Shown piece by piece: positions 1 to 64,000 of a stretch of 64,000 nucleotides of DNA. The notes beneath the pieces are model-generated. The model had not been told where the DNA came from and ran no database searches. It saw only the letters and a list, made by a program, of their open reading frames with translations. A program made the translations under genes and the position numbers. Each line of letters opens with the position of its first letter. The first letter of the stretch is position 1. Origin of the DNA: Chromobacterium subtsugae (GTDB lineage: Bacteria; Pseudomonadota; Gammaproteobacteria; Burkholderiales; Chromobacteriaceae); assembly GCF_001676875.1 (NCBI RefSeq), contig NZ_JYKA01000001.1, positions 1 through 64,000 on the forward strand. The letters run 5' to 3'.

Positions 1-17
1 GAAACCCCGAAAACAAA

Positions 18-41
18 CAGGCCGGCGCACCCGCCGGCCTG
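18..41 (-). terminator. Rho-independent terminator of the ilvA-gph unit
   Basis: A 10-bp GC-rich perfect stem with a 4-nt loop lies just past the gph stop codon. On the minus strand it is followed by a T-rich tract (GTTTGTTTTC), as expected for intrinsic termination of minus-strand transcription. Confidence 0.75.
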
Positions 42-63
42 CTTCAACCCCTCTCATCAGGCC

Positions 64-711
64 TTATAGATGATCAAGCAGCTGCAGCGGGTGATCGATA
101 TCGGCATCCGCCCCCCACTGCTCCGGCTTGTCGTCCGCCGAGAAATAGCCCCAGTTGACCAGCACCGTCTTCATGCCGACATTGCGGCCCGCCTGGATGT
201 CGCGCTCGGCATCGCCGACATACATGCAATGCTCGGGCGCGATGCCGATCTGTTCGGTGGCGTGCAGCATCGGACGCGGGTCGGGCTTTGCCACGCCCAC
301 GGTATCGCCGCTGACGATGACAGCTGGCGGAATGGCGAACGGCAGCCACGGCACCAGGCGGTCGGTGAAGCGCATCGACTTGTTGGTGATGATGCCCCAG
401 GCCAGGCCGCGCTTGTCCAATTCGGCGATCAGCTCGTTGACGCCGTCGAACAGCGTCGTCTCCTCGGCGAGGTTGGCGTCGTACAGATCCATGAAGCGCA
501 CCCGCAGCGACTCCATCCGCTCGGCATCGAGTCCGGCACCGAAGCCCAGCCGCACCAGGCCGCGCGCGCCATGGCTGGCCATCGGCCGGATCGCCTCGTA
601 TGGCTGCGGCGGCAGGCCCTCTTCCTTCAGCAGGCGATTCAGCGCCGCGCCCAGGTCGCGGGCGGTATCCGCCAGCGTGCCGTCCAAATCGAACAATACT
701 GCCTTGATCAT
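64..711 (-). CDS. gph: HAD-family phosphatase, phosphoglycolate phosphatase type (Gph)
   Basis: The 215-residue protein begins with the HAD motif I (VLFDLDGTLADT), where the first Asp is the phosphoryl acceptor. It carries a motif II ITNKS and a C-terminal GDAERDI motif IV. This is HAD subfamily IA, whose members include phosphoglycolate phosphatase (salvage of 2-phosphoglycolate) and the MurNAc-6-phosphate phosphatase MupP, so the exact substrate is uncertain. The chosen ATG at 711 is preceded by AGGA at good spacing; an upstream in-frame start would add 16 unlikely residues. It lies 44 bp downstream of ilvA on the same strand and ends at an intrinsic terminator, so the two genes probably share a transcript. 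Confidence 0.85.
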   Translation of the reverse strand: MIKAVLFDLDGTLADTARDLGAALNRLLKEEGLPPQPYEAIRPMASHGARGLVRLGFGAGLDAERMESLRVRFMDLYDANLAEETTLFDGVNELIAELDKRGLAWGIITNKSMRFTDRLVPWLPFAIPPAVIVSGDTVGVAKPDPRPMLHATEQIGIAPEHCMYVGDAERDIQAGRNVGMKTVLVNWGYFSADDKPEQWGADADIDHPLQLLDHL

Positions 712-755
712 GATTCCTGCTTCACCAGATTGGAAATAAGGCCGACATTGCACCA

Positions 756-2285
756 TCAACGGATGGTCTTGCCAAGAAACAGCCGATAGGCCGGATTATC
801 GGTTTCCTCTATATAAGGGTATCCCAGCGTTTCCAGAAACTGCTGGAAGGCCTGCGCGTCGCCCGGGGGCACCTGGATGCCGACCAGCACCCGGCCATAG
901 TCGGCGCCGTGGTTGCGGTAGTGGAACAGACTGATGTTCCAGTCTGTGCGCATCGCCTCCAGAAAACGCATCAACGCGCCGGGGCGGTCGGGAAATTCAA
1001 AGCGCAGCACCCGCTCGTCTTTCAGCTGCGGCGCATGACCGCCCACCAGATGGCGGATGTGCAGCTTGGCCAATTCGTTATCGGTCAGGTCGATGCCGTC
1101 CAACTCCGCCGCGCGCAAGTCCGTCAACAAGCGCTCCACATCTTCCTTGCCGGCGATCTGCACGCCGACGAACACGTGGGCGACGCTGGGGTCGGCGAAG
1201 CGGTAGTTGAACTCGGTGATGTTGCGGCCGCCGATCACCGAACAGAAGCGCTTGAAGCTGCCCGGCTTTTCCGGGATGGTGACGGCGATGATGGCCTCGC
1301 GCCGTTCGCCCAGTTCGGAACGCTCCGACACGTGGCGCAGGCGGTCGAAATTCATGTTGGCGCCGCAGGAGATCGCCACCAGCGACTGCCCGGCGCAGCC
1401 TTCGCGCTCGATGTATGCCTTGGCGCCGGCCACCGCCAGCGCGCCGGCAGGCTCGACGATGGAGCGGGTGTCCTCGAAAATATCCTTGATCGCCGCGCAG
1501 ATGGCGTCGGAATCGACCAGGATGATCTCATCCAACAATTCGCGGCAGATGCGGAAGGTTTCCTCCCCCACCAGCTTGACCGCCACGCCGTCGGCGAACA
1601 GGCCGACGTCTTTCAGCTCCACCCGCTCGCCCTTCTCTATCGACTGGCGCATCGCGTCGGAGTCCACCGGCTGCACGCCGATCACCTTCACCTCCGGCTT
1701 CAGCCGCTTGATGAAGCTGGCCACGCCGGCAGCCAGGCCGCCGCCGCCGATGGCGACGAATACCGCGTCCAGGTCGTCCGGATGCTGGCGCAGGATCTCC
1801 ATGCCCACCGTGCCCTGGCCGGCGATCACGTCCGGATCGTCGAACGGCGGGATATAGGTGCGGCCGCTCTCTTCCGCCAGCTTCACCGCGTGCAGATAGG
1901 CCTCATTGAAGGAATCGCCCGACAACACCACCTGGCCGCCGCGCTGCTTCACCGCGTCGATCTTGATCTGCGGCGTGGTCACCGGCATCACGATCACCGC
2001 TTCACAGCCCAGCTTGCTGGCTGACAGCGCCACCCCCTGCGCATGGTTGCCGGCGCTGGCGGTGATGACGCCGCGCGCGCGCTGCTCGGCGCTCAGCTTG
2101 GCCATCTTGTTGTAGGCGCCGCGCAGCTTGAACGAGAACACCGGCTGCAGGTCTTCGCGCTTGAGCAGTATCTTGTTGCCGTAGCGCCGCGACAGATTCG
2201 GCGCCAGCTCCAGCGGCGTCTCCACCGCGACGTCGTAAACCCTCGATGTCAGGATGCGTTCCAGATAGTCTTGCGTATTGCTCAT
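756..2285 (-). CDS. ilvA: Biosynthetic threonine ammonia-lyase (threonine deaminase)
   Basis: This 509-residue PLP enzyme converts threonine to 2-oxobutanoate, the first committed step of isoleucine synthesis, in the cytoplasm. The PLP lysine is in SFKLRGAYNK (K53), and a glycine-rich phosphate loop (GGGGLAAG) lies near residue 180. Two ACT-like regulatory domains follow (about 325-400 and 420-505), which marks the long, isoleucine-inhibited biosynthetic form rather than the short catabolic TdcB. The length matches E. coli IlvA (514). It is divergent from the PBP gene across a roughly 200-bp intergenic region and is followed by gph. Confidence 0.95.
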   Translation of the reverse strand: MSNTQDYLERILTSRVYDVAVETPLELAPNLSRRYGNKILLKREDLQPVFSFKLRGAYNKMAKLSAEQRARGVITASAGNHAQGVALSASKLGCEAVIVMPVTTPQIKIDAVKQRGGQVVLSGDSFNEAYLHAVKLAEESGRTYIPPFDDPDVIAGQGTVGMEILRQHPDDLDAVFVAIGGGGLAAGVASFIKRLKPEVKVIGVQPVDSDAMRQSIEKGERVELKDVGLFADGVAVKLVGEETFRICRELLDEIILVDSDAICAAIKDIFEDTRSIVEPAGALAVAGAKAYIEREGCAGQSLVAISCGANMNFDRLRHVSERSELGERREAIIAVTIPEKPGSFKRFCSVIGGRNITEFNYRFADPSVAHVFVGVQIAGKEDVERLLTDLRAAELDGIDLTDNELAKLHIRHLVGGHAPQLKDERVLRFEFPDRPGALMRFLEAMRTDWNISLFHYRNHGADYGRVLVGIQVPPGDAQAFQQFLETLGYPYIEETDNPAYRLFLGKTIR

Positions 2286-2436
2286 AGCGATGCCTTCGTC
2301 CCTGTAGTTTCTTGTATTTGAACTGTCAGAGTATCAGGAACTCCAAACGAACGGGAGGCCCGCCGCGCACTGTCTGCTGCATTGCAATATCAACGCCGGT
2401 TCGGGTTTTTCCGGCAACGGTGGTGGCCACAGCGTG

Positions 2437-2442
2437 TATAAT
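2437..2442 (+). promoter_or_regulatory. Candidate sigma-70 -10 box for the PBP gene
   Basis: A perfect TATAAT lies about 43 bp upstream of the chosen ATG at 2485, in the intergenic region divergent from ilvA. No good -35 hexamer is visible at 17 bp, so the assignment rests on the -10 box and location. Confidence 0.45.
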
Positions 2443-2484
2443 CAGCGGCTACTGTTTGTGACCCCTAAGCAAGTCCTCTCCAAA

Positions 2485-3630
2485 ATGAAAAAACTCACCA
2501 CTGCCCTGGTGGCCGCCGCCCTGGCGCTGCCGTCCCTTGGCTTTGCCAATACCGCCTTCACCCCGCCGGCGCCGGACATCGCCGGCAAGGCCTACTACCT
2601 GCTGGACTACAACAGCACCCAGGTGCTAGCCGAACGCGACCCCGACTCCCGCGTCGAGCCGGCCTCGCTGACCAAGCTGATGACCGCCTATCTGACCTTC
2701 AAGGCGCTGAAGGAAAAGCATCTGACGCTGGAGCAGACGCTGACCGTATCGCAAAAAGGCTGGAAAACCGAAGGCTCGCGGATGTTCCTGGATCCGAAAG
2801 TCCCGGCCAAGGTGGAGGACCTGATCCGCGGCATGATCGTGCAGTCCGGCAACGACGCTTGCGTGACGCTGGCCGAAGCCATCGCCGGCAGCGAAGACGT
2901 ATTCGCGCAGATGATGACCCAGCAGGCGCAGAAGCTCGGCATGAAGAACACCCAGTTCAGGAACGCCACCGGCCTGCCGCACGCCGACCACTACACCACC
3001 GTGCACGACCTGGGCATCCTCGCCGCCGCGTTGATCCGCGACTACCCCGAGTTCTATCCGATCTACTCGATGAAGTCGTTCACCTACAACAACATCAAGC
3101 AGCCTAACCGCAACCTGCTGTTGTACCGCGACCCCAACGTCGACGGCATGAAGACCGGCTACACCGACAGCGCCGGCTACAATATGGTAACGTCCAGCCA
3201 CCGCGACGGCCGCCGCGTGATCTCCGTCGTCGTCGGCACCGCCAGCCCGGAAGCCCGCGCGGTGGAAAGCTCCAAGCTGTTGAACTACGGCTTGCAATTC
3301 TTCGACACGCCCAAACTTTATGCAGCGAACACCCGCGTCTCCGACGTGGCCGTCTACAAGGGCAGCGACAAGATGGTGGCGGTAGGCTTCGGCAGCGATG
3401 TTTACGCCACCGTGGCCAAGGGCCAGGCCGCCAAGCTGAAGGCCGACCTGACCACCATGCAGCCCTTGATCGCGCCGATCAAGGCCGGCCAGGTGGTCGG
3501 CAAGCTGACGGTTTCGCTCGACGGCAAGCCGCTCTTGGAGCGTCCGGTGGTAGCATTGAAAGCGGTGGAGGAAGGCAACTTCTTCAGCCGCCTGTGGGAC
3601 AGCCTGAAGCTGATGCTGGGCTGGAAGTAA
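2485..3630 (+). CDS. dacC: D-alanyl-D-alanine carboxypeptidase (PBP5/6 family)
   Basis: The protein has 381 residues and a Sec signal peptide (about 1-21, basic MKK then a hydrophobic core). The three penicillin-binding motifs are in order: SLTK (S61-K64), SGN (121-123) and KTG in MKTGYTDSAGYN. These define a class C low-molecular-weight PBP that trims the terminal D-Ala from peptidoglycan pentapeptides in the periplasm. The C-terminal beta domain and final amphipathic segment (SRLWDSLKLMLGW) fit membrane anchoring as in PBP5. The ATG at 2485 is preferred because it begins the signal peptide. The dacA versus dacC paralogue name cannot be settled here. Its position before ybeD-lipB-lipA is the usual proteobacterial order. 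Confidence 0.92.
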   Translation: MKKLTTALVAAALALPSLGFANTAFTPPAPDIAGKAYYLLDYNSTQVLAERDPDSRVEPASLTKLMTAYLTFKALKEKHLTLEQTLTVSQKGWKTEGSRMFLDPKVPAKVEDLIRGMIVQSGNDACVTLAEAIAGSEDVFAQMMTQQAQKLGMKNTQFRNATGLPHADHYTTVHDLGILAAALIRDYPEFYPIYSMKSFTYNNIKQPNRNLLLYRDPNVDGMKTGYTDSAGYNMVTSSHRDGRRVISVVVGTASPEARAVESSKLLNYGLQFFDTPKLYAANTRVSDVAVYKGSDKMVAVGFGSDVYATVAKGQAAKLKADLTTMQPLIAPIKAGQVVGKLTVSLDGKPLLERPVVALKAVEEGNFFSRLWDSLKLMLGWK

Positions 3631-3646
3631 CCGCGGCAGCGGTTTT

Positions 3647-3682
3647 GGCGGCGCCCCGGCCTGGCTGCGGCGCCGCCGGTTT
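3647..3682 (+). terminator. Possible weak terminator after the PBP gene
   Basis: A 9-bp stem (GGCGGCGCC / GGCGCCGCC) with a 13-nt loop follows the stop codon and is trailed only by GGTTTC. The poor T tract means it may only attenuate read-through into ybeD. Confidence 0.35.
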
Positions 3683-3707
3683 CGCAATTGGCAAGAGTAG
3701 ATCTGAC

Positions 3708-3977
3708 ATGTCTGATGAAAAACAGGAACTGATGGAGTTCCCCTGTCGCTTCCCGCTCAAGATCATGGGCGAGCGGCACGACGAATTCGTCGCCACCATC
3801 ACCGAAGTGGTGCGCATCAACGCCCCCGACCTCGCCGAGGTCGACATTGTGCTGCGCGAAAGCTCCGGCGGCCGCTTCTACGCGCTGACCGTCACCGTCA
3901 CCGCCACCTCGCGCCAACAGCTGGACAACATCTACCTGTCGCTGACCGGCCACCCCATGGTGAAAATGGTCCTCTGA
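3708..3977 (+). CDS. ybeD: DUF493 (YbeD) family protein
   Basis: This 89-residue protein matches the size and sequence style of YbeD (about 87 residues), a small alpha-beta protein with an ACT-like fold that sits between the dacA-type gene and lipB in many proteobacteria. Visible conserved features include the [11 protein letters not shown] segment and the C-terminal [14 protein letters not shown]. The ATG at 3708 starts at MSDEKQ, and upstream in-frame starts would run into the terminator-like region. Its biochemical role is not established; the constant neighbourhood links it loosely to lipoate metabolism. lipB starts 13 bp downstream. Confidence 0.9.
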
Positions 3978-3990
3978 CCCGGGAGCTCAG

Positions 3991-4614
3991 GTGCAACGCA
4001 TCATCAAACATTTGGGCCTGGCCGACTACGAGCCGACCTGGCGCGCCATGCAGGCGCTCACCGACCAGCGCGACGACGACACCCGGGACGAACTGTGGGT
4101 GGTCGAACACCCGCCGGTGTTCACCCAGGGACTGGCCGGCAAGCCGGAACACCTGCTGCAGCAAAACGACATCCCGGTGGTGAAGACCGACCGCGGCGGC
4201 CAGATCACCTACCACGGTCCCGGCCAACTGGTGATCTACCTGCTGATTGATTTCAAGCGCATGCGCATCGGCGTGCGCGAACTAGTGCGCCACATCGAGC
4301 AGGCCATCATCGACATGTTGGCCGAACAGGGCATCGCCGCCAACGGCGATGTCGACGCGCCCGGCGTCTATGTCGACGGCGCCAAGATCGCCTCGCTGGG
4401 CCTGCGCATCAAGAACGGCGCCACCTACCACGGCCTGAGCCTGAACGTGGACATGGACCTGAGCCCGTTTGGCTGGATCAACCCTTGCGGCTACGCCAAC
4501 CTCAAGGTGACACAATTGAAGAATCTGGGCGTGAACCTCACGGTCGCCGAAGCCGCCGACAAGCTGCTGCCGCACCTGGAACGCCACCTGAGCACAAGCA
4601 AGGAGACCGCATGA
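3991..4614 (+). CDS. lipB: Octanoyl-[acyl carrier protein]:protein octanoyltransferase LipB
   Basis: LipB moves octanoate from ACP to the lipoyl domains of 2-oxoacid dehydrogenases and GcvH. The 207-residue protein carries the signature [13 protein letters not shown] (68-80), a conserved AKIASLG with K132, and the acyl-accepting cysteine C166 in NPCGYANL; these match the K135/C169 dyad of the E. coli enzyme. The start is GTG, supported by GGGAG eight bases upstream. Its stop overlaps the lipA start (ATGA), which implies translational coupling. Confidence 0.95.
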
Positions 4615-5558
4615 AGCCGGACAACCAGGCCGGGGTGAAGCACAAGGGCGCGGCCAAGACCGCCCGCATCCCGATCAAGATCGTGCCGCTGGACGAAAAG
4701 CTGAGAAAGCCGGAGTGGATCCGCGCCAAGCTGCCCAACAGCCAGCGCTTCCACGAAATCAAGCAGATCCTGCGCGATCAGAAGCTGCACACCGTGTGCG
4801 AAGAAGCCTCCTGCCCCAATATCGGCGAATGCTTCAGCAAGGGCACCGCCACCTTCATGATCATGGGCGACATCTGCACCCGCCGCTGCCCGTTCTGCGA
4901 CGTCGGCCACGGCCGCCCCAACCCGCTGGACGAGAACGAGCCCAAGCATCTGGCCGAGAGCGTGGCGGCGATGCGGCTGAAGTACGTGGTGGTCACCTCG
5001 GTGGACCGCGATGACCTGCGCGACGGCGGCGCCCAGCACTTCGCCGACTGCATCAACGCGGTGCGCGCCGCCTCGCCGGGTACCCAGATCGAAACCCTGG
5101 TGCCCGACTTCCGCGGCCGCCTGGACATCGCCATCGACATCCTCAGCGGCACCGCGCCGGACGTGATGAACCATAACCTGGAAACCGTGCCGCGCCTGTA
5201 CAAGCAAGCCCGCCCCGGCGCCGACTACGCCCACTCGCTGCAGTTGCTGAAAGACTACAAGGCGAAGAACCCGGACGTGCGCACCAAGTCCGGCCTGATG
5301 GTGGGCCTGGGCGAGACCGACGAGGAAATCCTGGAAGTGATGCGCGATCTGCGCGCTCACGACGTGGACATGCTGACCATAGGCCAGTATCTGCAGCCGT
5401 CGGACGGCCACCTGCCGGTGCTGCGCTACGTGCACCCGGATGTGTTCAAGATGTTCGAGGAAAAAGCCTACGAAATGGGCTTCGTCCACGCCGCGGTAGG
5501 CGCGATGGTGCGCTCCAGCTACCACGCCGACGTGCAGGCGCATGAGGCTGGCGTGTAA
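4611..5558 (+). CDS. lipA: Lipoyl synthase LipA (radical SAM)
   Basis: LipA inserts two sulfurs into protein-bound octanoyl groups. The 315-residue protein has the auxiliary cluster cysteines C63, C68 and C74 (CEEASC...C), the radical-SAM triad C89-x3-C93-x2-C96 in CTRRCPFC, and the C-terminal RSSYHA whose serine ligates the auxiliary cluster. The ATG overlaps the lipB stop codon. The TAA stop (5556-5558) forms the first three bases of the TAAAC target duplication of the downstream Tn7-like element. The coding sequence is therefore intact, but its native terminator now lies 8.9 kb away at 14443-14477. Confidence 0.96.
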
Positions 5559-5560
5559 AC
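5556..5560. repeat. Target-site duplication, left copy (TAAAC)
   Basis: TAAAC immediately precedes the left transposon end (TGACACGTCC) and recurs at 14420-14424 directly after the right end. A 5-bp duplication is typical of Tn7/Tn5053-type transposition. The first three bases are the lipA stop codon. Confidence 0.85.
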
Positions 5561-5569
5561 TGACACGTC

Positions 5570-5629
5570 CAACGCTAATGGCGACTAAACAACGCTAATT
5601 TGTACTCTACATCGCTAAATGCTACTGAG
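5570..5629 (+). repeat. Left-end TnsB-type binding repeats (three direct copies, 20-bp period)
   Basis: Three copies start at 5570, 5590 and 5610. They read CAACGCTAATGGCGACTA, CAACGCTAATTTGTACT and CATCGCTAAATGCTACT, spaced exactly 20 bp. The first copy begins nine bases inside the transposon tip. Direct repeats of about 20 bp at both ends are the hallmark of TnsB binding arrays in Tn7-like elements. The third copy overlaps the 5' region of the following gene. Confidence 0.8.
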
Positions 5630-5639
5630 GAGGGCGGGT

Positions 5640-7355
5640 GTGCGAAAGGCAATTCCAAAGATCAAGGAGTTTCCAGACGACGGCCGCATCTGGAGGGTAG
5701 ATTGGTTTGGCGGTGTAGAGCGCAATCCTCAGATTCCCTCCGAACCTAAAATCCAACTCATCATCAGCCCGGTGGTGGATGGCGCCATCGATTACGCTGC
5801 CAGCAACTCCGTCAATCACGAAGAACGTAGCTCAATCAGCATCGGCATTGGTCAGCTTCCCCTCATTACCATCGGTTCGCTTTGGCAAAACCGGCATTGC
5901 TTGATCGAAAGTGCCGGCAAAACCAAGGTCTTCGAAAATCTCGTCATCTCGCCTAAGACGGCCCTCTTGGTAAAATCGGACGCTCTAGTAGGCGGGCAGC
6001 CACTCGTCCGTAAAAAGTACCACCAGATCGGCGCAGGGCTTGCTGCAAACTGCTTGGCTATCGAATGGCAGGGAGACCCATACGGCATCATCATCCCGAC
6101 AGCCGAGGTCATTCGTTTTTACTATGCCACGTCAACAGATCTCGCCAAGGCCATTTTTGCTGGCGATTTTCGACATGAACTGGGTTCAATCGTGAATCCA
6201 ACTCAGTGCGGTTACATCAAGCAGGAAAATCGCTGCATCCTCAAGTTGCGTAAGGAGTTTGCCGATGCGGATGCCTGGACTATTGGACGCATACTGAATA
6301 GCCATGAAGCGTTCAATGGTGCCGTCCTAGTGCATGACTCGATGATCAAGCAAGCCGTACAGAGTAAGTCCCGCCTGTATCCAGAAGCTGCGTTTCCTTT
6401 TGTCGGGGAAACCAACCTACGGGTGCGGATGAAAGCGATGAGGTCGCCAGATGAGAAACGCTGGCGTTTCATCGTTTTTGCGTTGGAACACTGCACGGGA
6501 CCATTTCCATTCAGTGCTATTACCTGCGACCGTGATAACAGCAACCTGCGCCCAGAGGAAGGGCATGATCAGCCGGATGAATTGAAGGCCCCTGCATATC
6601 CTCGCAAGCAGCAATCGGGGAAGGATGTTACCGATGGCGAATTGCAGAGCAATGAGGATGCCTCCAAGGAGATCCAGTCGGCTGTTATTGATCTACCTGA
6701 AGGGCGGTTTGGCGCGCTGGCGAATATGGAATTGGAGAAGCCCGAGAAGAATATTTGCCACTATTTCAACGCGGGGAGTGCTCACCCGCTCGAGCTCCCC
6801 TCTGATGTACTTGGCACGAGCGATGGCAATTATTCTGGTGGTATCATGACGCAAACGTCAATTGAGGTTAAGCATGAGCGCCAAGAGGCGTTGCCCGCGA
6901 GTTTTGCAAACTTCGAGGCGATGGTGCGACATCTGGATGGTTTGCCTGGGTACCAAGCAAAGATTCGCCCCAGATCTGATGCCACAATGCACATCCCGCT
7001 GACGAAACCACACCGGGCTTGGCAGTGGAGTTACTTGGATTCGGGAACACGGCAAAGACGTGCAGTTGTAATTGCAGACATTACGCATGATTGCTGCGTG
7101 TACAGCTTAGTTGAGTTTCAGTGGCGAGAAGAGGAATCGTTTAAGCTCGCAATGGTGTCGTTATCTGGAGGCGCCAGGCTGAGCGATGAGCAATTGCACT
7201 TACTGCTCAGAATGTTGGCTAAAAAGGAAGGTCGCTGGGGAAGCACTAAGCCATTACCCTGGAATGCCAAGCTTATCACCTTCAAGCACACATGGCCTTC
7301 CGTTGACGCATATGCCCAGGCAATTTTGGCAAGAGTAAGCACATTTTCAAATTAA
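5640..7355 (+). CDS. Hypothetical protein, candidate distant TnsE-like protein
   Basis: The function is not certain. The start chosen is GTG at 5640 because a perfect AGGAGG lies six bases upstream; this gives 571 residues, close to the 538 of Tn7 TnsE. By eye it resembles TnsE in layout. There is an N-terminal IWRVDWFGG (Tn7 TnsE has a comparable EWRIFVWF). A PTAEVIRFYYA segment near 160-175 recalls the TnsE QLELARS helix. A long acidic/polar linker lies at about 300-400. A C-terminal domain (about 435-571) contains a VVIADI/VYSLVEF strand pattern and a closing WPS-type helix. TnsE directs Tn7 to replicating or conjugating DNA. The gene lies at the transposon end opposite tnsABC-tniQ and faces it. 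It could instead be unrelated cargo. Confidence 0.45.
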   Translation: MRKAIPKIKEFPDDGRIWRVDWFGGVERNPQIPSEPKIQLIISPVVDGAIDYAASNSVNHEERSSISIGIGQLPLITIGSLWQNRHCLIESAGKTKVFENLVISPKTALLVKSDALVGGQPLVRKKYHQIGAGLAANCLAIEWQGDPYGIIIPTAEVIRFYYATSTDLAKAIFAGDFRHELGSIVNPTQCGYIKQENRCILKLRKEFADADAWTIGRILNSHEAFNGAVLVHDSMIKQAVQSKSRLYPEAAFPFVGETNLRVRMKAMRSPDEKRWRFIVFALEHCTGPFPFSAITCDRDNSNLRPEEGHDQPDELKAPAYPRKQQSGKDVTDGELQSNEDASKEIQSAVIDLPEGRFGALANMELEKPEKNICHYFNAGSAHPLELPSDVLGTSDGNYSGGIMTQTSIEVKHERQEALPASFANFEAMVRHLDGLPGYQAKIRPRSDATMHIPLTKPHRAWQWSYLDSGTRQRRAVVIADITHDCCVYSLVEFQWREEESFKLAMVSLSGGARLSDEQLHLLLRMLAKKEGRWGSTKPLPWNAKLITFKHTWPSVDAYAQAILARVSTFSN

Positions 7356-7409
7356 GAATTACTTTTTTGTTTTGCTAACCAATGTAGCTGTGTTGTAGTA
7401 GGGTGAATT

Positions 7410-7439
7410 TTGACATAATACATGCTATTTAAGTTATTT
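7410..7439 (+). promoter_or_regulatory. Candidate sigma-70 promoter for the ParB-like/methylase pair
   Basis: A perfect TTGACA at 7410-7415 is followed 18 bp later by TTATTT (7434-7439) in an AT-rich gap before the ParB-like gene. A good RBS (AGAGGA) then precedes its ATG. The -10 is imperfect. Confidence 0.4.
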
Positions 7440-7452
7440 AAGCGAGAGGAAT

Positions 7453-8910
7453 ATGGAAATGGTAAATCCAGGGTTCAGGAATCAAGACGAGGTTTCTCTA
7501 AACAGGCTTCACCTTGACACCCAGAACCCAAGACATGACCCACTTGAAGATGAAGATGAGATCATCGCTCAGCTCTACAAAGACGAACAGGTTCTGAATC
7601 TTGCAAAGGATATTGTTGCCAAAGGAACGTTGAGTCCTCTTGACCGCCCTGGAGTGATTGAAATGGACGACAATCCTGGTCACTACATCGTCGTGGAGGG
7701 AAATCGCCGAACGTGTGCACTCAAGCTGTTGCATGACCCGCAGAAAGCTCCTACTCCAGAAGTTCGTGCTACATTTGAAGCTTTGTCAAAAAGGTTTGAA
7801 GTACCCTCCTCGTTTTCTGTCGTTGTATTTACAGATCGCAATGCTGCTCGCCCATGGATTGGTTTGCGTCACTTGGGGGCTCAGGAAGGGGCGGGAACTC
7901 GCACTTGGGATGCTGCACAAAAGTCCCGGTATGCTGAAACAGAATCGCCCAATCAGTTAGCATTGGCGCTGCTGGACCACGCGGAGAAATCCGGCTGGAT
8001 AGATGCCGATATGCGTGAGCAACTGGCAATTACTACCCTCACGCGATATCTTAGTAGCCCACTGGTACGTGCCGCACTTGGGCTTGGAAACCATCGAGAG
8101 CTGTTATATACCCATGATGCTTCTGAAGTAGAGGCCGCGCTACGTCAGTTTCTTGCTGACGCGGCTCCTGTGCATGACGGAGGTGTGCCACGTGTTCATT
8201 CTCGGTCTAGAAAGTTGGAACGAGAAGCATATGCCAGAGAGCTTGCCGTGCGAGGGATCACTCCTCGGAGCTTGTTGCCATTTCCAAGTCAGCCTCCTGA
8301 ACCTGGTTGGCAGGATGACCTATCTCCCGACGTAGTCGAACCCGCTCCAATTCATGGTGTAGATCCTGGGCCAGAACCCCTTGACCCTGGCATTACTCCT
8401 CCGCAACCTGAACCGGATCCTTTACCACCCGCCCCTGATCCAGGCAAGCCCGCTCAACCAAGACCTCCACGTGGGAAACAACATCCGGATGATCGCATGT
8501 ACCTCATGCCAACGGACTTTACTTTCACTCATAGTGATAAGTCACTGCGTCGTTTGCGCGGTGAATTTCGCAGCACGCCAATCGATGATCATGAGTTCGC
8601 AGTAAATTATCTGCTGAGAGCCTTTATCGAGCGGGTGTTGGTTCTCTATGCCAAGCACCGAGGGGTACATAGGTCAAAGATGGCAGATCAGAAATTGGTG
8701 CAAGTTTGTGTAGAGGAACTGGGCAAAGAAGGCGTGCCAGATAACGATCTGAAATTGATGAGGGTTGCAATGTCTGACGAAAACTCGGCGCATAGCTTGC
8801 ATACCTTGGGTACTGCTGTTCACACAAGCCTTGTCGCAACTCGAAAGAGCCTGGTGGGGGCGTGGGATAACTGGGAGAAGGCTCTAAAAATAATGCTTTC
8901 TCGTATGTAA
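7453..8910 (+). CDS. ParB/sulfiredoxin-fold nuclease-like protein (transposon cargo)
   Basis: The 485-residue protein has an N-terminal ParB-like domain (about 14-115). It starts with LNRLHLDTQNPR and has the nucleotide-binding motif EGNRR (82-86), the cargo-type variant of the ParB GERR motif. A proline-rich linker follows (about 300-350). A helical C-terminal domain contains AVNYLLRAFIERVLVLYA, reminiscent of helical domains on other ParB-like defence or phage proteins. ParB-fold proteins may hydrolyse CTP or act as nucleases; no partner ParA is present, so plasmid partition is unlikely. It lies 42 bp upstream of an adenine methylase on the same strand, which suggests a two-gene modification/nuclease unit. 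The ATG has a good AGAGGA RBS. Confidence 0.7.
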   Translation: MEMVNPGFRNQDEVSLNRLHLDTQNPRHDPLEDEDEIIAQLYKDEQVLNLAKDIVAKGTLSPLDRPGVIEMDDNPGHYIVVEGNRRTCALKLLHDPQKAPTPEVRATFEALSKRFEVPSSFSVVVFTDRNAARPWIGLRHLGAQEGAGTRTWDAAQKSRYAETESPNQLALALLDHAEKSGWIDADMREQLAITTLTRYLSSPLVRAALGLGNHRELLYTHDASEVEAALRQFLADAAPVHDGGVPRVHSRSRKLEREAYARELAVRGITPRSLLPFPSQPPEPGWQDDLSPDVVEPAPIHGVDPGPEPLDPGITPPQPEPDPLPPAPDPGKPAQPRPPRGKQHPDDRMYLMPTDFTFTHSDKSLRRLRGEFRSTPIDDHEFAVNYLLRAFIERVLVLYAKHRGVHRSKMADQKLVQVCVEELGKEGVPDNDLKLMRVAMSDENSAHSLHTLGTAVHTSLVATRKSLVGAWDNWEKALKIMLSRM

Positions 8911-8952
8911 AAATGTCTGGCCAGCCGGGGTCATTTTTGCTATCGTACCGCC

Positions 8953-9813
8953 ATGCCTACGACTGAATCCCCATTGAGATACCCAGGCGGGAAGACACAA
9001 CTAACGCCATTTGTGAGCGATCTTCTACGTGTAAACGACCTCCAGCAAGGCGTGTATGCAGAGCCATTCGCTGGAGGAGCTGGACTCGCCTGGAGACTGC
9101 TGCTGTCAGGCCAGGTAGGCGAGGTATGGCTTAACGATATTGATCCCTGTGTTTATGCCCTGTGGGATGCTGTACTCAATCAGCCAGGGGCGTTGTGTGA
9201 GCTAATTACTGAAACACCAATAACGCTAGATGAATGGCATCATCAGCGTAGCGTATTTTTGGATAGCAATGCACCAACGCTGGATCGTGCGTTTTCAACA
9301 CTGTTCATGAATAGAACGAATCGTTCAGGCATCTTGCTTGGTGGTGTGATTGGCGGAAAATCTCAAGAGGGTGCATATAAATTAGATTGCCGTTTTAATC
9401 GCAATGAGTTGGTTCGGAAAATTCAACGAATCGCACGCCATCGTGATGTGGTTCGACTAACTCGGCTTGATGCGGCCGAGTGCATTACTCAATGGTCAGA
9501 ACAACTTCCCCCGCGATCGCTTATAAATATTGACCCACCTTATTTTGCAAAGGGTCAAGAGTTGTATATCAATTTCTATACGCCTTCGGATCACGCCAGT
9601 CTTGCTGCTGTAATTCGTAAGCTACGGTGTCCGTGGATGCTGACATATGATGATGTACCTCAGATCGAAGAGCTATATGCAGGTCTTCCAGTCTATCGAA
9701 AGAGCCTTGTGTATTATGCGCAAGTTAAGCGGAAGGCAAATGAGCTGTTGGTGCTTTCTCCGCAGCTACGTGCCCCTGATGGTTTGGTGAGTCCGATTAT
9801 TGAGGCGGCCTAG
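8953..9813 (+). CDS. D12-class DNA adenine-N6 methyltransferase (Dam-like)
   Basis: The 286-residue protein shows the class-alpha order of motifs: RYPGGK (9-14, N-terminal motif X), EPFAGGAG (37-44, AdoMet-binding motif I), NDIDP (61-65) and catalytic DPPYF (194-198, motif IV). It should transfer a methyl group to adenine N6; the target sequence cannot be read off. It follows the ParB-like gene by 42 bp and converges on tniQ with a 19-bp gap. No cognate restriction endonuclease is adjacent, so it is either a solitary cargo methylase or works with the ParB-like nuclease candidate. Confidence 0.9.
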   Translation: MPTTESPLRYPGGKTQLTPFVSDLLRVNDLQQGVYAEPFAGGAGLAWRLLLSGQVGEVWLNDIDPCVYALWDAVLNQPGALCELITETPITLDEWHHQRSVFLDSNAPTLDRAFSTLFMNRTNRSGILLGGVIGGKSQEGAYKLDCRFNRNELVRKIQRIARHRDVVRLTRLDAAECITQWSEQLPPRSLINIDPPYFAKGQELYINFYTPSDHASLAAVIRKLRCPWMLTYDDVPQIEELYAGLPVYRKSLVYYAQVKRKANELLVLSPQLRAPDGLVSPIIEAA

Positions 9814-9832
9814 TAAAAATAGTCATAGCGGA

Positions 9833-10867
9833 TCAAGGTCCCTTTCGTTTTTGTGTCCTTGTTCCTATTTTTTTCAAGCTTAATTGCTGGTGCAGTTTAT
9901 CTGCAGCGTTTCTATACCATGATGGGGCGTGGCTGAAGTCACGCATTAGCCAGTTGTACTTAAGCGCGCGTTGGGTCCAGGCTACCCAAAGTCGGCTTGG
10001 CCACCTCCCTATCAACCACCAAGCCAAGCCCATAATGTAGTGTCGATCGATTAGCTCCCGGCTCTCGATTGATAGCTTTCCAGTCACCATTCTGGGATGA
10101 GCAAGTCCAGTCCTTGTCGTGACATATTCCGCCAGTTTTTGTTTCGCGCCATTGCTAGATAGCAACTTGGCCATTTGGTGCAACACCGCCAGCATGTCGT
10201 AATCAAACCTGCTAGATGAAGGCGTTCCGCTATCGATTATGCGTAACACTTTCTCCCAGGACTGGAAAGTACGCCCGTTCCATTTGTGGACTGGTTCGAT
10301 TTTCGATTGGCGATAATCAAAGCTGCACGCCCAGCAGATACAGAGCGGCTCCATGCTCATTTCTCGGGGGTGTCCCAGTTCAATCCGGTGATAGGCCACG
10401 CCTTGCCCACACTGTGGGCATCGATCTAGCAACATGCAATTATGCTTGGGGCAGAAGGTGTAGAGTGCGACACGCCATGCTCGGCGGAAGTAGGGCTCTA
10501 CGTCCTCGCTCAAGCAAATTGGACAGAATTGCATGCCATGCCCAAGTCGCTTGCGGTGATACATTTGAAGCGAAAGCATCCATTTTAGTTGGCCGGATGC
10601 CTTCTCTTGCTCGAATAGTTTGCCTCGGTAGGCCATCAGTGTAGTTTGCCAGACGCGCTCAATTGTCGTCCCGGTTCTTGTTGCCATAGCCTCAATCAGC
10701 CACAGGGGGGCAAGCCTATCGATGTCTCGGTTCCACACCTGCCGTTCATTTCCAAATGTCAGCCGACAAAATGATTGCACTTTCAGCCCATTCGCATGGG
10801 CCACGCGGACAAGCCAAGATGATAGCAACTCATCTCTGTATGGATGAGGATGAGCGGGCCAAAGCAT
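9833..10867 (-). CDS. tniQ: TniQ-family target-selection protein
   Basis: The 344-residue protein starts with the typical TniQ pattern (PYRDELLSSWLVRVAHANG). It carries zinc-binding clusters CPICL (115-119), CPKH (139-142), CPQC (150-153) and CICWAC (176-181). TniQ/TnsD proteins bridge the target site to TnsC. The length is near Tn5053 TniQ (about 400) and shorter than site-specific Tn7 TnsD (508), so whether it alone recognises a chromosomal site is open. It is the last gene of the tnsA-B-C-tniQ operon; its start is within two bases of the tnsC stop. Confidence 0.88.
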   Translation of the reverse strand: MLWPAHPHPYRDELLSSWLVRVAHANGLKVQSFCRLTFGNERQVWNRDIDRLAPLWLIEAMATRTGTTIERVWQTTLMAYRGKLFEQEKASGQLKWMLSLQMYHRKRLGHGMQFCPICLSEDVEPYFRRAWRVALYTFCPKHNCMLLDRCPQCGQGVAYHRIELGHPREMSMEPLCICWACSFDYRQSKIEPVHKWNGRTFQSWEKVLRIIDSGTPSSSRFDYDMLAVLHQMAKLLSSNGAKQKLAEYVTTRTGLAHPRMVTGKLSIESRELIDRHYIMGLAWWLIGRWPSRLWVAWTQRALKYNWLMRDFSHAPSWYRNAADKLHQQLSLKKIGTRTQKRKGP

Positions 10868-10868
10868 G

Positions 10869-11756
10869 TCAGTTGCTCAGTTGAGCTTGCCGCTTTCGAT
10901 CAGATGGTGATATCCAACCGACTCCGTCGAGAGCGCGTGCATCGATCTGCTCCCGCCCTGTTTTGATTGCATGCTCGGCGGCATTGGCCAGTAACCGTGA
11001 GAGCTCTCCGATGTAGCCTTCGCTCATCGAAAACAGCTTTGCGGCCAGGGTAGTGCTGTGCAGAGCCGATGGCTCTCGAAGCGGCAGCATCCGTTCGAAG
11101 CTGGCCAACAGGCGGAGAAAGTCGGTATCGAATTCCCAGCGGGGCAGCAGCGCCGGTTCGAAACGGTTGGCCAACTGTGGGTCAGTTTGCAGGGCGCGGA
11201 AGGCATCTCGGGTGCCGACGGCCACGATCGGAACTTGCAGCTCGTTGCCCAAGTATTTGAGCACATTCAAGAAGGCGCGCTGTCGGTTCAGATTTCCGGC
11301 CAGAACATGGTGGATCTCATCGATGATCAGCATGCGCAGTCCGACGTATTTCAGCAGCTTGATGACCTGGAATTGCTTCTTATCCACCCGGTCATTCGGC
11401 TTATACGGCGCAAACAGCAGTTCGAGGATGGCATTGTAGAAGCGGCCTTCATCGGGAACCGGTGGCGCTTGCATGCAAAGCACCGGTACTCGAATGCCTT
11501 CGCCGGAGGGGTTGTCGTCGGCTGGGTGTTGGGAGCAGAACCGCTGTACCAGCATGGTCTTGCCGTTGTTGGTGTCACCCACCACCAGCAGGTTCGGCAT
11601 GCGGTGCGATTTCGGGTAGGTCAACAGATCATCGAGCTTAGCCAGGATCGCTTTCGCCTGCGGATAGCCAATCCAACGCGGCGCCCTGATCCTCTCTATC
11701 CGTTCTGGATCGCTTAGCTCGAGCAGCTTGAGGGTCGAGTCGTTCAAGTGGCTCAT
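10869..11756 (-). CDS. tnsC: TnsC/TniB-type AAA+ ATPase
   Basis: The 295-residue AAA+ regulator has Walker A GDTNNGKT (60-67), Walker B MLIIDEIHH (142-150) and a sensor-1 region VAVGT. The size fits TniB of Tn5053-type elements (about 300) rather than Tn7 TnsC (555). It relays target information from TniQ to the transposase and forms filaments on DNA in better-studied relatives. The ATG overlaps the tnsB stop codon by four bases, indicating coupling. Confidence 0.92.
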   Translation of the reverse strand: MSHLNDSTLKLLELSDPERIERIRAPRWIGYPQAKAILAKLDDLLTYPKSHRMPNLLVVGDTNNGKTMLVQRFCSQHPADDNPSGEGIRVPVLCMQAPPVPDEGRFYNAILELLFAPYKPNDRVDKKQFQVIKLLKYVGLRMLIIDEIHHVLAGNLNRQRAFLNVLKYLGNELQVPIVAVGTRDAFRALQTDPQLANRFEPALLPRWEFDTDFLRLLASFERMLPLREPSALHSTTLAAKLFSMSEGYIGELSRLLANAAEHAIKTGREQIDARALDGVGWISPSDRKRQAQLSN

Positions 11757-13630
11757 GCCAAGTCATCCATTTCATCAAAAGGCAGGATCGCCGGCACAGT
11801 TTGCGGCTGCGGCGTGGTGTGCTCTACCATTTGCGCCACTGGCGGAGTAGGTTGACGGACCACCTCCTGATGGTCTTTGCGCCGCTGAGTTGCGCGCCGC
11901 GCCGACATCGTTTTGGCTTGGGCGTTTTGTTCGATCTCCCGCATACGGTCATAGGCGGCGAAAAGTGCACGCTCATCGACATGTCGTCGTCCATCGGCCT
12001 CGGCTCGACGCTTTGCCTCGCGCATTTCCCAGATGCTGATAGGAGGGTGGGATGTATCCCGGTAGGGGATCGGGTAGTAGAGATCGACCTCGGGGTCGTA
12101 GAACCAGATCGTGCTGATGTCACGCGGATCGCGGCGAAACATGAACTTGCGCTTGTACTTGGGCGCTACCGGGTCAGGGGCATTGATCCAGCGGCGTAGC
12201 ACATCATGGTAGTAGTGGATCTCGTCGATCACCACACCGTAGTCCTGGACCGTGCGCTCCTCGTACGGCATGAGATCGAGCCGCAAACGATCCACGTCAG
12301 TGATCCGCGCAGGTAAGCCGCGGCCTGGCATGTCCTTGGTGCCGAAGATCCCCTGGCGGTATTTCTCTATCGGCGGCATCCGGAGGCCGGAATGCACGCG
12401 CTGGTGATATACGTTGACGATGAAGGTCACCAGCCACTCTTCTAATTCGGTGAGCGATAGCGCTGCCCTGCCCTCCGAGTCATAACCGCCTCGCTCCTGA
12501 ACATTGGAAAATGTAGTGCCCGGTAGGGTATGGATTTCATTGGCGAAAGTGCCCAGCAGGCGTTCGATGTGTCCACCGAAATGTGGTCGAGCAACTGGCC
12601 GCCATTCGATGTCTATGCCGTATTGGTCGCAGGCCCGCTTCAGCATATTGCCGCGAAACTCCCGGGCATTATCCATGTGCAGCTTTGCCGGAATGCCCCA
12701 GCAGGGCCATTCCCCCTTGACGCCATGCTTGGCCAGCCAGCCCTCCTTGGGAAGAATCGCATTGGCCAGACACTGGCCGGCCGATAGAGCGCCGGGCGGA
12801 TCGAACGATACGTAGAATCCGACCGCCATTCGACTGAATACGTCGATCGCCATGGTGATCCATGGCTTGCCCACTGGCCGACGGTCGATGTCGTCCACCA
12901 GGATGATGTCCAGCGGGGTGTGGTCGATCTGCACAACGGCGAGCGGCCAATCCGCGCCAGGGAAGCTGCCTTCGATTGGCGAATAGGCTTGGTCAGCTGC
13001 TTTGCGGCCTCTGCGCTTGGCCATAACATACTCGCCGGCCAGCAGTTTCAGGCGGTTACGTACGGTGTTGTCGTGCGGCGGTTCTATGCCGGCATTCAAA
13101 CAGCGCTTGCGCACCTCGTCGCAGACTTTCTGCTGCGATTTTCGCTGCTTGGTCAGGTATTCGCTTTCTACTACCACCTGGATGATCGCTTCGATTTCCG
13201 GCGTGAGCTTGGTGGCGCCCTTGTCGCTCCGAGTACGAGGCAGCAGCGAGGTCAGTAAATGATTGTCTTCGTAGCGGCGTAGCCACTCGTAGAGCGTATT
13301 CGCATGGTGGCCGAAAGCTTTGCCTCGGTCGGTGACGTCTTGCCGGCTGCGGTCTGCTTTGTCGAGCAGCGGGCGGATGATCTCGTAACGCCGTTTTGCC
13401 TCCTCCCAATCCTTGTCCAGCACTTGCAATAAGTCCGGCCGTGCCGACGGCTGCGAATTGCCGACCACCGCTTCCAAGTCTCCCACCTTGGCGTGGCTGA
13501 CCTGGTTGGTTTCGTCGTCGGCCAGCAGCACCTCGTCGAGATCCAGCACATGGGTGATGCGATGGAGTCGATTTTGATAGACCACCGCTGTGCCTGGTTG
13601 GAGCTGCAATAGAGTGGTGGGCGTACTCAT
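11753..13630 (-). CDS. tnsB: TnsB/TniA-type DDE transposase
   Basis: The 625-residue transposase binds the end repeats and joins 3' ends to the target. An N-terminal helix-turn-helix region (about 95-215) precedes a retroviral-integrase-fold core. The catalytic triad is D236 (VVQIDHTPLD), D320 (HMDNAREF) and E355 (GGHIERLLG), followed by a Mu-type C-terminal beta-barrel and a basic tail that probably contacts TnsC. Its start overlaps the tnsA stop by four bases. Confidence 0.94.
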   Translation of the reverse strand: MSTPTTLLQLQPGTAVVYQNRLHRITHVLDLDEVLLADDETNQVSHAKVGDLEAVVGNSQPSARPDLLQVLDKDWEEAKRRYEIIRPLLDKADRSRQDVTDRGKAFGHHANTLYEWLRRYEDNHLLTSLLPRTRSDKGATKLTPEIEAIIQVVVESEYLTKQRKSQQKVCDEVRKRCLNAGIEPPHDNTVRNRLKLLAGEYVMAKRRGRKAADQAYSPIEGSFPGADWPLAVVQIDHTPLDIILVDDIDRRPVGKPWITMAIDVFSRMAVGFYVSFDPPGALSAGQCLANAILPKEGWLAKHGVKGEWPCWGIPAKLHMDNAREFRGNMLKRACDQYGIDIEWRPVARPHFGGHIERLLGTFANEIHTLPGTTFSNVQERGGYDSEGRAALSLTELEEWLVTFIVNVYHQRVHSGLRMPPIEKYRQGIFGTKDMPGRGLPARITDVDRLRLDLMPYEERTVQDYGVVIDEIHYYHDVLRRWINAPDPVAPKYKRKFMFRRDPRDISTIWFYDPEVDLYYPIPYRDTSHPPISIWEMREAKRRAEADGRRHVDERALFAAYDRMREIEQNAQAKTMSARRATQRRKDHQEVVRQPTPPVAQMVEHTTPQPQTVPAILPFDEMDDLA

Positions 13631-14283
13631 TTATGAAGGCTCCAGATCGGACTGGTCATCGTCAGCTTCTTGGTAAGATCGACGCCAACCTGCCCTGTTC
13701 CGACCAAGTACCAAAGGGAGGGAAGCAGGCGCGCCTGATTCCACTGGTCCTGAAACACTGCGGACAGCAGCTCTGCCGGCGTGGCGTGGCGGATCAGACG
13801 CAGCTGATCGTCGAGTAGGTCCATGTGAGCTTCTTCTGCCGGCCCCTGTCGAACGAACGGCAGCAGGAACTTGGCGTTGTCGAGATACTGGGAACGGATC
13901 TCTACCTCTGTGACGATCTTGAAACGCCAGCCTTCGATGCGGGCGAAATGCACGGCTGCGCGGAGCTTCGGACGCAGTTCTTGCCAATCCCTACGCAGTT
14001 CATCTCGGTACTTGACCTCGTAAAGTGTCTTGCTTTGCTGCCCATGAGGTAGCTTGAAAGTGGCGAGCGCGTCGGGCGTGTAGCGGCGGATTTTGCCGTC
14101 GGAATCGGTCCACTCGAGCGTAAGCGGTTGGACCTCGAAGGTTTCGACAACCGGGTCGAATTCCAGCAACGTGATAAAGTCACGCTCCAGTGTGGACTCG
14201 AACATGGCCGGCCCGTTCGCCTTGCGGTGCGCGGCGATGCCGGTGACGTTACGGTAGTTCTTGGGGATCTTGCGCACGGGCAT
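13627..14283 (-). CDS. tnsA: TnsA endonuclease (5'-strand cleavage subunit)
   Basis: The 218-residue protein has a PD-(D/E)XK nuclease core with FESTLERDF (E33), YTPDAL (D71) and EVK (89-91), matching the E/D/QxK arrangement of Tn7 TnsA. TnsA cuts the non-transferred strand, so the presence of an intact copy predicts cut-and-paste rather than replicative transposition. The ATG at 14283 is preferred over an upstream GTG because GAGG lies seven bases before it. The promoter region is embedded in the right-end repeat array, suggesting transposase autoregulation. Confidence 0.9.
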   Translation of the reverse strand: MPVRKIPKNYRNVTGIAAHRKANGPAMFESTLERDFITLLEFDPVVETFEVQPLTLEWTDSDGKIRRYTPDALATFKLPHGQQSKTLYEVKYRDELRRDWQELRPKLRAAVHFARIEGWRFKIVTEVEIRSQYLDNAKFLLPFVRQGPAEEAHMDLLDDQLRLIRHATPAELLSAVFQDQWNQARLLPSLWYLVGTGQVGVDLTKKLTMTSPIWSLHK

Positions 14284-14294
14284 GATGTACCTCA

Positions 14295-14410
14295 CTCAGT
14301 ACACGATAGCACTGTAGAACTCCGGTGGGTACAAGAAAGCGACGTCAGCCAGTAGCGAAGAGCTATGTGGACGTTGCTGAAAAATCGTCAACCAGTACAG
14401 TCGAGCGTTG
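14295..14410 (-). repeat. Right-end TnsB-type binding repeats
   Basis: Read from the right tip inward, copies occur at 14391-14410 (CAACGCTCGACTGTACT), weakly at 14371-14390, at 14348-14367 (CATAGCTCTTCGCTACTG), at 14325-14344 (CGTCGCTTTCTTGTAC) and at 14295-14314 (CAGTGCTATCGTGTACT). They match the left-end copies. The innermost copy lies about 12 bp from the tnsA ATG. The first and third copies lie at nearly the same distance from the tip as their left-end counterparts. Confidence 0.72.
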
Positions 14411-14419
14411 GAAGCCACA

Positions 14420-14424
14420 TAAAC
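14420..14424. repeat. Target-site duplication, right copy (TAAAC)
   Basis: TAAAC directly follows the right transposon tip (...GGAAGCCACA) and matches 5556-5560. Removing 5561-14424 would restore lipA followed by its terminator. Confidence 0.85.
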
Positions 14425-14442
14425 ACTCGCCATCCAGCAAAA

Positions 14443-14477
14443 ACGGCATCCGAGCTTCAACCCGGATGCCGTATTTT
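14443..14477. terminator. Original lipA terminator, displaced by the transposon
   Basis: A perfect 10-bp stem (ACGGCATCCG / CGGATGCCGT) is followed by ATTTT on the plus strand, and the AAAAA before it gives a T tract on the minus strand. It can serve lipA in an uninterrupted chromosome and the convergent gene on its right. Confidence 0.75.
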
Positions 14478-14491
14478 CATGCGGCCGCCGC

Positions 14492-15098
14492 TCAAACGGC
14501 CGGCTTCTCGATCACCAGCACGCCGGGAGCCCAGGCATAGCTGGCGCCGCCGGCATATTCGCCCTGATAGAATTTGGGTTGCGCAAGCCTAGCAACCAGG
14601 CTATCCCTCGCCACCGAACTCTGCGCCGCGCTGAGCAATCTGTCAGACTTGAACTTCAGCCAAGCCACAGGCGAATCATGAATCTTTCGCCTGGGCTCGC
14701 CCACGCCCAACCAGAACGCTAGGCAGCAGAACTCCAGCTCGCCATTGCTCTTCATGCTCAGCGCCAGACTATCGCGCAAGCGGCCCACGTCTTGTTCCAG
14801 CCGCCCCCCCAGGCTCCGCCAGGTAATTCTTTACCTCGATGATCGACTTCGGCACGCCATGCCCGCCGGCCTCGGGCGCCACCCACCACACGATATCCGC
14901 ACGGCCATCCCCTCTCAGGCTGGATCGCGGGCGCCCTCTCAAGCTTACGTTCGCGCAACCCAGCGGCTCCCGCACATTGGCCTCAGACGCGACATGACAA
15001 TCGTCATCCACCTCGGCCAATTCCCTCGCGACAGCGCAAGTCAGCAGATACTCTGGCGCGCCTTCCCCATCCGCCACCAAAACCCTTGACTTCGTCAT
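14492..15098 (-). pseudogene. Frameshifted hypothetical gene with a PD-(D/E)XK-like motif
   Basis: Two overlapping minus-strand frames join into one protein of about 200 residues if one base is removed from a run of seven C (14804-14810 on the plus strand). The 5' part begins MTKSRVLVADGEG and contains RADIVWW followed about 16 residues later by IIEVKNYL, a D...ExK nuclease-type signature. The downstream frame continues RLEQDVGRLRDSLAL and ends EKPAV. Product and role are unknown. The lesion may be a true mutation, a phase-variable tract or a sequencing error. The start at 15098 is uncertain because no clear RBS is visible. The gene lies just outside the right end of the transposon, tail-to-tail with it. 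Confidence 0.55.
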
Positions 15099-15642
15099 TG
15101 CGCAACCCGCCCAAACCATGTCCCGCGGCGAAACCGCCACTACTTGTCCAGCATAGACAAATCCATGCATGTCAAGCGCAAAGCGAACGCATGCGGCTGG
15201 AATGCCGCGCTATCCATATATTGCAAATCAATATAAAAAAGACGAATCCGCCACGCTTGCCGCGAAAACAGCAATTTGGTTTGATTTAATAGGCAGTTTC
15301 GCTTATAGTCGGATTGTTATTAATTTTGCAAAGGCAAACCGTGGACAACGACGGTTCCAGTCGATCTTCGATCGCAGTATCGCCTTGCAGGATTTAAGCA
15401 GACCGAATTCCTTCCTTCTGCCTCATCCTGCAAAGCCAGGATGTGGCATCCGTTCCGGCCTGAAAACAGGCTGACGCGCCAAACGCAATCCACTCAGTCA
15501 CACAGCATCGCCTTATGCCGCGGCTTCCAGTCCGCGCTGCGCTTCTGCGTCCCGAATGGCTTGCCAGCATCCCCCAGCATCAGACCGACTCAGCAAACCG
15601 ACCGAATTGTTTACGCTAGCTGCGTGCGCCAAAGGAGATTCC
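15099..15642. other. Gene-free leader/promoter region of the mgt locus
   Basis: About 540 bp without a convincing gene. It is AT-rich around 15210-15340, where the promoter lies. From the predicted start site to the first structural gene the transcript would have an untranslated leader of over 500 nt, interrupted only by the short leader ORF at 15643. No known riboswitch family was recognised by eye. Confidence 0.6.
15281..15309 (+). promoter_or_regulatory. Sigma-70 promoter of the magnesium-transport locus
   Basis: TTGATT (15281-15286), a 17-bp spacer and TATAGT (15304-15309) form a near-consensus promoter in an AT-rich island, pointing toward mgtA. A GGTTTG just upstream faintly recalls a PhoP half-site, but no proper direct repeat was found. 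Confidence 0.6.
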
Positions 15643-15699
15643 ATGCCGGAAGAACCAGAACCGCGAACGTATGCGCCGCGTAGCTGCGCGTCAGGCTAA
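15643..15699 (+). CDS. Leader peptide 1 of the mgt locus (MPEEPEP type)
   Basis: An 18-codon ORF with a strong SD (AAAGGAGA, five bases before ATG) encodes MPEEPEPRTYAPRSCASG. Alternating acidic residues and prolines right after the start recall E. coli MgtL ([17 protein letters not shown]), where such a stretch destabilises translating ribosomes at low Mg2+ and switches on mgtA. A second ORF in this locus repeats MPEEPEP exactly. The ORF lies 142 bp before the first small structural gene. That it is a Mg2+-sensing leader is an inference from position, composition and duplication. Confidence 0.6.
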   Translation: MPEEPEPRTYAPRSCASG

Positions 15700-15841
15700 T
15701 TCCGCTATTGGGCGGAAATAACCGGCTCGGCAGCCGCGCCATACTCCGCTCATTCAATATCGGACCGCATTCCCGCATACGGTTATTCAAACCGGAAAGG
15801 GGTGCTTATTCTCTGCTGCTATAAAAATAGGGGGATTCAAT

Positions 15842-16219
15842 ATGCGAGCCCTGAAACTGTCCCAACTGCTGAAATTCTTTACCCGCGGCAATACTTCCGC
15901 TCAAGTTGCCGACTTCCGCCTGAATATCGTTTGCGACAAAGCCGTCATCACCACGCTGCGCAAACGCCTGTTCTGGGAAATGCACGACCTCGGCCTGCGC
16001 GCCTCGCAAGTCACCATCGGCCCCGACAGCCATGACAACCAGTGCAAGCTGTCGGTGGTGCTCAACTGCCCGCTGACGCAACGCCAGGACCTGGACGACA
16101 TGGCGCTGCGCCTGAGCCAGCTGCCGGAAATCCGCCGCGTGCACTGGGGCCGCCGCCTGCATAGCGCGCAGCCACATCACCGCTCGTTGTTCGGCAGCCG
16201 TCCGCGCATCGCCGCCTAA
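15842..16219 (+). CDS. Small protein resembling the MgtC C-terminal (ACT-like) domain
   Basis: The protein has 125 residues. After a basic N-terminus, residues 24-105 (FRLNIVCDKAVITTLRKRL... to LPEIRRVHW) follow the beta-alpha-beta-beta-alpha-beta pattern of the soluble C-terminal domain of MgtC: a leading L-x-V-x-C strand and a closing R-V-x-W strand. The membrane half of MgtC is absent. An RBS (GGGGGA) precedes the ATG. It lies in the same direction as mgtA and behind the leader peptide, so it is probably a regulator or partner of Mg2+ transport. The assignment is by eye and moderately sure. Confidence 0.55.
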   Translation: MRALKLSQLLKFFTRGNTSAQVADFRLNIVCDKAVITTLRKRLFWEMHDLGLRASQVTIGPDSHDNQCKLSVVLNCPLTQRQDLDDMALRLSQLPEIRRVHWGRRLHSAQPHHRSLFGSRPRIAA

Positions 16220-16287
16220 CGCCGAACCCGTCGCGCCGGCGTCCGCAAAGACCGCCGGCCAAACCGCCGCACCACAAGGCCCCAGCC

Positions 16288-16344
16288 ATGCCCGAAGAAC
16301 CCGAACCGCAGACAGCCAGGTCTTCGCCGCCGGCACCGCACTGA
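16288..16344 (+). CDS. Leader peptide 2 of the mgt locus (MPEEPEP type)
   Basis: This 18-codon ORF encodes MPEEPEPQTARSSPPAPH. The first seven residues equal those of the ORF at 15643, yet two of the seven codons differ synonymously, which points to selection on the peptide rather than recent DNA duplication. The SD is weak (AAGG). A stable hairpin (GATGGAC / GTCCATC) follows at about 16361-16391, before the next small gene. Confidence 0.5.
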   Translation: MPEEPEPQTARSSPPAPH

Positions 16345-16476
16345 TCCACCCCTTCCCGTAAGCGATGGACAGCGCCGCCGCCGCGCCGTCCATCATGCCG
16401 CTTCCCGGCTATCGCCGCGGAAGACGGCTGCCTGTCGCCATGTGAAACCACACGCGCCATTCCACAGGAGCTTACG

Positions 16477-16821
16477 ATGCAAAACCTGTTCACCACCCCC
16501 CGCAATCAGCAGCTGTATCAGCTGTCCATCATCTGCCCATCGATGTCGCTGGGCGCCGCCAGACGCGAAATCCGCACCCTGGCGCAAAAACACGGCTTGC
16601 GCATTCAGCAATGGCAGGAGCAGCCGCAGCCGGCCGCGCGGGAAAGCCGCCATACGCTGACGCCCTGGCTGATCTGCGCCGATTTCCGCTGCGGCTCCGA
16701 GGCCTGCATGCATTTCCTGCAGGGCATCGCCCAGCGGCTGGCCACCATGCCGCTTACCCGGGTCAAGCTGGATTGCCTGTCGCTGCCGCCAAGCGGCATG
16801 CGGCGTCCAGCCAGCGCCTGA
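16477..16821 (+). CDS. Second small MgtC-C-like (ACT-type) protein
   Basis: The protein has 114 residues. Residues 13-104 begin LYQLSIICPSMSLGAARREI and end TRVKLDCLSL, a ferredoxin-like strand/helix order similar to the protein at 15842, though sequence identity is low. Start ATG has GGAG six bases upstream. It follows leader peptide 2 in the same way that the first small protein follows leader peptide 1, so the two modules look like an ancient duplication. No signal peptide or membrane segment is present. Function unknown; Mg2+ transport regulation is inferred from context. Confidence 0.5.
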   Translation: MQNLFTTPRNQQLYQLSIICPSMSLGAARREIRTLAQKHGLRIQQWQEQPQPAARESRHTLTPWLICADFRCGSEACMHFLQGIAQRLATMPLTRVKLDCLSLPPSGMRRPASA

Positions 16822-16840
16822 TCCTCCCCGCCCGGCCGCC

Positions 16841-16900
16841 ATGCCGGCCGCCATGCCGGCCGCGGCAAGACCATCATCCGCAGGAGAAGGCATGCCATAG
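16841..16900 (+). other. Possible third short leader ORF before mgtA
   Basis: A 19-codon frame encodes [19 protein letters not shown]. It starts in a 12-bp tandem repeat with no SD. Its last two codons, ATG CCA TAG at 16892, carry their own SD (AGGAG), forming a near start-stop unit about 160 bp before mgtA. It lacks the acidic stretch of the other two leaders, so its role is doubtful. Confidence 0.25.
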
Positions 16901-17057
16901 ACACGCAACACGCTGATTGAGATGCCATCCGCTGGGGCGTTCGCATAGAGCCCCCCAACGGGCGGCAATGTTCTCTCGATTTCGAGTCGACACATTGTCG
17001 GCGCTGATGCCTCACGGCAGGGATGGTCACGCCCGTTGTCAGCGCCAGGAGATACCC

Positions 17058-19799
17058 ATGACCAAACACAACACCCAACGCAGCAAGAACCGCGGCTTCA
17101 TCGCCACCCCGGGAAAACGGCAGGACAAAGTCGCCTTCCGCTTGGCCGACGAAGCCCGGCTGCCGCTGGAAGACACCTTCAAGCGGGTGCGCAGCCAGCC
17201 GGACGGCCTCTCCGCGATGGAGGCCGCGCAGCGGCTGCAGCAATACGGCCGCAATGAAGTGGCGCACGACAAGCCGCCGCACCCGCTGGTTCAGCTATTC
17301 CTCGCGTTCAAGAATCCTTTCGTGATGGTGCTGATCGTGCTGGGCGTCATCAGCTACGTGATGGACATCGCCATGGCGCCGCCGGACGACCAGGATTGGA
17401 CCAAGGTCATCATCCTGTCCGCCATGATCGCCATCAGCGGCCTGCTGCGCTTCTGGCAGGAATTCCGCTCGGCCAAGGCGGCGGAAAAGCTCAAGTCGCT
17501 GGTGCGCAACACCGCCACCGTGCAGCGCCGCCCCGCCGGCCCCAATCCGCCGCTGCGTCTGGAGGTGCCGATGTCGGAACTGGTGGTGGGCGACGTCATC
17601 CATCTGCAGGCTGGCGACATGATTCCGGCCGATATCCGCTTGCTGGAATCGCGCGACCTGTTCATCAGCCAGGCCGTGCTCACCGGCGAAGCGCTGCCGG
17701 TGGAGAAGTACGACACGCTGGGGGCGGTGGCCGCCAAGTCGGCCGAGCGGGACGCCAGCCACGCCGACGACCTGCTGGACCTGCCCAATGCCTGCTTCAT
17801 GGGCACCAATGTGGTGTCCGGCACCGCCCGCGCGCTGGTGGTCGCCACCGGGGCCGATACCTATTTCGGCTCGCTGGCGCGCAATGTGGTCAGCCACAAG
17901 CGCATCGAAACCAGCTTCGACAAGGGCGTCAACAGCGTGTCCTGGCTGCTGATCCGCTTCATGCTGGTGATGGTGCCCATCGTGTTCATGATCAACGGCG
18001 TCACCAAAGGCGACTGGATGTCCGCCCTCACCTTCGCGCTGGCGGTGGCCGTGGGCCTGACTCCGGAAATGCTGCCGATGATAGTCTCCGCCAACCTGGC
18101 CAAGGGCGCGGTGGCGATGGCGCGGCGCAAGGTGGTGGTGAAGCGGCTGAACGCGGTGCAGAACTTCGGCGCGATGGACGTGCTGTGCACCGACAAGACC
18201 GGCACGCTGACCCAGGACAAGATCATCCTGGAGCACCATTACGACATCCATGGCCGCAAGGATGAAAGCATCCTGCAACTGGCCTGGCTCAACAGCTTCC
18301 ACCAGAGCGGCATGAAAAACCTGATGGACATCGCCGTAGTGGAGCATGCCGACGAGCTGGGCGACCGCATCAAGCTGCGGCAGTACGCCAAAGTGGACGA
18401 GCTGCCGTTCGATTTCGAGCGTCGCCGCCTGTCGGTGATCGTGGAAGACGGCGGACAGCAATTGATGGTATCCAAAGGCGCGGTGGAGGAAATGCTGGCT
18501 GTCTGCAGCCATATCCGCGATGGCGGCGAAACCCGCGCGCTGAATGCCGAAGAACGCGCCGCCCTGCTGCGCCGCAGCGAGGAATACAATGCCGAAGGCT
18601 ACCGCGTGCTGGTGGTGGCCACCCGCGACATTCCCGCCGCCGAGCAAAAACGCAGCTACCGCACCGCCGACGAACAGGGCCTGGTGGTGCGCGGCTTCCT
18701 CACCTTCTTCGATCCGCCGAAGGACTCCGCCGCGCCGGCCATCCGCGCGCTGAAGGAATACGGCGTGGCGGTGAAGGTGCTGACCGGCGACAACCCCATC
18801 GTCACCGCCAAGGTGTGCCGCGATGTCGGCCTCAGCCCCGGCCTGCCGCTGATCGGCAAGGAAATCGAGGCGATGGACGACGTGGCGCTGTGCACCGCGG
18901 TCAAGCACACCACCATCTTCGCCAAGCTGACGCCGCTGCAAAAATCGCGGGTGGTGAAGGCGCTGCAAGCCAACGGCCACACCGTCGGCTTCCTCGGCGA
19001 CGGCATCAACGACGCGCCGGCGCTGCGCGACGCCGACGTCGGCATCTCGGTGGACAGCGGCGCCGACATCGCCAAGGAAACCGCCGACATCATCCTCTTG
19101 GAAAAGAGCCTGATGGTGCTGGAAGAAGGCGTGATCAAGGGCCGCGAAACCTTCGGCAACATCCTCAAATACCTGAACATGACCGCCAGCTCCAACTTCG
19201 GCAATGTGTTCTCGGTGCTGGTGGCTTCGGCCTGGCTGCCATGGGAGCCTATGCTGGCGATGCAGCTGTTGCTGCAGAACCTGATCTACGATCTGTCGCA
19301 GATGTTCCTGCCATGGGACAAGATGGACCCGGAATTCCTGAAAAAACCGCGCAAATGGGAAGCCGGCAACATCAAGCGCTTCATGCTGTGGCTCGGCCCC
19401 ACCTCTTCGGTGTTCGACATCACCACCTACATCCTGCTGTGGACGGTGTTCGGCGCCGGCGCGGCCTACCATCTGCACGGCGGCGACGGCGGCCAGCTGA
19501 TCATGAACACCGGTTGGTTCATGGAAGGGCTGATCTCGCAGACGCTGGTGGTGCACATGCTGCGCACCCGCAAGATTCCGTTCCTGCAAAGCACGGCGTC
19601 GCTGCCGGTGCTGCTGTCCACCAGCGTGGCCATCGCCATCGCCTGCTATCTGCCGTTCTCGCCCATCGCCGCCTCGCTGGGCTTCATCCAGCTGGACGCC
19701 AGCTACTTCTGGTGGCTGCTGCTGACCATGGCCGGCTACCTGGCGCTGACGCAGACGGTGAAGACCATCTACATCAAGCGTTACGGCCAGTGGTTCTAA
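17058..19799 (+). CDS. mgtA: Magnesium-translocating P-type ATPase MgtA
   Basis: The 913-residue P3B-type ATPase imports Mg2+ across the inner membrane. It has an N-terminal cation-ATPase domain, the TGEALPVEKYD actuator motif, phosphorylation site CTDKTGTLTQ (Asp near residue 378), TGDNP, and the hinge GDGINDAPALRDADVG. The C-terminal membrane segments include NMTASSNFGN and QNLIYDLSQ, which are characteristic of MgtA/MgtB rather than Ca2+ or heavy-metal pumps. The length is close to E. coli MgtA (898). The ATG at 17058 has an AGGAG eight bases upstream. The polypeptide starts with a basic N-tail (MTKHNTQRSKNRG). It ends at an intrinsic terminator. Confidence 0.95.
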   Translation: MTKHNTQRSKNRGFIATPGKRQDKVAFRLADEARLPLEDTFKRVRSQPDGLSAMEAAQRLQQYGRNEVAHDKPPHPLVQLFLAFKNPFVMVLIVLGVISYVMDIAMAPPDDQDWTKVIILSAMIAISGLLRFWQEFRSAKAAEKLKSLVRNTATVQRRPAGPNPPLRLEVPMSELVVGDVIHLQAGDMIPADIRLLESRDLFISQAVLTGEALPVEKYDTLGAVAAKSAERDASHADDLLDLPNACFMGTNVVSGTARALVVATGADTYFGSLARNVVSHKRIETSFDKGVNSVSWLLIRFMLVMVPIVFMINGVTKGDWMSALTFALAVAVGLTPEMLPMIVSANLAKGAVAMARRKVVVKRLNAVQNFGAMDVLCTDKTGTLTQDKIILEHHYDIHGRKDESILQLAWLNSFHQSGMKNLMDIAVVEHADELGDRIKLRQYAKVDELPFDFERRRLSVIVEDGGQQLMVSKGAVEEMLAVCSHIRDGGETRALNAEERAALLRRSEEYNAEGYRVLVVATRDIPAAEQKRSYRTADEQGLVVRGFLTFFDPPKDSAAPAIRALKEYGVAVKVLTGDNPIVTAKVCRDVGLSPGLPLIGKEIEAMDDVALCTAVKHTTIFAKLTPLQKSRVVKALQANGHTVGFLGDGINDAPALRDADVGISVDSGADIAKETADIILLEKSLMVLEEGVIKGRETFGNILKYLNMTASSNFGNVFSVLVASAWLPWEPMLAMQLLLQNLIYDLSQMFLPWDKMDPEFLKKPRKWEAGNIKRFMLWLGPTSSVFDITTYILLWTVFGAGAAYHLHGGDGGQLIMNTGWFMEGLISQTLVVHMLRTRKIPFLQSTASLPVLLSTSVAIAIACYLPFSPIAASLGFIQLDASYFWWLLLTMAGYLALTQTVKTIYIKRYGQWF

Positions 19800-19833
19800 G
19801 CCACTAACGCGCCGACGCTTGGCGCGCGCAAAC

Positions 19834-19860
19834 GAGGCTGGCCCCCAGGCCAGCCTCTTT
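19834..19860 (+). terminator. Intrinsic terminator of mgtA
   Basis: A 9-bp stem (GAGGCTGGC / GCCAGCCTC) followed by TTTGTC lies 35 bp past the mgtA stop codon. Confidence 0.75.
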
Positions 19861-20139
19861 GTCGTCTTGCCAACCCGCCGTTAGTCCAGCAAAAGCCAAT
19901 ATCAAGCTCGTCAGCCGGCATATCCGGTTAAGACTGTCCTTAATGCCTAATCGTATTCACACCTAGCCACCCCAGGCCCACCCACAAGATTTCATTTGAA
20001 ATCATCAAATTAAAATAGCCACGCCCACCCAAAACACCGCTGTTGGCATTTATCCGACAAGGCCTTGTTCGTTTCTATCCGCATCCGGCTGCATTACCAC
20101 TCACATATCGGTTTCGCACTTTCACGCGGGAGGAAAAGC
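19861..20139. other. Gene-free region upstream of the ThDP-enzyme operon
   Basis: About 280 bp without a gene. It becomes AT-rich near 19990-20015 and contains a 7-bp perfect palindrome, annotated separately. A GGAGGA RBS closes it at 20129-20134. Confidence 0.6.
19988..20003. promoter_or_regulatory. Candidate operator palindrome upstream of the ThDP-enzyme operon
   Basis: GATTTCA-TT-TGAAATC is a perfect 7-bp inverted repeat with a 2-bp centre, about 137 bp before the first gene, in an otherwise GC-rich region. It is the right size for a homodimeric regulator site. No adjacent regulator gene is present. Confidence 0.4.
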
Positions 20140-22053
20140 ATGAGCATGGATGAGACAAGCGGCCAGAAACGCTGGGCCCGGGACTATGTGTTCGACATCC
20201 TGAGCCAGCTGGGCATACACCGGATTTTCGGCGTGCCGGGCACCAACGAAATTCCCATCATCGACGGCACCTCCTACCCGGAAAACCGGGTGGAGTACAT
20301 CGAATGCCTGCATGAGAACATCGCCATCGGCGCGGCGATGGGCTCGGCGCGGATGACCGGCAAGCCCGGCGTGCTGGTGGTGCACGTCACCCCCGGCATC
20401 GCCCACAGCATAGGCAACCTGTTCAATGCCTGGCGTTCGCAAGCGCCGCTGGTCATCCTGTGCTGCCAGCAGCAGAACGAACTGGTCACCCAGGAACCGC
20501 TGCTGGCGTCCAACCTGGTGGACCTGGCGCGCCAATACACCAAGTGGGCGCACGAAGTGCGCACCGAGCAGGAGTTCCCGATGGTGTTGCAACGGGCGTT
20601 CAAGGAGGCGATGGCGCCGCCCAACGGCCCGGTGTTCGTCGCCATACCGTGGGAATTCACCATGCGCCGCATCGGAGGCGACGACCGCATCAAGGGCGTG
20701 ACCAAGATTTCGCCGCACTTCACCGCCGACCCGCAGGCGATAGAACAGGCCGCCAAACTGCTGCGCGAAGCCAAGAACCCCATCATCGTCGCTGGCGACG
20801 CCGCCGGCTACGCCCAGGCCTGGCCCGAACTGCAGCGGATGGCCGAACTGCTGGGCGCGCCGGTGCTGCAGCAAACCTTCAGCAGCCTGGCCAACTTCCC
20901 CAACAACGATTACCACTGGCAAGGCGAATTGCCCGGCAGCCAGGCCGGCGTGCAGCAAGTGTTCAAGGACCACGATGTCGCCTTCCTGTGCGGCTTCAGC
21001 AACCAGGCGCAAATCACCGTCTACAAGTACAGCGACGGCCCGCTGATTCCGCCGCACGTCACCCAGGTCTATCTCAGCAACAACACCTGGGACATAGGCA
21101 AGAACTACTACGGCGAAGCGGCATTGTTCGGCGACCTGAAAGCCACGCTGCCGTTGATCAACCAGTTGATAGGCAGCCAGCCCTCGGCCGCCGCCGCCGC
21201 GCGCAATCAGCAACTGCGGGAATTCGCCGTCAAGCGCGCCGCGGATTGGGAGGTTTACCTGCGCGAAGCGATGCATCAGAACGAAATCTGGGCGGTGGTG
21301 ATCGCCGACGCGCTGCGCAAGGAAATCGGCGAACGCAAACTGGAGAAGCAATTCGTCTACGTGCATGAAGCGGTGTCCGACCCGGCGCCGTTCCAGTTCC
21401 TGCTGCCGTTCACCGACCAGGCGGCGCAGCCGATCAGCTACTACTGCGTCGGCGGCGGCTCGCTCGGCTGGTCGATGCCGGCCACGCTGGGCATCAAGCT
21501 GGAGCAGGACGGCTACCAGGGCATAGACACCCGCTTCGTGGTGGCCGCCACCGGCGACGGCTCCTCACTGTTCTATCCGCAAACCTGGTGGACCGCGCAG
21601 CACCGCAAGCTGGGCGTGCTCTACATCATCACCAACAACCACGAATACCACACGCTGCAGATGGGGCTGACCCAGGTGGAAAGCATCTACGGCGAAGCGC
21701 CCGGCTATGAGTGGACGGCGAAGACCCAGGACCCGGAATACCTGCGCATCCATCGCCCCAAACCGGACTTCGTCACGCTGGCCAAGTCGTTCGGCGGCAT
21801 GGAGGGCGAAATCGTCCGCCATCCGGAAGACGTGCGCGCGGCGGTGCGGCGCGGCATAGACCATGTGCTCAGCGGCCAGGCCTATGTGCTGGACATGCAT
21901 ACCGTGGGCCTGGACCAGCCCACGCCCGACCTGCAGCCCTCCAACGCCCGCTATGAGAAACAGCCGCGGCTGGACTGCGTCCACTTCAGCAGCGAAGACG
22001 GCCTGCGCGCGGCGTCGGCCGGCCAGCCGGGCAATGTGCCGGTGATCTTCTGA
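20140..22053 (+). CDS. Thiamine-diphosphate-dependent enzyme (acetolactate synthase/decarboxylase family)
   Basis: The 637-residue protein has the three domains of the POX/ALS family. The N-terminal PYR domain has GVPGTNE and catalytic Glu in CLHENIA (near residue 70). A central Rossmann-like domain follows (about 210-350). The C-terminal PP domain has the ThDP/Mg2+ motif GDGSS...NN (near 485-515). It probably decarboxylates a 2-oxo acid and may ligate the product to a second carbonyl. The start at 20140 has a GGAGGA RBS. It lies 28 bp upstream of an FAD amine oxidase, which could supply the 2-oxo acid. The substrate is unknown; it is not a plain IlvB, since there is no small subunit gene. 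Confidence 0.8.
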   Translation: MSMDETSGQKRWARDYVFDILSQLGIHRIFGVPGTNEIPIIDGTSYPENRVEYIECLHENIAIGAAMGSARMTGKPGVLVVHVTPGIAHSIGNLFNAWRSQAPLVILCCQQQNELVTQEPLLASNLVDLARQYTKWAHEVRTEQEFPMVLQRAFKEAMAPPNGPVFVAIPWEFTMRRIGGDDRIKGVTKISPHFTADPQAIEQAAKLLREAKNPIIVAGDAAGYAQAWPELQRMAELLGAPVLQQTFSSLANFPNNDYHWQGELPGSQAGVQQVFKDHDVAFLCGFSNQAQITVYKYSDGPLIPPHVTQVYLSNNTWDIGKNYYGEAALFGDLKATLPLINQLIGSQPSAAAAARNQQLREFAVKRAADWEVYLREAMHQNEIWAVVIADALRKEIGERKLEKQFVYVHEAVSDPAPFQFLLPFTDQAAQPISYYCVGGGSLGWSMPATLGIKLEQDGYQGIDTRFVVAATGDGSSLFYPQTWWTAQHRKLGVLYIITNNHEYHTLQMGLTQVESIYGEAPGYEWTAKTQDPEYLRIHRPKPDFVTLAKSFGGMEGEIVRHPEDVRAAVRRGIDHVLSGQAYVLDMHTVGLDQPTPDLQPSNARYEKQPRLDCVHFSSEDGLRAASAGQPGNVPVIF

Positions 22054-22081
22054 TCGCCCACCCTCAAGGAGAAACAGCATC

Positions 22082-23680
22082 ATGGCAGACGAAAATCTGG
22101 ACATCGCCATCGTCGGCGGCGGCGTATCCGGCGTTTACAGCGCCTGGCGGCTGAAACAGGAGCGGCCGAACGACAAGATCGCGGTGTTCGAAGCCAGCAA
22201 CCACATCGGCGGCCGGCTGTTGTCGGTGCGGCCGCCGGACATTCCGGACATGGTGGCCGAACTGGGCGGCATGCGCATCCTGCCGGCGGTGCAGCCGCTG
22301 ATCACCCGGCTGATCGCCGACCTCAACCGCGAATTGCCGGCCGATCAGCAGATCACGCTGTACAACTTCCCGGTGGATGAACCGCAGAACATCGCCTTCC
22401 TGCGCGGCGTCTACCTGCGGCTGGCCGATTTGACCCACGCGCCGGACAAGGTGCCCTACCAGCTGAATTTCCTGGACCACGGCGAAAGCGCCGGCAGCCT
22501 GATCGTCAACGCGATCGAACAGATCGTGCCCGGCATCACCAACCCGAACCTCAACGAGGCGCAGCGCCGCGAAATGGCGCAGCAGGCCGAATTCGGCGGC
22601 ATACCGCTGTACAAGCAGGGCTTCTGGAACGTGCTGCTGCGCGTGATCACCGGCGAAGCCTACCACTACGCCGAAGATGTCGGCGGCTATGACTCCACGC
22701 TGTGCAACTGGAACGCCGCCGACGCCATTCCCTGGTATCTGTCCGACTTCGGCGTCAGCCCGGAATACAAGGGCTTCTGCAACGGCTTCCAGCAGGTGCC
22801 GCTGACGCTGGCGCAATTCTTCCAGCAGCTGGGCGGCGAAGTGCGGCTGGAGTCCAGCGTTTCCAATATCGTCAGCAAGGGCGAAGGCTTCGAGTTCCAG
22901 GTCAAGGGCCGCACCATCGCCGCCAAATCGCTGATCCTGGCGATGCCGCGCCGCTCGCTGGAGCTGCTGTCCGCCACCAGCCCGGTGCTGCAGGAAATCC
23001 AGCCGCTGATCGCCAGCGTGACGGCGCGCCCGCTGTTCAAGCTGTTCACCACCTACAACAGCCCGTGGTGGCTCAATACCGGCTACTCCGCTCCCGACGG
23101 CAGCTATGTGCCGGTGCAGGCAGGCCGCTCGGTCACCGACCTTCCGGTGCGGCAAACCTATTACTGGCCGAAGAGCAACGGCGAGCCGGCCACCCAGGGC
23201 CACGCCATGCTGCTGGCCAGCTACGACGACGGCGACAACACCGGCTTCTGGGACGGCCTGCGCGCCAGGCGCCGCCAGCCGCGCGCCGTCGGCCTGGACG
23301 TGGCGCCGCTGGCCGACCCCTTCATCGGCGAAGACGACAATGTGCGCAACGACGAGCTGACCTGGCACCAGTACAAGGCGCCGCGCCTGATGACTGAAGA
23401 AGTCACCCGCCAGCTCACCGTGATGCACAGCCTCAGCTACACGCCCAAGGTGCGCAACGCCGCCTACCGCGACTGGGGCGACGATCCGTACGGCGGCGGC
23501 TGGAACAGCTGGAACATCGGCGTGAAGAGCTGGGAAGTGAAGCACCGCATCGTGCAGCCGACCGATCTGCCGCTGTACATCTGCGGCGAAGCGTATTCCG
23601 ACGCCCAAGGCTGGGTGGAAGGCGCGCTGCAAACTGCCGGCTATCTGCTGGAAAAGTTCGGCGTGCTGCCATTCCACTAG
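22082..23680 (+). CDS. FAD-dependent amine/amino-acid oxidase
   Basis: The 532-residue flavoprotein has the dinucleotide-binding IAIVGGGVSGVYSAWRL (8-24), EASNHIGGRL (40-49) and a C-terminal flavin motif CGEAYSDAQGWVEGAL. This places it in the monoamine/L-amino-acid oxidase family. It has no signal peptide and is presumably cytoplasmic. An RBS (GGAGA) precedes the ATG. With the ThDP enzyme upstream it could deaminate an amino acid to the 2-oxo acid used next. It resembles the enzyme class of VioA, but no other violacein genes are nearby. Confidence 0.82.
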   Translation: MADENLDIAIVGGGVSGVYSAWRLKQERPNDKIAVFEASNHIGGRLLSVRPPDIPDMVAELGGMRILPAVQPLITRLIADLNRELPADQQITLYNFPVDEPQNIAFLRGVYLRLADLTHAPDKVPYQLNFLDHGESAGSLIVNAIEQIVPGITNPNLNEAQRREMAQQAEFGGIPLYKQGFWNVLLRVITGEAYHYAEDVGGYDSTLCNWNAADAIPWYLSDFGVSPEYKGFCNGFQQVPLTLAQFFQQLGGEVRLESSVSNIVSKGEGFEFQVKGRTIAAKSLILAMPRRSLELLSATSPVLQEIQPLIASVTARPLFKLFTTYNSPWWLNTGYSAPDGSYVPVQAGRSVTDLPVRQTYYWPKSNGEPATQGHAMLLASYDDGDNTGFWDGLRARRRQPRAVGLDVAPLADPFIGEDDNVRNDELTWHQYKAPRLMTEEVTRQLTVMHSLSYTPKVRNAAYRDWGDDPYGGGWNSWNIGVKSWEVKHRIVQPTDLPLYICGEAYSDAQGWVEGALQTAGYLLEKFGVLPFH

Positions 23681-23720
23681 GCCGCGCCGCCCGCTTCAAG
23701 CTCCGCGCCGCGGGCAAGAC

Positions 23721-23755
23721 AAAACCGCCGCCTCCTTGCGGAGAGCGGCGGTTTT
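23721..23755. terminator. Bidirectional terminator between amine oxidase and porin genes
   Basis: An 11-bp perfect stem (AAAACCGCCGC / GCGGCGGTTTT) lies between two convergent genes. A on one arm and T on the other allow termination in both directions. Confidence 0.85.
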
Positions 23756-23814
23756 GACATCCGGGGCCGACGTCAGCCCATCGGCCCGGCAGCCATTCCT
23801 AACCGTTGCCGGTA

Positions 23815-24903
23815 TTAGAAGGAGTGAACCATGTTCAGGCCCAGACCACGCAGCTTGTTGCCGGCGCTGGAGCCATCGGCTGCGTTGGAGAAGATGGCCT
23901 GGTCAGCCTTGACTTCGCCGTATTGCAGACCAACCACGGTGCGCTTGGACATCTGGTAGTCAACGCCCACCAGGAATTGCTTGTAGCCGCTATCCGGGGA
24001 GGAGGCGCCGTCGATCTTGACGTCCTGGCCTTGAGCGTAGGAGAACTTCGGCGTGAAGGCGCCCAGGGTGTAGGCGGCGGTCAGCGCGTATTCCTGCGAC
24101 TTGTACTTGCTGCCGTTGGTCGGAACGTTCGCGTCCTTCAGGAAGCTCAGCGGGCTGATGGTGCTGTCGCCGCGGTCGTTGCGATAGCCAACGGCCAGCA
24201 GCAGGTTGTTGGCGTTGTAGCCGGCTTCCAGACGGTGGCTGTCGTTGGCCTGGGTCTTCACGCCGGCACCAGCCACGGTCACCACAACCGGGGTCTCATG
24301 GATGTACTGGTACTTGCCGAAGAAGCCGCTGTTCTCGTACGACAGACCCAGGTTGTAGGTCTCGCGCTGAGCGGAGTCGGTGTTCGCATTGGCGAAGGTG
24401 CCGTTCTTCACTTCCTTGGTGCCGTACAGCAGGGCGCCCTGGAAGCCGCCGTAGTTGGCGGTGTCGAAGCGGATGGCGTTCTTCACGCGGATGTCGTCGC
24501 GGGTGAAGGCGTTCAGTTGCAGCGCGTTGCTGGAGCTTTCCCACGGGTTCACGACGCTCATGTTGGAGTCGCTGAAGGTGGAGATGTTACCCAGACGCAC
24601 CTTGCCGAAACCGGTATCCAGACCGATGAAGGATTCGCGGCTGGCGAAGCTGCCGTAGCCTTGGCGGTTGGAGCCGTCGATATCCAGGCCGCTTTCAACC
24701 TGCCAGATGGCTTTCAGGCCGTTGCCCAGATCTTCGCTGCCCTTGAAACCGATGCGGGAGCCCAGGTCGTCGATATTGGTTTTGTTCATGCCGCCGGCAT
24801 CAACATTTTCAACGCCAGCCTTGATTTGGCCGTAGATGGTCACATCAGCAAAAGCAGCTGCCGGCAGGGTGGCTACCGCCAGGGCGATCAGAGTCTTTTT
24901 CAT
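23815..24903 (-). CDS. Gram-negative porin (Neisseria/Burkholderia type)
   Basis: The 362-residue outer-membrane protein has a signal peptide (MKKTLIALAVATLPAAAFA, cleavage before DVTIYGQIKAG). A 16-strand-type beta-barrel pattern with an eyelet-like GSRIGFKGSEDLGNGLKA region follows, with a C-terminal phenylalanine (MVHSF) as needed for BAM insertion. It forms a general diffusion trimer in this family. The ATG at 24903 is chosen because AGGA lies eight bases upstream and it starts the signal peptide. It is a monocistronic minus-strand gene. Confidence 0.92.
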   Translation of the reverse strand: MKKTLIALAVATLPAAAFADVTIYGQIKAGVENVDAGGMNKTNIDDLGSRIGFKGSEDLGNGLKAIWQVESGLDIDGSNRQGYGSFASRESFIGLDTGFGKVRLGNISTFSDSNMSVVNPWESSSNALQLNAFTRDDIRVKNAIRFDTANYGGFQGALLYGTKEVKNGTFANANTDSAQRETYNLGLSYENSGFFGKYQYIHETPVVVTVAGAGVKTQANDSHRLEAGYNANNLLLAVGYRNDRGDSTISPLSFLKDANVPTNGSKYKSQEYALTAAYTLGAFTPKFSYAQGQDVKIDGASSPDSGYKQFLVGVDYQMSKRTVVGLQYGEVKADQAIFSNAADGSSAGNKLRGLGLNMVHSF

Positions 24904-25266
24904 TTCGTACATCCTGTTAGGTTGTCTTAGAAAGCGATCAAATACTAATTTCTCAAGACAACATACGCAAGCATACGCTCTTTTTTGTGTAGTGAAAAAG
25001 ACACACAGTGTGCATAAATACAACACCAGAAAATTATGTCTTACGATAACAACTTTATGTGATTTTGTTGCTTAACGAAAATTTACAAAGCTGTTAAGCC
25101 GGAAAATAAATAATTTCCGAAAAAAAAGGCCCACATTCACGTGGGCCTTACAAGGATAGACTTGACCGGAGATCTGTTGAACCTGCCGAAGCTCAGTTCA
25201 ATAAACTCACAATTAGAGTGTATTTGCTTGCAATCTTAAGGTCAATGTCTTCCACCCCTAGCTTTG
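24904..25266. other. Gene-free region upstream of the porin
   Basis: About 360 bp, strongly AT-rich, reading as the porin promoter and 5' leader on the minus strand. A candidate pair TTGCGT / TAGTAT with 17-bp spacing lies near 24940-24970 on the minus strand. The far end carries the terminator of the kinase operon (25120-25149). Confidence 0.5.
25120..25149 (-). terminator. Intrinsic terminator of the two-component operon
   Basis: A 9-bp stem (AAGGCCCAC / GTGGGCCTT) with a 6-nt loop is followed on the minus strand by a run of T. It lies 118 bp past the histidine-kinase stop. Confidence 0.8.
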
Positions 25267-26730
25267 TCAAATAGTGTTAAGCGGCACGCACTGGCTGCGC
25301 TCCGCCGGAAAGCTGAGCTCGGCGCACAAACCGCCCTCGGGATGATTGGACAATTGGATGTCGCCATGGTGCTCGCGCGCGATGGCGCGGGCGATCGCCA
25401 GGCCCAGTCCGCTCCCGCCGGTGTGGCGCGCCCGGGAGTCCTCCAGCCTGACGTAGGGCTCGAACACCCGTTCCAGGTCTTTATCGGCGATGCCCGGGCC
25501 GTGATCTCGCACCTGGATCGCCAGCCGGCCCTCCCGCTCGCGCAAACGCACCTCGATCGGCCCGCTGCCATAGCGGCGGGCGTTCTCCAACAGATTGGCG
25601 ATGCAGCGCCGCAGGGCTTGCGGCCTGGCGCACAGCGGCTTCACCGGCTCGGGGCGGTAAACCACCTCCGCGCCCAGCGCTTCGACATCCTCGATCACCC
25701 CTTGCAGCATCCCGTCCACATTGAGCAGCACGCAGGTCTCGCTGCGCTGCCCCATGCGCAGATAGGCCAGCGTGTCGCCTATCAGTTGGTCCATGTCTTC
25801 CAGATCGCGCTCTATCGCCTGGCGAGCCGGCGACTCATCCAGTTGCTCCAGCCGCAGCCGGATGCGGGTGATGGGCAGCCGCAGGTCGTGCGACACGCCG
25901 GCCAGCATCTGGCTGCGGGTCTGCAGATAGCGCTGCAATTCCTTCTGCATGCGGTTGAAGGCACGGGTGGAGTTCACCACCTCCAGGGTGCCGGTTTCCG
26001 GCAACGGCGGCTGGTCCAGATTGGCCGCCAGGCCGGAAGCCGCCTGCGAGAATACCGCCAGCGGGCGGGTCAGCCGGCGCACCGCCCAGGCCGATACGCC
26101 CGCCACCACCAGCGCCACCAGCAGCAGCCAGGCGGTCACCCGCCATGGCGTCTCCACCGCCGAGGCGATCTGGCCGATGCGGAAGGTCGCCACCGCGCCG
26201 TCGCGGAGCTTCACCTGCACGGTGGCCATCTGGATTTTCAGCTCCTCCTCGCCATCCTCCCGCTTGCTGGGCAAGGCACGCACCCAAAACTGCTTGCCGG
26301 CGGTGAACACGTGCTGGCCGGGCTCCAGGAAAGGCCGCAGCAGGTCCTCGGCCGCGTCGGGCGTGTCCTCGCGGAAGGACAGCACTTGCATGCGGTAGGG
26401 GAAATTGAGATCGGTGCGGATCAGCTGGCACAGCTTGCTGGCTTCAGGCAGATCGGACTGGCGGTTTTCCACCCAGGGGTGGTCCAGCAGCACCTGGGCG
26501 GACGGAGAAGTGAGCGCGCTGGCCAGCTTGGGGCGGTTGGACGCCGAAGTTTCGTCCAACAGATTGATCATGTCGGCCAGGTGCTGGGCGACGTACTCCG
26601 CGCGCAAAGTGCGGGTCAGGCGCTCGCGGTCGGTCAGCACCAGCCCTATGCCTATCACGTTGGCCAGCAGCACGCTGGTCAGCAGCGTCAGCAGCAACTG
26701 GCCGTACAGGGTGCGAGGCAGGCGCCTCAT
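25267..26730 (-). CDS. EnvZ-like sensor histidine kinase
   Basis: The 487-residue inner-membrane kinase has a first membrane segment near 10-30, a periplasmic domain of about 140 residues, a second segment near 200-220 (WLLLVALVVAGVSAWAV), then HAMP. The HisKA H-box is SHDLRLPITRIRLRLEQLD. The ATPase N-box is NLLENARRYG, with DHGPGI and GGSGLGLAIA for the G boxes. It shares a 4-bp overlap with the response regulator gene upstream, so the two are coupled. The signal is unknown; proximity to the porin gene suggests, but does not prove, porin control. Confidence 0.9.
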   Translation of the reverse strand: MRRLPRTLYGQLLLTLLTSVLLANVIGIGLVLTDRERLTRTLRAEYVAQHLADMINLLDETSASNRPKLASALTSPSAQVLLDHPWVENRQSDLPEASKLCQLIRTDLNFPYRMQVLSFREDTPDAAEDLLRPFLEPGQHVFTAGKQFWVRALPSKREDGEEELKIQMATVQVKLRDGAVATFRIGQIASAVETPWRVTAWLLLVALVVAGVSAWAVRRLTRPLAVFSQAASGLAANLDQPPLPETGTLEVVNSTRAFNRMQKELQRYLQTRSQMLAGVSHDLRLPITRIRLRLEQLDESPARQAIERDLEDMDQLIGDTLAYLRMGQRSETCVLLNVDGMLQGVIEDVEALGAEVVYRPEPVKPLCARPQALRRCIANLLENARRYGSGPIEVRLREREGRLAIQVRDHGPGIADKDLERVFEPYVRLEDSRARHTGGSGLGLAIARAIAREHHGDIQLSNHPEGGLCAELSFPAERSQCVPLNTI

Positions 26731-27440
26731 CGCACCGATACCACCTCGCATGCCAGCATGTAGCCGCCGCTGCGTATGGTCTTGATCAGCAGCGGCTCGC
26801 GGGCGTCGTCGCCCAGGCGGCGGCGCAGCCGGCCTATCATTACGTCGACGGTGCGGTCGAACGGCCCGGCTTCCTTGCCGTTCATCGCTTCCATCAACTG
26901 GTCGCGCGACATCACCCGCTGCGGATTTTCCGCCAGCGCCTGCATCAGCTTGAATTCGCCGCCGGACAGGGGCGTCACCACGCCGCCGCTGTCCACCAGG
27001 TGCTGCGCGCCCAGCTCCAGCCGCCACTCGGCGAACTGCAGGCTGCGCAAGGCGCTGTTGCTGCGCTTCTCCTCCACCCGGCGCAGGATGCTGCGCACTC
27101 GCGCCAGCAACTCGCGCGGGTTGAAGGGCTTGGGCAGGTAGTCGTCGGCGCCCATCTCCAGGCCGATGATGCGGTCCAGCTCGTCGCCGCGCGCGGTCAG
27201 CATCAGGATGGGAATGCTGGAACGCGAGCGCAGGTCGCGGCACAGGGTCAGGCCGTCGGTGCCGGGCAGCATCAGGTCCAGGATCAGGATGTCGAAGGAT
27301 TGTTCGGCCAGGATGCGGTTCATCGCGTCGCCATCCCCCACCGCGGCCACGACCATGCCCTGGCGGCTCAGATAATCGCTCAGCAGATCGCGCAGATCGG
27401 GATCGTCATCAACGATAAGCAAACGGGACGCTTGGGACAT
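26727..27440 (-). CDS. OmpR-family response regulator
   Basis: The 237-residue protein has a receiver domain (LLIVDDDPDLRDLL, phospho-acceptor Asp in ILILDLMLPG, conserved Lys in DDYLPKPF). The C-terminal winged helix ends FDRTVDVMIGRLRRRLGD...IKTIRSGGYML, the OmpR/PhoB DNA-binding signature. It is the first gene of the two-component operon. The 150-bp region above it holds its promoter and separates it from the TerC-family gene. Confidence 0.92.
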   Translation of the reverse strand: MSQASRLLIVDDDPDLRDLLSDYLSRQGMVVAAVGDGDAMNRILAEQSFDILILDLMLPGTDGLTLCRDLRSRSSIPILMLTARGDELDRIIGLEMGADDYLPKPFNPRELLARVRSILRRVEEKRSNSALRSLQFAEWRLELGAQHLVDSGGVVTPLSGGEFKLMQALAENPQRVMSRDQLMEAMNGKEAGPFDRTVDVMIGRLRRRLGDDAREPLLIKTIRSGGYMLACEVVSVR

Positions 27441-27590
27441 CGGAACTATTCCTAGAATTTTGGATTGAAAGATAAGCGCGCCGTCGGCGAAACCGGCGGC
27501 GGCGGCGTCCTGCCCGCGCGCGGACGGCAGACGCCTCGCCAGGTTTGAGGGCCGTGGGCGGCGATTGGTTCCCTCGCCGCCCTCTTCCCG

Positions 27591-28583
27591 TCAGGACTGC
27601 GCCGGATCGCGCCGGGTTTTATGCCAGGAATAGCCGATGCCGCCAGCCAGCAGCAGCACGGTCAACAACAGCGACAGCAGCGTGGGCAGCTTGAACGCCA
27701 CCAGGCCGACGTCGTGCAGATACACCAGCCCCACCTTCACGCCTATCAGCACCAGCACCAGCGCCAGCGCGTACTTCAGGTAGTGGAAGCGATGCACCAT
27801 CGCCGCCAGCGCGAAATACAGCGCGCGCAGGCCCAGGATGGCGAAGATGTTGGAGGTGTAGACCAGAAACGGATCCTGCGTCACCGCGAAGATGGCCGGG
27901 ATGCTGTCCACCGCGAACACCAGGTCGGCCGACTCCACCAGGATCAGCGTCAGCAGCAGCGGCGTCGCCCACCAGCCGCGCGCCATGCCGTGCTTTTCGC
28001 CGCGCAGCAGGAAGGCGTTGCCGTGCAGCCCGGGCGTCAGGCGCATATGGCGGCGCAGCCACTGGTAAAACTTCTGCTCGGCAAGCGGCGTGGCCGCGTC
28101 GTCGCCGCTAAACAGCATTTTCAGGCCGGCCCACAGCAGGAAGGCGCCGAACAGCAGCAGCACCCACTGGAATTCGGCCACCAGCGCCGCGCCGGCGCCT
28201 ATCATCAGCGCGCGCATCGCGATGGCGCCCAATATCCCCCAGAACAGCACCCTATGCTGATAGGCGCGCGGCACCGCCATGCTGGAGAAGATCAACGAGA
28301 TCACGAACACATTGTCCAGCGACAGCGACTTCTCCAGCACATAGCCGGTAAAGTACTGCACGCCGGCGTCCGCGCCGCGATACCACCACACCCAGCAGCC
28401 GAACAACAGGCCGATGCCGATGTAAAAAGCCGACAACTTCAGGCTGGCCTTGACGCCGATTTCGCGGCCGTCCTTCTGCAGCACGCCCAGGTCGAAAGCC
28501 AGCAGCGCCAGCACGCCCGCCAGGAACATCAGCCACACCCACAGCGGGTAGCCCAGCGCCGGGGAAAGCAAAAACTCGATCAC
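27591..28583 (-). CDS. TerC/Alx-family integral membrane protein
   Basis: The 330-residue protein has about nine membrane segments. It carries the family signatures EKSLSLDNVFVISLIF and ESADLVFAVDSIPAIFAVT with paired acidic residues that probably bind metal. Members such as E. coli Alx export manganese. The start is GTG at 28583, supported by GGAG seven bases upstream; an ATG five bases before it opens only a two-residue frame. It lies 57 bp downstream of htpX on the same strand and may be co-transcribed. No yybP-ykoY riboswitch is visible in the short gap. Confidence 0.9.
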   Translation of the reverse strand: MIEFLLSPALGYPLWVWLMFLAGVLALLAFDLGVLQKDGREIGVKASLKLSAFYIGIGLLFGCWVWWYRGADAGVQYFTGYVLEKSLSLDNVFVISLIFSSMAVPRAYQHRVLFWGILGAIAMRALMIGAGAALVAEFQWVLLLFGAFLLWAGLKMLFSGDDAATPLAEQKFYQWLRRHMRLTPGLHGNAFLLRGEKHGMARGWWATPLLLTLILVESADLVFAVDSIPAIFAVTQDPFLVYTSNIFAILGLRALYFALAAMVHRFHYLKYALALVLVLIGVKVGLVYLHDVGLVAFKLPTLLSLLLTVLLLAGGIGYSWHKTRRDPAQS

Positions 28584-28640
28584 TTCATCGCTCCATTTTC
28601 ATCAGTGTTGTCGGCGACGGCTTGGGCCGCCGCCTCCGCG

Positions 28641-29525
28641 TCAGGCGCGGCCTTCCAGCCTGGCGATGCGCTCTTCCAGGCTCGGGTGGGTGGCGAACAG
28701 CCCCAACAGGCCGCGGCCGCCCGCGATGCCGGACGCGGCCAGGCTTTGCGGCAGGCCGTCGGCCTCGATGCCGCCCAGGCGGCGCAGCGCGTCGGCCATC
28801 GGCCGGGTGGAGCCCAGCAGTTCGGCGGCGCCGGCGTCGGCGCGAAACTCGCGCTGGCGCGAGAAGTACATCACCACCACCGAGGCCAGGATGCCGAACG
28901 CGATCTCGCAGACGATCACGGTGATGAAATAGCCGATGCCGGTGCCGGCCGCGGCGTTTTCCTCATCGCGCTTGAGCCAGCTGTCCACCAGGTAGCCGAC
29001 CACCCGCGCCAGGAAGTAGACGAAGGTGTTGACCACGCCCTGGATCAGCGTCAGCGTCACCATGTCGCCGTTGCGGATGTGGGCGATCTCGTGCGCCAGC
29101 ACCGCCTCCACCTCTTCCTCGGTCATGCCCGACAGCAGGCCGGTGGACACCGCCACCAGCGAATTGGCGCGGCTGGGGCCGGTGGCGAAGGCATTGGGCT
29201 CGCCCTCATAGATCGCCACCTCAGGCATGGGCAGGCCGGCGCGGTCGGCCAGCCGGCGCACGGTGGCCAACAGCCAGGCCTCGGTCTGGCCTTTGGGCTG
29301 GGTAATCACCCGCGCGCCGGTGCTCCACTTGGCCATGGTCTTGGACAAGGCCAGCGAAATGAAGGCGCCGCCGAAGCCCAGCACCGCGGAAAACATCAAC
29401 AGCATGCCCAGATTCAGCCCGCCGGCGGTGATAAAGCGGTCCAGTCCCAATAGGCGCACGCTCACGCTCAACACCAGCATCACCGCGATGTTGGTGGCAA
29501 TCAGCAAGATCACCCGTTTCATCAT
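28641..29525 (-). CDS. htpX: Membrane zinc metalloprotease HtpX
   Basis: The 294-residue M48 protease matches E. coli HtpX (293). Two N-terminal membrane segments flank a short loop ([16 protein letters not shown] near residue 5 and a second near 40). The zinc site HEIAH follows in VLAHEIAHI, and two more hydrophobic segments lie near 160-210. HtpX degrades misfolded inner-membrane proteins alongside FtsH. The gene is divergent from a NhaR-like regulator across 129 bp containing a long inverted repeat. Confidence 0.95.
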
Positions 29526-29601
29526 TCCTCTCCCGATAGTCGTTTATTCAGGCGGCCGCGACGCAGCGCGGGCCACACTGCAGTGTATGCAAGGACACGC
29601 A

Positions 29602-29646
29602 TCGAAAAAATAAATTAAACTCTGATCATTACTACGATTTTTTCGA
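29602..29646. promoter_or_regulatory. Inverted repeat in the htpX / LysR intergenic region
   Basis: TCGAAAAAAT (29602-29611) and ATTTTTTCGA (29637-29646) form a perfect 10-bp inverted repeat with 25 bp between them. The right arm ends nine bases before the regulator's GTG start. It could be an autoregulatory operator. Confidence 0.45.
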
Positions 29647-29654
29647 ATAAATAC

Positions 29655-30536
29655 GTGGAAAAGCTCAACTACAAGCATCTGTACTATTTCTGGGCGGTGG
29701 CGCGCACCGGCAGCGTCACCCAGGCGGCGGAGCAGCTGGGCATCAGCATGCAGACCATCAGCGGCCAGGTGGCCAAGCTGGAGCAGCAGCTCGGCTGCGC
29801 GCTGTTCCGCCAGCAGGGACGCGGCCTGGCGCTGACCGAGGCCGGGCGCACCGCGCAGGGCTACGCCGACCAGATCTTCATGCTGGGCGAGGCGCTGGGC
29901 GAAGCGCTGGCCGACGCGCGGCTGGATCAGGCGGTGCGGCTTGCCGCCGGCGTGTCCGACGTGCTGCCCAAACGCATCGCCAGCCATTTGCTGCGGCCGG
30001 CGCTGCAAATGGGCCGCAAGCTGCGGCTAAGCTGCAGCGAGGGCGACTTCGACGAGCTGCTGGGCGACCTGGGCCGGCATCGGCTGGACCTGATCCTGGC
30101 CGACCGACCGATAGCCAGCAGCGAGCAGCAGCAATTCCAATCCTGGCTGCTGCTGCGCTGCCCGGTGCTGCTGTACGCCGCGCCCGAACTGTGCCGGCGC
30201 TACCGCCCGGAGTTTCCAGCCAGCCTGGAGCAAGCGCCGCTGCTGCTGCCCAGCCGCGACAACGTGCTGCGCCGGCAGCTGGACCACTGGCTGGAATCGC
30301 AAGGATTGAGGGTGGAGGTGGCCGGCGAGTTCGACGACGGCGCGCTGATGGAAACCTTCGCCCGCCAGGGCCTGGGCCTGCTGCCGTCGCCGGCGCTGCC
30401 GGACGCGGCGCAGGATCTGTCGGGGCTGGAACTGGTGGGCTGCCTGGACGGCGTGTGGGAGCACTATTATGCGGTGGCCAGCCGCCGCAAGCTGCAGCAC
30501 CCGGCGCTGCAGGCCATCCTGCAGGCCTGGGGCTGA
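29655..30536 (+). CDS. LysR-family regulator, NhaR-like
   Basis: The 293-residue protein begins LNYKHLYYFWAVARTGSVTQAA, with the helix-turn-helix ISMQTISGQVAKLEQQLG. The NYxHLYYFW opening is typical of NhaR, the Na+/H+ antiporter regulator. A LysR substrate-binding domain follows (about 90-290). The start is GTG at 29655 without a clear SD, so it may be leaderless or poorly translated. No nhaA gene lies next to it, so the target is unknown. Confidence 0.85.
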   Translation: MEKLNYKHLYYFWAVARTGSVTQAAEQLGISMQTISGQVAKLEQQLGCALFRQQGRGLALTEAGRTAQGYADQIFMLGEALGEALADARLDQAVRLAAGVSDVLPKRIASHLLRPALQMGRKLRLSCSEGDFDELLGDLGRHRLDLILADRPIASSEQQQFQSWLLLRCPVLLYAAPELCRRYRPEFPASLEQAPLLLPSRDNVLRRQLDHWLESQGLRVEVAGEFDDGALMETFARQGLGLLPSPALPDAAQDLSGLELVGCLDGVWEHYYAVASRRKLQHPALQAILQAWG

Positions 30537-30646
30537 GCCGGACGACAAACGGCGGCTCGCGCCGGACCAGCGGAGCAATCGGCAATACACTATGGTTTTG
30601 ACTTGATCGATAATAAGCAACGAGTCCCGTAGCGCAGGCGTCCTCC

Positions 30647-31228
30647 ATGCCAGGCAAGCGATCCCGCCCGATGCACCCCGACAACGGCTTCACCCTGCTG
30701 GAGCTGCTGGTCGTCATGGCCCTGCTGGCGGTGGTGCTGGCGCTGGCGGTGCCGGCTTATCAGAGCACCATCGCCGTCAACGCCATCCTGTCGGAAAGCA
30801 ACAATCTCTACGGCGACATCCTGTTCGCCCGCAACGAGGCGATCAAGCGCGGCCAGGTGGTGCTGCTGTGCCCGTCCAGCAACGGCAGCAGCTGCAATGC
30901 CGCCAGCGCCGGCGGCGCCAACTGGGCTTCGGGCTGGCTGGTGCTGGTGGCGGCCACCGGCAGCTGCGCCGACAGCACCGGCACCCTGCTGCGCCAGCAA
31001 AAAGCCTTCACCAGCGGCGACACCGCCAACTACAGCAACAGCGCCAATCCCGCGCTGTGCTTCAACCGCATGGGCTACGCGCCGGCGGCCAATGTCGGCA
31101 TGGTCACCTTCAACACCTCGTCCGGCCTCGCGGCCGACCGCCGCTGCGTGGCGCTGGCGGCGGTCGGCCATCCGCAGATCCTGTCCAGCGGCCAGACCGA
31201 CACCACGGGACAATACGCATGTCCGTGA
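30647..31228 (+). CDS. fimT: Type IV pilus minor pilin FimT/FimU (GspH family)
   Basis: The 193-residue prepilin has a short basic leader ending in Gly before FTLLELLVVMALLAVVLALAV, the type III signal cut and methylated by PilD, with Glu at +5. The C-terminal domain has paired cysteines as in FimT/GspH pseudopilins. It opens the minor-pilin operon that primes pilus assembly. Two in-frame ATGs (30647, 30671) are possible, and neither has a strong RBS. The pilV start overlaps its 3' end by 10 bases. Confidence 0.85.
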   Translation: MPGKRSRPMHPDNGFTLLELLVVMALLAVVLALAVPAYQSTIAVNAILSESNNLYGDILFARNEAIKRGQVVLLCPSSNGSSCNAASAGGANWASGWLVLVAATGSCADSTGTLLRQQKAFTSGDTANYSNSANPALCFNRMGYAPAANVGMVTFNTSSGLAADRRCVALAAVGHPQILSSGQTDTTGQYACP

Positions 31229-31767
31229 ACCGCGCCGCCGCCCATGCCGGCTTCAGCATGCTGGAAGTGCTGGTCGCGCTGGTAGTGATCTCGCTGGGCC
31301 TGCTCGGCATCGCCGGCATGCAGGCCGCCGCCATCAACAACACCGCCATCGCGCGCACCCGCAGCCTGGGCTCGATCGCCGCCGAAAGCATGGCCGCCGC
31401 CATGCATGCCAACACCGCCTACTGGGGCAACTTGTCCGCCGCCGCCAGCAACACCTGGTCGGTCAACGCCAGCGGCGTGACCGGCACCCCCAGCCTGAGC
31501 CAGACCGTGGACTGCTCGGCCTCGGGCACCGCCTGCAGCGCCGCCAACATCGCCGCCTACGACGTCACCCAGTGGGGCGGCAACGGCGGCTCGCTGGCCA
31601 CCCTGCCCGGCGGCAGCGGCCAGATCGCCTGCGCCGCCGCCAGCGCGTCCTCGCCCACCGCGTGCACGATCACGGTTTCCTGGCTGGAGAAGAAAAGCGC
31701 GGTCAACGCCGCCTCGGTCGCCTCCGGGGTCGCCATCCAGAGCTATCAAATGGTGGTGGAGCCATGA
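31219..31767 (+). CDS. pilV: Type IV pilus minor pilin PilV
   Basis: The 182-residue protein has a prepilin site before FSMLEVLVALVVISLGLLGIAGMQ, the pattern typical of PilV. The periplasmic part is rich in Ala/Ser/Gly with several cysteines. The start lies inside the fimT 3' end and its stop overlaps pilW (ATGA), showing tight coupling. Minor pilins PilV-W-X form the tip-priming complex with PilY1. Confidence 0.85.
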   Translation: MSVNRAAAHAGFSMLEVLVALVVISLGLLGIAGMQAAAINNTAIARTRSLGSIAAESMAAAMHANTAYWGNLSAAASNTWSVNASGVTGTPSLSQTVDCSASGTACSAANIAAYDVTQWGGNGGSLATLPGGSGQIACAAASASSPTACTITVSWLEKKSAVNAASVASGVAIQSYQMVVEP

Positions 31768-32447
31768 GCCGCCGCGCCGGGCAAGGCGGCAGCGGCCTGA
31801 TAGAAGTCATGGTGGCCATCACCATCGGCCTGTTCCTGCTGAGCATGCTGATCATGATCTTCACCTCCACCGAATTGACGGAAAGCAACGAAAACGGCCT
31901 GGCCCAACTGCAAGACAACCAGCGTACGGCGATGACGATGATCAACGCCATCGTCCAGTCGGCCGGCTACTACCCCAGCCCGCAATCGCAGACCGCCGCC
32001 GCCGCGCTGCCCGCGGCGGGCGGCTTCGGCGCGGGCCAGTCCATTCTGGGCGTCAGCGGTCCGCCTGACACGCTGAGCGTGCGCTTCGCCGCCGCGCCCA
32101 ACGACGGCGTGCTCAATTGCAACGGCAACGGCAACACCGGCAGCGCCAACGCCGTCTACATCAATCAGTTCGCCGTCAACGCCGCCAACCAGCTGACCTG
32201 CTCGGTCAACGGCGGTAGCGCCCAAGTGCTGGTGGACGGCGTCAGCAATATGACCGTGCTGTATGGCGTGGACGGCAGCGGCAGCGGCTCGGTCAACCAC
32301 TACTACAGCGCCGCCAACCTGCCCGCCGGCGCCGCCGTGCGCTCGATCCAGGTGACGCTGACCATGGCCAATCCTCTGGCCGCCAAACCGGGCCAGCCGG
32401 CCAGCGTGACCATGTCCTGGCTGATAGGCCTGATGAACCAGCTATGA
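31764..32447 (+). CDS. pilW: Type IV pilus minor pilin PilW
   Basis: The 227-residue protein has the prepilin-type SGLIEVMVAITIGLFLLSML after a glycine, with Glu at +5. A long Asn/Ala-rich globular part follows, ending in SVTMSWLIGLMNQL. Residues TAMTMINAIVQSAGYYP match the PilW-specific helix. It overlaps pilV and pilX by four bases each. Confidence 0.85.
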   Translation: MSRRAGQGGSGLIEVMVAITIGLFLLSMLIMIFTSTELTESNENGLAQLQDNQRTAMTMINAIVQSAGYYPSPQSQTAAAALPAAGGFGAGQSILGVSGPPDTLSVRFAAAPNDGVLNCNGNGNTGSANAVYINQFAVNAANQLTCSVNGGSAQVLVDGVSNMTVLYGVDGSGSGSVNHYYSAANLPAGAAVRSIQVTLTMANPLAAKPGQPASVTMSWLIGLMNQL

Positions 32448-32995
32448 ACGCCGCCGCCCTCCGCCCCGCCCGCCAGTCTGGCTTCACGCTGATCGCCGCG
32501 CTGATGATCCTGATCGTCATCACCATCATCGGCCTGGCCATGATGCGCAGCGTCGGCCTGCAAGAGCGGATGGCCGGCAATATGCGCGAGAAGGGCCGCG
32601 CCTTCGAAGCCGCGCAATCGGCGCTGCAATACGCCGAATGGTGGCTGACCCAGGGCAGCAACGCCGGCGGCGCCGCCGTCAGCTGCAGCGGCGCCTTGAG
32701 TTCGCTGCAGATCTGCAGCAACGCGCTGGCGACGCCGACCACGCTGTCGTCGTGGGCCACCAGCTACACCTATTCGCCGCCCTACCTGAGCGTGCCGGCC
32801 AACGGCGCGGCCGGCGGCAGCCAAACCTTCTACCAGCCGCCGCAGCTTTATCTCCAATACCTGGGCCTGAACGCCGCCGGCAACGGCGCCCTGTACCAGC
32901 TGACCGCGCTGGGCTACGGCGGCAACGCCTATTCCATCGTGGTGCTGCAAAGCACGTTCACGCTGTACTCCGGCGTCACCAACCTGGGGAAATGA
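32444..32995 (+). CDS. pilX: Type IV pilus minor pilin PilX
   Basis: The 183-residue protein has a PilX N-terminal signature: SGFTLIAALMILIVITIIGLA, then SVGLQERMAGNMREKGRAFEAAQSAL. It lacks the +5 Glu (Ala instead), as often seen in PilX/GspK-type tip pilins, which can sit at the filament end without needing that contact. It is coupled to pilW and pilY1 by overlaps. Confidence 0.85.
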   Translation: MNAAALRPARQSGFTLIAALMILIVITIIGLAMMRSVGLQERMAGNMREKGRAFEAAQSALQYAEWWLTQGSNAGGAAVSCSGALSSLQICSNALATPTTLSSWATSYTYSPPYLSVPANGAAGGSQTFYQPPQLYLQYLGLNAAGNGALYQLTALGYGGNAYSIVVLQSTFTLYSGVTNLGK

Positions 32996-35900
32996 CCATG
33001 AGCCCTCTGCCGCGCCCCTCCCTGCCCCTTGCCTGCCTGCTGGCCGCGGCGCTGTGGCCCGCCGCCTGCGGCGCCGTCACAGTCGGCGACAACTTCACCG
33101 GCGCCAGCGCCCAATTGAATTGGCTGGTATTCGGCGGCGCCTGCATGACTGCCGGCAACGGCAGCGGCAGCATTCCCGCCTGCGGCAGCAAGGACCCCAG
33201 CGGCAACACCCAAGTGGGCGGCTACGCCGGCTCGCTGCCGGACAGCAACGGCAACGGCGCGCTGCGGCTGACCAACAGCGCCGGCAGCCAGTCCGGCGCC
33301 ATCGTCTACAACAGCCTGTTTCCATCCAATAGCGGCCTGCAGGCCACCTTCACCAGCTACACCTACGCCGGCGACTCGGGCGGCTCGGCGGGCGACGGCG
33401 CCGACGGCATGAGCTTTTTCCTGCTCACAGCCATCCCCAGCGCCGTCGGCTCCTTCGGCGGCAGCCTGGGTTACAGCTGCTCCAACGTCAACTCTCCGTA
33501 CAACGGCATCATCGGCGGCTATCTCGGCCTGGGGCTGGACGAGTACGGCAATTTCCCCAACGGCGGCTACAACAACGACAACACCTCGTCCGGCCCCGGC
33601 GCCAAGCCGCAGAACATCTCGCTGCGCGGCGCCGGTTCGGTGGCCGCCAGCGCGCTGGCCAGCCAGTTCGGCGGCAGCTTCAGCGCGTCGGCGGTGCAAA
33701 ACGTGTGCCGCAACGGCAGCTACGCCGGCCACAGCGTGATGAACTACCCGTTCATCAACATCCCCGGCGCCAGCGGCGGCGTCTACCAGTTGCCGGGCTC
33801 CCAGCCGATGGCGGCGGAATCGGCCGCCACCCGCGGCCAGGCAGTGCCGATCAGCTACAAGCTGAAAATCACCACCGGCAACCTGCTCAGCCTCTGGTAC
33901 AGCTACAACAACGGCGCCTACGTGCCGGTGATCAACAACTACGACATCAACAACACCGCGGTCAGCGGCCCGCTGCCCAGCCAGATCACCTTCGGCTTCG
34001 CCGGCTCCACCGGCGGCAGCCGCAATGTGCACGAGCTGACCTGCTTCCAGGTGCAGCCATCCACCCAGTCGGCCAGCTCCAGCGGCCTGAACAGCCAGCA
34101 AACCAGCCTGATCAAGACCGGCACTCAGCAATACGTCGCCAGCTACCACTCCGACAACTGGTGGGGTGAGGTGGCGTCCTACGCGCTGCTGGGCAATAGC
34201 GGCACCGGCCAAGTGACCGTGTCCTCCACCGCCACCTGGGACGCCTCCTGCGTGCTCACCGGCGGCAACTGCAGCGCCACCGGCGCCAGCAATATGAGCG
34301 CGCAGAGCAGCCGCGCCATCCTCAGTTGGAACGGCAGCCAGGGCATCCCCTTCCAGTGGACCAGCCTGTCCTCCGCCCAGCAAACCGCGCTCAGCCCCGA
34401 CGGCAACGGCTCGGCGCGGGTCTCCTACCTGCGCGGCGCGCGCGGCAACGAAGTCACCACACTGGGCGCCGGCCTGTTCCGCGACCGCGACAGCGTGCTG
34501 GGCGACGTGGTCAACAGCAGCCCGATCTGGGTGGGGGCGCCGCAGAACAGCTATGCCGACGCCTGGAAGGACAAGCTCTACCCCTCAGCCTCTGTTGCCG
34601 AAAACGCCACCGGCGCGCAGGCCTACAGCAATTTCAAGTCCAGCAACCAGACCCGGGCCAACATCATCTACAACGGCAGCAACGATGGCATGCTGCACGG
34701 CTACCGCAGCGGCGCCAACGACGCCAGCGGCAACTACTCCACCGCGGCCACGCCCAACGACGGCCAGGAAGTCATCGCCTACCTGCCCGCCGCCGCCCAG
34801 GCCAACACCGTTCAGTACAGCAATCCCACCTATGCCCACCAGTATTTCGTCGACGCCACGCCGGCCGCCGACGACCTGTTCTACAACAGCAACTGGCATA
34901 CCTGGCTGATGGGCGGCATGGGCGCCGGCGGCCAGGCGCTCTACCTGCTGGACGTCACCAACCCTGCCAACTTCGCGGAAAGCAACGCCGCCAGCCTGGT
35001 GGTCAAGGAGATCAGCAGCGCCACCCTCAGCTGCGTCAACAAAAGCAGCTGCGGCAGCGACCTGGGCTACACCTTCGGCACGCCGGTGATCACGCGCTTC
35101 CACAACGGCCAGTGGGGCGCGGTGTTCGGCAACGGCTACAACAGCGGCAACGGCCACGCGGCGATCTTCGTCATGCTGGTGAACGGCAGCGGCGTCCCCA
35201 GCTTCTACGAGCTGGACACCGGCAGCGGCAGCGCCAACGACCCCTCCGGCGGCGGCAACAAAAACGGCATTTACTACGCCACCGCGGTCGATCTTGACGG
35301 CGACGGCACCACCGACTACGTCTATGCCGGCGACCTGTTCGGCAATGTCTGGCGCTTCGACCTCACCAGCAACAGCCCCGGCAGCTGGGCCGTCTCCCAG
35401 TACGGCACCGGCGCCGCCGCGCCGCTGTTCACCAGCCAGTACACCTATTGCAACGCCACTCAGGCCGCCAACGGCAGCTGCACCCGCAGCCTGCAGCCGA
35501 TCAGCAGCAAGCTGCTGGTATCGGCCATTCCCACCGGCAATTCCAGCCCGCGCGTGCTGGTGGCCTTCGGCACCGGCCAGAAAATCCCCTTCACCACTTC
35601 GGCCGCCGACATCTACGCCGGCGGCACGCAAAGCCTGTACGGCGTCTGGGACTGGGACATGTCCGGCTGGAACACGCTGGCGGGACAGTCGGCCTATTAC
35701 CCCGCCGCCGCGGCCGCCATTCCCGCCAGCGCGCTGCGCCCCGCCAACCTCACCGCCCAGACCGTCACCGCCTCGTACAACTCCACCCTGAGCAGCGTGC
35801 AAGGCTACCGCTCGCTGTCCAGCAACACCGTCTGCTGGCAAGGCAACAGCGCCTGCGCGGTCAACACCAATACCAGCTACGGCTGGAAGCTCAGCCTGCC

Positions 35901-36285
35901 CTCCAGCGGCGAGCAGGTGGTGTACAACCCGGTCAACGAGCTGGGCACCTTCACCGTCAACACCACCATCCCGCCCAACAACAACGCCTCGTCCTGCACC
36001 GTGGCCTCGGCCACCAGCTTCTCGATGTCGCTCAATATGAAAACCGGCGGCGCCACCCGGCTGTCCTTCTACGCCAACGACCAGGGCAATTTCAACGGCA
36101 TCAGCGGCAGCGTGATCAACGGCATCGCCATCAATATGGCCGGCAGCCCGAATGTGGTCAGCTACCAGAACAACTTTTTCGCAATCGGCAGCAGCACCAA
36201 CGGCGGCCCGATCGCCACCCCGCCGCAGATCAACCCGGCGGCCTTCGATCTGCATACCCGCTTGAACTGGATAGAATTGCGCTGA
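32992..36285 (+). CDS. pilY1: Type IV pilus tip-associated adhesin PilY1
   Basis: The 1097-residue secreted protein has a Sec signal peptide (about 1-28). An N-terminal region of about 300 residues looks like an L-type lectin fold (GDGADGMSFFL near residue 135; GGYLGLGLDEYGNF near 175). The C-terminal PilC/PilY beta-propeller (about 480-1090) contains the calcium loop DLDGDGTTD near residue 767 and the family motif YAGDLFGNVWRFDL. PilY1 sits at the pilus tip, blocks retraction and mediates adhesion. The lectin-like front replaces the von Willebrand A domain of the Pseudomonas protein. Start ATG overlaps the pilX stop; an ATG six bases later is an alternative. Confidence 0.88.
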   Translation: MTMSPLPRPSLPLACLLAAALWPAACGAVTVGDNFTGASAQLNWLVFGGACMTAGNGSGSIPACGSKDPSGNTQVGGYAGSLPDSNGNGALRLTNSAGSQSGAIVYNSLFPSNSGLQATFTSYTYAGDSGGSAGDGADGMSFFLLTAIPSAVGSFGGSLGYSCSNVNSPYNGIIGGYLGLGLDEYGNFPNGGYNNDNTSSGPGAKPQNISLRGAGSVAASALASQFGGSFSASAVQNVCRNGSYAGHSVMNYPFINIPGASGGVYQLPGSQPMAAESAATRGQAVPISYKLKITTGNLLSLWYSYNNGAYVPVINNYDINNTAVSGPLPSQITFGFAGSTGGSRNVHELTCFQVQPSTQSASSSGLNSQQTSLIKTGTQQYVASYHSDNWWGEVASYALLGNSGTGQVTVSSTATWDASCVLTGGNCSATGASNMSAQSSRAILSWNGSQGIPFQWTSLSSAQQTALSPDGNGSARVSYLRGARGNEVTTLGAGLFRDRDSVLGDVVNSSPIWVGAPQNSYADAWKDKLYPSASVAENATGAQAYSNFKSSNQTRANIIYNGSNDGMLHGYRSGANDASGNYSTAATPNDGQEVIAYLPAAAQANTVQYSNPTYAHQYFVDATPAADDLFYNSNWHTWLMGGMGAGGQALYLLDVTNPANFAESNAASLVVKEISSATLSCVNKSSCGSDLGYTFGTPVITRFHNGQWGAVFGNGYNSGNGHAAIFVMLVNGSGVPSFYELDTGSGSANDPSGGGNKNGIYYATAVDLDGDGTTDYVYAGDLFGNVWRFDLTSNSPGSWAVSQYGTGAAAPLFTSQYTYCNATQAANGSCTRSLQPISSKLLVSAIPTGNSSPRVLVAFGTGQKIPFTTSAADIYAGGTQSLYGVWDWDMSGWNTLAGQSAYYPAAAAAIPASALRPANLTAQTVTASYNSTLSSVQGYRSLSSNTVCWQGNSACAVNTNTSYGWKLSLPSSGEQVVYNPVNELGTFTVNTTIPPNNNASSCTVASATSFSMSLNMKTGGATRLSFYANDQGNFNGISGSVINGIAINMAGSPNVVSYQNNFFAIGSSTNGGPIATPPQINPAAFDLHTRLNWIELR

Positions 36286-36307
36286 ACACACAGAGGGAAA
36301 CATCGCC

Positions 36308-36742
36308 ATGCCTAGCCGCCGCGCCCGACAGGGCTTCACCATGCTGGAACTGGTCATCGCGCTGGCGGTGCTGTCCATCCTGGTGGCCATCGCCCTGCCG
36401 TCGTACCGCGCCTTCATCCTGCAATCCAACCGCACCTCGGCCAAAACCGCGCTGCAGGACCTGGCCACCCGCGAGGAAAGCTATTACTCGCTGCAGAACA
36501 CCTACGCCAGCCAGCTCGCCACGCTGGGCTACGCCAGCAACACCGTCTACGTGCCCGGCAACGGCAACAACTATTACGCGCTGACCATAGGCAGCGCCAC
36601 CGCCAGCAGCTTCGCGCTGACCGCCGTCCCGCAGGGCCAGCAGGCGCAGGACAGCTGCCAGACCTACCAGCTGGACAATCTGGGCAACCAGAGCAACCTC
36701 GCCGCCAACGGCGCCTCGCTCAGCGTCAGCGGCTGCTGGTAG
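36308..36742 (+). CDS. pilE: Type IV minor pilin PilE
   Basis: The 144-residue prepilin has the leader MPSRRARQG before FTMLELVIALAVLSILVAIALPSYRAF, with Glu at +5. It has two C-terminal cysteines (DSCQTY, SGCW) forming the D-loop disulfide. Size and operon position match the PilE minor pilin of Pseudomonas rather than the major pilin of Neisseria. It is the last gene before a strong terminator. Confidence 0.85.
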   Translation: MPSRRARQGFTMLELVIALAVLSILVAIALPSYRAFILQSNRTSAKTALQDLATREESYYSLQNTYASQLATLGYASNTVYVPGNGNNYYALTIGSATASSFALTAVPQGQQAQDSCQTYQLDNLGNQSNLAANGASLSVSGCW

Positions 36743-36752
36743 CCGGAAACGG

Positions 36753-36777
36753 AAAAAGCGCCCGATGGGCGCTTTTT
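36753..36777. terminator. Terminator of the minor-pilin operon (bidirectional)
   Basis: A perfect 11-bp stem AAAAAGCGCCC / GGGCGCTTTTT with a GAT loop lies between pilE and the convergent ACBP gene. Confidence 0.88.
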
Positions 36778-36809
36778 CTGCAGTCGGCCGCCAGGCGGCC
36801 GTTGCGAGC

Positions 36810-37070
36810 TTACTCCGCCAGCAGGCGTTTCACCACGTCGACATAGCCTTGCTTCGCGTCGTCGGCGGATTGGCCTTTCAGCTTTTCCCAGGCATCGAAC
36901 TTGGCGCGGTTGATGAAGTCCATCATGCCCGGGCGCTCGCCGGTGGCGTCGCCTTCGGTCGCCTGCTTGAACAGCGCGTACAGCTGCAGCAGGGTCTGGT
37001 TGTCCGGACGTTCGGACAGGGTTTTGACGTCGGCCTGGGCCTGGGTGAAAAGCGTCTGCAGATCAGACAT
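36810..37070 (-). CDS. Acyl-CoA-binding protein (ACBP family)
   Basis: The 86-residue protein has the four-helix ACBP pattern. LQLYALFKQATEGDATGERPG matches the conserved YxLYKQATxGD core, and FINRAKFDAWEKLKG matches the KAKWDAW helix; both contact the acyl-CoA head group. ACBPs bind long-chain acyl-CoA esters in the cytoplasm. They are common in eukaryotes and occur in scattered bacteria. It is a single gene convergent with the pilin operon. Confidence 0.88.
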   Translation of the reverse strand: MSDLQTLFTQAQADVKTLSERPDNQTLLQLYALFKQATEGDATGERPGMMDFINRAKFDAWEKLKGQSADDAKQGYVDVVKRLLAE

Positions 37071-37170
37071 GACTGTATCCTTTGTTGTAAGCCGGGATGG
37101 TTGTCCATCCCTGATGGTGTTAGCCCTCCGGCATGCGCCGGAACCTGCGCCAATTTATCACGAAGCGCCC

Positions 37171-37755
37171 TCAATGCGACAGTGGCGGCAAGGCCGCGGC
37201 CGGCTGCGGCTCGATCCGGATCCGCTTGTAGCTTTTCACCGGCACGCCGTCCTTCAGCGCCGGCTGATAACTGGCCGCGCCGAAGACCGGGGAAATGGCG
37301 TCGGCCAGCCGGGCCGGCGCCGCGCCTTCGAAGCGCACGCCGTCCACCCGTCCGGTTTCGCTGATGAACACCAGCACGGTCAGCGCCGGCGGCGCCTGGC
37401 CATCCAGTTCGACGTCAGGCAGCGTGATCGCGCCCTGCTCCTGCGCCAGTTGGTCCAGTTCGCGGGCCGGGTAGTAGATGTCCGCCCCCAGCCGCAGCCT
37501 GCCGTCCGCCTCGCGCGGCGCGGCGCCGGCCGGGGCCGATGCTTCGCCGCCGGCGGCAGAGGCCGGCCTCGCGCCTGGGAGCGCGGCAGGCCGCGCCGGG
37601 GCCGCCGCCGGCATCGCCAGCCGCACAAGGAGGCCTGCATGCGCCGCCGGCTGGCCCAGCCGCGCCGGCAGCCACAACAGCGCGGCGTGCAGCAGCAGCG
37701 ACAGCCACAGCGCCAGCAACCCGCGCTCGGCCAGGCTCCAGGGACGAAATTTCAT
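37171..37755 (-). CDS. TonB-like protein with N-terminal membrane anchor
   Basis: The 194-residue protein has a single membrane segment near the N-terminus (LLALWLSLLLHAALLWLP). An Ala/Pro-rich linker (about 35-85) leads to a C-terminal domain of about 80 residues with LTVLVFISETGRVDGVRFEG, which resembles the TonB C-terminal fold. It could be an energy transducer, though no exbBD or receptor gene is nearby, so the partner is unknown. It lies 68 bp below dsbC, separated by a terminator. Confidence 0.6.
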   Translation of the reverse strand: MKFRPWSLAERGLLALWLSLLLHAALLWLPARLGQPAAHAGLLVRLAMPAAAPARPAALPGARPASAAGGEASAPAGAAPREADGRLRLGADIYYPARELDQLAQEQGAITLPDVELDGQAPPALTVLVFISETGRVDGVRFEGAAPARLADAISPVFGAASYQPALKDGVPVKSYKRIRIEPQPAAALPPLSH

Positions 37756-37783
37756 CAGGCTATCCCTTTCGGCCGCCGGCGCC

Positions 37784-37819
37784 AAAAAAAACGGGCCTGG
37801 CATTCGCCTGACCCGTTTT
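37784..37819 (-). terminator. Intrinsic terminator of the pepP-ubiH-dsbC unit
   Basis: On the minus strand a bulged stem AAAACGGG...CCCGTTTT with an inner CAGGC/GCC(A)G pair is followed by eight T, just past the dsbC stop. Confidence 0.7.
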
Positions 37820-37823
37820 CCGC

Positions 37824-38558
37824 TTACTTGGCGTTCAGCAGCTGTTCGATGTCGCTGCCGTCTATCGCGCCCGGCACCAGCCGGCCGTTGGCGAACACCA
37901 GCGCCGGCGTGCCGGTGACGCCCAGCTTCTCGCCCAGCGCCTGGATCTTGTCCAGCGCGCTGGTATCGCAATTGTCCGGGCCGGTCAGCGGCTTGCCATC
38001 GCGCATGAAGGCGGTCCACACCGCCGGCTTGTCGCTGGCGCACCAGATTTGCTTGGACTTGCGCATCGCGTCCGGGTGCAGCTGGGTCAGCGGGTACAGG
38101 AAGGTGTAGATGGTAACGTTGTCGACATCCTTCAGGCTTTCGCGCTCCAGCTTCTTGCAGTACGGGCAGTCCGGGTCGGTGAAAACCGCCATCTTGCGTT
38201 CGCCCTTGCCGCGCACGTCCTTGAACGCGTACTGGAACGGCAGCGAGTTGAAGTCGACCTTGGACAGTTCGGCCATCTTCTTCTCGGTGAGGCTTTCCTT
38301 GGTCTTGGTGTCGATCAAGTCGCCGACGAACAGGTAGCTGGCGTCGCTATTGGTGTACACCACCTGCTTGCCGCCCACCACCAACTCATAGATGCCCTTG
38401 ACCGGCGTGGCGCTGACGCTCTTCACTTCCTTGTCCGGGAAATGCTCGGCGAAGGCCTTCTTCACCGCGTCGAGATTGCCGCCGGCGGCCTGAGAGCAGG
38501 CGGCCAGCGACATCAGCATCCCGCTGGCCAGCGCCAGCGACTTCAATCTTGTCTTCAT
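37824..38558 (-). CDS. dsbC: Disulfide isomerase DsbC, with an apparent lipobox
   Basis: The 244-residue protein has an N-terminal dimerisation domain (about 28-85) and a thioredoxin fold with the active site CPYC (131-134) in FTDPDCPYCKKLE, plus the cis-Pro loop GVTGTPAL. DsbC repairs wrong disulfides in the periplasm. The signal peptide ends LAAC (C21) followed by Ser, a lipobox, so it may be membrane-tethered, unlike soluble E. coli DsbC. The ATG at 38558 has AAGGA seven bases upstream. Confidence 0.9.
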   Translation of the reverse strand: MKTRLKSLALASGMLMSLAACSQAAGGNLDAVKKAFAEHFPDKEVKSVSATPVKGIYELVVGGKQVVYTNSDASYLFVGDLIDTKTKESLTEKKMAELSKVDFNSLPFQYAFKDVRGKGERKMAVFTDPDCPYCKKLERESLKDVDNVTIYTFLYPLTQLHPDAMRKSKQIWCASDKPAVWTAFMRDGKPLTGPDNCDTSALDKIQALGEKLGVTGTPALVFANGRLVPGAIDGSDIEQLLNAK

Positions 38559-38575
38559 CAAGTGTCCTTTGAGGA

Positions 38576-39724
38576 TCAGTATCCAATCGCCTGCCTGGCG
38601 AACTGCCGCTTCAATGGCGCGCAGCAGTTGGTCAGGGACAGGCCGGTATTGCGCAGCCATGACAGGCCGGGCATTTTGGCATGGAACAGCCGGTACAGGC
38701 TGTCACAGCCGAGTTGCATCGTGGTGACCGCTTCGCGGCGCTGGCGCTGGTAGCGGCGCAGCAGCATCCAGTCGCCGCAGTCGGGCGCGGCCCGCAGCAG
38801 GTCTGCCAGCTGCGCCGCGTCCTGGAAGCCCAGGTTGACGCCCTGGCCGGCCAGCGGGTGCACGGTGTGCGCGGCGTCGCCGATCAACGCCACCCGCTCC
38901 GACACCACCGCCTCCGGCTGGATCAGCCGCAAGGGGAAGGCCGCCGCGGCGGTCAGGGTGGAAAACGCGCCCAGTTGACGGCCGCCAGCGGCGGCGACTT
39001 TCTCCGCCAGCGCCTCCGGCGACAAGATCAGCAAAGACTGCGGGTCAGGAGTGGACCAGACCATGGAGATTCGGTTCCCCGCCATCGGCAGCCAGGCCAG
39101 GATGCTGTCGCCGGTGAACCACTGCCGCGCCACGCCCTGGTGCGGCTTTTCGCAGGCGAAGTTGGCCACCACGCCGCTCTGGCCGTACGGTTTGACGCTG
39201 GCGGCGAGGCCCAGTTGGCTGCGCACCCAGGAATTGGCGCCGTCGGCGCCAACCAATAGCTCGGCGCTCAGCTGCCGGCCGTCATCCAGCGCCAGCCGCG
39301 CCTCGCTCGCGGTGGTGGCGAGCGATTGCGCGCCGCCATGGAGGCAGTCGACATCGCTATCGGCCAGCTGCCGCCACAGCGCCGCCAGCAGCCAGCGGTT
39401 TTCCGCGATCCAGGCCAAGGCGTCGGCATCGGCGTCGCGCGCGGAAAACTGGATGCGCCCGCCGGCATCGCCGCAAACGTCCATCGCGGCGATGGCGCTT
39501 ATCCGCTCCATGCCGGGCCAGGCGCCCAGGCTTTCCAGGAAGCGGCGATTGGCCGGACTCACCGCGTAGATGCGCGCGTCCCAGCCGGAATCCAGCCCGT
39601 CGAAGGACGGCGGGCGGGCCTCCAGCAGGGCCACCCGCTTGCCGGCGCGCGCCAGCGCCAGCGCCAGGCTGGCGCCCACCAGGCCGCCGCCGACGATAAT
39701 CGCGTGGTATTGACTGTCTCGCAT
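38576..39724 (-). CDS. FAD-dependent ubiquinone-biosynthesis hydroxylase (UbiI/UbiF/VisC type)
   Basis: The 382-residue flavin monooxygenase has the N-terminal HAIIVGGGLVGASLALALA, a mid-chain LLVGADGANSWVR (DG motif) and VALIGDAAHTVHPLAGQGVNLGFQD (GD motif). These place it in the UbiH/COQ6 family that hydroxylates the ubiquinone ring. It sits four bases below ubiH on the same strand, like visC next to ubiH in E. coli; which ring position it modifies cannot be decided from sequence alone. Confidence 0.88.
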   Translation of the reverse strand: MRDSQYHAIIVGGGLVGASLALALARAGKRVALLEARPPSFDGLDSGWDARIYAVSPANRRFLESLGAWPGMERISAIAAMDVCGDAGGRIQFSARDADADALAWIAENRWLLAALWRQLADSDVDCLHGGAQSLATTASEARLALDDGRQLSAELLVGADGANSWVRSQLGLAASVKPYGQSGVVANFACEKPHQGVARQWFTGDSILAWLPMAGNRISMVWSTPDPQSLLILSPEALAEKVAAAGGRQLGAFSTLTAAAAFPLRLIQPEAVVSERVALIGDAAHTVHPLAGQGVNLGFQDAAQLADLLRAAPDCGDWMLLRRYQRQRREAVTTMQLGCDSLYRLFHAKMPGLSWLRNTGLSLTNCCAPLKRQFARQAIGY

Positions 39725-39728
39725 CCGC

Positions 39729-40898
39729 TTATCCTCGCACGCCGAACACCAGGTGGCCGGCGAATTTGCGCCGCAGCGGCGGCAGCGCGTCCAGCGCGGT
39801 CATGCCCATGCCGCGCAGAGTGTTCATCAATGGATGGTGGCCGTCGAACAGCTTGATCAGCCCGTGGGTGAAGCCCACCACCGCGTGGCTGTCCAGCTTG
39901 CGCGCCGCGGCATAGCGCCGCAGCGCCCGCGGGTCGCCCGGATCGGCCTCGCCTGCCAGCGCCTGCGCCAGGCCGACGGCGTCACGCAGACCCAGGTTCA
40001 GCCCCTGGGCCGCCACCGGATGCATGGTCTGGGCGGCGTTGCCGATCAGCACCACCCGGCCGCTGACCACCTTGTTGGCCTGGCGCAGCGCCAGCGGGAA
40101 GCTGGCGCGCGGGCCGATGGACAGGATGCGGCCCTGGCGCTCGCCGAAGGCCTGCTGCAGCTCGGCGCGCAATTCGGCCTCGTCGCCGCGCGACAGCCGC
40201 TCGGCGTCGGCGTGGCTGCGCGTCCAGACCAGCATGTAGCGGTCGCCGTGCGGCAATAGCGCGAACGGGCCGCTGGCGGCGAAGCGTTCGTAGGCGACGC
40301 CGTCGGCCGGCCATTCGGTTTCCACTTCGGCCAACACCGCGCATTGATGGTAATCGTGCTCCAGCCGGCGCACGCCCGGCAGCGCGCCGGCCAGCGCGCC
40401 GCCCTCGGCCAACACCAGCAAGCGGGCGGTCAGCAGCCGTTCGCCGTCGGGGGTTTCCACTTCGGCGCAGGCGTATTCGCGCAGGCTGCTCACCGACCGC
40501 ACCCGGCTGCGCCACAGCACCTGCACGCCGGCCTGGCTCAACACCTCGGCCAGGTTGGCCACCAGCGCCGGGTAATCCACCACCACGCCCAGGTGCGGCA
40601 ACTGCAAGTCGTCCTTGTCCAGCCGGGCGCGGCCGCAGCTGCCCTGCTGCGACACGTGCACGGTGTCTATCGCCGTCGCCGGCAGGCTGTCCGGCCAGGC
40701 GCCGGCTTCGGCCAGCAGCTCCCGGCTGTGCCAGGACAGCGCCAGCGCGCGGGCGTCGCGCACCGCGTCGTCGCGGCCGCGCGCCTCGACCAGCAGCACG
40801 CTGCGACCCTGCCGCGCCAGCCGCAGCGCCGCCAGCGCGCCCACCGGGCCGCCGCCGACGATCAGCACATCGGCGTGCTCGCTCGTTCTTGCTCGCAT
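39729..40898 (-). CDS. ubiH: 2-octaprenyl-6-methoxyphenol hydroxylase UbiH-like
   Basis: The 389-residue protein has DVLIVGGGPVGALAALRLARQG, a PALVANLAEVL segment and VVLIGNAAQTMHPVAAQGLNLGLRDAV. In that last motif the usual GDAAH is GNAAQ, a change also typical of UbiH. It hydroxylates the ubiquinone ring. ATG at 40898 is chosen because GGAGA lies nine bases upstream; a GTG at 40907 sits too close to the SD. The start lies just past the pepP stop, so pepP-ubiH-ubi form one unit. Confidence 0.85.
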   Translation of the reverse strand: MRARTSEHADVLIVGGGPVGALAALRLARQGRSVLLVEARGRDDAVRDARALALSWHSRELLAEAGAWPDSLPATAIDTVHVSQQGSCGRARLDKDDLQLPHLGVVVDYPALVANLAEVLSQAGVQVLWRSRVRSVSSLREYACAEVETPDGERLLTARLLVLAEGGALAGALPGVRRLEHDYHQCAVLAEVETEWPADGVAYERFAASGPFALLPHGDRYMLVWTRSHADAERLSRGDEAELRAELQQAFGERQGRILSIGPRASFPLALRQANKVVSGRVVLIGNAAQTMHPVAAQGLNLGLRDAVGLAQALAGEADPGDPRALRRYAAARKLDSHAVVGFTHGLIKLFDGHHPLMNTLRGMGMTALDALPPLRRKFAGHLVFGVRG

Positions 40899-40903
40899 AT
40901 TCT

Positions 40904-42196
40904 TCACTCTCCGCGCATCAGCGCCTCGATCTCGTCCACCCGCTTGGGCGCGGCGGCGGTATACACCTCATTGCCGTCCGCCGTCACCAGCACATCGTCC
41001 TCGATGCGGATGCCGATGTTGTGGAAGGCCTCCGGCACATCCGGCGCCGGCCGGATGTACAGGCCCGGCTCCACCGTGGTGCACATTCCCGGCTGGTAGT
41101 TGCGCCACTGGCCATTCTGCTTGCGCTGGCCGACGTCGTGCACGTCCAGCCCTATCATGTGGCCGATGCCGTGCATGTAGAAGCGGCGGTAGTCGCCGGA
41201 TTCAATCACTCCGTCCACGCTGCCCGCCAACAGGCCCAGGTCCAGCATGCCCTGCGCCAGCACCCGGAGCGCGGCGTCGGCCGGCGCGTTCCATGGCGCG
41301 CCCGGCCGCACCGCGGCGATGCCGGCCAGCTCGGCCTCCAGCACCACCTCGTACACGTCGCGCTGCGCCGCGCTGAAGCGGCCGTTCACCGGGAAGGTGC
41401 GGGTGATGTCGCCGGCGTAGCCGTCCAGTTCGCAGCCGGCGTCTATCAGCAGCAGTTCGCCGTCTTGCAGGCGGGCGTTATTGGCCGAGTAATGCAGCAC
41501 GCAGGCGTTGCCGCCGCCGGCGACTATGCTCTCGTAGGCCGGATAGCGCGCGCCGCGGCGGACGAAAGCGCGCAGCAGCTCCGCCTCGGCCTCGTATTCG
41601 TACTGGCCGGGCCGGACCGTCCGCATCGCGGCGACGTGGCCGGCGGCGGAAATCTCGCCGGCGCGGCGCAACAGCGCGATTTCGGCCTCGTCCTTGACCA
41701 TCCGCATCTCGTCCAGCAGCGCGCGCAGGTCGCCGTAATGCGCCGGCGCATGCGTGCCGACGCGGGCGCGGCGCACGCCGTCCAGCCAGCCGTTGACGCG
41801 GCGGTCGAAGGCCTCGTCATGCCCCAGCGGCCACCACAGTTGGCGGCAATCGGCCAGCAGGTCCGGAATGCGCTGCGCCATTTCGTCCAGCGCATAGGCT
41901 TCATCGAAGCCGAAAGCTTCTTTCGCGCCCTCCGGTCCGTAACGGAAGCCGTCCCAAATCTCCATTTCCGGATTCTTCGCGCGGCAGAACAGGATGGACT
42001 TGCCGCTGCGGCCATCCAGCAGCAGCACCGCCTCCGGCTCGGCAAAGCCGGTCAGGTAAAGAAAATAGCTGTCGGCGCGGTAAGGATAGAGGCAGTCGGC
42101 GTTGCGCGTCGCTTCCGGCGCGGTGGCCAACAGGGCGACGCCGTCGCCGAGGGTCGACAACAGGCGGTTGCGGCGAGTTGCGTGCGGCTGATACAT
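40904..42196 (-). CDS. pepP: Xaa-Pro aminopeptidase PepP
   Basis: The 430-residue pita-bread metallopeptidase has the metal ligands in order: DAGCELDGYAGDITRTFP (two Asp), HGIGHMIGLDVHD (His), TVEPGLY (Glu) and GIRIEDDV (Glu). An N-terminal aminopeptidase-P domain (about 1-140) includes YLTGFAEPEAVLLL. It removes N-terminal residues before proline using two Mn2+. It is the first gene of the pepP-ubiH operon, as in E. coli. Confidence 0.95.
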   Translation of the reverse strand: MYQPHATRRNRLLSTLGDGVALLATAPEATRNADCLYPYRADSYFLYLTGFAEPEAVLLLDGRSGKSILFCRAKNPEMEIWDGFRYGPEGAKEAFGFDEAYALDEMAQRIPDLLADCRQLWWPLGHDEAFDRRVNGWLDGVRRARVGTHAPAHYGDLRALLDEMRMVKDEAEIALLRRAGEISAAGHVAAMRTVRPGQYEYEAEAELLRAFVRRGARYPAYESIVAGGGNACVLHYSANNARLQDGELLLIDAGCELDGYAGDITRTFPVNGRFSAAQRDVYEVVLEAELAGIAAVRPGAPWNAPADAALRVLAQGMLDLGLLAGSVDGVIESGDYRRFYMHGIGHMIGLDVHDVGQRKQNGQWRNYQPGMCTTVEPGLYIRPAPDVPEAFHNIGIRIEDDVLVTADGNEVYTAAAPKRVDEIEALMRGE

Positions 42197-42303
42197 GTTC
42201 GGCTTCTCCGCGGCGTGGGCGCGGCCATGGCAAAAACGCCAGTTTACACCCTGGCCGGCAAGCGCCCAAGCCTGCCGCTGCCGCCCGCGACGACGCCGGC
42301 ATG

Positions 42304-42327
42304 AAAAAACCCGGCGATGCCGGGTTT
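42304..42327 (-). terminator. Intrinsic terminator of yebC
   Basis: A 9-bp stem AAACCCGGC / GCCGGGTTT with an ATC loop is followed on the minus strand by a run of T, 34 bp past the yebC stop. Confidence 0.82.
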
Positions 42328-42360
42328 CGGGTCCGCCCCGCCTGGCGGCGGCGAGCGCGC

Positions 42361-43086
42361 TTATTCGTCCAGCACGGCGGAAGTGTAGACTTCCTGCACG
42401 TCGTCCAGGTCTTCCAGCGCGTCAAGCAGCTTCTGCATGCGGGCGGCGTCTTCGCCGCTCAGCTCGGTGTCGTTCTCGGCGCGCATGGTCACTTCGCCCA
42501 TCTCGGCCTTGAAGCCCTTGGCTTCCAGCGCTTCCTTGATGTCGGTGAACTCGTACGGGCCGGTGATGACCTCGATGGAGCCGTCGTCGTTACTCACCAC
42601 GTCATCGGCGCCGGCTTCCAGCGCCGCGTCCATCAGCGCGTCCTCGTCCACGCCCGGGGCGAATACCAGGTAGCCGCAGTGCTTGAACTGGAAGGACACG
42701 CAGCCGTCGGTGCCCATATTGCCGCCGTACTTGGAGAAAGCGTGGCGCACGTCTGCCACGGTGCGGGTCTTGTTGTCGGTCAGGCAATCCACCATCACCG
42801 CCGCGCCGGCGATGCCGTAGCCTTCGTAGCGGCATTCGACATAGTCGACGCCTTCCAGCTGGCCGGTGCCGCGCTTGACCGCGTTTTCGATGTTGTCCTT
42901 GGGCATGGACTCGGCCTTGGCCTTTTCCACCGCCAGGCGCAGGCGCGGGTTCATGTTGACATCGCCCCCGCCCATCTTGGCGGCGACGGTGATTTCCTTG
43001 ATCAGGCGGGTGAAGATCTTGCCACGTTTGGCATCCTGGCGACCCTTGCGGTGCTGGATGTTAGCCCATTTACTGTGACCTGCCAT
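42361..43086 (-). CDS. yebC: YebC/TACO1-family protein
   Basis: The 241-residue protein opens with the family hallmark [22 protein letters not shown]. It contains [24 protein letters not shown]-like sequence and a C-terminal acidic helix. YebC proteins have been described as transcription regulators and, more recently, as translation factors for polyproline-type stalls; the latter is of interest given the proline-rich leader ORFs in this window. It is monocistronic, between pepP and fliR. Confidence 0.95.
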
Positions 43087-43183
43087 ATTTGCCTCTGTCT
43101 GTTATCTGGTTCCGACGAACCCAATCGTCAAAAAATCGCGCTATTTTAGCAGAAAGCCGGCCGCCGCTACGAGTCTCGCCGCG

Positions 43184-43960
43184 CTACTTCGCCTGCAGCA
43201 TCTTCAGCATCATTTCGAAACCGGCATGGTACATCTGCTCTATCACCGGCACCATCATCGGCAGCGTCAGGTACAGGGTGCCGAAACCCACCATGATGGT
43301 GAGCGGGAAGCCGAAAGTGAAGATGTTGAACTGCGGCGCCGCGCGCGTCATCACGCCGATGGCCAGGTTGACGACCAGCAAGGCGCCGATCACCGGCATC
43401 GCCAGCCACACGCCCCATTCCACCAGATGGCGGCCCCACAAGGCCAGCGCCTTGATGCCCTGCTCCGGCATCGGCATGCCTATCGGCAGCACCCGGAAGC
43501 TTTCCACCAGCGTGTACAGCACCACGTGGTGGCCGTCGAAGGACAGGAACAGGAAAAAGGTGAACAGCGACAGCATCTGCGACAGCACCGGCACCTGGGC
43601 GGCGTGGATCGGGTCGAAGAACATCGCGAAGCCCAGGCCGGTCTGCGCGCCGATGATGAAGCCGGTCAACTCCACCGCGGTGATCACGATGCGCATCACG
43701 AAGCCCATCGCCAGGCCTATCAGCAGCTGCTGCAGCAATATGGCGACCCCGCCCGCCGAAATCAGCGGCACCGCCGGCAGCGGCGGCAGCAGCGGCGCCA
43801 GCATCACGGTGAGAAACAGCGCGAAGCCCGCCTTGAAGCTGCGCGGCACGCCGCGGTAGGCGAAGATGGGTTCGGCCAGGAACAGCCCGACGATGCGGGC
43901 GAAGGGCCAGACGAAGGCCCCGACCAGCGCATTGATCTGTACGTCGCTTATCGTCAGCAT
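43184..43960 (-). CDS. fliR: Flagellar export gate protein FliR
   Basis: The 258-residue inner-membrane protein has about six membrane segments and the FliR signature QTGLGFAMFFDP. It forms the FliP5-FliQ4-FliR1 export gate. Its ATG shares one base with the fliQ stop. It is the last gene of the flagellar operon before yebC. Confidence 0.93.
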   Translation of the reverse strand: MLTISDVQINALVGAFVWPFARIVGLFLAEPIFAYRGVPRSFKAGFALFLTVMLAPLLPPLPAVPLISAGGVAILLQQLLIGLAMGFVMRIVITAVELTGFIIGAQTGLGFAMFFDPIHAAQVPVLSQMLSLFTFFLFLSFDGHHVVLYTLVESFRVLPIGMPMPEQGIKALALWGRHLVEWGVWLAMPVIGALLVVNLAIGVMTRAAPQFNIFTFGFPLTIMVGFGTLYLTLPMMVPVIEQMYHAGFEMMLKMLQAK

Positions 43961-44229
43961 CAGCCGATCACGTTGGGTATGCTCTGAAACAGGCGCGTGG
44001 TGTATTCGATCAGCGTATTGAGCATCCACGGCCCCGCCAGCACCAGCACCAGGAACATCGCCAGCAGCTTGGGAATGAAGGTGAGCGTCATTTCGTTGAT
44101 CTGGGTGGCCGCCTGCAGGATGCTGACCAGCAAGCCCACCAGCAGCGAGGTCAGCAGCACCGGCGCCGACACGATGATCAGGATGTACAGCGCGTTCTGC
44201 ACGATGCTGATGATGAGTTCCGGACTCAT
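43960..44229 (-). CDS. fliQ: Flagellar export gate protein FliQ
   Basis: The 89-residue protein has two membrane helices, with the conserved LIVGLLVSILQAATQINEMTLTFIPK-type core split across them. It is the usual length (89). The start overlaps the stop of the upstream GNAT acetyltransferase gene by four bases, rather than following fliP directly as in most flagellar operons. Confidence 0.93.
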   Translation of the reverse strand: MSPELIISIVQNALYILIIVSAPVLLTSLLVGLLVSILQAATQINEMTLTFIPKLLAMFLVLVLAGPWMLNTLIEYTTRLFQSIPNVIG

Positions 44230-44729
44230 GCCTCCTCCTCCCGCCAGCCGCCCTTGGCCAGCAGCCAATTATCCAGCGCCACGCCGTTGCGCTGCAGGCG
44301 GTTGGCGCGCAGCAAAAGATATCCCGCCCGCTCGAACACCGGCCGCGCCGCATGGCTGGCCCAGGCGTGCAGCGCCGATACGCCCTCCCGCGCAGCACGC
44401 GCTTCCAGCTCGCCCAGCATCCGCCCCGCCAGCCCCTGCCGTCCGGCCCAGGGAGCGACGAACAGCATGTCGAACTCGCCGCCGCGCTTGAGCCAGGCGA
44501 AACCGGCCAGGCGGCCGTCGCCGGCCATCGCCTTGCAGCCCCAGGACGCTGCGAGCCTGGCGCGCCAGTGCGGGTCGATCTCCGCATCCCACGCCCGCTC
44601 CGGCGCCCAGGCCTGGCATTGCTCGGCGGTGTAGACGCCGCCAGCCAGCGCCTGCACGCTGGCCTGGAACAAGGCGTGGCAGGCGGGCAGATCCGCCGCA
44701 GACAAATCCTCCAGCCGCATCGCCGTCAT
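44226..44729 (-). CDS. GNAT-family N-acetyltransferase embedded between fliP and fliQ
   Basis: The 167-residue protein has a GNAT fold: [18 protein letters not shown] (strand 1, helix 1), [30 protein letters not shown] (strand 4 and the acetyl-CoA loop, in the R/QxxGxG/A position) and [18 protein letters not shown] (C-terminal strand/helix). It overlaps fliP (four bases) and fliQ (four bases), so it is translated with the flagellar operon. The acceptor is unknown; a flagellar or other protein is possible. Confidence 0.85.
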
Positions 44730-45478
44730 CCGGTGTAGAAGCTCTGCACCAGCGAGCCCATCAGCAGCGTCCAGCCATCCACCAGCACGAACAGCATCAT
44801 CTTGAACGGCAGCGAAATGGTCACCGGCGACACCATCATCATGCCCATCGCCATCAGAATGCTGGCCACCACCAGGTCGATGATCATGAAGGGGATGAAC
44901 ACCATGAAGCCGATCTGGAACGCGGTTTTCAGTTCGCTGATGGCGAAGGCGGGAATCAGCGTCTTCATCGACACGTCTTCCTTGGTCTGCGGCTTGGCCG
45001 ACTGCGAAATCTCGATGAAGAAGGCCAGGTCTTTCTCGCGGGTCTGGCGCAGCATGAAGGCCTTCATCGGCTTGCTGGCCTCGTCCAGCGCCTGGGTGAT
45101 GTTGATCTTGTCGTCGGAAAACGGCACCCAGGCCTTGCTGTACACCTGATCGAACGTGGGCCCCATCACGAACAGGGTCAAAAACAGCGCCAAGCCGACT
45201 ATCACCTGGTTAGGCGGCGACTGGGTGGTGCCCAGCGCCTGCCTGAGCAGCGACAGCACGATCACGATGCGGGTAAACGCCGTCATCATCAGCAGCATGG
45301 CCGGGATGAAAGTCAGCGAGGTCATGAACAGCAGCATCTGCAGGCTGAGCGAATAGTTCTGCCCGCCGCCCGGTCCCGGAGTGCTGGTCATCAGCGGCAA
45401 GCCGCCCGCCGCGTCGGCAAGCAGGGGCAGCAGCAAGGCCCCGCCGGACAGCAGGGCGATCACGATATTCTTTTTCAT
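44726..45478 (-). CDS. fliP: Flagellar export gate protein FliP
   Basis: The 250-residue protein has a cleavable signal peptide ([23 protein letters not shown]), as in E. coli FliP, and four membrane segments. Family signatures include [28 protein letters not shown] and [20 protein letters not shown]. It overlaps fliO by four bases. Confidence 0.95.
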
Positions 45479-45948
45479 TGCTTGTCCTGCGGCCCCTTGG
45501 GCGGGCGGCTCTTGTCCAGCGCCGCCTTCAGCCAGCGGGCGAATGGTTCGGCGGGCTCAGGCGGGGCCTGGTCCGCGCCTTCCGGCCGCGGCATCTTGCT
45601 CAGCAGGTTCACCTGGCTGGCGGTCACGCCCAGCACCAACCATTCGCCTTCCAGTTCGACGATGACCACCCGCTCCTTCTGCCCCACCATGGCGCCGCCC
45701 ACCACGCGCAAGCGCCCGGCGGCACCCATCATGCCGCCGGACAGCCGGCGGAACAGCCAGGCGACGCCGACGATGGCGCCCAGCACCACCGCCAGGCCCA
45801 GTATCACCTGCACCAGGCTGGCCAGCGGCGACGGGGCCGCCGCCGCGGCCGGAGCCAGCTGCGGCGCGGCCAGCGCGGGGGCCGCCGCCATAAAGCAAAA
45901 TGCGCCCCGCAGCGCCAGGCGCACTTTCGATGTTTTTGCCATGTCCAT
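45475..45948 (-). CDS. fliO: Flagellar biosynthesis protein FliO
   Basis: The 157-residue protein has a signal-like N-terminal hydrophobic stretch and a membrane helix ([22 protein letters not shown]). A cytoplasmic region follows with [33 protein letters not shown], the FliO core that helps FliP assemble. The ATG at 45948 overlaps the fliN stop (TAATG); an ATG two codons later is possible. Confidence 0.88.
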
Positions 45949-46391
45949 TATTTCTGCAAACGGCGAATGCGCTCGGCCGGGGTGATGATGTCGGTCAGGC
46001 GGATGCCGAACTTGTCGTTGACCACCACCACCTCGCCCTGGGCGATCAGGCAGCCGTTGACCAGCACATCCATCGGCTCGCCGGCCATGCCGTCCAGTTC
46101 CACCACCGAGCCCTGCGCCAGCTGCAGCAGGTTGCGGATGGCGATCTTGGTCCGCCCCAACTCCACGGTCAGCTGCACCGGGATGTCCAGGATCATGTCC
46201 AGATTGGGCGGCCCGCCGGAGATGGCGCCCGCGCCTATCTCCTGAAACAGGTTCTGCGCCGGCACCGCCTCGTCGGCGGCGGGCGCGGCGCTTTCGGCCA
46301 CCTCCTGCTCGGCCATCGCGGCCGCCCAGTCGTCCATCGACACTTCTTCTTCGGCGCCGGCCGCGCCGGCTTGCTGTTCTTCTTCGCTCAT
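45948..46391 (-). CDS. fliN: Flagellar motor switch protein FliN
   Basis: The 147-residue protein has an acidic N-terminal extension (about 1-60) and a SpoA/SurfaceB domain: LDIPVQLTVELGRTKIAIRNLLQL, GSVVELD, VLVNGCLIAQGEVVVVNDKFGIRLTDI. It forms the C-ring with FliM and FliG. It overlaps fliM by four bases. Confidence 0.94.
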   Translation of the reverse strand: MSEEEQQAGAAGAEEEVSMDDWAAAMAEQEVAESAAPAADEAVPAQNLFQEIGAGAISGGPPNLDMILDIPVQLTVELGRTKIAIRNLLQLAQGSVVELDGMAGEPMDVLVNGCLIAQGEVVVVNDKFGIRLTDIITPAERIRRLQK

Positions 46392-47392
46392 TGCTCTTTA
46401 TCCCCCGGCGACTCCATGAACTCATTGGCGCCTGCCAGTATCTTTTCCACTTTCAACGCGTAACGGCCCTGCACCGTGCCATAGCTGGCCTCGAACACCG
46501 GAATCCCCGACACGTCGGCCTCCACCAGTTCGGGGATTTCTATCATCACCACATCGCCGTTCTTCAAATTCAGTATCTGCCCCAGCGTCACCTTGGTGTG
46601 CGCCAGGCTGGCCACCAGCTCCACTTCGGCCGCCTGCACCTGGTGGGTCATCAGGTTGACCCAGCGGTTGTCCACTTCGGTGCGGTCGGCCTGCATGGTG
46701 CTGGACAGCAGGTCGCGGATCGGCTCCACCATCGAATACGGCAGGCAGATGTGGAAATCGCCGCCGCCCGCGCCCAGCTCGATGTGGAAAGTCATCGCCA
46801 CCACCACTTCGGTCGGGGTGGCGATGTTGGCGAACTGGGTGTTCATCTCCGAGCGCAGGTAGACGAACTCGATCGGATACACCGGCTCCCAGGCCTTCTG
46901 GCATTCGGTGAACACCACCTCCAGCAGACGGTGGATGATGCGCTGCTCGGTGGGCGTGAAATCGCGCCCCTCCACCCGCACATGATAGCGGCCATCGCTG
47001 CCGAACAGATTATCCACGATCAGAAAAACCAGATCGGGATCGAAGATCAGCAGGCCGGTGCCGCGCAGCGGCTTGACATGCACCAGGTTGAGGTTGGTCG
47101 GAACCACCAGGTTGCGGATGAATTCGCTGTATTTCTGCACCCGCACCGGCCCCACCGAGATTTCGGCGTTGCGGCGCAGGAAGTTGAACAGGCCGATGCG
47201 CAGATTGCGCGCGAAACGCTCGTTGATGATTTCGAGGGTCGGCATCCGGCCGCGGACGATGCGTTCCTGCCGGCCGATATCATAACCGCGGACGCCCTGC
47301 GCATCCTGACTGCCATCATCATCTTCGTCCTCCCCGGAGACGCCCCGTAATAGCGCGTCTACCTCTTCCTGGGACAGGATATCGTCGCCCAT
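46388..47392 (-). CDS. fliM: Flagellar motor switch protein FliM
   Basis: The 334-residue protein begins MGDDILSQEEVDALLRGV, the CheY-P-binding N-terminal helix. A middle domain has GGxG-type loops (LRGTGLLIFDP), and a C-terminal SpoA domain follows. It links the chemotaxis signal to the C-ring. It lies five bases below fliL. Confidence 0.95.
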   Translation of the reverse strand: MGDDILSQEEVDALLRGVSGEDEDDDGSQDAQGVRGYDIGRQERIVRGRMPTLEIINERFARNLRIGLFNFLRRNAEISVGPVRVQKYSEFIRNLVVPTNLNLVHVKPLRGTGLLIFDPDLVFLIVDNLFGSDGRYHVRVEGRDFTPTEQRIIHRLLEVVFTECQKAWEPVYPIEFVYLRSEMNTQFANIATPTEVVVAMTFHIELGAGGGDFHICLPYSMVEPIRDLLSSTMQADRTEVDNRWVNLMTHQVQAAEVELVASLAHTKVTLGQILNLKNGDVVMIEIPELVEADVSGIPVFEASYGTVQGRYALKVEKILAGANEFMESPGDKEQ

Positions 47393-47397
47393 GGCGC

Positions 47398-47919
47398 TTA
47401 TTGCTTCTGAATGATGAAGGAAGTGAAGAGCACGCTGTCCACGACCGGCTCGTCGCCCGCGTCCATGGACTCGTTGATGATCTGCTTGACCTGGGCCTTC
47501 AGCTTGACCTTGCCTTCGGCGGTGCTGACCTCGGCCGCGCTCTTGGACGACAGCAGCAGGATGACGGCGCTGCGGATCTTGGGGCCATAGTCGGCGAATT
47601 TCTTCTTGGCTTCCTCGTCGCCAAGCTCGGCCTGCATGTCGACCTGCAGCAGGCTGCCGTCGTTGCCGGCCAGATTCACCACGAAGGTATCCATTTTCTC
47701 GAAAATGGGCGGGCCGTCATGCTTCTTCTTCGGTTTTTCCTTGACCTGCTCGGCCTGCGCTCCCGCCGGCGCCTTGCCCATATTGGTGAACATATAGGCA
47801 GCCAAGCCACCTACTGCGGCCAAAACCAGGATCAACAACACGATGACTATCAGCATCAGTTTGTTGCCGCCCCCGCCTGGTTTTTTTTCCGCTTTTTCCG
47901 CCTTTTTATCATCCGACAT
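47398..47919 (-). CDS. fliL: Flagellar basal-body-associated protein FliL
   Basis: The 173-residue protein has a charged cytoplasmic tail (MSDDKKAEKAEKKPGGGG) and one membrane helix (LMLIVIVLLILVLAAVGGLAAYMF). A periplasmic domain carries FVVNLAGNDGSLLQVDMQAEL, typical of FliL, which supports stator function. About 107 bp separate it from fliK; no sigma-54 site is evident there. Confidence 0.92.
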   Translation of the reverse strand: MSDDKKAEKAEKKPGGGGNKLMLIVIVLLILVLAAVGGLAAYMFTNMGKAPAGAQAEQVKEKPKKKHDGPPIFEKMDTFVVNLAGNDGSLLQVDMQAELGDEEAKKKFADYGPKIRSAVILLLSSKSAAEVSTAEGKVKLKAQVKQIINESMDAGDEPVVDSVLFTSFIIQKQ

Positions 47920-48026
47920 AAGTTATGACCTGTTCTTTATGGAGTGCCTAGTGAAATCTTAAACGATTTCCTCACCATATTTTCCAGTTTTCTCGGCCGG
48001 CTGAACAGGGTCAATCTCAAATCGGG

Positions 48027-48974
48027 TCAGGCAAAAATGCTGAGTATGCCGCGCGCGGCCTTGATCGCGCTCAAGGCATCCACGCCTTCCACCTCGCCAA
48101 CCACGGGTTCGGAGCGGCCTTTTTTCTGCTGGTAAGCCTGTTGCTGCTGGCCGGATTGCCCGCTGGACACCTGGGAATCGGTCAGCTGGATGCCGCTGGA
48201 CGACATCATCGAGCGCAGCTGGTGCATATTGTTTTCCAGCGCCTCGCGCGTCGCCGGCACCGCCGCGGTGAACAATACCTGCGCCTGGTCGTTGCCGTTC
48301 ATTTTCAGGGTGATTTCAATCGGCCCCATCTGCGGCGGATTCAGCTGGATTTGCGCCTTGTCGGCCTTCATGTTGACCATGCTCAGCATCTGCTCGCCCA
48401 GCGCCTTGCCCCAGGCCGGGTCGTTCAGCGTTTGCGGCAGGGTCAGCACCGGCATATTGGCATTGGTCTGCGCCTGGACGTTTTGCAACTGCTGTTGCGG
48501 CTGCAATTGCTGCAGCGGCAAGAATTGCGCCGCATCCGCGTCGGCGGCCGGCAATTTTTGCTGGTTGCCTTGCCAATTGAATGCCGGCTTCGCCTGCAGC
48601 AAGGCCGTCAAATCGGGCTTGCTGGCCGCTTGCTGCGCCAGCAGATCCTGATTGGCGGCCTTGCTATCCACCGGCTGCGGCTGCGCCTGCAGGCTGGCCT
48701 GCAGCGCGGCGAGCAGCGGCATCGCCGCGGCGGCCGGCACATCGCCGCCGTCCGACTCGTCCTTGGCCGCCGGCTTGTCGCTGGCGGGCTTGGCGTCGCC
48801 TTGGTCGCTGATGCCGGGCAGCGTCGAGCCCATCGCGCTCATCTGGATGCCCAGCAGGCTGGCGAACAGATCGCTGGCCGCGCCGTTGCCTGCCGCGCCG
48901 GGCGCCGCGCCGCCGGGAGCGGAAGTGGCCGCGGAGGCGGCATTGGTCACTGGCGTGTTTACCGTGATGGTCAT
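48027..48974 (-). CDS. fliK: Flagellar hook-length control protein FliK
   Basis: The 315-residue protein is rich in Ala, Gln and Pro in its first two thirds. It has a conserved C-terminal FliK domain with KADKAQIQLNPPQMGPIEITLKMNG and a Gln-rich tail. FliK measures the hook and switches export specificity. A strong sigma-54 promoter lies 36 bp above its ATG, so it can start a separate transcript. Confidence 0.88.
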   Translation of the reverse strand: MTITVNTPVTNAASAATSAPGGAAPGAAGNGAASDLFASLLGIQMSAMGSTLPGISDQGDAKPASDKPAAKDESDGGDVPAAAAMPLLAALQASLQAQPQPVDSKAANQDLLAQQAASKPDLTALLQAKPAFNWQGNQQKLPAADADAAQFLPLQQLQPQQQLQNVQAQTNANMPVLTLPQTLNDPAWGKALGEQMLSMVNMKADKAQIQLNPPQMGPIEITLKMNGNDQAQVLFTAAVPATREALENNMHQLRSMMSSSGIQLTDSQVSSGQSGQQQQAYQQKKGRSEPVVGEVEGVDALSAIKAARGILSIFA

Positions 48975-49009
48975 GATGGGGTCTCGGCTGAGTGTAACGA
49001 CGCTAGAAA

Positions 49010-49026
49010 AGCAAGTAGCGTGCCAA
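49010..49026 (-). promoter_or_regulatory. Sigma-54 promoter upstream of fliK
   Basis: Read on the minus strand: TTGGCACG-CTAC-TTGCT, matching the consensus TGGCACG-N4-TTGCW with correct GG/GC spacing. It lies partly over the fliJ-fliK junction and 36 bp before the fliK start. The FlrC-like activator encoded in this cluster is a likely partner. Confidence 0.82.
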
Positions 49027-49027
49027 C

Positions 49028-49477
49028 TCAGGCGTCTTCGCCGTGGGTCCGGTCCCAGAACTGCCGGGTGGCGAATTCATCGGTCTGCTTCTGCTGGCGC
49101 CGGGCCTCCTCCCGCGCCTCGCGCTCTTGCTCGCGTTGCAACAGCTTTTCGTAAGCCTTGAGCTTCTTGTACTCCATCTGCCAGGCCTGGCGCTCCATCA
49201 CGAAGCGCTGAGTGCAGCGGTCCAGATCCTGCTGCTGCTGGATCATCGCCTCATCCAGGCGGGAAAGGAAACGATGGAAATCCTGATACTGGACGATGGA
49301 CATGCCCTTGCCGCCGCCGCCCACCAGCCGATGGCGGTATTCCTCGCGAAAGGCGTCCAATTGCTCCAGCCGCGCCCGCGCTTCGCTCAGCCGGTTCTGC
49401 GCCAGGCTCATCCGCTCCGCCGCCGCCTGCTGGCGCTCTTCGGCCAGGTGGATCAGCAGCTGGTATTTGCCGGACAC
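49028..49477 (-). CDS. fliJ: Flagellar export chaperone FliJ
   Basis: The 149-residue protein is almost entirely coiled coil, with the FliJ pattern LLIHLAEERQQAAAERMSLAQNRL and a C-terminal KKLKAYEKLLQREQ. FliJ sits on the FliI hexamer and delivers substrates to FlhA. It lies 11 bp below fliI. Confidence 0.9.
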   Translation of the reverse strand: MSGKYQLLIHLAEERQQAAAERMSLAQNRLSEARARLEQLDAFREEYRHRLVGGGGKGMSIVQYQDFHRFLSRLDEAMIQQQQDLDRCTQRFVMERQAWQMEYKKLKAYEKLLQREQEREAREEARRQQKQTDEFATRQFWDRTHGEDA

Positions 49478-49488
49478 GCCGCCGCTCC

Positions 49489-50886
49489 TCAGGCCAGCAC
49501 GTTAGCCAACTGCGCGCAGCAGGACGCGTAGTCGTGCGATTCGTGCATGGGCTGGGTCAGGAAGCTGACCATGGGAAGCTGGCGGCGCATCGCGTCGTCC
49601 AGCACCGGATCTGAGCCGGCGACATACGCGCCGACGCTGATCAGGTCGCGATTGCGCTGGTAACGGGAATAAAGCTGCTTGAAATGGCGCGCCAGGTCCA
49701 TCTGCGACTGCGGCACCACGTCCACCATCACCCGGCTGATCGATTGTTCGATATCGATAGCCGGATAATGGCCGGACTCGGCCAGATCGCGCGACAGCAC
49801 GAAGTGGCCGTCCAGAATGGCCCGCGCCGAATCGGCGATCGGGTCCTGCTGGTCGTCGCCCTCCGACAGCACGGTGTAGAAGCCGGTGATGGAGCCGCCG
49901 CCCTCCTCGCCATTGCCGGCGCGCTCGATCAATTGCGGCAGGCGCGCGAACACCGAGGGCGGGTAACCCTTGGTCACCGGCGGCTCGCCGATGGCGAGCG
50001 CGATCTCGCGTTGCGCCATCGCATAGCGGGTGACCGAATCCATCAGCAACAGCACATCCTTGCCCTGGGCGCGGAAATATTCGGCCAGCGCGGTGGCGTA
50101 GGCGGCGCCGTGCAGACGCATCAAGGGCGGCATGTCGGCCGGCGCGGCCACCACCACCGAGCGCGCGCGGCCTTCCTCGCCCAGAATGTTTTCGATGAAG
50201 TCCTTCACCTCGCGGCCCCGCTCGCCTATCAACCCCACCACTACCACATCGGCCTTGGTGAAGCGCGCCATCATGCCCAGCAGCACCGACTTGCCGACGC
50301 CGGAGCCGGCGAACAGGCCCAGGCGCTGGCCGCGCCCCACCGTCAGCAGGCCGTTGATCGCGCGCACGCCCACATCCAGCACGTCGTGCACCGGCGTGCG
50401 CTCGAGCGGGTTGATCGGTTGGCTGTAAAGGGGAAACCAGGCATCGGGATGGACCGGCCCCAGGCCGTCCAGCGGACGGCCCAGCGAATCCAGCACCCGG
50501 CCGAGCAGGCTGGCGCCCACCGGCACTTGGCGGCCAACGGGTCCGTTCGCATGCGCGGGCGCGGCGTCGCGGCCATAGCTGGGCGGACGAAAAGCCGGCA
50601 CCGGCGTCACCGGCGTGCCCGGCTGCAGGCCGTGGACATTGGTGAGCGGCATCAGGAATACCTTGTCGCCGGAGAAGCCAACCACCTCGGCCTCCACCGC
50701 GCCATGGTCCGGCAGCGCCACCTGGCAGGCGCTGCCCACCGGCAGCTTGATGCCCACCGCCTCCATCACCATGCCGGTCACGCGCACCAGCCTGCCGCAG
50801 GGTTGCCACAGATCGGCGGCGGCGGCCGATTCGGCGCAGGCCGCCAGCCAGCCGCGCTGGCGCTCAAGCAGGCCGTTGCCCATCAT
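49489..50886 (-). CDS. fliI: Flagellar export ATPase FliI
   Basis: The 465-residue F1-beta-like ATPase has Walker A AGSGVGKS (193-200), [16 protein letters not shown], Walker [19 protein letters not shown] and the C-terminal [16 protein letters not shown]. It energises substrate unloading in flagellar export. The start overlaps fliH by about 20 bp; an ATG one codon later is equally possible. Confidence 0.95.
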
Positions 50887-51727
50887 CCGCCTCCAGCCCC
50901 AGCGCGCGGCTCATCGCCGCCAGCCGCGTGGGCAGCGTCATGTCCAGCCTGGCCGAAGCGGTGTCGATGACGCAGCCGCCGCGGGCCATGGCCGGGTCTT
51001 CTATCCATTGCCAAACGGTTTCCGGCGTCTCCTGCCGCAGAAACTCCCTGGCGGCGGAAAGGTCGGCCGGATTGACCCGCAACCGGGCGTTGCCCAGCGT
51101 GGACGGTAGCTCCGCCAGCGCGGCCTGCAGCAAAGGGAGCAGCGCCTGATCATCCTGCCGCAGCTTCTGCTGCAGCAGCTTTTGCGCCAGCTGCCATGCC
51201 AGCTGCAGCACATCGTCCGCCAGCTCGCGCTCCACCCGCGCCAGCTCGTCGGCGAACGCTCCGCCCATCCGGCACAGCCCCTGCCAGGCATCTTCCATCC
51301 GCGGCAGCTGCTCGGCGCGCACATCGGCCATGCCCTGCTCGCGGCCGGCCTGCAGGCCCTGCTCGAAACCTTCGGCGCGGCCGGCATCCAGCCCGGCGTC
51401 ATGGCCGGCCTGCCAGGCTTCCTGATGAATGGCTTCCAGTTCGGCGGCGGTGGGATAGCCGATGCCGGACACCTCCTCCTCTTCGGGAGGAAGGTCGGCC
51501 TCCGGCGCTTCAGGCTGAGGCGCGGACACTTCGGAAGCCGGTTCCGCTTCCGCCTGCGCTATTTTTTCGGCCAGACTGGCGCCGGGACGGCGCATCTGGC
51601 TCATCGACACCAGTTGCGCCGGGGTCAATGCCCGGGTGAAGCCGTCGAGCGACTCGGGGCTCCAGCTGGTCCAGCCCTCCAGCTCCTCGCCGGGAATGAT
51701 GGGATTATTACTCGATGAGGCCTTCAT
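50864..51727 (-). CDS. fliH: Flagellar assembly protein FliH
   Basis: The 287-residue protein has an acidic N-terminal region and the glycine-spaced [26 protein letters not shown] repeat (GxxxG helix, broken here for length) near 105-130, a hallmark of FliH. A C-terminal FliI-binding domain follows. It restrains FliI before export. It overlaps the fliG 3' end by 20 bp. Confidence 0.9.
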
Positions 51728-52706
51728 CTCCGCCCTTGCTGCCTAGCACGATCTGGCCGTCGTCGGCGAGCTTGCGCACCACCTTGAGGATTTCCTTCTG
51801 CTCGGCTTCCACTTCGGACAGCTTGACCGGCCCTTTGGATTCCAGATCGTCGCGCAGCATTTCCGCCGCGCGCTGCGACATGTTGCGGAAGATTTTTTCC
51901 TTCAATTCGGTGCTGGTGCCCTTCAGCGCGATGACCAGCGAATCGGACTGCACTTCGCGCAGAATGGTCTGGATCGAACGGTCGTCGATATCGAGGATGT
52001 TCTCGAACACGAACATCTTGTCCTGGATCCGCTGCGCCAGCTCCGGGTCGTACTCGCGGATGAAGCTGAGCGCCGACGCCTCGACGTTGCCACCCATGAA
52101 GTTGAGGATTTCCGCGGTGAGGCCGACGCCGCCGGAAGCGCTCTTCTTGATGCGGTCGGAGCCCGACAGCAGCTGGGTCAGCACGTCGTTCAGTTCGCGC
52201 AGCGCCTGCGGCTGCACGCCTTCCAGCGTGGCGGTGCGGATCAGCACCTCGTTGCGCATCCGCTCGGGGAAGAAGGACAGGATGGAACTGGACAGGTCCG
52301 GCTCCAGGTGCACCAGGATGGTGGCGATGATCTGCGGGTGCTCGTGGCGGATCAGGTCGGCGGCGGAGGACGGATCCATCCACTTCAGGCTTTCGATGCC
52401 GCTGTGGTCGTTGCCCTGCATGATCTTGTCCAGCAGGTTGGCCGCCTTGTCCGGCCCCAGCGCCTCGATCAGCACATTGCGCAGGTATTCGTCGGACGCG
52501 CCGATGCTGGCCCGGGCATTGCACTCCTTGCGGAAGTCGGCCACCACGTCGTCGATCTGCTCGTAGCTGAGGTTGTTGATCGCCGCCATGGCCAGGGAAA
52601 TCTTCTGCACTTCCTTGGGGCCGAGGTATTTGAACACCTCGACCGCCTCGTTCTGGCCGAGGCTGAACAGCAGCACCGCGCTCTTGCGCACTCCGTTTTC
52701 ACTCAT
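51708..52706 (-). CDS. fliG: Flagellar motor switch protein FliG
   Basis: The 332-residue protein has three armadillo-like domains: an N-terminal FliF-binding domain (SAVLLFSLGQNEAVEVFKYL), a middle EHPQ motif (RHEHPQIIATIL) and a C-terminal charged torque helix (DDRSIQTILREV...RDDLESKGPVKLSEVE). It transmits torque from the stators. It overlaps fliF by eight bases. Confidence 0.96.
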   Translation of the reverse strand: MSENGVRKSAVLLFSLGQNEAVEVFKYLGPKEVQKISLAMAAINNLSYEQIDDVVADFRKECNARASIGASDEYLRNVLIEALGPDKAANLLDKIMQGNDHSGIESLKWMDPSSAADLIRHEHPQIIATILVHLEPDLSSSILSFFPERMRNEVLIRTATLEGVQPQALRELNDVLTQLLSGSDRIKKSASGGVGLTAEILNFMGGNVEASALSFIREYDPELAQRIQDKMFVFENILDIDDRSIQTILREVQSDSLVIALKGTSTELKEKIFRNMSQRAAEMLRDDLESKGPVKLSEVEAEQKEILKVVRKLADDGQIVLGSKGGDEGLIE

Positions 52707-54441
52707 CGGCGCTTATCCATTCCTTGATGATCTGGGCAGCCATGCGCGGGTCGGATTTCACCAGTTCGCGCACTGCTTCCAGATTACTACTGTACTGGCG
52801 CTTCTGCACCTCGCGCGGATCGTCGGACGAGCCGCCGGCGCCGCCCGCGGCCAACGCCGCGCCCATCTCGCCCTCTTCCGCCGCCACGCCCAGCAACCTG
52901 CCGCCCGCGGCCGCGCCCGCCGCGCCTTCGGCGCCGCCCGGATCGGGCGCGGCCGCCGGCTTGACCAGGTCGCGCATGATCGGGCGCACCACGCCGAACA
53001 GCAGATACAGCACAGCGATGGCCAGCAAGCCGTACTTGACCAGGCTGGTGCCGTTGTCGCTCACGTAGTCGACCACCCGGTCTTGCATGGTCACCGGCTG
53101 GGCATTATCGGCGAAGGCGGCGTTCACCACGTTCAGCGTGTCGCCGCGCGGCGCGTTGTACCCCATCGCCTCTTTGACCAGATTGTTGATCTGCTGCACT
53201 TCCTGCGCCGACAGCGGCGTCGGCTTCATCTCGCCGTTCTTGTCGGGCATGCGCCGGTAGTTGACCACTACCGCCGCCGACAGCCGCTTCACCACGCCGG
53301 TCGGCACTTTGGTGTGCTGAATGGTTTTGTCCACCTCGTAATTGGTGGTGATGTCGCGCTGCAGCGTGCCGTTCTGGCTGATGGTTTGCCCGGACAGATT
53401 GGCGGTGCCTGGCGCGGCGCCCGGCGGCAGCGTGATCGGCGCCGACGCCGCTGACGGCGGCTGATTGGACAGCGCGCCCGGCACGCCGGTGGGCTGGGCC
53501 GCGCCGTTGGCCAGCTTCTCGCTGATCTGCTGGCTGCGGGTGGCCGACGGATTCGGGCTGGAGTTGGGGCGATAGGTTTCGGAGGTCTGCTCGGTCTCAG
53601 AGAAGTCGACATTGGCCGTCACCTGGGCTCGGGCGTTGCCGTGGCCGAAGATGGGCTCCAGGATGTCCTCGATCCGCTTGACGTAGCCGTCTTCGATCTG
53701 GCGCACGAAGCCCAACTGGCGCTGGTCCAGCCCGGAGTTCTCGTCCGGCCCAAGCTGCTTGGACAGCAGATTGCCGTCCTGGTCGACGATGGTGACGTTC
53801 TTCACCGGCAGATTCGGCACAGAGCTCGACACCAGGTGCAGGATGCCTGCCACCTGGCCGCCGTCCAGCATCCGGCCCGGATACAGCTGCAGCATCACCG
53901 AGGCGGTGGGCGCCTGCTGGTCGCGCACAAACACGCTTTGCTTCGGGGTGGCGATGTGCACGCGGGCGCTCTGCACCGAAGATACCGATTCTATGGTGCG
54001 CGCGAGCTCGCCCTCGATGGAGCGCTGGTAATTGACCTGCTCGGCGAACTGGCTGATGCCGAATTTTTGATTATCCATCAGCTCGAAGCCGATGCCGCTG
54101 GCCTTGGGCAGGCCCTGGGCCGCCAGCTTCAGGCGCACGTCGTACACCTTGTCGGACGGCACCGAGATCACGCCGCCGTCGGTGAGCTGATAGGGGATGT
54201 TCATCTGCTGTAGCGCAGCCGTCACCTGGCCGCCGTCGCGGTCGGCCAGATTGGAGAACAACACTTTATAGGAAGGGGTGCGATTGAGCGCCACGGCGCC
54301 GACGACCACGGCGAAGATGGCCGCGATCGCGGTCAGAAACAGGATTTTTTTGTTGTTCGGGAGGGTCTTGAAGCGATCGCCCGCTTCATTCAATCGAGCC
54401 CGCCAAACAGGCGTTGCGTTTTCTTCTGCCAGATCAGCCAT
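52699..54441 (-). CDS. fliF: Flagellar MS-ring protein FliF
   Basis: The 580-residue protein has an N-terminal membrane helix (KILFLTAIAAIFAVVVGAVAL), ring-building motifs RBM1-3 including YKVLFSNLADRDGG and ARVHIATPKQSVFVRDQ, and a second membrane helix near 450-475. The C-terminal tail binds FliG. The 52-bp gap to fliE holds an RBS region only. Confidence 0.95.
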   Translation of the reverse strand: MADLAEENATPVWRARLNEAGDRFKTLPNNKKILFLTAIAAIFAVVVGAVALNRTPSYKVLFSNLADRDGGQVTAALQQMNIPYQLTDGGVISVPSDKVYDVRLKLAAQGLPKASGIGFELMDNQKFGISQFAEQVNYQRSIEGELARTIESVSSVQSARVHIATPKQSVFVRDQQAPTASVMLQLYPGRMLDGGQVAGILHLVSSSVPNLPVKNVTIVDQDGNLLSKQLGPDENSGLDQRQLGFVRQIEDGYVKRIEDILEPIFGHGNARAQVTANVDFSETEQTSETYRPNSSPNPSATRSQQISEKLANGAAQPTGVPGALSNQPPSAASAPITLPPGAAPGTANLSGQTISQNGTLQRDITTNYEVDKTIQHTKVPTGVVKRLSAAVVVNYRRMPDKNGEMKPTPLSAQEVQQINNLVKEAMGYNAPRGDTLNVVNAAFADNAQPVTMQDRVVDYVSDNGTSLVKYGLLAIAVLYLLFGVVRPIMRDLVKPAAAPDPGGAEGAAGAAAGGRLLGVAAEEGEMGAALAAGGAGGSSDDPREVQKRQYSSNLEAVRELVKSDPRMAAQIIKEWISADE

Positions 54442-54493
54442 ACGGTGGTTTTTGGTTTAGGTCCACCGCTGCCCGTCTGTGAATCCGACAGCG

Positions 54494-54817
54494 CTAGACT
54501 TGGGTATTCATGATTTCCTGATAGGCGCTCACCAGTTTGTTGCGCGCCTGAACCATGGTCTGGAACGACAAGCTGGCTTTCTGCAAGGACACCATGACAT
54601 CCTGCAGGTTCACCTCCTTGTTGTCACCCAACTGGAACTGCTTTTGCATCTCCTCCGAAGTCTGCTGCGCCGAATTCACCTGCTCAATGGTGGACTTGAG
54701 CACATCGGAAAAGTCGACCTGCGACGTTTGCTGCGCTGCGGGGGCCTGCTTGCCGGCGGCCAGGGCCGCCGCGCTTCTCAGCTCGCCCAGCAATTGGTCG
54801 ATATTATTGACTGACAT
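54494..54817 (-). CDS. fliE: Flagellar hook-basal-body protein FliE
   Basis: The 107-residue protein has the FliE helix pattern with VNLQDVMVSLQKASLSFQTMVQARNKLV near the C-terminus and a final YQEIMNTQV. It connects the MS ring to the rod. It starts only two bases after the flrC-like stop codon, so it shares a transcript with the regulator. Confidence 0.93.
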   Translation of the reverse strand: MSVNNIDQLLGELRSAAALAAGKQAPAAQQTSQVDFSDVLKSTIEQVNSAQQTSEEMQKQFQLGDNKEVNLQDVMVSLQKASLSFQTMVQARNKLVSAYQEIMNTQV

Positions 54818-54819
54818 GG

Positions 54820-56196
54820 CTACTCCGTGCCATTTCCCTCCGAAACATCCAGGCCAGAATCCGCAGCGTCTTCATCACGGTATCGCTGCAGCTTGTAGCG
54901 CAAAGTGCGCTCGCTGATGCCCAGTTTTTCGGCCGCCAGCTTCTTCACGCCGCCGACGGCTGCCAATGTTTCCAGAATATGGCGTTTTTCAAGGGTTTTC
55001 ATGTCGGTTTCATCCGACACCGAACTGTCTGATTCAGACACTGCCCGGGTAAACTGCCCCACGCCTGCGATATCGCCCAGCAGCAGATCGGCGGCAGAAA
55101 TTTCCGCCCCGGCGGCAAGAATCACCGCCCGCTGTACGACATTATCCAGTTCGCGGATGTTACCCTCCCAACTATAGGCCGTCAAATGACGTTCCGCATC
55201 CCTGGAAAACACCAGGGACGCGCGCCCGGCGGCCTCCATATGTTTTTTAAGCAGGAATCGTGCCAAGGGCAGGATATCGTCCGGCCGGTCGGCCAGCGCC
55301 GGGATGCGCAAGGGAAAGACGTTCAGCCGGAAAAACAGGTCCTCGCGGAATTTCCCGGACTCCACCTCGGCCTGCAAATCGCGGTTGGAGGTGGCCAGCA
55401 CCCGGATGTCCAGCTTGATGGTGCGGGTGCTGCCGATGCGCTCCACCTCTCGCTCCTGCAGCACGCGCAGCAGCTTGGCCTGCAGCGTCAGCGGCATCTC
55501 CGTCACTTCGTCCAGCAAGATGGTGCCGCCCTGCGCCTGCTCGAACTTGCCGGGCAGCGCCTGGGCCGCGCCGGTGAAGGCGCCGCGCTCGTGGCCGAAC
55601 AGCGTCGACTCCAGCAGATTGTCCGGTATCGCCGCGCAGTTCACCGCCACGAAAGGACCGTCTTTTCGGCGGGAGTGGCGATGGATGTAACGCGCCAGCA
55701 CTTCCTTGCCGGTGCCGCTGGGACCGCTGACCATCACGCTGGCGTCGCTTTGCGCCACCCGCCCGGCCAGGGCGAACAGCTGCCGCATCGCCGCCGATTC
55801 CGCCACCACCTCGCCGCCTTCGTCCCCGGCCATCGTCAATATATGCTTTTCCACCTCGGCCAGCAGGCTGGGCGGCTCGAACGGCTTGAGCAGGTAATGA
55901 GTGGCGCCGGCGCGCAGCAGCTCGATCGCGCGCTCGATCACGCCGTAGGCGGTCATCAGGATGAACGGCACGCCCGGGTAATGCTTCTTCACTTCCTCGA
56001 ACAGCGTGTAACCGTCCATCGGCGCCATCTGGGCATCGGAAATGATCAGACCCACCGGCTCCTGCCTCAGCCTTTGCAGGGCCTGGGTGCCGTCGCCGGC
56101 CTCCAGCGTGGGGTAACCGGACAGGGACAAGGTGTCTACGATGGCTTCGCGCAGGTCTGCGTCGTCCTCGACCACCAGAATCGGTAGAAACTTCAT
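54820..56196 (-). CDS. flrC: Sigma-54-dependent response regulator, FlrC-like
   Basis: The 458-residue NtrC-type activator has a receiver (LVVEDDADLREAIVD, phospho-Asp in LIISDAQM), an AAA+ domain with Walker A GPSGTGKE, the sigma-54 contact loop GAFTGA and Walker B ILLDEVTEM, and a Fis-type helix-turn-helix (AAEKLGISERTLRYKLQRY). FlrC drives class III flagellar genes. The ATG at 56196 is preferred over a TTG three codons earlier. No sensor kinase gene (FlrB) is adjacent; a stand-alone CheB-type gene lies eight bases upstream. Confidence 0.88.
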   Translation of the reverse strand: MKFLPILVVEDDADLREAIVDTLSLSGYPTLEAGDGTQALQRLRQEPVGLIISDAQMAPMDGYTLFEEVKKHYPGVPFILMTAYGVIERAIELLRAGATHYLLKPFEPPSLLAEVEKHILTMAGDEGGEVVAESAAMRQLFALAGRVAQSDASVMVSGPSGTGKEVLARYIHRHSRRKDGPFVAVNCAAIPDNLLESTLFGHERGAFTGAAQALPGKFEQAQGGTILLDEVTEMPLTLQAKLLRVLQEREVERIGSTRTIKLDIRVLATSNRDLQAEVESGKFREDLFFRLNVFPLRIPALADRPDDILPLARFLLKKHMEAAGRASLVFSRDAERHLTAYSWEGNIRELDNVVQRAVILAAGAEISAADLLLGDIAGVGQFTRAVSESDSSVSDETDMKTLEKRHILETLAAVGGVKKLAAEKLGISERTLRYKLQRYRDEDAADSGLDVSEGNGTE

Positions 56197-56213
56197 GGAA
56201 TCCAATGCTTAGT

Positions 56214-56909
56214 TTATGCGGAAGGCTGGCGCTGATGCGCCAGCGTCACCAATCTTTGAGCGATGCCGGTCAGCCCCAGCACCTCGTGCGCGGCGCCCAG
56301 CGCGATCGCCTCCTTGGGCATTCCGAACACCACGCAGCTGGCTTCGTCCTGGGCGATGTTCCAGGCGCCGGCCTGCTTCAGCTCCAGCATGCCGCTGGCG
56401 CCGTCGCGGCCCATGCCGGTCAGGATGACGCCGATGCAGTTCTTGCCAACCAGATTGGCCGCGGAGCGGAACAGCACATCCACCGAGGGCCGGTGGCGGT
56501 TTACCGCCGGACCATTGTTCAGCGACGTGCTGTAGCCTATGGTCGGCGCGTTCTTGATCAGCAAATGGGAATGGCCTGGCGCGATGTACACCATGCCGGC
56601 CTGCAGCCTTTCATTGTCCTCCGCCTCCTTCACCCGCAGCCGGCACAGCGAATCCAGCCGCTGCGCGAAGGATTGGGTGAACATTTCCGGCATGTGCTGC
56701 GCGATCAGAATGGGCGGCATATTGGCCGGCAGCGCGGTCAGCAGCGTGCGCAGCGCCTCAGTTCCGCCGGTGGACGATCCGATGACGATCACGGTTTGGC
56801 TAGCCAGCGGCGTCTTGCCCGGCTGGCGCGGCAGAATGACATCCGCGCTATGGCTGGGAACTATCTCCAGCGGGGTTTTGCTCGCTCTTTCGCGCGAAGT
56901 CAGGGCCAT
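56214..56909 (-). CDS. Receiver-less CheB-type methylesterase domain protein
   Basis: The 231-residue protein is a CheB catalytic domain with the triad S46 ([11 protein letters not shown]), H72 (AQHMPEMF) and D169 ([10 protein letters not shown]). In place of the usual 120-residue receiver it has a roughly 36-residue unstructured N-terminus. It could demethylate or deamidate chemoreceptors without phosphorylation control, or be paired with a separate receiver. It lies directly upstream of the flrC-like gene and is probably co-transcribed with it. Confidence 0.85.
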
Positions 56910-57042
56910 GGATTTACCTTGCTGACATGGTCCGCCCGCGCCGGCGGACGCCGTTGCGCCTCGCCGGACCTTACTCGGGCCTGATAGGGTTTGTTTAGAT
57001 AGCTTAGCAGGACTTGCCCTGCCAGGTCAGCCCGCCATCCTG

Positions 57043-57525
57043 TCAGCCCCCCGCCGGGCGCAATCGGCTCAGCCAGCCGGCGCATGCCTGCTCCAACAAA
57101 TCCAGCACCGTTTCAAAGCCTTTGCCGCCGCCGTAATAGGGGTCGGGCACCTCCATCTCGCCGCCCAGCGGCTCAAGCATCAGGTGCAAGCGGTTCTGCA
57201 AAGTCTTGGGACAGCGCCGACGCAAATCCGCCAGATTGCTGGCATCCGCCGCCAGGATCAGATCAAAGCCGGAAAAATCGGCGTCCACCACTTGGCGGGC
57301 CCGCAAGCCGGACAAATCATACCCGCGCCGCGCCGCTGCCTGAACGCTGCGCGCGTCCGGTGCCTCCCCCGCGTGGTAACCATGCGTGCCGGCTGAGTCC
57401 ACCCGGATCGCTTCAGCCAGCCCGGCCCGCTCCGATAAGCGCCGCATAATGGCTTCGGCGGTGGGGGAACGGCAGATATTGCCGTGGCAGACAAATAAAA
57501 TCGAGACGGCTTGTTCTTCCAACAT
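57043..57525 (-). CDS. Low-molecular-weight protein-tyrosine phosphatase
   Basis: The 160-residue protein has the P-loop CHGNICRS (C13-R19) and the general-acid motif DPYYGG near residue 125. These enzymes dephosphorylate tyrosine kinases such as Wzc-type proteins, or may serve in other phosphate removal. ATG at 57525 is chosen for its GAGG SD eight bases upstream; an upstream in-frame start would add 18 residues before the P-loop strand. No kinase or polysaccharide genes are nearby. Confidence 0.92.
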   Translation of the reverse strand: MLEEQAVSILFVCHGNICRSPTAEAIMRRLSERAGLAEAIRVDSAGTHGYHAGEAPDARSVQAAARRGYDLSGLRARQVVDADFSGFDLILAADASNLADLRRRCPKTLQNRLHLMLEPLGGEMEVPDPYYGGGKGFETVLDLLEQACAGWLSRLRPAGG

Positions 57526-57594
57526 CCACGATACCTCGTCAAAAAGTCCAGCCAAAACTACAGCGCCGCCAGCGTCCACCCACTCCCTGCGAGC

Positions 57595-57843
57595 TCAATC
57601 CCAGCCAAACAGATAAGCCGGTTCGCTCAACTCCGCCAGCATCTGGCGGATGGTCGGGCAGGCTGCGCCGTCTTCATCTTCCACCGGCACATCCAGTTCC
57701 GCTTCCTCGATCGGACTGACATCTTCCAAGGCGAGTCCGGTCTCGCCTGCCAGTTCCTCCAGCACGGCCAGCGCGCCCTCCTGCGAGTAAGCCGCGACGA
57801 TATCGTTGCCGCCCACCTGATAAGCCTGTAACTGCTGCTCCAC
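57595..57843 (-). CDS. Small acidic protein of unknown function
   Basis: The 82-residue protein has no recognised domain. The start is GTG at 57843, since AAGGAG lies seven bases upstream; ATGs further upstream lack an SD. It is strongly acidic in its second half (PIEEAELDVPVEDEDGA) and ends EPAYLFGWD. Neither a signal peptide nor a membrane segment is visible. It is in the same direction as the phosphatase gene, 69 bp above it. Confidence 0.6.
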   Translation of the reverse strand: MEQQLQAYQVGGNDIVAAYSQEGALAVLEELAGETGLALEDVSPIEEAELDVPVEDEDGAACPTIRQMLAELSEPAYLFGWD

Positions 57844-58224
57844 TTCGCGTCTCCTTGACTGCATTCCTGAACTGAAATCTTCACACGCCCATCGACGGTC
57901 ATGCCGCGGCAAGCGCCCGCCTGCCCGGCAAGGCCGAACGGCAAATCATTAGCGGCGGATTTTATCCGCAAACGATGCCAGCGGGACATCATCCGACCGC
58001 CTGGGGCACATTTCGCCGCTTAGCCGCCAGGCACCGACTCCCGCCGGATGCGGCGCCGCTCCGCCAGCGCGAAGACTAAGGGGCACAAGCCGATCATCAA
58101 AAACCTCATCAGCATACGCTTTTGGAATACGCGATCTATACTCACCCTGCCAACTGCCAGCCGCGGGCCCAAATCTCCCGCGCATCGCCAACCGCAGCGC
58201 CCGACAGGACAGAAAGCGGACAAG
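57844..58224. other. Gene-free region before the MetA-type outer-membrane gene
   Basis: About 380 bp without a convincing gene. A TATACT -10-like box lies at 58137-58142 on the plus strand, with no good -35, and a weak GCGGA RBS precedes the ATG at 58225. Confidence 0.5.
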
Positions 58225-59136
58225 ATGAAACCATCCAGACTGATCGCTCGGGCTGCCGCCGTCGCGGCGCTGCTGCCTCACTTCGGAGCGCATGGACAAG
58301 AACTGTGGGACCCGCATCTGCGCGGCGTCAACATCGGCCTCGCCGCCGGCGCGCTGCCGCCCGAAGGGCTGTATGGCGTGCTGAACAACTACTGGACTTC
58401 GGTGGACAAGTTCGACCATAACGGCAACAAGACCGGCCTGAAGGTGGATGCGCTGATCGAGCTGCCCGAGGTGCTATGGTCGACCGGCATCAAGATATGG
58501 GGCGCCGACTACGCGGTGGCCATCGCCCAACCCATCGACTACACCACGCTGAAGGGTAACGGCATCCCGTCGAATGGCCGCTGGGGCGCCTTCAACACCA
58601 TCTTGATCCCCGGCCAGCTATCCTGGACGCTGCCGGAAAACTTCCACCTCAAAACCGGGCTGGCGGTTTACCTTCCCACCGGCAGCTCGTCGCCGGGCCG
58701 CCTGCCCGGTGGCACCTTCCTGGGATCGGCCAACGGCTTCTGGTCGCTCCAGCCCAGCCTGGCCGTCAGTTGGCTGCGCGCCGGCTGGAACCTGACCATG
58801 GACGCCACCTATTCGTACAATTTCCAGAATACCGACACCCATTACCGCTCCGGCCCGCAATTGGCCATAGACTATACCGCGGCCAAAACCATAGGCAAAT
58901 GGACCGTCGGCCTGGGAGGCTACCAGGAAAACCAGCTGGGCGACGACTCCGGCAGCGGCGCGGCGGCCTGCGCGCAAACCGGCGGCTGCCGCGCCAGCAA
59001 CTACGGCATCGGCCCCTTGCTCGGCTATCAGTTCGGCAGCTTGAAGCTGATGGGCGTCTACACCTACGGCTTCCACACCCGCAGCGACGTCGGCGGCAAC
59101 TCGTTCAACCTGCGGCTGAGCTTTCCCTTCCAATAG
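58225..59136 (+). CDS. Outer-membrane protein, MetA-pathway-of-phenol-degradation family
   Basis: The 303-residue protein has a signal peptide (about 1-24, ending AHG before QELWDPH). A beta-barrel pattern with GVNIGLAAGALPPEGLYG and a C-terminal NLRLSFPFQ end fit the SphA/MetA-type family that includes proteins of aromatic-compound pathways. Members may be channels for hydrophobic substrates. No catabolic genes lie beside it; a phospholipase-type gene follows 283 bp later. Confidence 0.78.
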   Translation: MKPSRLIARAAAVAALLPHFGAHGQELWDPHLRGVNIGLAAGALPPEGLYGVLNNYWTSVDKFDHNGNKTGLKVDALIELPEVLWSTGIKIWGADYAVAIAQPIDYTTLKGNGIPSNGRWGAFNTILIPGQLSWTLPENFHLKTGLAVYLPTGSSSPGRLPGGTFLGSANGFWSLQPSLAVSWLRAGWNLTMDATYSYNFQNTDTHYRSGPQLAIDYTAAKTIGKWTVGLGGYQENQLGDDSGSGAAACAQTGGCRASNYGIGPLLGYQFGSLKLMGVYTYGFHTRSDVGGNSFNLRLSFPFQ

Positions 59137-59419
59137 CCTGGAGCCGGCGCGTGCAGCAGACAAAATCCGCAACAAGCCGGCTAAGCGCAAATACGGCAAA
59201 ATATTAGACCTGATTGCGACGGCCGCCATATCCGGCGCGGCTTGCCGCGCTTCGACAAAACCAAGGCAGGAAAGCCGGCAGCGAACTATCGTCCCGCCAT
59301 GCGCTATCACTGAGCTTATCCGCACGTCCGAGCCTTCCCGAAGAAAGGCCGCCGCGCCATCATCCGCAAATCCAAGGGGATCTCGCCGCGCCGGCCCGCG
59401 CGCGCATCAGGAGGCCATC

Positions 59420-60925
59420 ATGTCCGACTCCCCCATCCAGCACATCATCGTCCTGATGCTGGAAAACCGCTCCTTCGATCATCTGCTGGGTTTTTCCAAC
59501 ATCACCGGCGCCGACGCCAAAACCGGGCGCGCCACCCGCGCGCAAGGCGTTCCGACCCCGCCGCCAGTCAACGTTTTCTCCGACCACGGCGAAACCCATC
59601 CCTATGCCGCGGCGGCCGGCAACGCCCCGTTCCAGCTGAGCACCGACCCCGGCCATGAGTTTCAGAACACGCTGACTTGCCTATGCGGCGTAGACGCCTG
59701 GCGGCAGAATACCGACGCCCATGGCCGGCTGACCGGCGCGGCCTATCCGGTGCCGGCGGCCGGCCAGGCCAACAGCGGCTTCGTCGCCAATTACGCCGCC
59801 GGCGGCGCCAACGCCCCCGGCCTGGCCATGCAAAGCCTCACCCCCGAGCAACTGCCGGTGCTGAACGCGCTGGCGAAGGCCTTCGTGCTGTGCGATGGCT
59901 GGTTCTCGTCGCTGCCAGGCCCCACCTGGCCAAACCGCTATTTCGCGCACGCCGCTTCATCCGCCGGCCTGGACGACAGCCCCAGCGATGGCCAGATCGC
60001 CGATTACTATGTGGCCGGCTTCGCCCTGCCCAACGGCACGCTTTTCGACCGGCTGGACCATCACGGCCTCGACTGGAAAATCATAGAGGGCGACTCCTTT
60101 CCCCAGGCGTTTTCGCTGCGAGGCATGACCCACGCGGCGCTGAACGGCCATTTCCGCGACCTCGACGATTTCGGCGAACTGATCAACGCGGACGACTTCA
60201 ACGCCGCCTACCTGTTCATCGAGCCGCGCTACGACGTCCACAACCACTATCTGGACGGCAACAGCATGCACCCGCTGAACGACGCCAGGGCAGGCGAAGC
60301 GCTGGTCAAAACCGTCTACGAAACGCTGCGGGCCTCGCGCATCTGGACCAACAGCATGCTGCTGGTGCTGTTCGACGAGCACGGCGGATTCTTCGACCAT
60401 GTTTTCCCGCCCGCCGCCACGCCGCCCGGCGATACCCAGCCCGGCAGCGAGCACAATGCGCACAACTTCGCCTTCGACCGGCTGGGCCTGCGGGTGCCGT
60501 GCATCGTCGCCTCGCCCTGGGTGGGCGAAAACCTGATCGACCATCGCCAGTACGATCACAGCTCCATCGTCAAAACCGTGTGCGAGCTGTTCGAGCTAGG
60601 CGGGCCGCTGACCCATCGCGACCGCGACGCCAACAGCCTCGCGCCCTTGATCCAGTCCGCCAGCCGCCAGAACGCCCCGCAAACCCTGCCCGCCCCGGCG
60701 GCGGGTCCGGTCGGCGCGGCCGCCACCCTGTCCGGCGGCGCGCCGCCCCCGTCGCTGCGCGGCTTCGCCCAAATCGCGCTGGCCCGCCAGCTGAGCGTGG
60801 CGCCGCCGGAACAGCAGCAAGCCATCAAGGACAGCTTCAACGCCATCCAGGGCGACCCGGACAAGGCCAAGGCTTTCCTGCAAGCCGCCCACGACGCCAT
60901 CAGCGCCTGGAAGGCGCGCAACTGA
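59420..60925 (+). CDS. Phospholipase C / AcpA-superfamily phosphoesterase
   Basis: The 501-residue protein opens PIQHIIVLMLENRSFDHLLGFS, the metal-binding N-terminal motif of the phosphoesterase (PLC/AcpA) family. Later motifs are LFDEHGGFFDHVFPP and a C-terminal helix-rich tail. Family members cleave phosphodiester or phosphomonoester bonds outside the cell or in the periplasm. No Sec or Tat signal is present, unusual for this family, so export by a type VI system or a cytoplasmic role is possible. RBS is AGGAGG. Confidence 0.82.
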   Translation: MSDSPIQHIIVLMLENRSFDHLLGFSNITGADAKTGRATRAQGVPTPPPVNVFSDHGETHPYAAAAGNAPFQLSTDPGHEFQNTLTCLCGVDAWRQNTDAHGRLTGAAYPVPAAGQANSGFVANYAAGGANAPGLAMQSLTPEQLPVLNALAKAFVLCDGWFSSLPGPTWPNRYFAHAASSAGLDDSPSDGQIADYYVAGFALPNGTLFDRLDHHGLDWKIIEGDSFPQAFSLRGMTHAALNGHFRDLDDFGELINADDFNAAYLFIEPRYDVHNHYLDGNSMHPLNDARAGEALVKTVYETLRASRIWTNSMLLVLFDEHGGFFDHVFPPAATPPGDTQPGSEHNAHNFAFDRLGLRVPCIVASPWVGENLIDHRQYDHSSIVKTVCELFELGGPLTHRDRDANSLAPLIQSASRQNAPQTLPAPAAGPVGAAATLSGGAPPPSLRGFAQIALARQLSVAPPEQQQAIKDSFNAIQGDPDKAKAFLQAAHDAISAWKARN

Positions 60926-60942
60926 CGACAAGGAGACCCGCC

Positions 60943-61788
60943 ATGAACCCACGCTACGACGCCAGCAGCGCCGCGCTGCTGAACCCGGGGCTGAGCGACA
61001 CGCTGTTCCAGTTCGACCGCAGCTACAGCCACCCGCAACTGGCGGCCGAATGCGCGCGCCTGGCCTACATCCGCTTCGAAGACGGCGACGCGGAGCGCCA
61101 CCGCCTGGCATCGGCGCTGTCGCTCGCCGGGCTGCAGTTGGCGCAAACCTTCAGCGTCGACAACAGCCACTCGCACGGCTTCGCCGCGGTGCTGCCATCC
61201 ACATTGACGATAGTGGCGTTCCGCGGCACCGAAGTCAGCCAGATCACCGACATCGCCACCGACCTGCGGGCATCGCTGACGCCCTGGAGCCAGGGCGGCA
61301 GGGTGCATCTGGGCTTCGCCGCCGCCGCCGGCCAGCTGCTGCCGGCCTTTTCCAGCTGGTGGGACAACCATGCCACCCCGCAACTGATCCTGGCCGGCCA
61401 CAGCCTGGGCGCCGCCATCGCCACCCTGTTCGCCTCGGCGCATCGCCAGGCCGAACTGATCACCATCGGCTCGCCGCGGGTGGGCGATCAGGACTTCGCC
61501 GCCGCCTGCGCCGGCCAGGCCATCTGCCGCTATGTCGACTGCTGCGACCTAGTCGCCAGGGTGCCGCCGGAAACGCCCGACTTCCCGCTTTACGTCCACC
61601 TGCCCGGCGAGCGCTATATCGACAAGGATGGCGGCATTCACGACGCGCCCGGCTTCGATATCGCCGCCGACCAGGCCGCCGCGCGCGAGGAATACCTGCT
61701 GCAGCGCGCCTGGAAGATAGACTCGGTGCCGCTGCGCGATCTGGCCGACCACGCGCCGATCAATTACCTGACAGCGCTCTTTCCATGA
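60943..61788 (+). CDS. Class 3 lipase (alpha/beta hydrolase)
   Basis: The 281-residue protein has the nucleophile elbow GHSLG (S154), TLTIVAFRGTE preceding it and SPRVGDQDFA after, the usual class 3 lipase order. The catalytic Asp is probably in RYVDCCDLVARVPP, and the His near DHAPINYL. No signal peptide. It lies 17 bp below the phosphoesterase and shares its transcript. The last 29 bp overlap the convergent LysR gene. Confidence 0.88.
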   Translation: MNPRYDASSAALLNPGLSDTLFQFDRSYSHPQLAAECARLAYIRFEDGDAERHRLASALSLAGLQLAQTFSVDNSHSHGFAAVLPSTLTIVAFRGTEVSQITDIATDLRASLTPWSQGGRVHLGFAAAAGQLLPAFSSWWDNHATPQLILAGHSLGAAIATLFASAHRQAELITIGSPRVGDQDFAAACAGQAICRYVDCCDLVARVPPETPDFPLYVHLPGERYIDKDGGIHDAPGFDIAADQAAAREEYLLQRAWKIDSVPLRDLADHAPINYLTALFP

Positions 61789-62695
61789 TCTCCTCCGCCA
61801 GCCGTTGCAACGGCTGGCGCATTTCCAGCACCAGCCGCCACAGGCTTTCCGCCGCCGGCGACAAGGTGCGGTTGCGGCGGCGGATCAGCACGATGCGGCG
61901 GCTGGCGCGCGGCAGCAGCGGCCGCGCCACCAGGCCGCAGCCCGCCGGCAAGGGCATGGCGAGGCCGGGGGTGATGCTGACGCCGATGCCGGCGGCCGCC
62001 ATGCGGAACACCGAATGGGAATGCCCCAGTTGCTGCGCCACCGGGCAATCCAGCCCGTGCCGCAGCAGCAGCTGGTCTATCAGCGGCCGGCTGCCGGAGC
62101 TGTCGTCCAGCAATACCAGCGGCTCGCCGTCCAGCTGGCGCCACGACACCCAGGCGCCGGCCGCCAGCGGATGATCGCCGCGGCACACCAGCCAGAAATC
62201 ATCCACCAGCACTTCCTCCTGCCACAGGTCATCGCCGGGCTCGGGCTCCACCACCAGGCCGAAGTCCGCCTCGCCGCCGCGCACCGCCGCCACGTTGAGG
62301 CGCTGCACCTGGTCCTGCAGATGCAGCCGCAACAGCGGATAGCGCTGCCGGCAGGCGGCGATGATGGCCGGCATCAGGCTGGCCGACAGCGTCGGGCTGC
62401 TGGCCACATGCACGCTGCCCATCGCCTGGCCGCCCTCCTTGCGCGCAGCCAGCAGCACCTCGTCCAGTTCGTCCAGCACGCGCGCCAGCTTGGGCAATAG
62501 CCGCTGGCCGGCGTCGGTCAGCACCACTTCGCGGGTGGTGCGGTCGAGCAGGCGCAACTCAAGCGCCTGCTCCAGTTCCCTCACCGCGCGGCTTACCGCC
62601 GGCTGGGTCAAGCCCAACTGGTCGCCGGCCCGGCTGAAACTGGCTTGTTCGGCCACCGCGCGGAATACCCGCAATTGACGCAGACTGACATTCAT
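61760..62695 (-). CDS. LysR-family transcription regulator
   Basis: The 311-residue protein has the helix-turn-helix QASFSRAGDQLGLTQPAVSRAVRELEQ and a LysR effector domain (about 90-300). It is divergent from the bile-acid:Na+ symporter-type gene across 95 bp that carries two palindromes, so it likely controls that gene and itself. Its 3' end overlaps the lipase 3' end by 29 bp. Confidence 0.9.
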   Translation of the reverse strand: MNVSLRQLRVFRAVAEQASFSRAGDQLGLTQPAVSRAVRELEQALELRLLDRTTREVVLTDAGQRLLPKLARVLDELDEVLLAARKEGGQAMGSVHVASSPTLSASLMPAIIAACRQRYPLLRLHLQDQVQRLNVAAVRGGEADFGLVVEPEPGDDLWQEEVLVDDFWLVCRGDHPLAAGAWVSWRQLDGEPLVLLDDSSGSRPLIDQLLLRHGLDCPVAQQLGHSHSVFRMAAAGIGVSITPGLAMPLPAGCGLVARPLLPRASRRIVLIRRRNRTLSPAAESLWRLVLEMRQPLQRLAEEIMERALSGN

Positions 62696-62706
62696 AAAAA
62701 ATACTC

Positions 62707-62736
62707 ATCAATTGATCAAATAAATACATTTGTATT
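62707..62736. promoter_or_regulatory. Palindromes in the LysR / symporter divergent promoter
   Basis: ATCAATTGAT (62707-62716, perfect palindrome) and AATACA-TT-TGTATT (62723-62736, 6-bp arms) lie between the divergent starts. The second fits the T-N11-A spacing rule for LysR sites. Confidence 0.5.
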
Positions 62737-62790
62737 CTGAATATGACTGCGATTCAATAGGCGCATCCACGCCTCACAAGAATCGCCGAC

Positions 62791-63783
62791 ATGCCAAAAC
62801 TGCTGGACTCCTTCACCCTGGCCCTGCTCTCCACCGTCGCGCTGGCCAGCCTGCTGCCCTGCTCCGGCGCCGCCGCGCAGGCCTTCAACCTGATCACCAA
62901 TCTGGCGATAGGCCTGCTGTTCTTCCTGCATGGCGCCAAACTGTCGCGCGAGGCGGTGCTGGCCGGCATCGGCCACTGGCGGCTGCACCTGACCGTGCTG
63001 GCCTGCACCTTCGCGCTGTTCCCCATCCTGGGACTGCTGCTCAAGCCGGTGCTGACGCCGCTGGTCACGCCCGAGCTGTATCTGGGCGTGCTGTATCTGT
63101 GCATGCTGCCGTCCACGGTGCAGTCGTCGATCGCCTTCACCTCGATGGCGCAGGGCAATGTGCCGGCGGCCATCTGCAGCGCCACCGCGTCCAACCTGCT
63201 GGGGATTTTCATCACGCCGCTGCTGGTGGGCTGGCTGGTGGTCAGCCATGGCGGCGTGGGACAAGGCATGGGATCGGCGCTGGACATCGTCTACCAGCTG
63301 CTGCTGCCCTTCATCGCCGGCCAGATCGCGCGGCGCTGGATAGGCCGCTGGGTGGATCGCCACAAGGCCATGCTGAAGTACGTGGACCAAGGCTCCATCC
63401 TGCTGGTGGTCTACACCGCCTTCAGCGCGGCGGTGATAGGCGGCCTGTGGCGGCAGACGCCGCCGGCCGCGCTGGCCGGACTGCTGCTGGTCAACGTCAT
63501 TCTGCTGGGCCTGTTGCTGGGCCTCACCACGCTGGCGGGCCGCAAGCTGGGCTTCAATCGCGAGGATCAAATCACCATCTTGTTCTGCGGCTCGAAGAAA
63601 AGCCTGGCCAGCGGCGTGCCGATGGCCAAGGTGCTGTTCACCGGCCACGCCATCGGCGCCATCGTGCTGCCGCTGATGCTGTTCCACCAGATCCAGCTGA
63701 TGGTGTGCGCGCTGCTGGCGCAGCGCTTCCGCCAGCAGCGCCAGCACACCGGCCGCATGCAAGAAAAATCCCCGCTGGCTTGA
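62791..63783 (+). CDS. Bile acid:sodium symporter family transporter (YfeH-like)
   Basis: The 330-residue protein has about ten membrane helices. It carries the family's crossover region PSTVQSSIAFTSMAQGNVPAAICSATASNLLGI and ILFCGSKKSLASGVPMA. Bacterial members (BASS/SBF-like) move organic anions with Na+. It is divergent from the LysR gene. Its last 16 bp contain the uvrB terminator stem. Confidence 0.88.
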   Translation: MPKLLDSFTLALLSTVALASLLPCSGAAAQAFNLITNLAIGLLFFLHGAKLSREAVLAGIGHWRLHLTVLACTFALFPILGLLLKPVLTPLVTPELYLGVLYLCMLPSTVQSSIAFTSMAQGNVPAAICSATASNLLGIFITPLLVGWLVVSHGGVGQGMGSALDIVYQLLLPFIAGQIARRWIGRWVDRHKAMLKYVDQGSILLVVYTAFSAAVIGGLWRQTPPAALAGLLLVNVILLGLLLGLTTLAGRKLGFNREDQITILFCGSKKSLASGVPMAKVLFTGHAIGAIVLPLMLFHQIQLMVCALLAQRFRQQRQHTGRMQEKSPLA

Positions 63784-63791
63784 GCGGGGAT
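63766..63791 (-). terminator. Intrinsic terminator of uvrB
   Basis: A 9-bp stem ATCCCCGCT / AGCGGGGAT with a 6-nt loop is followed on the minus strand by TTTTTC. It lies inside the 3' end of the convergent symporter gene. Confidence 0.75.
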
Positions 63792-63811
63792 GCGAATGGA
63801 AACGGGCCGGG

Positions 63812-64000
63812 CTACAGATCGCTGAGCCAGGCCTTTTCCTTCAGCTGCTTCAGTTCGTCGCGGATGCGCGCCGCGCGTTCGAACTCCAGGTTGCGCGCCG
63901 CTTCCATCATGTCCTTTTCCAGCCGCTTGATTTCCTTGGCCAGCGTCTTCTCGTCCATCATCGCCACCGCCGCCTCATCCACCAGCTTCTTGCGCTCGGC
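63812..64000 (-). CDS. uvrB: UvrB, C-terminal end (runs off the window)
   Basis: The visible 62 residues contain the UVR motif [31 protein letters not shown]-type helix pair (quoted only in outline) that binds UvrC, and end KAWLSDL. UvrB is the damage-verifying helicase subunit of nucleotide excision repair. The gene continues beyond base 64000; only the stop codon and last helix pair are present. Confidence 0.85.

Follow-up and report, generated by a model that had tools for sequence, protein, structure and literature searches.

Repeated acidic/proline leader ORFs and a conserved RNA element with a uORF precede magnesium transporter genes in Chromobacterium

Short ORFs whose peptides open with acidic residues interspersed with prolines are found twice in the mgtA operon of Chromobacterium subtsugae and once more before mgtE. 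Because this start is largely preserved before two kinds of Mg transporter genes, the leaders are probably switches that turn Mg uptake on when magnesium is low, a reading that comes from the comparison of genomes. An earlier note on this DNA had recognized the two copies 5' of mgtA and interpreted them as a duplicated betaproteobacterial version of the ribosome-destabilising control known from MgtL. In that interpretation, the selection on the peptide, the acidic/proline make-up, the duplication, and the association with Mg transporters are all supported by comparison, and the rest we infer. The note is incomplete, in that it missed both the mgtE copies and a conserved RNA element with its own uORF, here called the NDG element, which lies upstream of the leaders. 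Collectively, the arrangement is ordinary in kind and new in place and scale, with repeated acidic/proline leaders, through which the ribosome probably reads Mg2+, following an unnamed regulatory RNA that carries a uORF.

The features of the operon within the window, i.e., the whole stretch of 64,000 nucleotides that was analysed, are collected in Table 1. Both 18-codon ORFs reported previously are present and share the start MPEEPEP, in which two of the seven codons differ synonymously (codon 2, CCG/CCC; codon 5, CCA/CCC). The strong SD sequence ascribed to leader 1 is indeed there, whereas leader 2 has only a weak one. The description of the gene following each leader as MgtC-C-like stands in part: gene 1 scores 26.8 bits against PF21770, just below the cut-off of 27, and gene 2 has no Pfam match; the two genes are nevertheless relatives at the profile level (hhalign probability 87%, pairwise E 4e-6, 81 columns). 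At the position of the promoter-like site, a TATAGT, TATAAT, or TATACT hexamer is found in 20 of 20 aligned rows. A search of the + strand from 15150 to 17070 gave no intrinsic terminator-like site. The 191-nt stretch 5' of leader 1 contains 69 C and 45 G.

Table 1. Features of the mgtA operon and its leader region (positions in the window)
Feature	Position	Strand	Remarks
Promoter, sigma-70-like (TTGATT, 17 nt, TATAGT)	15281..15309	+	Sole promoter-like match in 15150-17070; chance expectation 0.7
NDG element, conserved 136-nt RNA element with uORF	15317..15452	+	No Rfam match
uORF within NDG element, MDNDGSSRSSIAVSPCRI, then stop	15341..15397	+	GTG start, SD AAAGG
RNA region 1, TGCAAAGGC	15327..15335	+	Holds uORF SD; pairs with region 2
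RNA region 2, GCCTTGCAGGAT	15382..15393	+	Partner is region 1 or region 3
RNA region 3, GCCTCATCCTGCAA	15420..15433	+	Partner is region 2 or region 4
RNA region 4, CAGGATGTGGC	15437..15447	+	Partner is region 3
Leader 1, MPEEPEPRTYAPRSCASG, then stop	15643..15699	+	18 codons, ATG, SD AAAGGAG
Leader-1 stop codon and local hairpin after it (TTCCGC/GCGGAA)	15697..15717	+	
Small gene 1, 125 aa, MgtC/SapB C-terminal-domain-like	15842..16219	+	PF21770 near cut-off
Leader 2, MPEEPEPQTARSSPPAPH, then stop; intergenic	16288..16344	+	18 codons, ATG, weak SD AAGG
CGTAAGC, perfect complement of GCTTACG in gene-2 ribosome-binding region	16357..16363	+	
GCTTACG adjoining gene-2 SD	16470..16476	+	
Small gene 2, 114 aa, distant gene-1 relative	16477..16821	+	
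mgtA, P-type Mg2+ ATPase	17058..19799	+	TIGR01524, 1278 bits

Some further observations concern the surroundings of the operon. A two-codon ORF with a good SD (ATG CCA TAG, window 16882-16900) lies before mgtA, at a place where some relatives have an acidic leader. Upstream, the stretch 4485-14295 of the window contains Tn7-like transposon genes, of which a TnsA-like gene (13627-14295) and a Mu/TnsB-type transposase gene (11753-13630) were both recognized by Pfam. Judged by sequence style, the transposon genes also include an AAA-type ORF (10869-11756) and a TniQ/TnsD-like ORF (9833-10867), and DNA-methylase-like (8953-9813) and ParB-like (7453-8910) ORFs adjoin them; the block is flanked by a lipA-like gene (4485-5558) on one side and by the mgtA leader on the other. 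At one other locus (L023), a lipA-like ORF is found shortly upstream of the NDG element.

The leaders are retained wherever a close MgtA is found in the family. An MgtA-like match at E <=1e-100 is present in 26 of 61 family genomes, 21 of which encode a close MgtA, defined by at least 77% identity (the 19 genus genomes, G028, and G039). All 21 carry at least one acidic/proline leader upstream, that of G014 without a recognisable SD, and neither loss nor frameshift of the leader, the outcome named beforehand as counting against the earlier note, was seen among them; in the remaining five MgtA genomes (43-56% identity), no leader passed the same filter. The genus genomes comprise 12 of clade W, including that of the window, five of clade V, a second type unlike the window, with leaders starting MLIEDPEP and MSEEPEP, and G011 and G014 with other layouts. 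Leaders that failed the SD filter were the only close leader of G014 (L030) and leader 2 at L023, L024, and L036. At five loci (L027, L028, L029, L031, and L032), a further acidic ORF with an SD, MTD(D/E)SYP(L/R)PP..., lies ~180 bases before the mgtA match and may represent a third leader; at L034, a similar MSDDSYGP stretch lies inside a longer ORF 5' of mgtA.

The MPEEPEP start is under selection at the peptide level, as indicated by the codon changes inferred for the 12 clade-W genomes on a tree built from the inter-leader region. In codons 2-7 of leader 1, zero, zero, and seven changes fall on the first, second, and third codon positions, respectively, with no amino-acid change, which agrees with the earlier proposal that selection acts on the peptide and with the third-position changes expected from aligning relatives. 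The same codons of leader 2 show zero, two, and seven changes and three amino-acid replacements. The tail of leader 1 (codons 8-18), counted in 11 of the 12 genomes with the shorter leader of L011 left out, has accumulated 19, 14, and 12 changes, 45 in all, of which 30 alter the amino acid. The difference from the tail is significant by Fisher test both for leader 1 alone (p = 3.8e-4) and for the two leaders together (p = 5.0e-5).

The same kind of leader is associated with the second transporter type. The third copy in the C. subtsugae genome stands on contig C34, ahead of a gene whose product has MgtE_N, CBS, and MgtE domains, and G016 has a leader before a gene 88% identical to this mgtE. 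In each of five genomes (G002, G003, G007, G010, and G015), the covariance model located one further NDG element, which had no part in building the model and is followed by MSEEPEPRPCR(P/L) and then by a gene of 229-254 codons. Among the short MgtE genes (L056-L060), the two tested match the membrane domain only, at 97 bits each, without MgtE_N or CBS. In G011, mgtE and mgtA are adjacent, with one acidic/proline leader before a small gene upstream of mgtE and another before mgtA.

With reasonable though far from complete confidence, we favour the view that the leaders are translated and that the EEPEP start destabilises or stalls the ribosome at low Mg2+, thereby gating the next gene. At high Mg2+, the ribosome would reach the leader stop codon and mask the surrounding sequence, which would promote a structure in which the next gene's ribosome-binding site is later hidden or, alternatively, the RNA is exposed to Rho. 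At low Mg2+, presumably the signal, early drop-off of the ribosome would leave the stop sequence free to form a local hairpin, and the next gene would be expressed; the direction of the switch would thus be that of induction by magnesium shortage. The NDG element upstream, with its uORF MDNDGSSRS, would form a first layer of control that chooses in a similar manner between two folds, 1:2 + 3:4 and 2:3, described below. A published result counts against this reading, namely that di-acidic residues alone are reported to be insufficient to destabilise ribosomes (PMC11282234).

The hiding of the binding site by pairing with the leader-stop region is a hypothesis suggested by complementarity. For leader 2, the 7-bp CGTAAGC/GCTTACG complement is found in 8 of 12 clade-W genomes, including that of the window. 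For leader 1, the stop/hairpin stretch complements the gene-1 SD in several clade-W genomes, over only 6 bp in the window. The RNAalifold prediction from ten clade-W sequences joins the gene-1 SD to the stop region of leader 1, but with an unfavourable covariation term (+0.96); the leader-1 region in the window folds no better than shuffles (z 0.81). We then compared uninterrupted helices between leader-stop regions and binding sites of the next gene for cognate and non-cognate combinations, a matrix from which G011, with its single sequence, and L060, where no gene passed the filter, were omitted. This comparison supersedes a duplex test with mononucleotide shuffles, which was noisy and was set aside. 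The cognate means exceed the non-cognate range for leader classes W2 (16.2 vs 11.4-14.9), V1 (21.0 vs 11.0-14.0), and V2 (19.0 vs 11.6-14.7), whereas that of W1 (18.4) lies within it (12.3-20.0), with V1 leaders scoring higher on the W1 binding site; for the mgtE copies, the difference is negligible (13.2 vs 12.1-12.8). Thus, the pairing looks specific in W2, V1, and V2 and not in W1. The complementarity differs in sequence among the four classes, with the cognate pair the best in three of them, although sequences within a class are closely related and the cases are therefore few as independent ones.

Variation among the leaders bears on which property of the start matters. The variant starts MPEDPEP, MPEEPGP, MSEEPEP, MLIEDPEPRPRRP, MTEEPEPEP, MPTEPEPYP, MLSDEPEPRP, and MSDDPRPRP preserve the chemistry. 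In all leader types, conservation of the two core prolines (xxPxP) is no less strict than that of the acidic residues. Sensing of proline would therefore also fit, the leaders responding through their prolines to charged tRNA-Pro or EF-P activity, with Mg2+ acting indirectly or only through the NDG element. In line with this, the two prolines persist even where the acidic residue between them is replaced by G (three leader-2 sequences) or R (the G028 leader), and control through proline codons and EF-P has been published for mgtL (PMC6460261) and is reported for Salmonella mgtP and mgtL. However, conservation extends to the acidic residues, of which at least one and as a rule two immediately precede the first core proline, with exchange only between D and E (EE, ED, DD, and DE; TE once), and the leader prolines are non-consecutive. 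We regard proline sensing as unlikely, though as a serious alternative.

The NDG element is a candidate regulatory RNA in its own right, with no counterpart in Rfam. Of the 61 family genomes, 19 carry it according to the covariance model, namely 18 of the 19 genus genomes (all but G014) and G028, with 27 copies in total. An acidic/proline leader follows 26 of these copies, with a small gene in between in clade V and at one G011 copy; the remaining copy lacks such a leader in its vicinity and has just an MSVPPEME... ORF ~1.7 kb further on. At L061 (contig C28 of G011), two small MgtC-C-like genes come after the NDG element with no EPEP leader near, and no transporter was recognised within the stretch examined. 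Rfam scans at gathering and relaxed thresholds returned nothing relevant, including no M-box match. Rfam does include the enterobacterial Mg sensor. Among 399 genomes of the order, the exact NDG pattern occurs in two genomes only, both inside the family. Under stricter filters, the covariance model recovered from 369 class genomes only the genome of the window and two low-scoring hits (per-genome E 4.8e-4 and 4e-3), which, given that 369 genomes were searched, we take to be due to chance.

The element is predicted to choose between two mutually exclusive folds, in which either regions 1 and 2 pair along with regions 3 and 4 (1:2 + 3:4) or region 2 pairs with region 3 (2:3). The NDG region of the window has a more favourable fold than its shuffled versions (z -3.40, 1 of 200), as does, less markedly, the copy before mgtE in the same genome (z -1.97, 6 of 200). 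In an alignment of 18 similar sequences (A2), the helices are kept and no pair is changed on both sides; covariation appears only in a larger alignment (A5), composed of A2, L028, L034, and six distant copies (26 copies, 25 distinct). L031 was dropped from both alignments and L028 from A2 only (identical sequence in this stretch), and L034 from A2 as too divergent; L013 and L024, close to retained rows, were omitted from alignment A4. In A5, which was fitted to helices 1:2 and 3:4 (whose columns are shared with 2:3) and not to the 2:3 pairs themselves, helix 2:3 and the inner helix are paired in 96.6% of cells and contain four doubly changed pairs, a number reached by 4 of 500 shuffles. Its covariation score is 0.134, whereas shuffles average 0.057 (0 of 500 reach it) and slid controls stay at <=0.061. 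For 1:2 + 3:4 and the uORF hairpin, 91.5% of cells are paired and four pairs are doubly changed, with a score of 0.155 against a shuffle mean of 0.137 (0 of 500), but one slid control ties with the four doubly changed pairs and surpasses the count of doubly changed cells (7 vs 5), in an alignment that was fitted to these helices; the uORF hairpin is paired in only 75.5% of cells. The comparison thus supports 2:3 clearly, and 1:2 and 3:4 less strongly, as the competing folds of the element.

The uORF starts with GTG in 24 and with ATG in 2 of the 26 copies, and the amino acids at its codons 3, 4, and 8 (N, D, and R, respectively) never vary. Across 17 genomes, codons 2-12 show two, three, and six changes at the first, second, and third positions, with two amino-acid changes. 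Constraints on the RNA and on the peptide overlap here and are not fully separable. The uORF may encode a nascent peptide of a new type that responds to Mg2+; alternatively, the RNA may be a new Mg2+-sensing aptamer.

Could the NDG uORF/RNA element be the only sensor, with the EPEP ORFs merely coupling or resetting translation between genes? The element is strongly conserved and covarying, folds better than its shuffles at both loci of the genome under study, and occupies the leading position in the transcript, just downstream of the sole promoter-like match. Against this, the leader starts are under strict peptide selection, and G014 and G039 have acidic/proline ORFs before mgtA (that of G014 without an SD) and no detected NDG element; we hold it to be a rather improbable account. 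A tentative extension of the favoured reading, to which we give less than even weight, is that both parts sense Mg2+ in a two-layer device common to unrelated transporters: the NDG element with its uORF MDNDGSSRS would act first, by a choice between 1:2 + 3:4 and 2:3, and the serial acidic/proline leaders would then act gene by gene.

That the ORFs encode small peptides acting in trans, e.g., on the transporter, is very improbable; short regulatory peptides near Mg transporters are described in Salmonella (MgtR and MgtU; PMC8092293), but here only the start is conserved, in leaders of 13-29 residues, and substitutions accumulate freely in the tail of leader 1. Pattern searches speak for the association of the start with magnesium loci. 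The exact back-translated MPEEPEP pattern has three matches in the 4.8-Mb genome of the window, two in the mgtA operon and one before mgtE; it occurs in 12 of the 19 genus genomes, where the reversed control has no match, and is confined to one of the ten genera represented among the 61 family genomes. The looser pattern M-x-[DE][DE]-P-[DE]-P has 39 matches, covering 19 of 19 genus genomes, against four for its reversed control; by coordinates, 36 of the 39 lie at mgtA or mgtE loci, and the other three look like chance upon inspection. Within 1.5 kb before mgtA at 15 family loci, SD-filtered acidic/proline ORFs number 33 on the sense and one on the antisense strand, nested starts included. Short ORFs are common, as those three chance-like matches illustrate, but with exact matches at Mg loci against none reversed, 39 looser matches against four, and a codon-position pattern opposite to that of the tail, an origin of the leaders as chance or background ORFs is scarcely credible.

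Outside the family, we examined named MgtA loci, the best 80 of 593 relatives. A strict EPEP-type ORF with a good SD is present at only one of these 80 loci, and looser acidic/proline ORFs number 10 sense against two antisense. Among short ATG ORFs at the same best 80 of 593, an SD together with two or more acidic residues at positions 2-8 is found in 18 of 67 sense and 3 of 41 antisense ORFs, spread over 16 of the 80 loci, a count that includes nested ORFs and whose enterobacterial members may include MgtQ. Examples of acidic ORFs are MPDSEIWPLR in Paraburkholderia and MDDDSSRWLCAV in Pseudochrobactrum. Given the sense excess, acidic leaders before MgtA genes may be a wider habit. An initial survey, which covered 17 MgtA loci from 16 additional genomes of the class, passed four ORFs in three loci, one with an MDPDP start; it was run without a control and is poorly anchored, since profile matches start inside the gene.

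Destabilisation of the ribosome as a sensor of Mg2+ has been described for leaders of E. coli and Salmonella in the papers cited here. MgtL, which lies in the 264-nt mgtA leader and has prolines at positions 3, 5, 7, and 9 (PMC6460261), is reported to cause ribosome drop-off at its EPDP motif at low Mg2+ (PMC11282234). Drop-off of this kind, countered by bL31 or EttA, is the trait of the MgtL-type class. The likeness to MgtL claimed in the earlier note holds for the composition, the acidic/proline make-up resembling the EPDP motif (PMC11282234), and extends to the arrangement: the leaders are short ORFs in the 5' part of a Mg2+ transporter mRNA, ahead of mgtA, with acidic residues and interspersed prolines alternating right after the start codon and within the first ten codons, and the clade-V leader MLIEDPEPRPRRP is especially close in style. 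Unlike MgtL, they usually come in pairs within an mgtA operon, each preceding a different gene, with an mgtE copy in some genomes, and no Rfam family matched here.

Leader 2 invites a different comparison, which the earlier note missed: inside the operon, between the MgtC-type gene 1 (only C-terminal-like and under the Pfam cut-off) and the next gene of the Mg2+ transporter operon, it has the position of Salmonella MgtQ, not of MgtL (PMC8092293). The intergenic MgtQ of the Salmonella mgtC-mgtB operon is described as freeing the mgtB binding site, has 8 residues, and has orthologues in Erwinia, Yersinia, and Serratia (PMC8092293). The resemblance lies in the acidic start, the place after an MgtC-related gene, and the possible hiding of the next ribosome-binding site, predicted here; the leaders described here differ in having 13-29 residues with a near-fixed heptapeptide and a preceding gene that is like MgtC in the C-terminal part only.

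The NDG element likewise has partial counterparts. The corL and mgtL leaders of E. coli and Salmonella are reported to choose between folds and to depend on Rho rather than on an intrinsic terminator (PMC11552253). As in these leaders, the uORF SD lies within one of two mutually exclusive folds and no intrinsic terminator is found, whereas sequence and Rfam relations are lacking, the uORF reads MDNDGSSRS, and the same element serves both mgtA and mgtE. The M-box (ykoK) and the Thioalkalivibrio mgtE motif are also RNA elements before mgtE-type genes (PMC11109978), but the former has no Rfam match here and the latter is set apart by its description alone, as a motif exclusive to Thioalkalivibrio (PMC11109978). 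In the open-licence literature, we found nothing on magnesium leader peptides of Chromobacterium or on betaproteobacterial mgtA leader peptides, only unrelated work for C. violaceum with mgtA or magnesium, and none on these leaders among the mgtL titles listed; restricted to open-licence papers, this is weak evidence of absence.

A near-fixed heptapeptide that is kept across a betaproteobacterial genus, repeated within an operon, and reused before mgtE would provide natural replicates for defining the residues that make a nascent chain sensitive to Mg2+. If the favoured reading is true, several Mg2+ transporters of one cell would be wired through the ribosome. If the two-layer device is also true, one transcript would read Mg2+ several times, ordering the expression of its genes.
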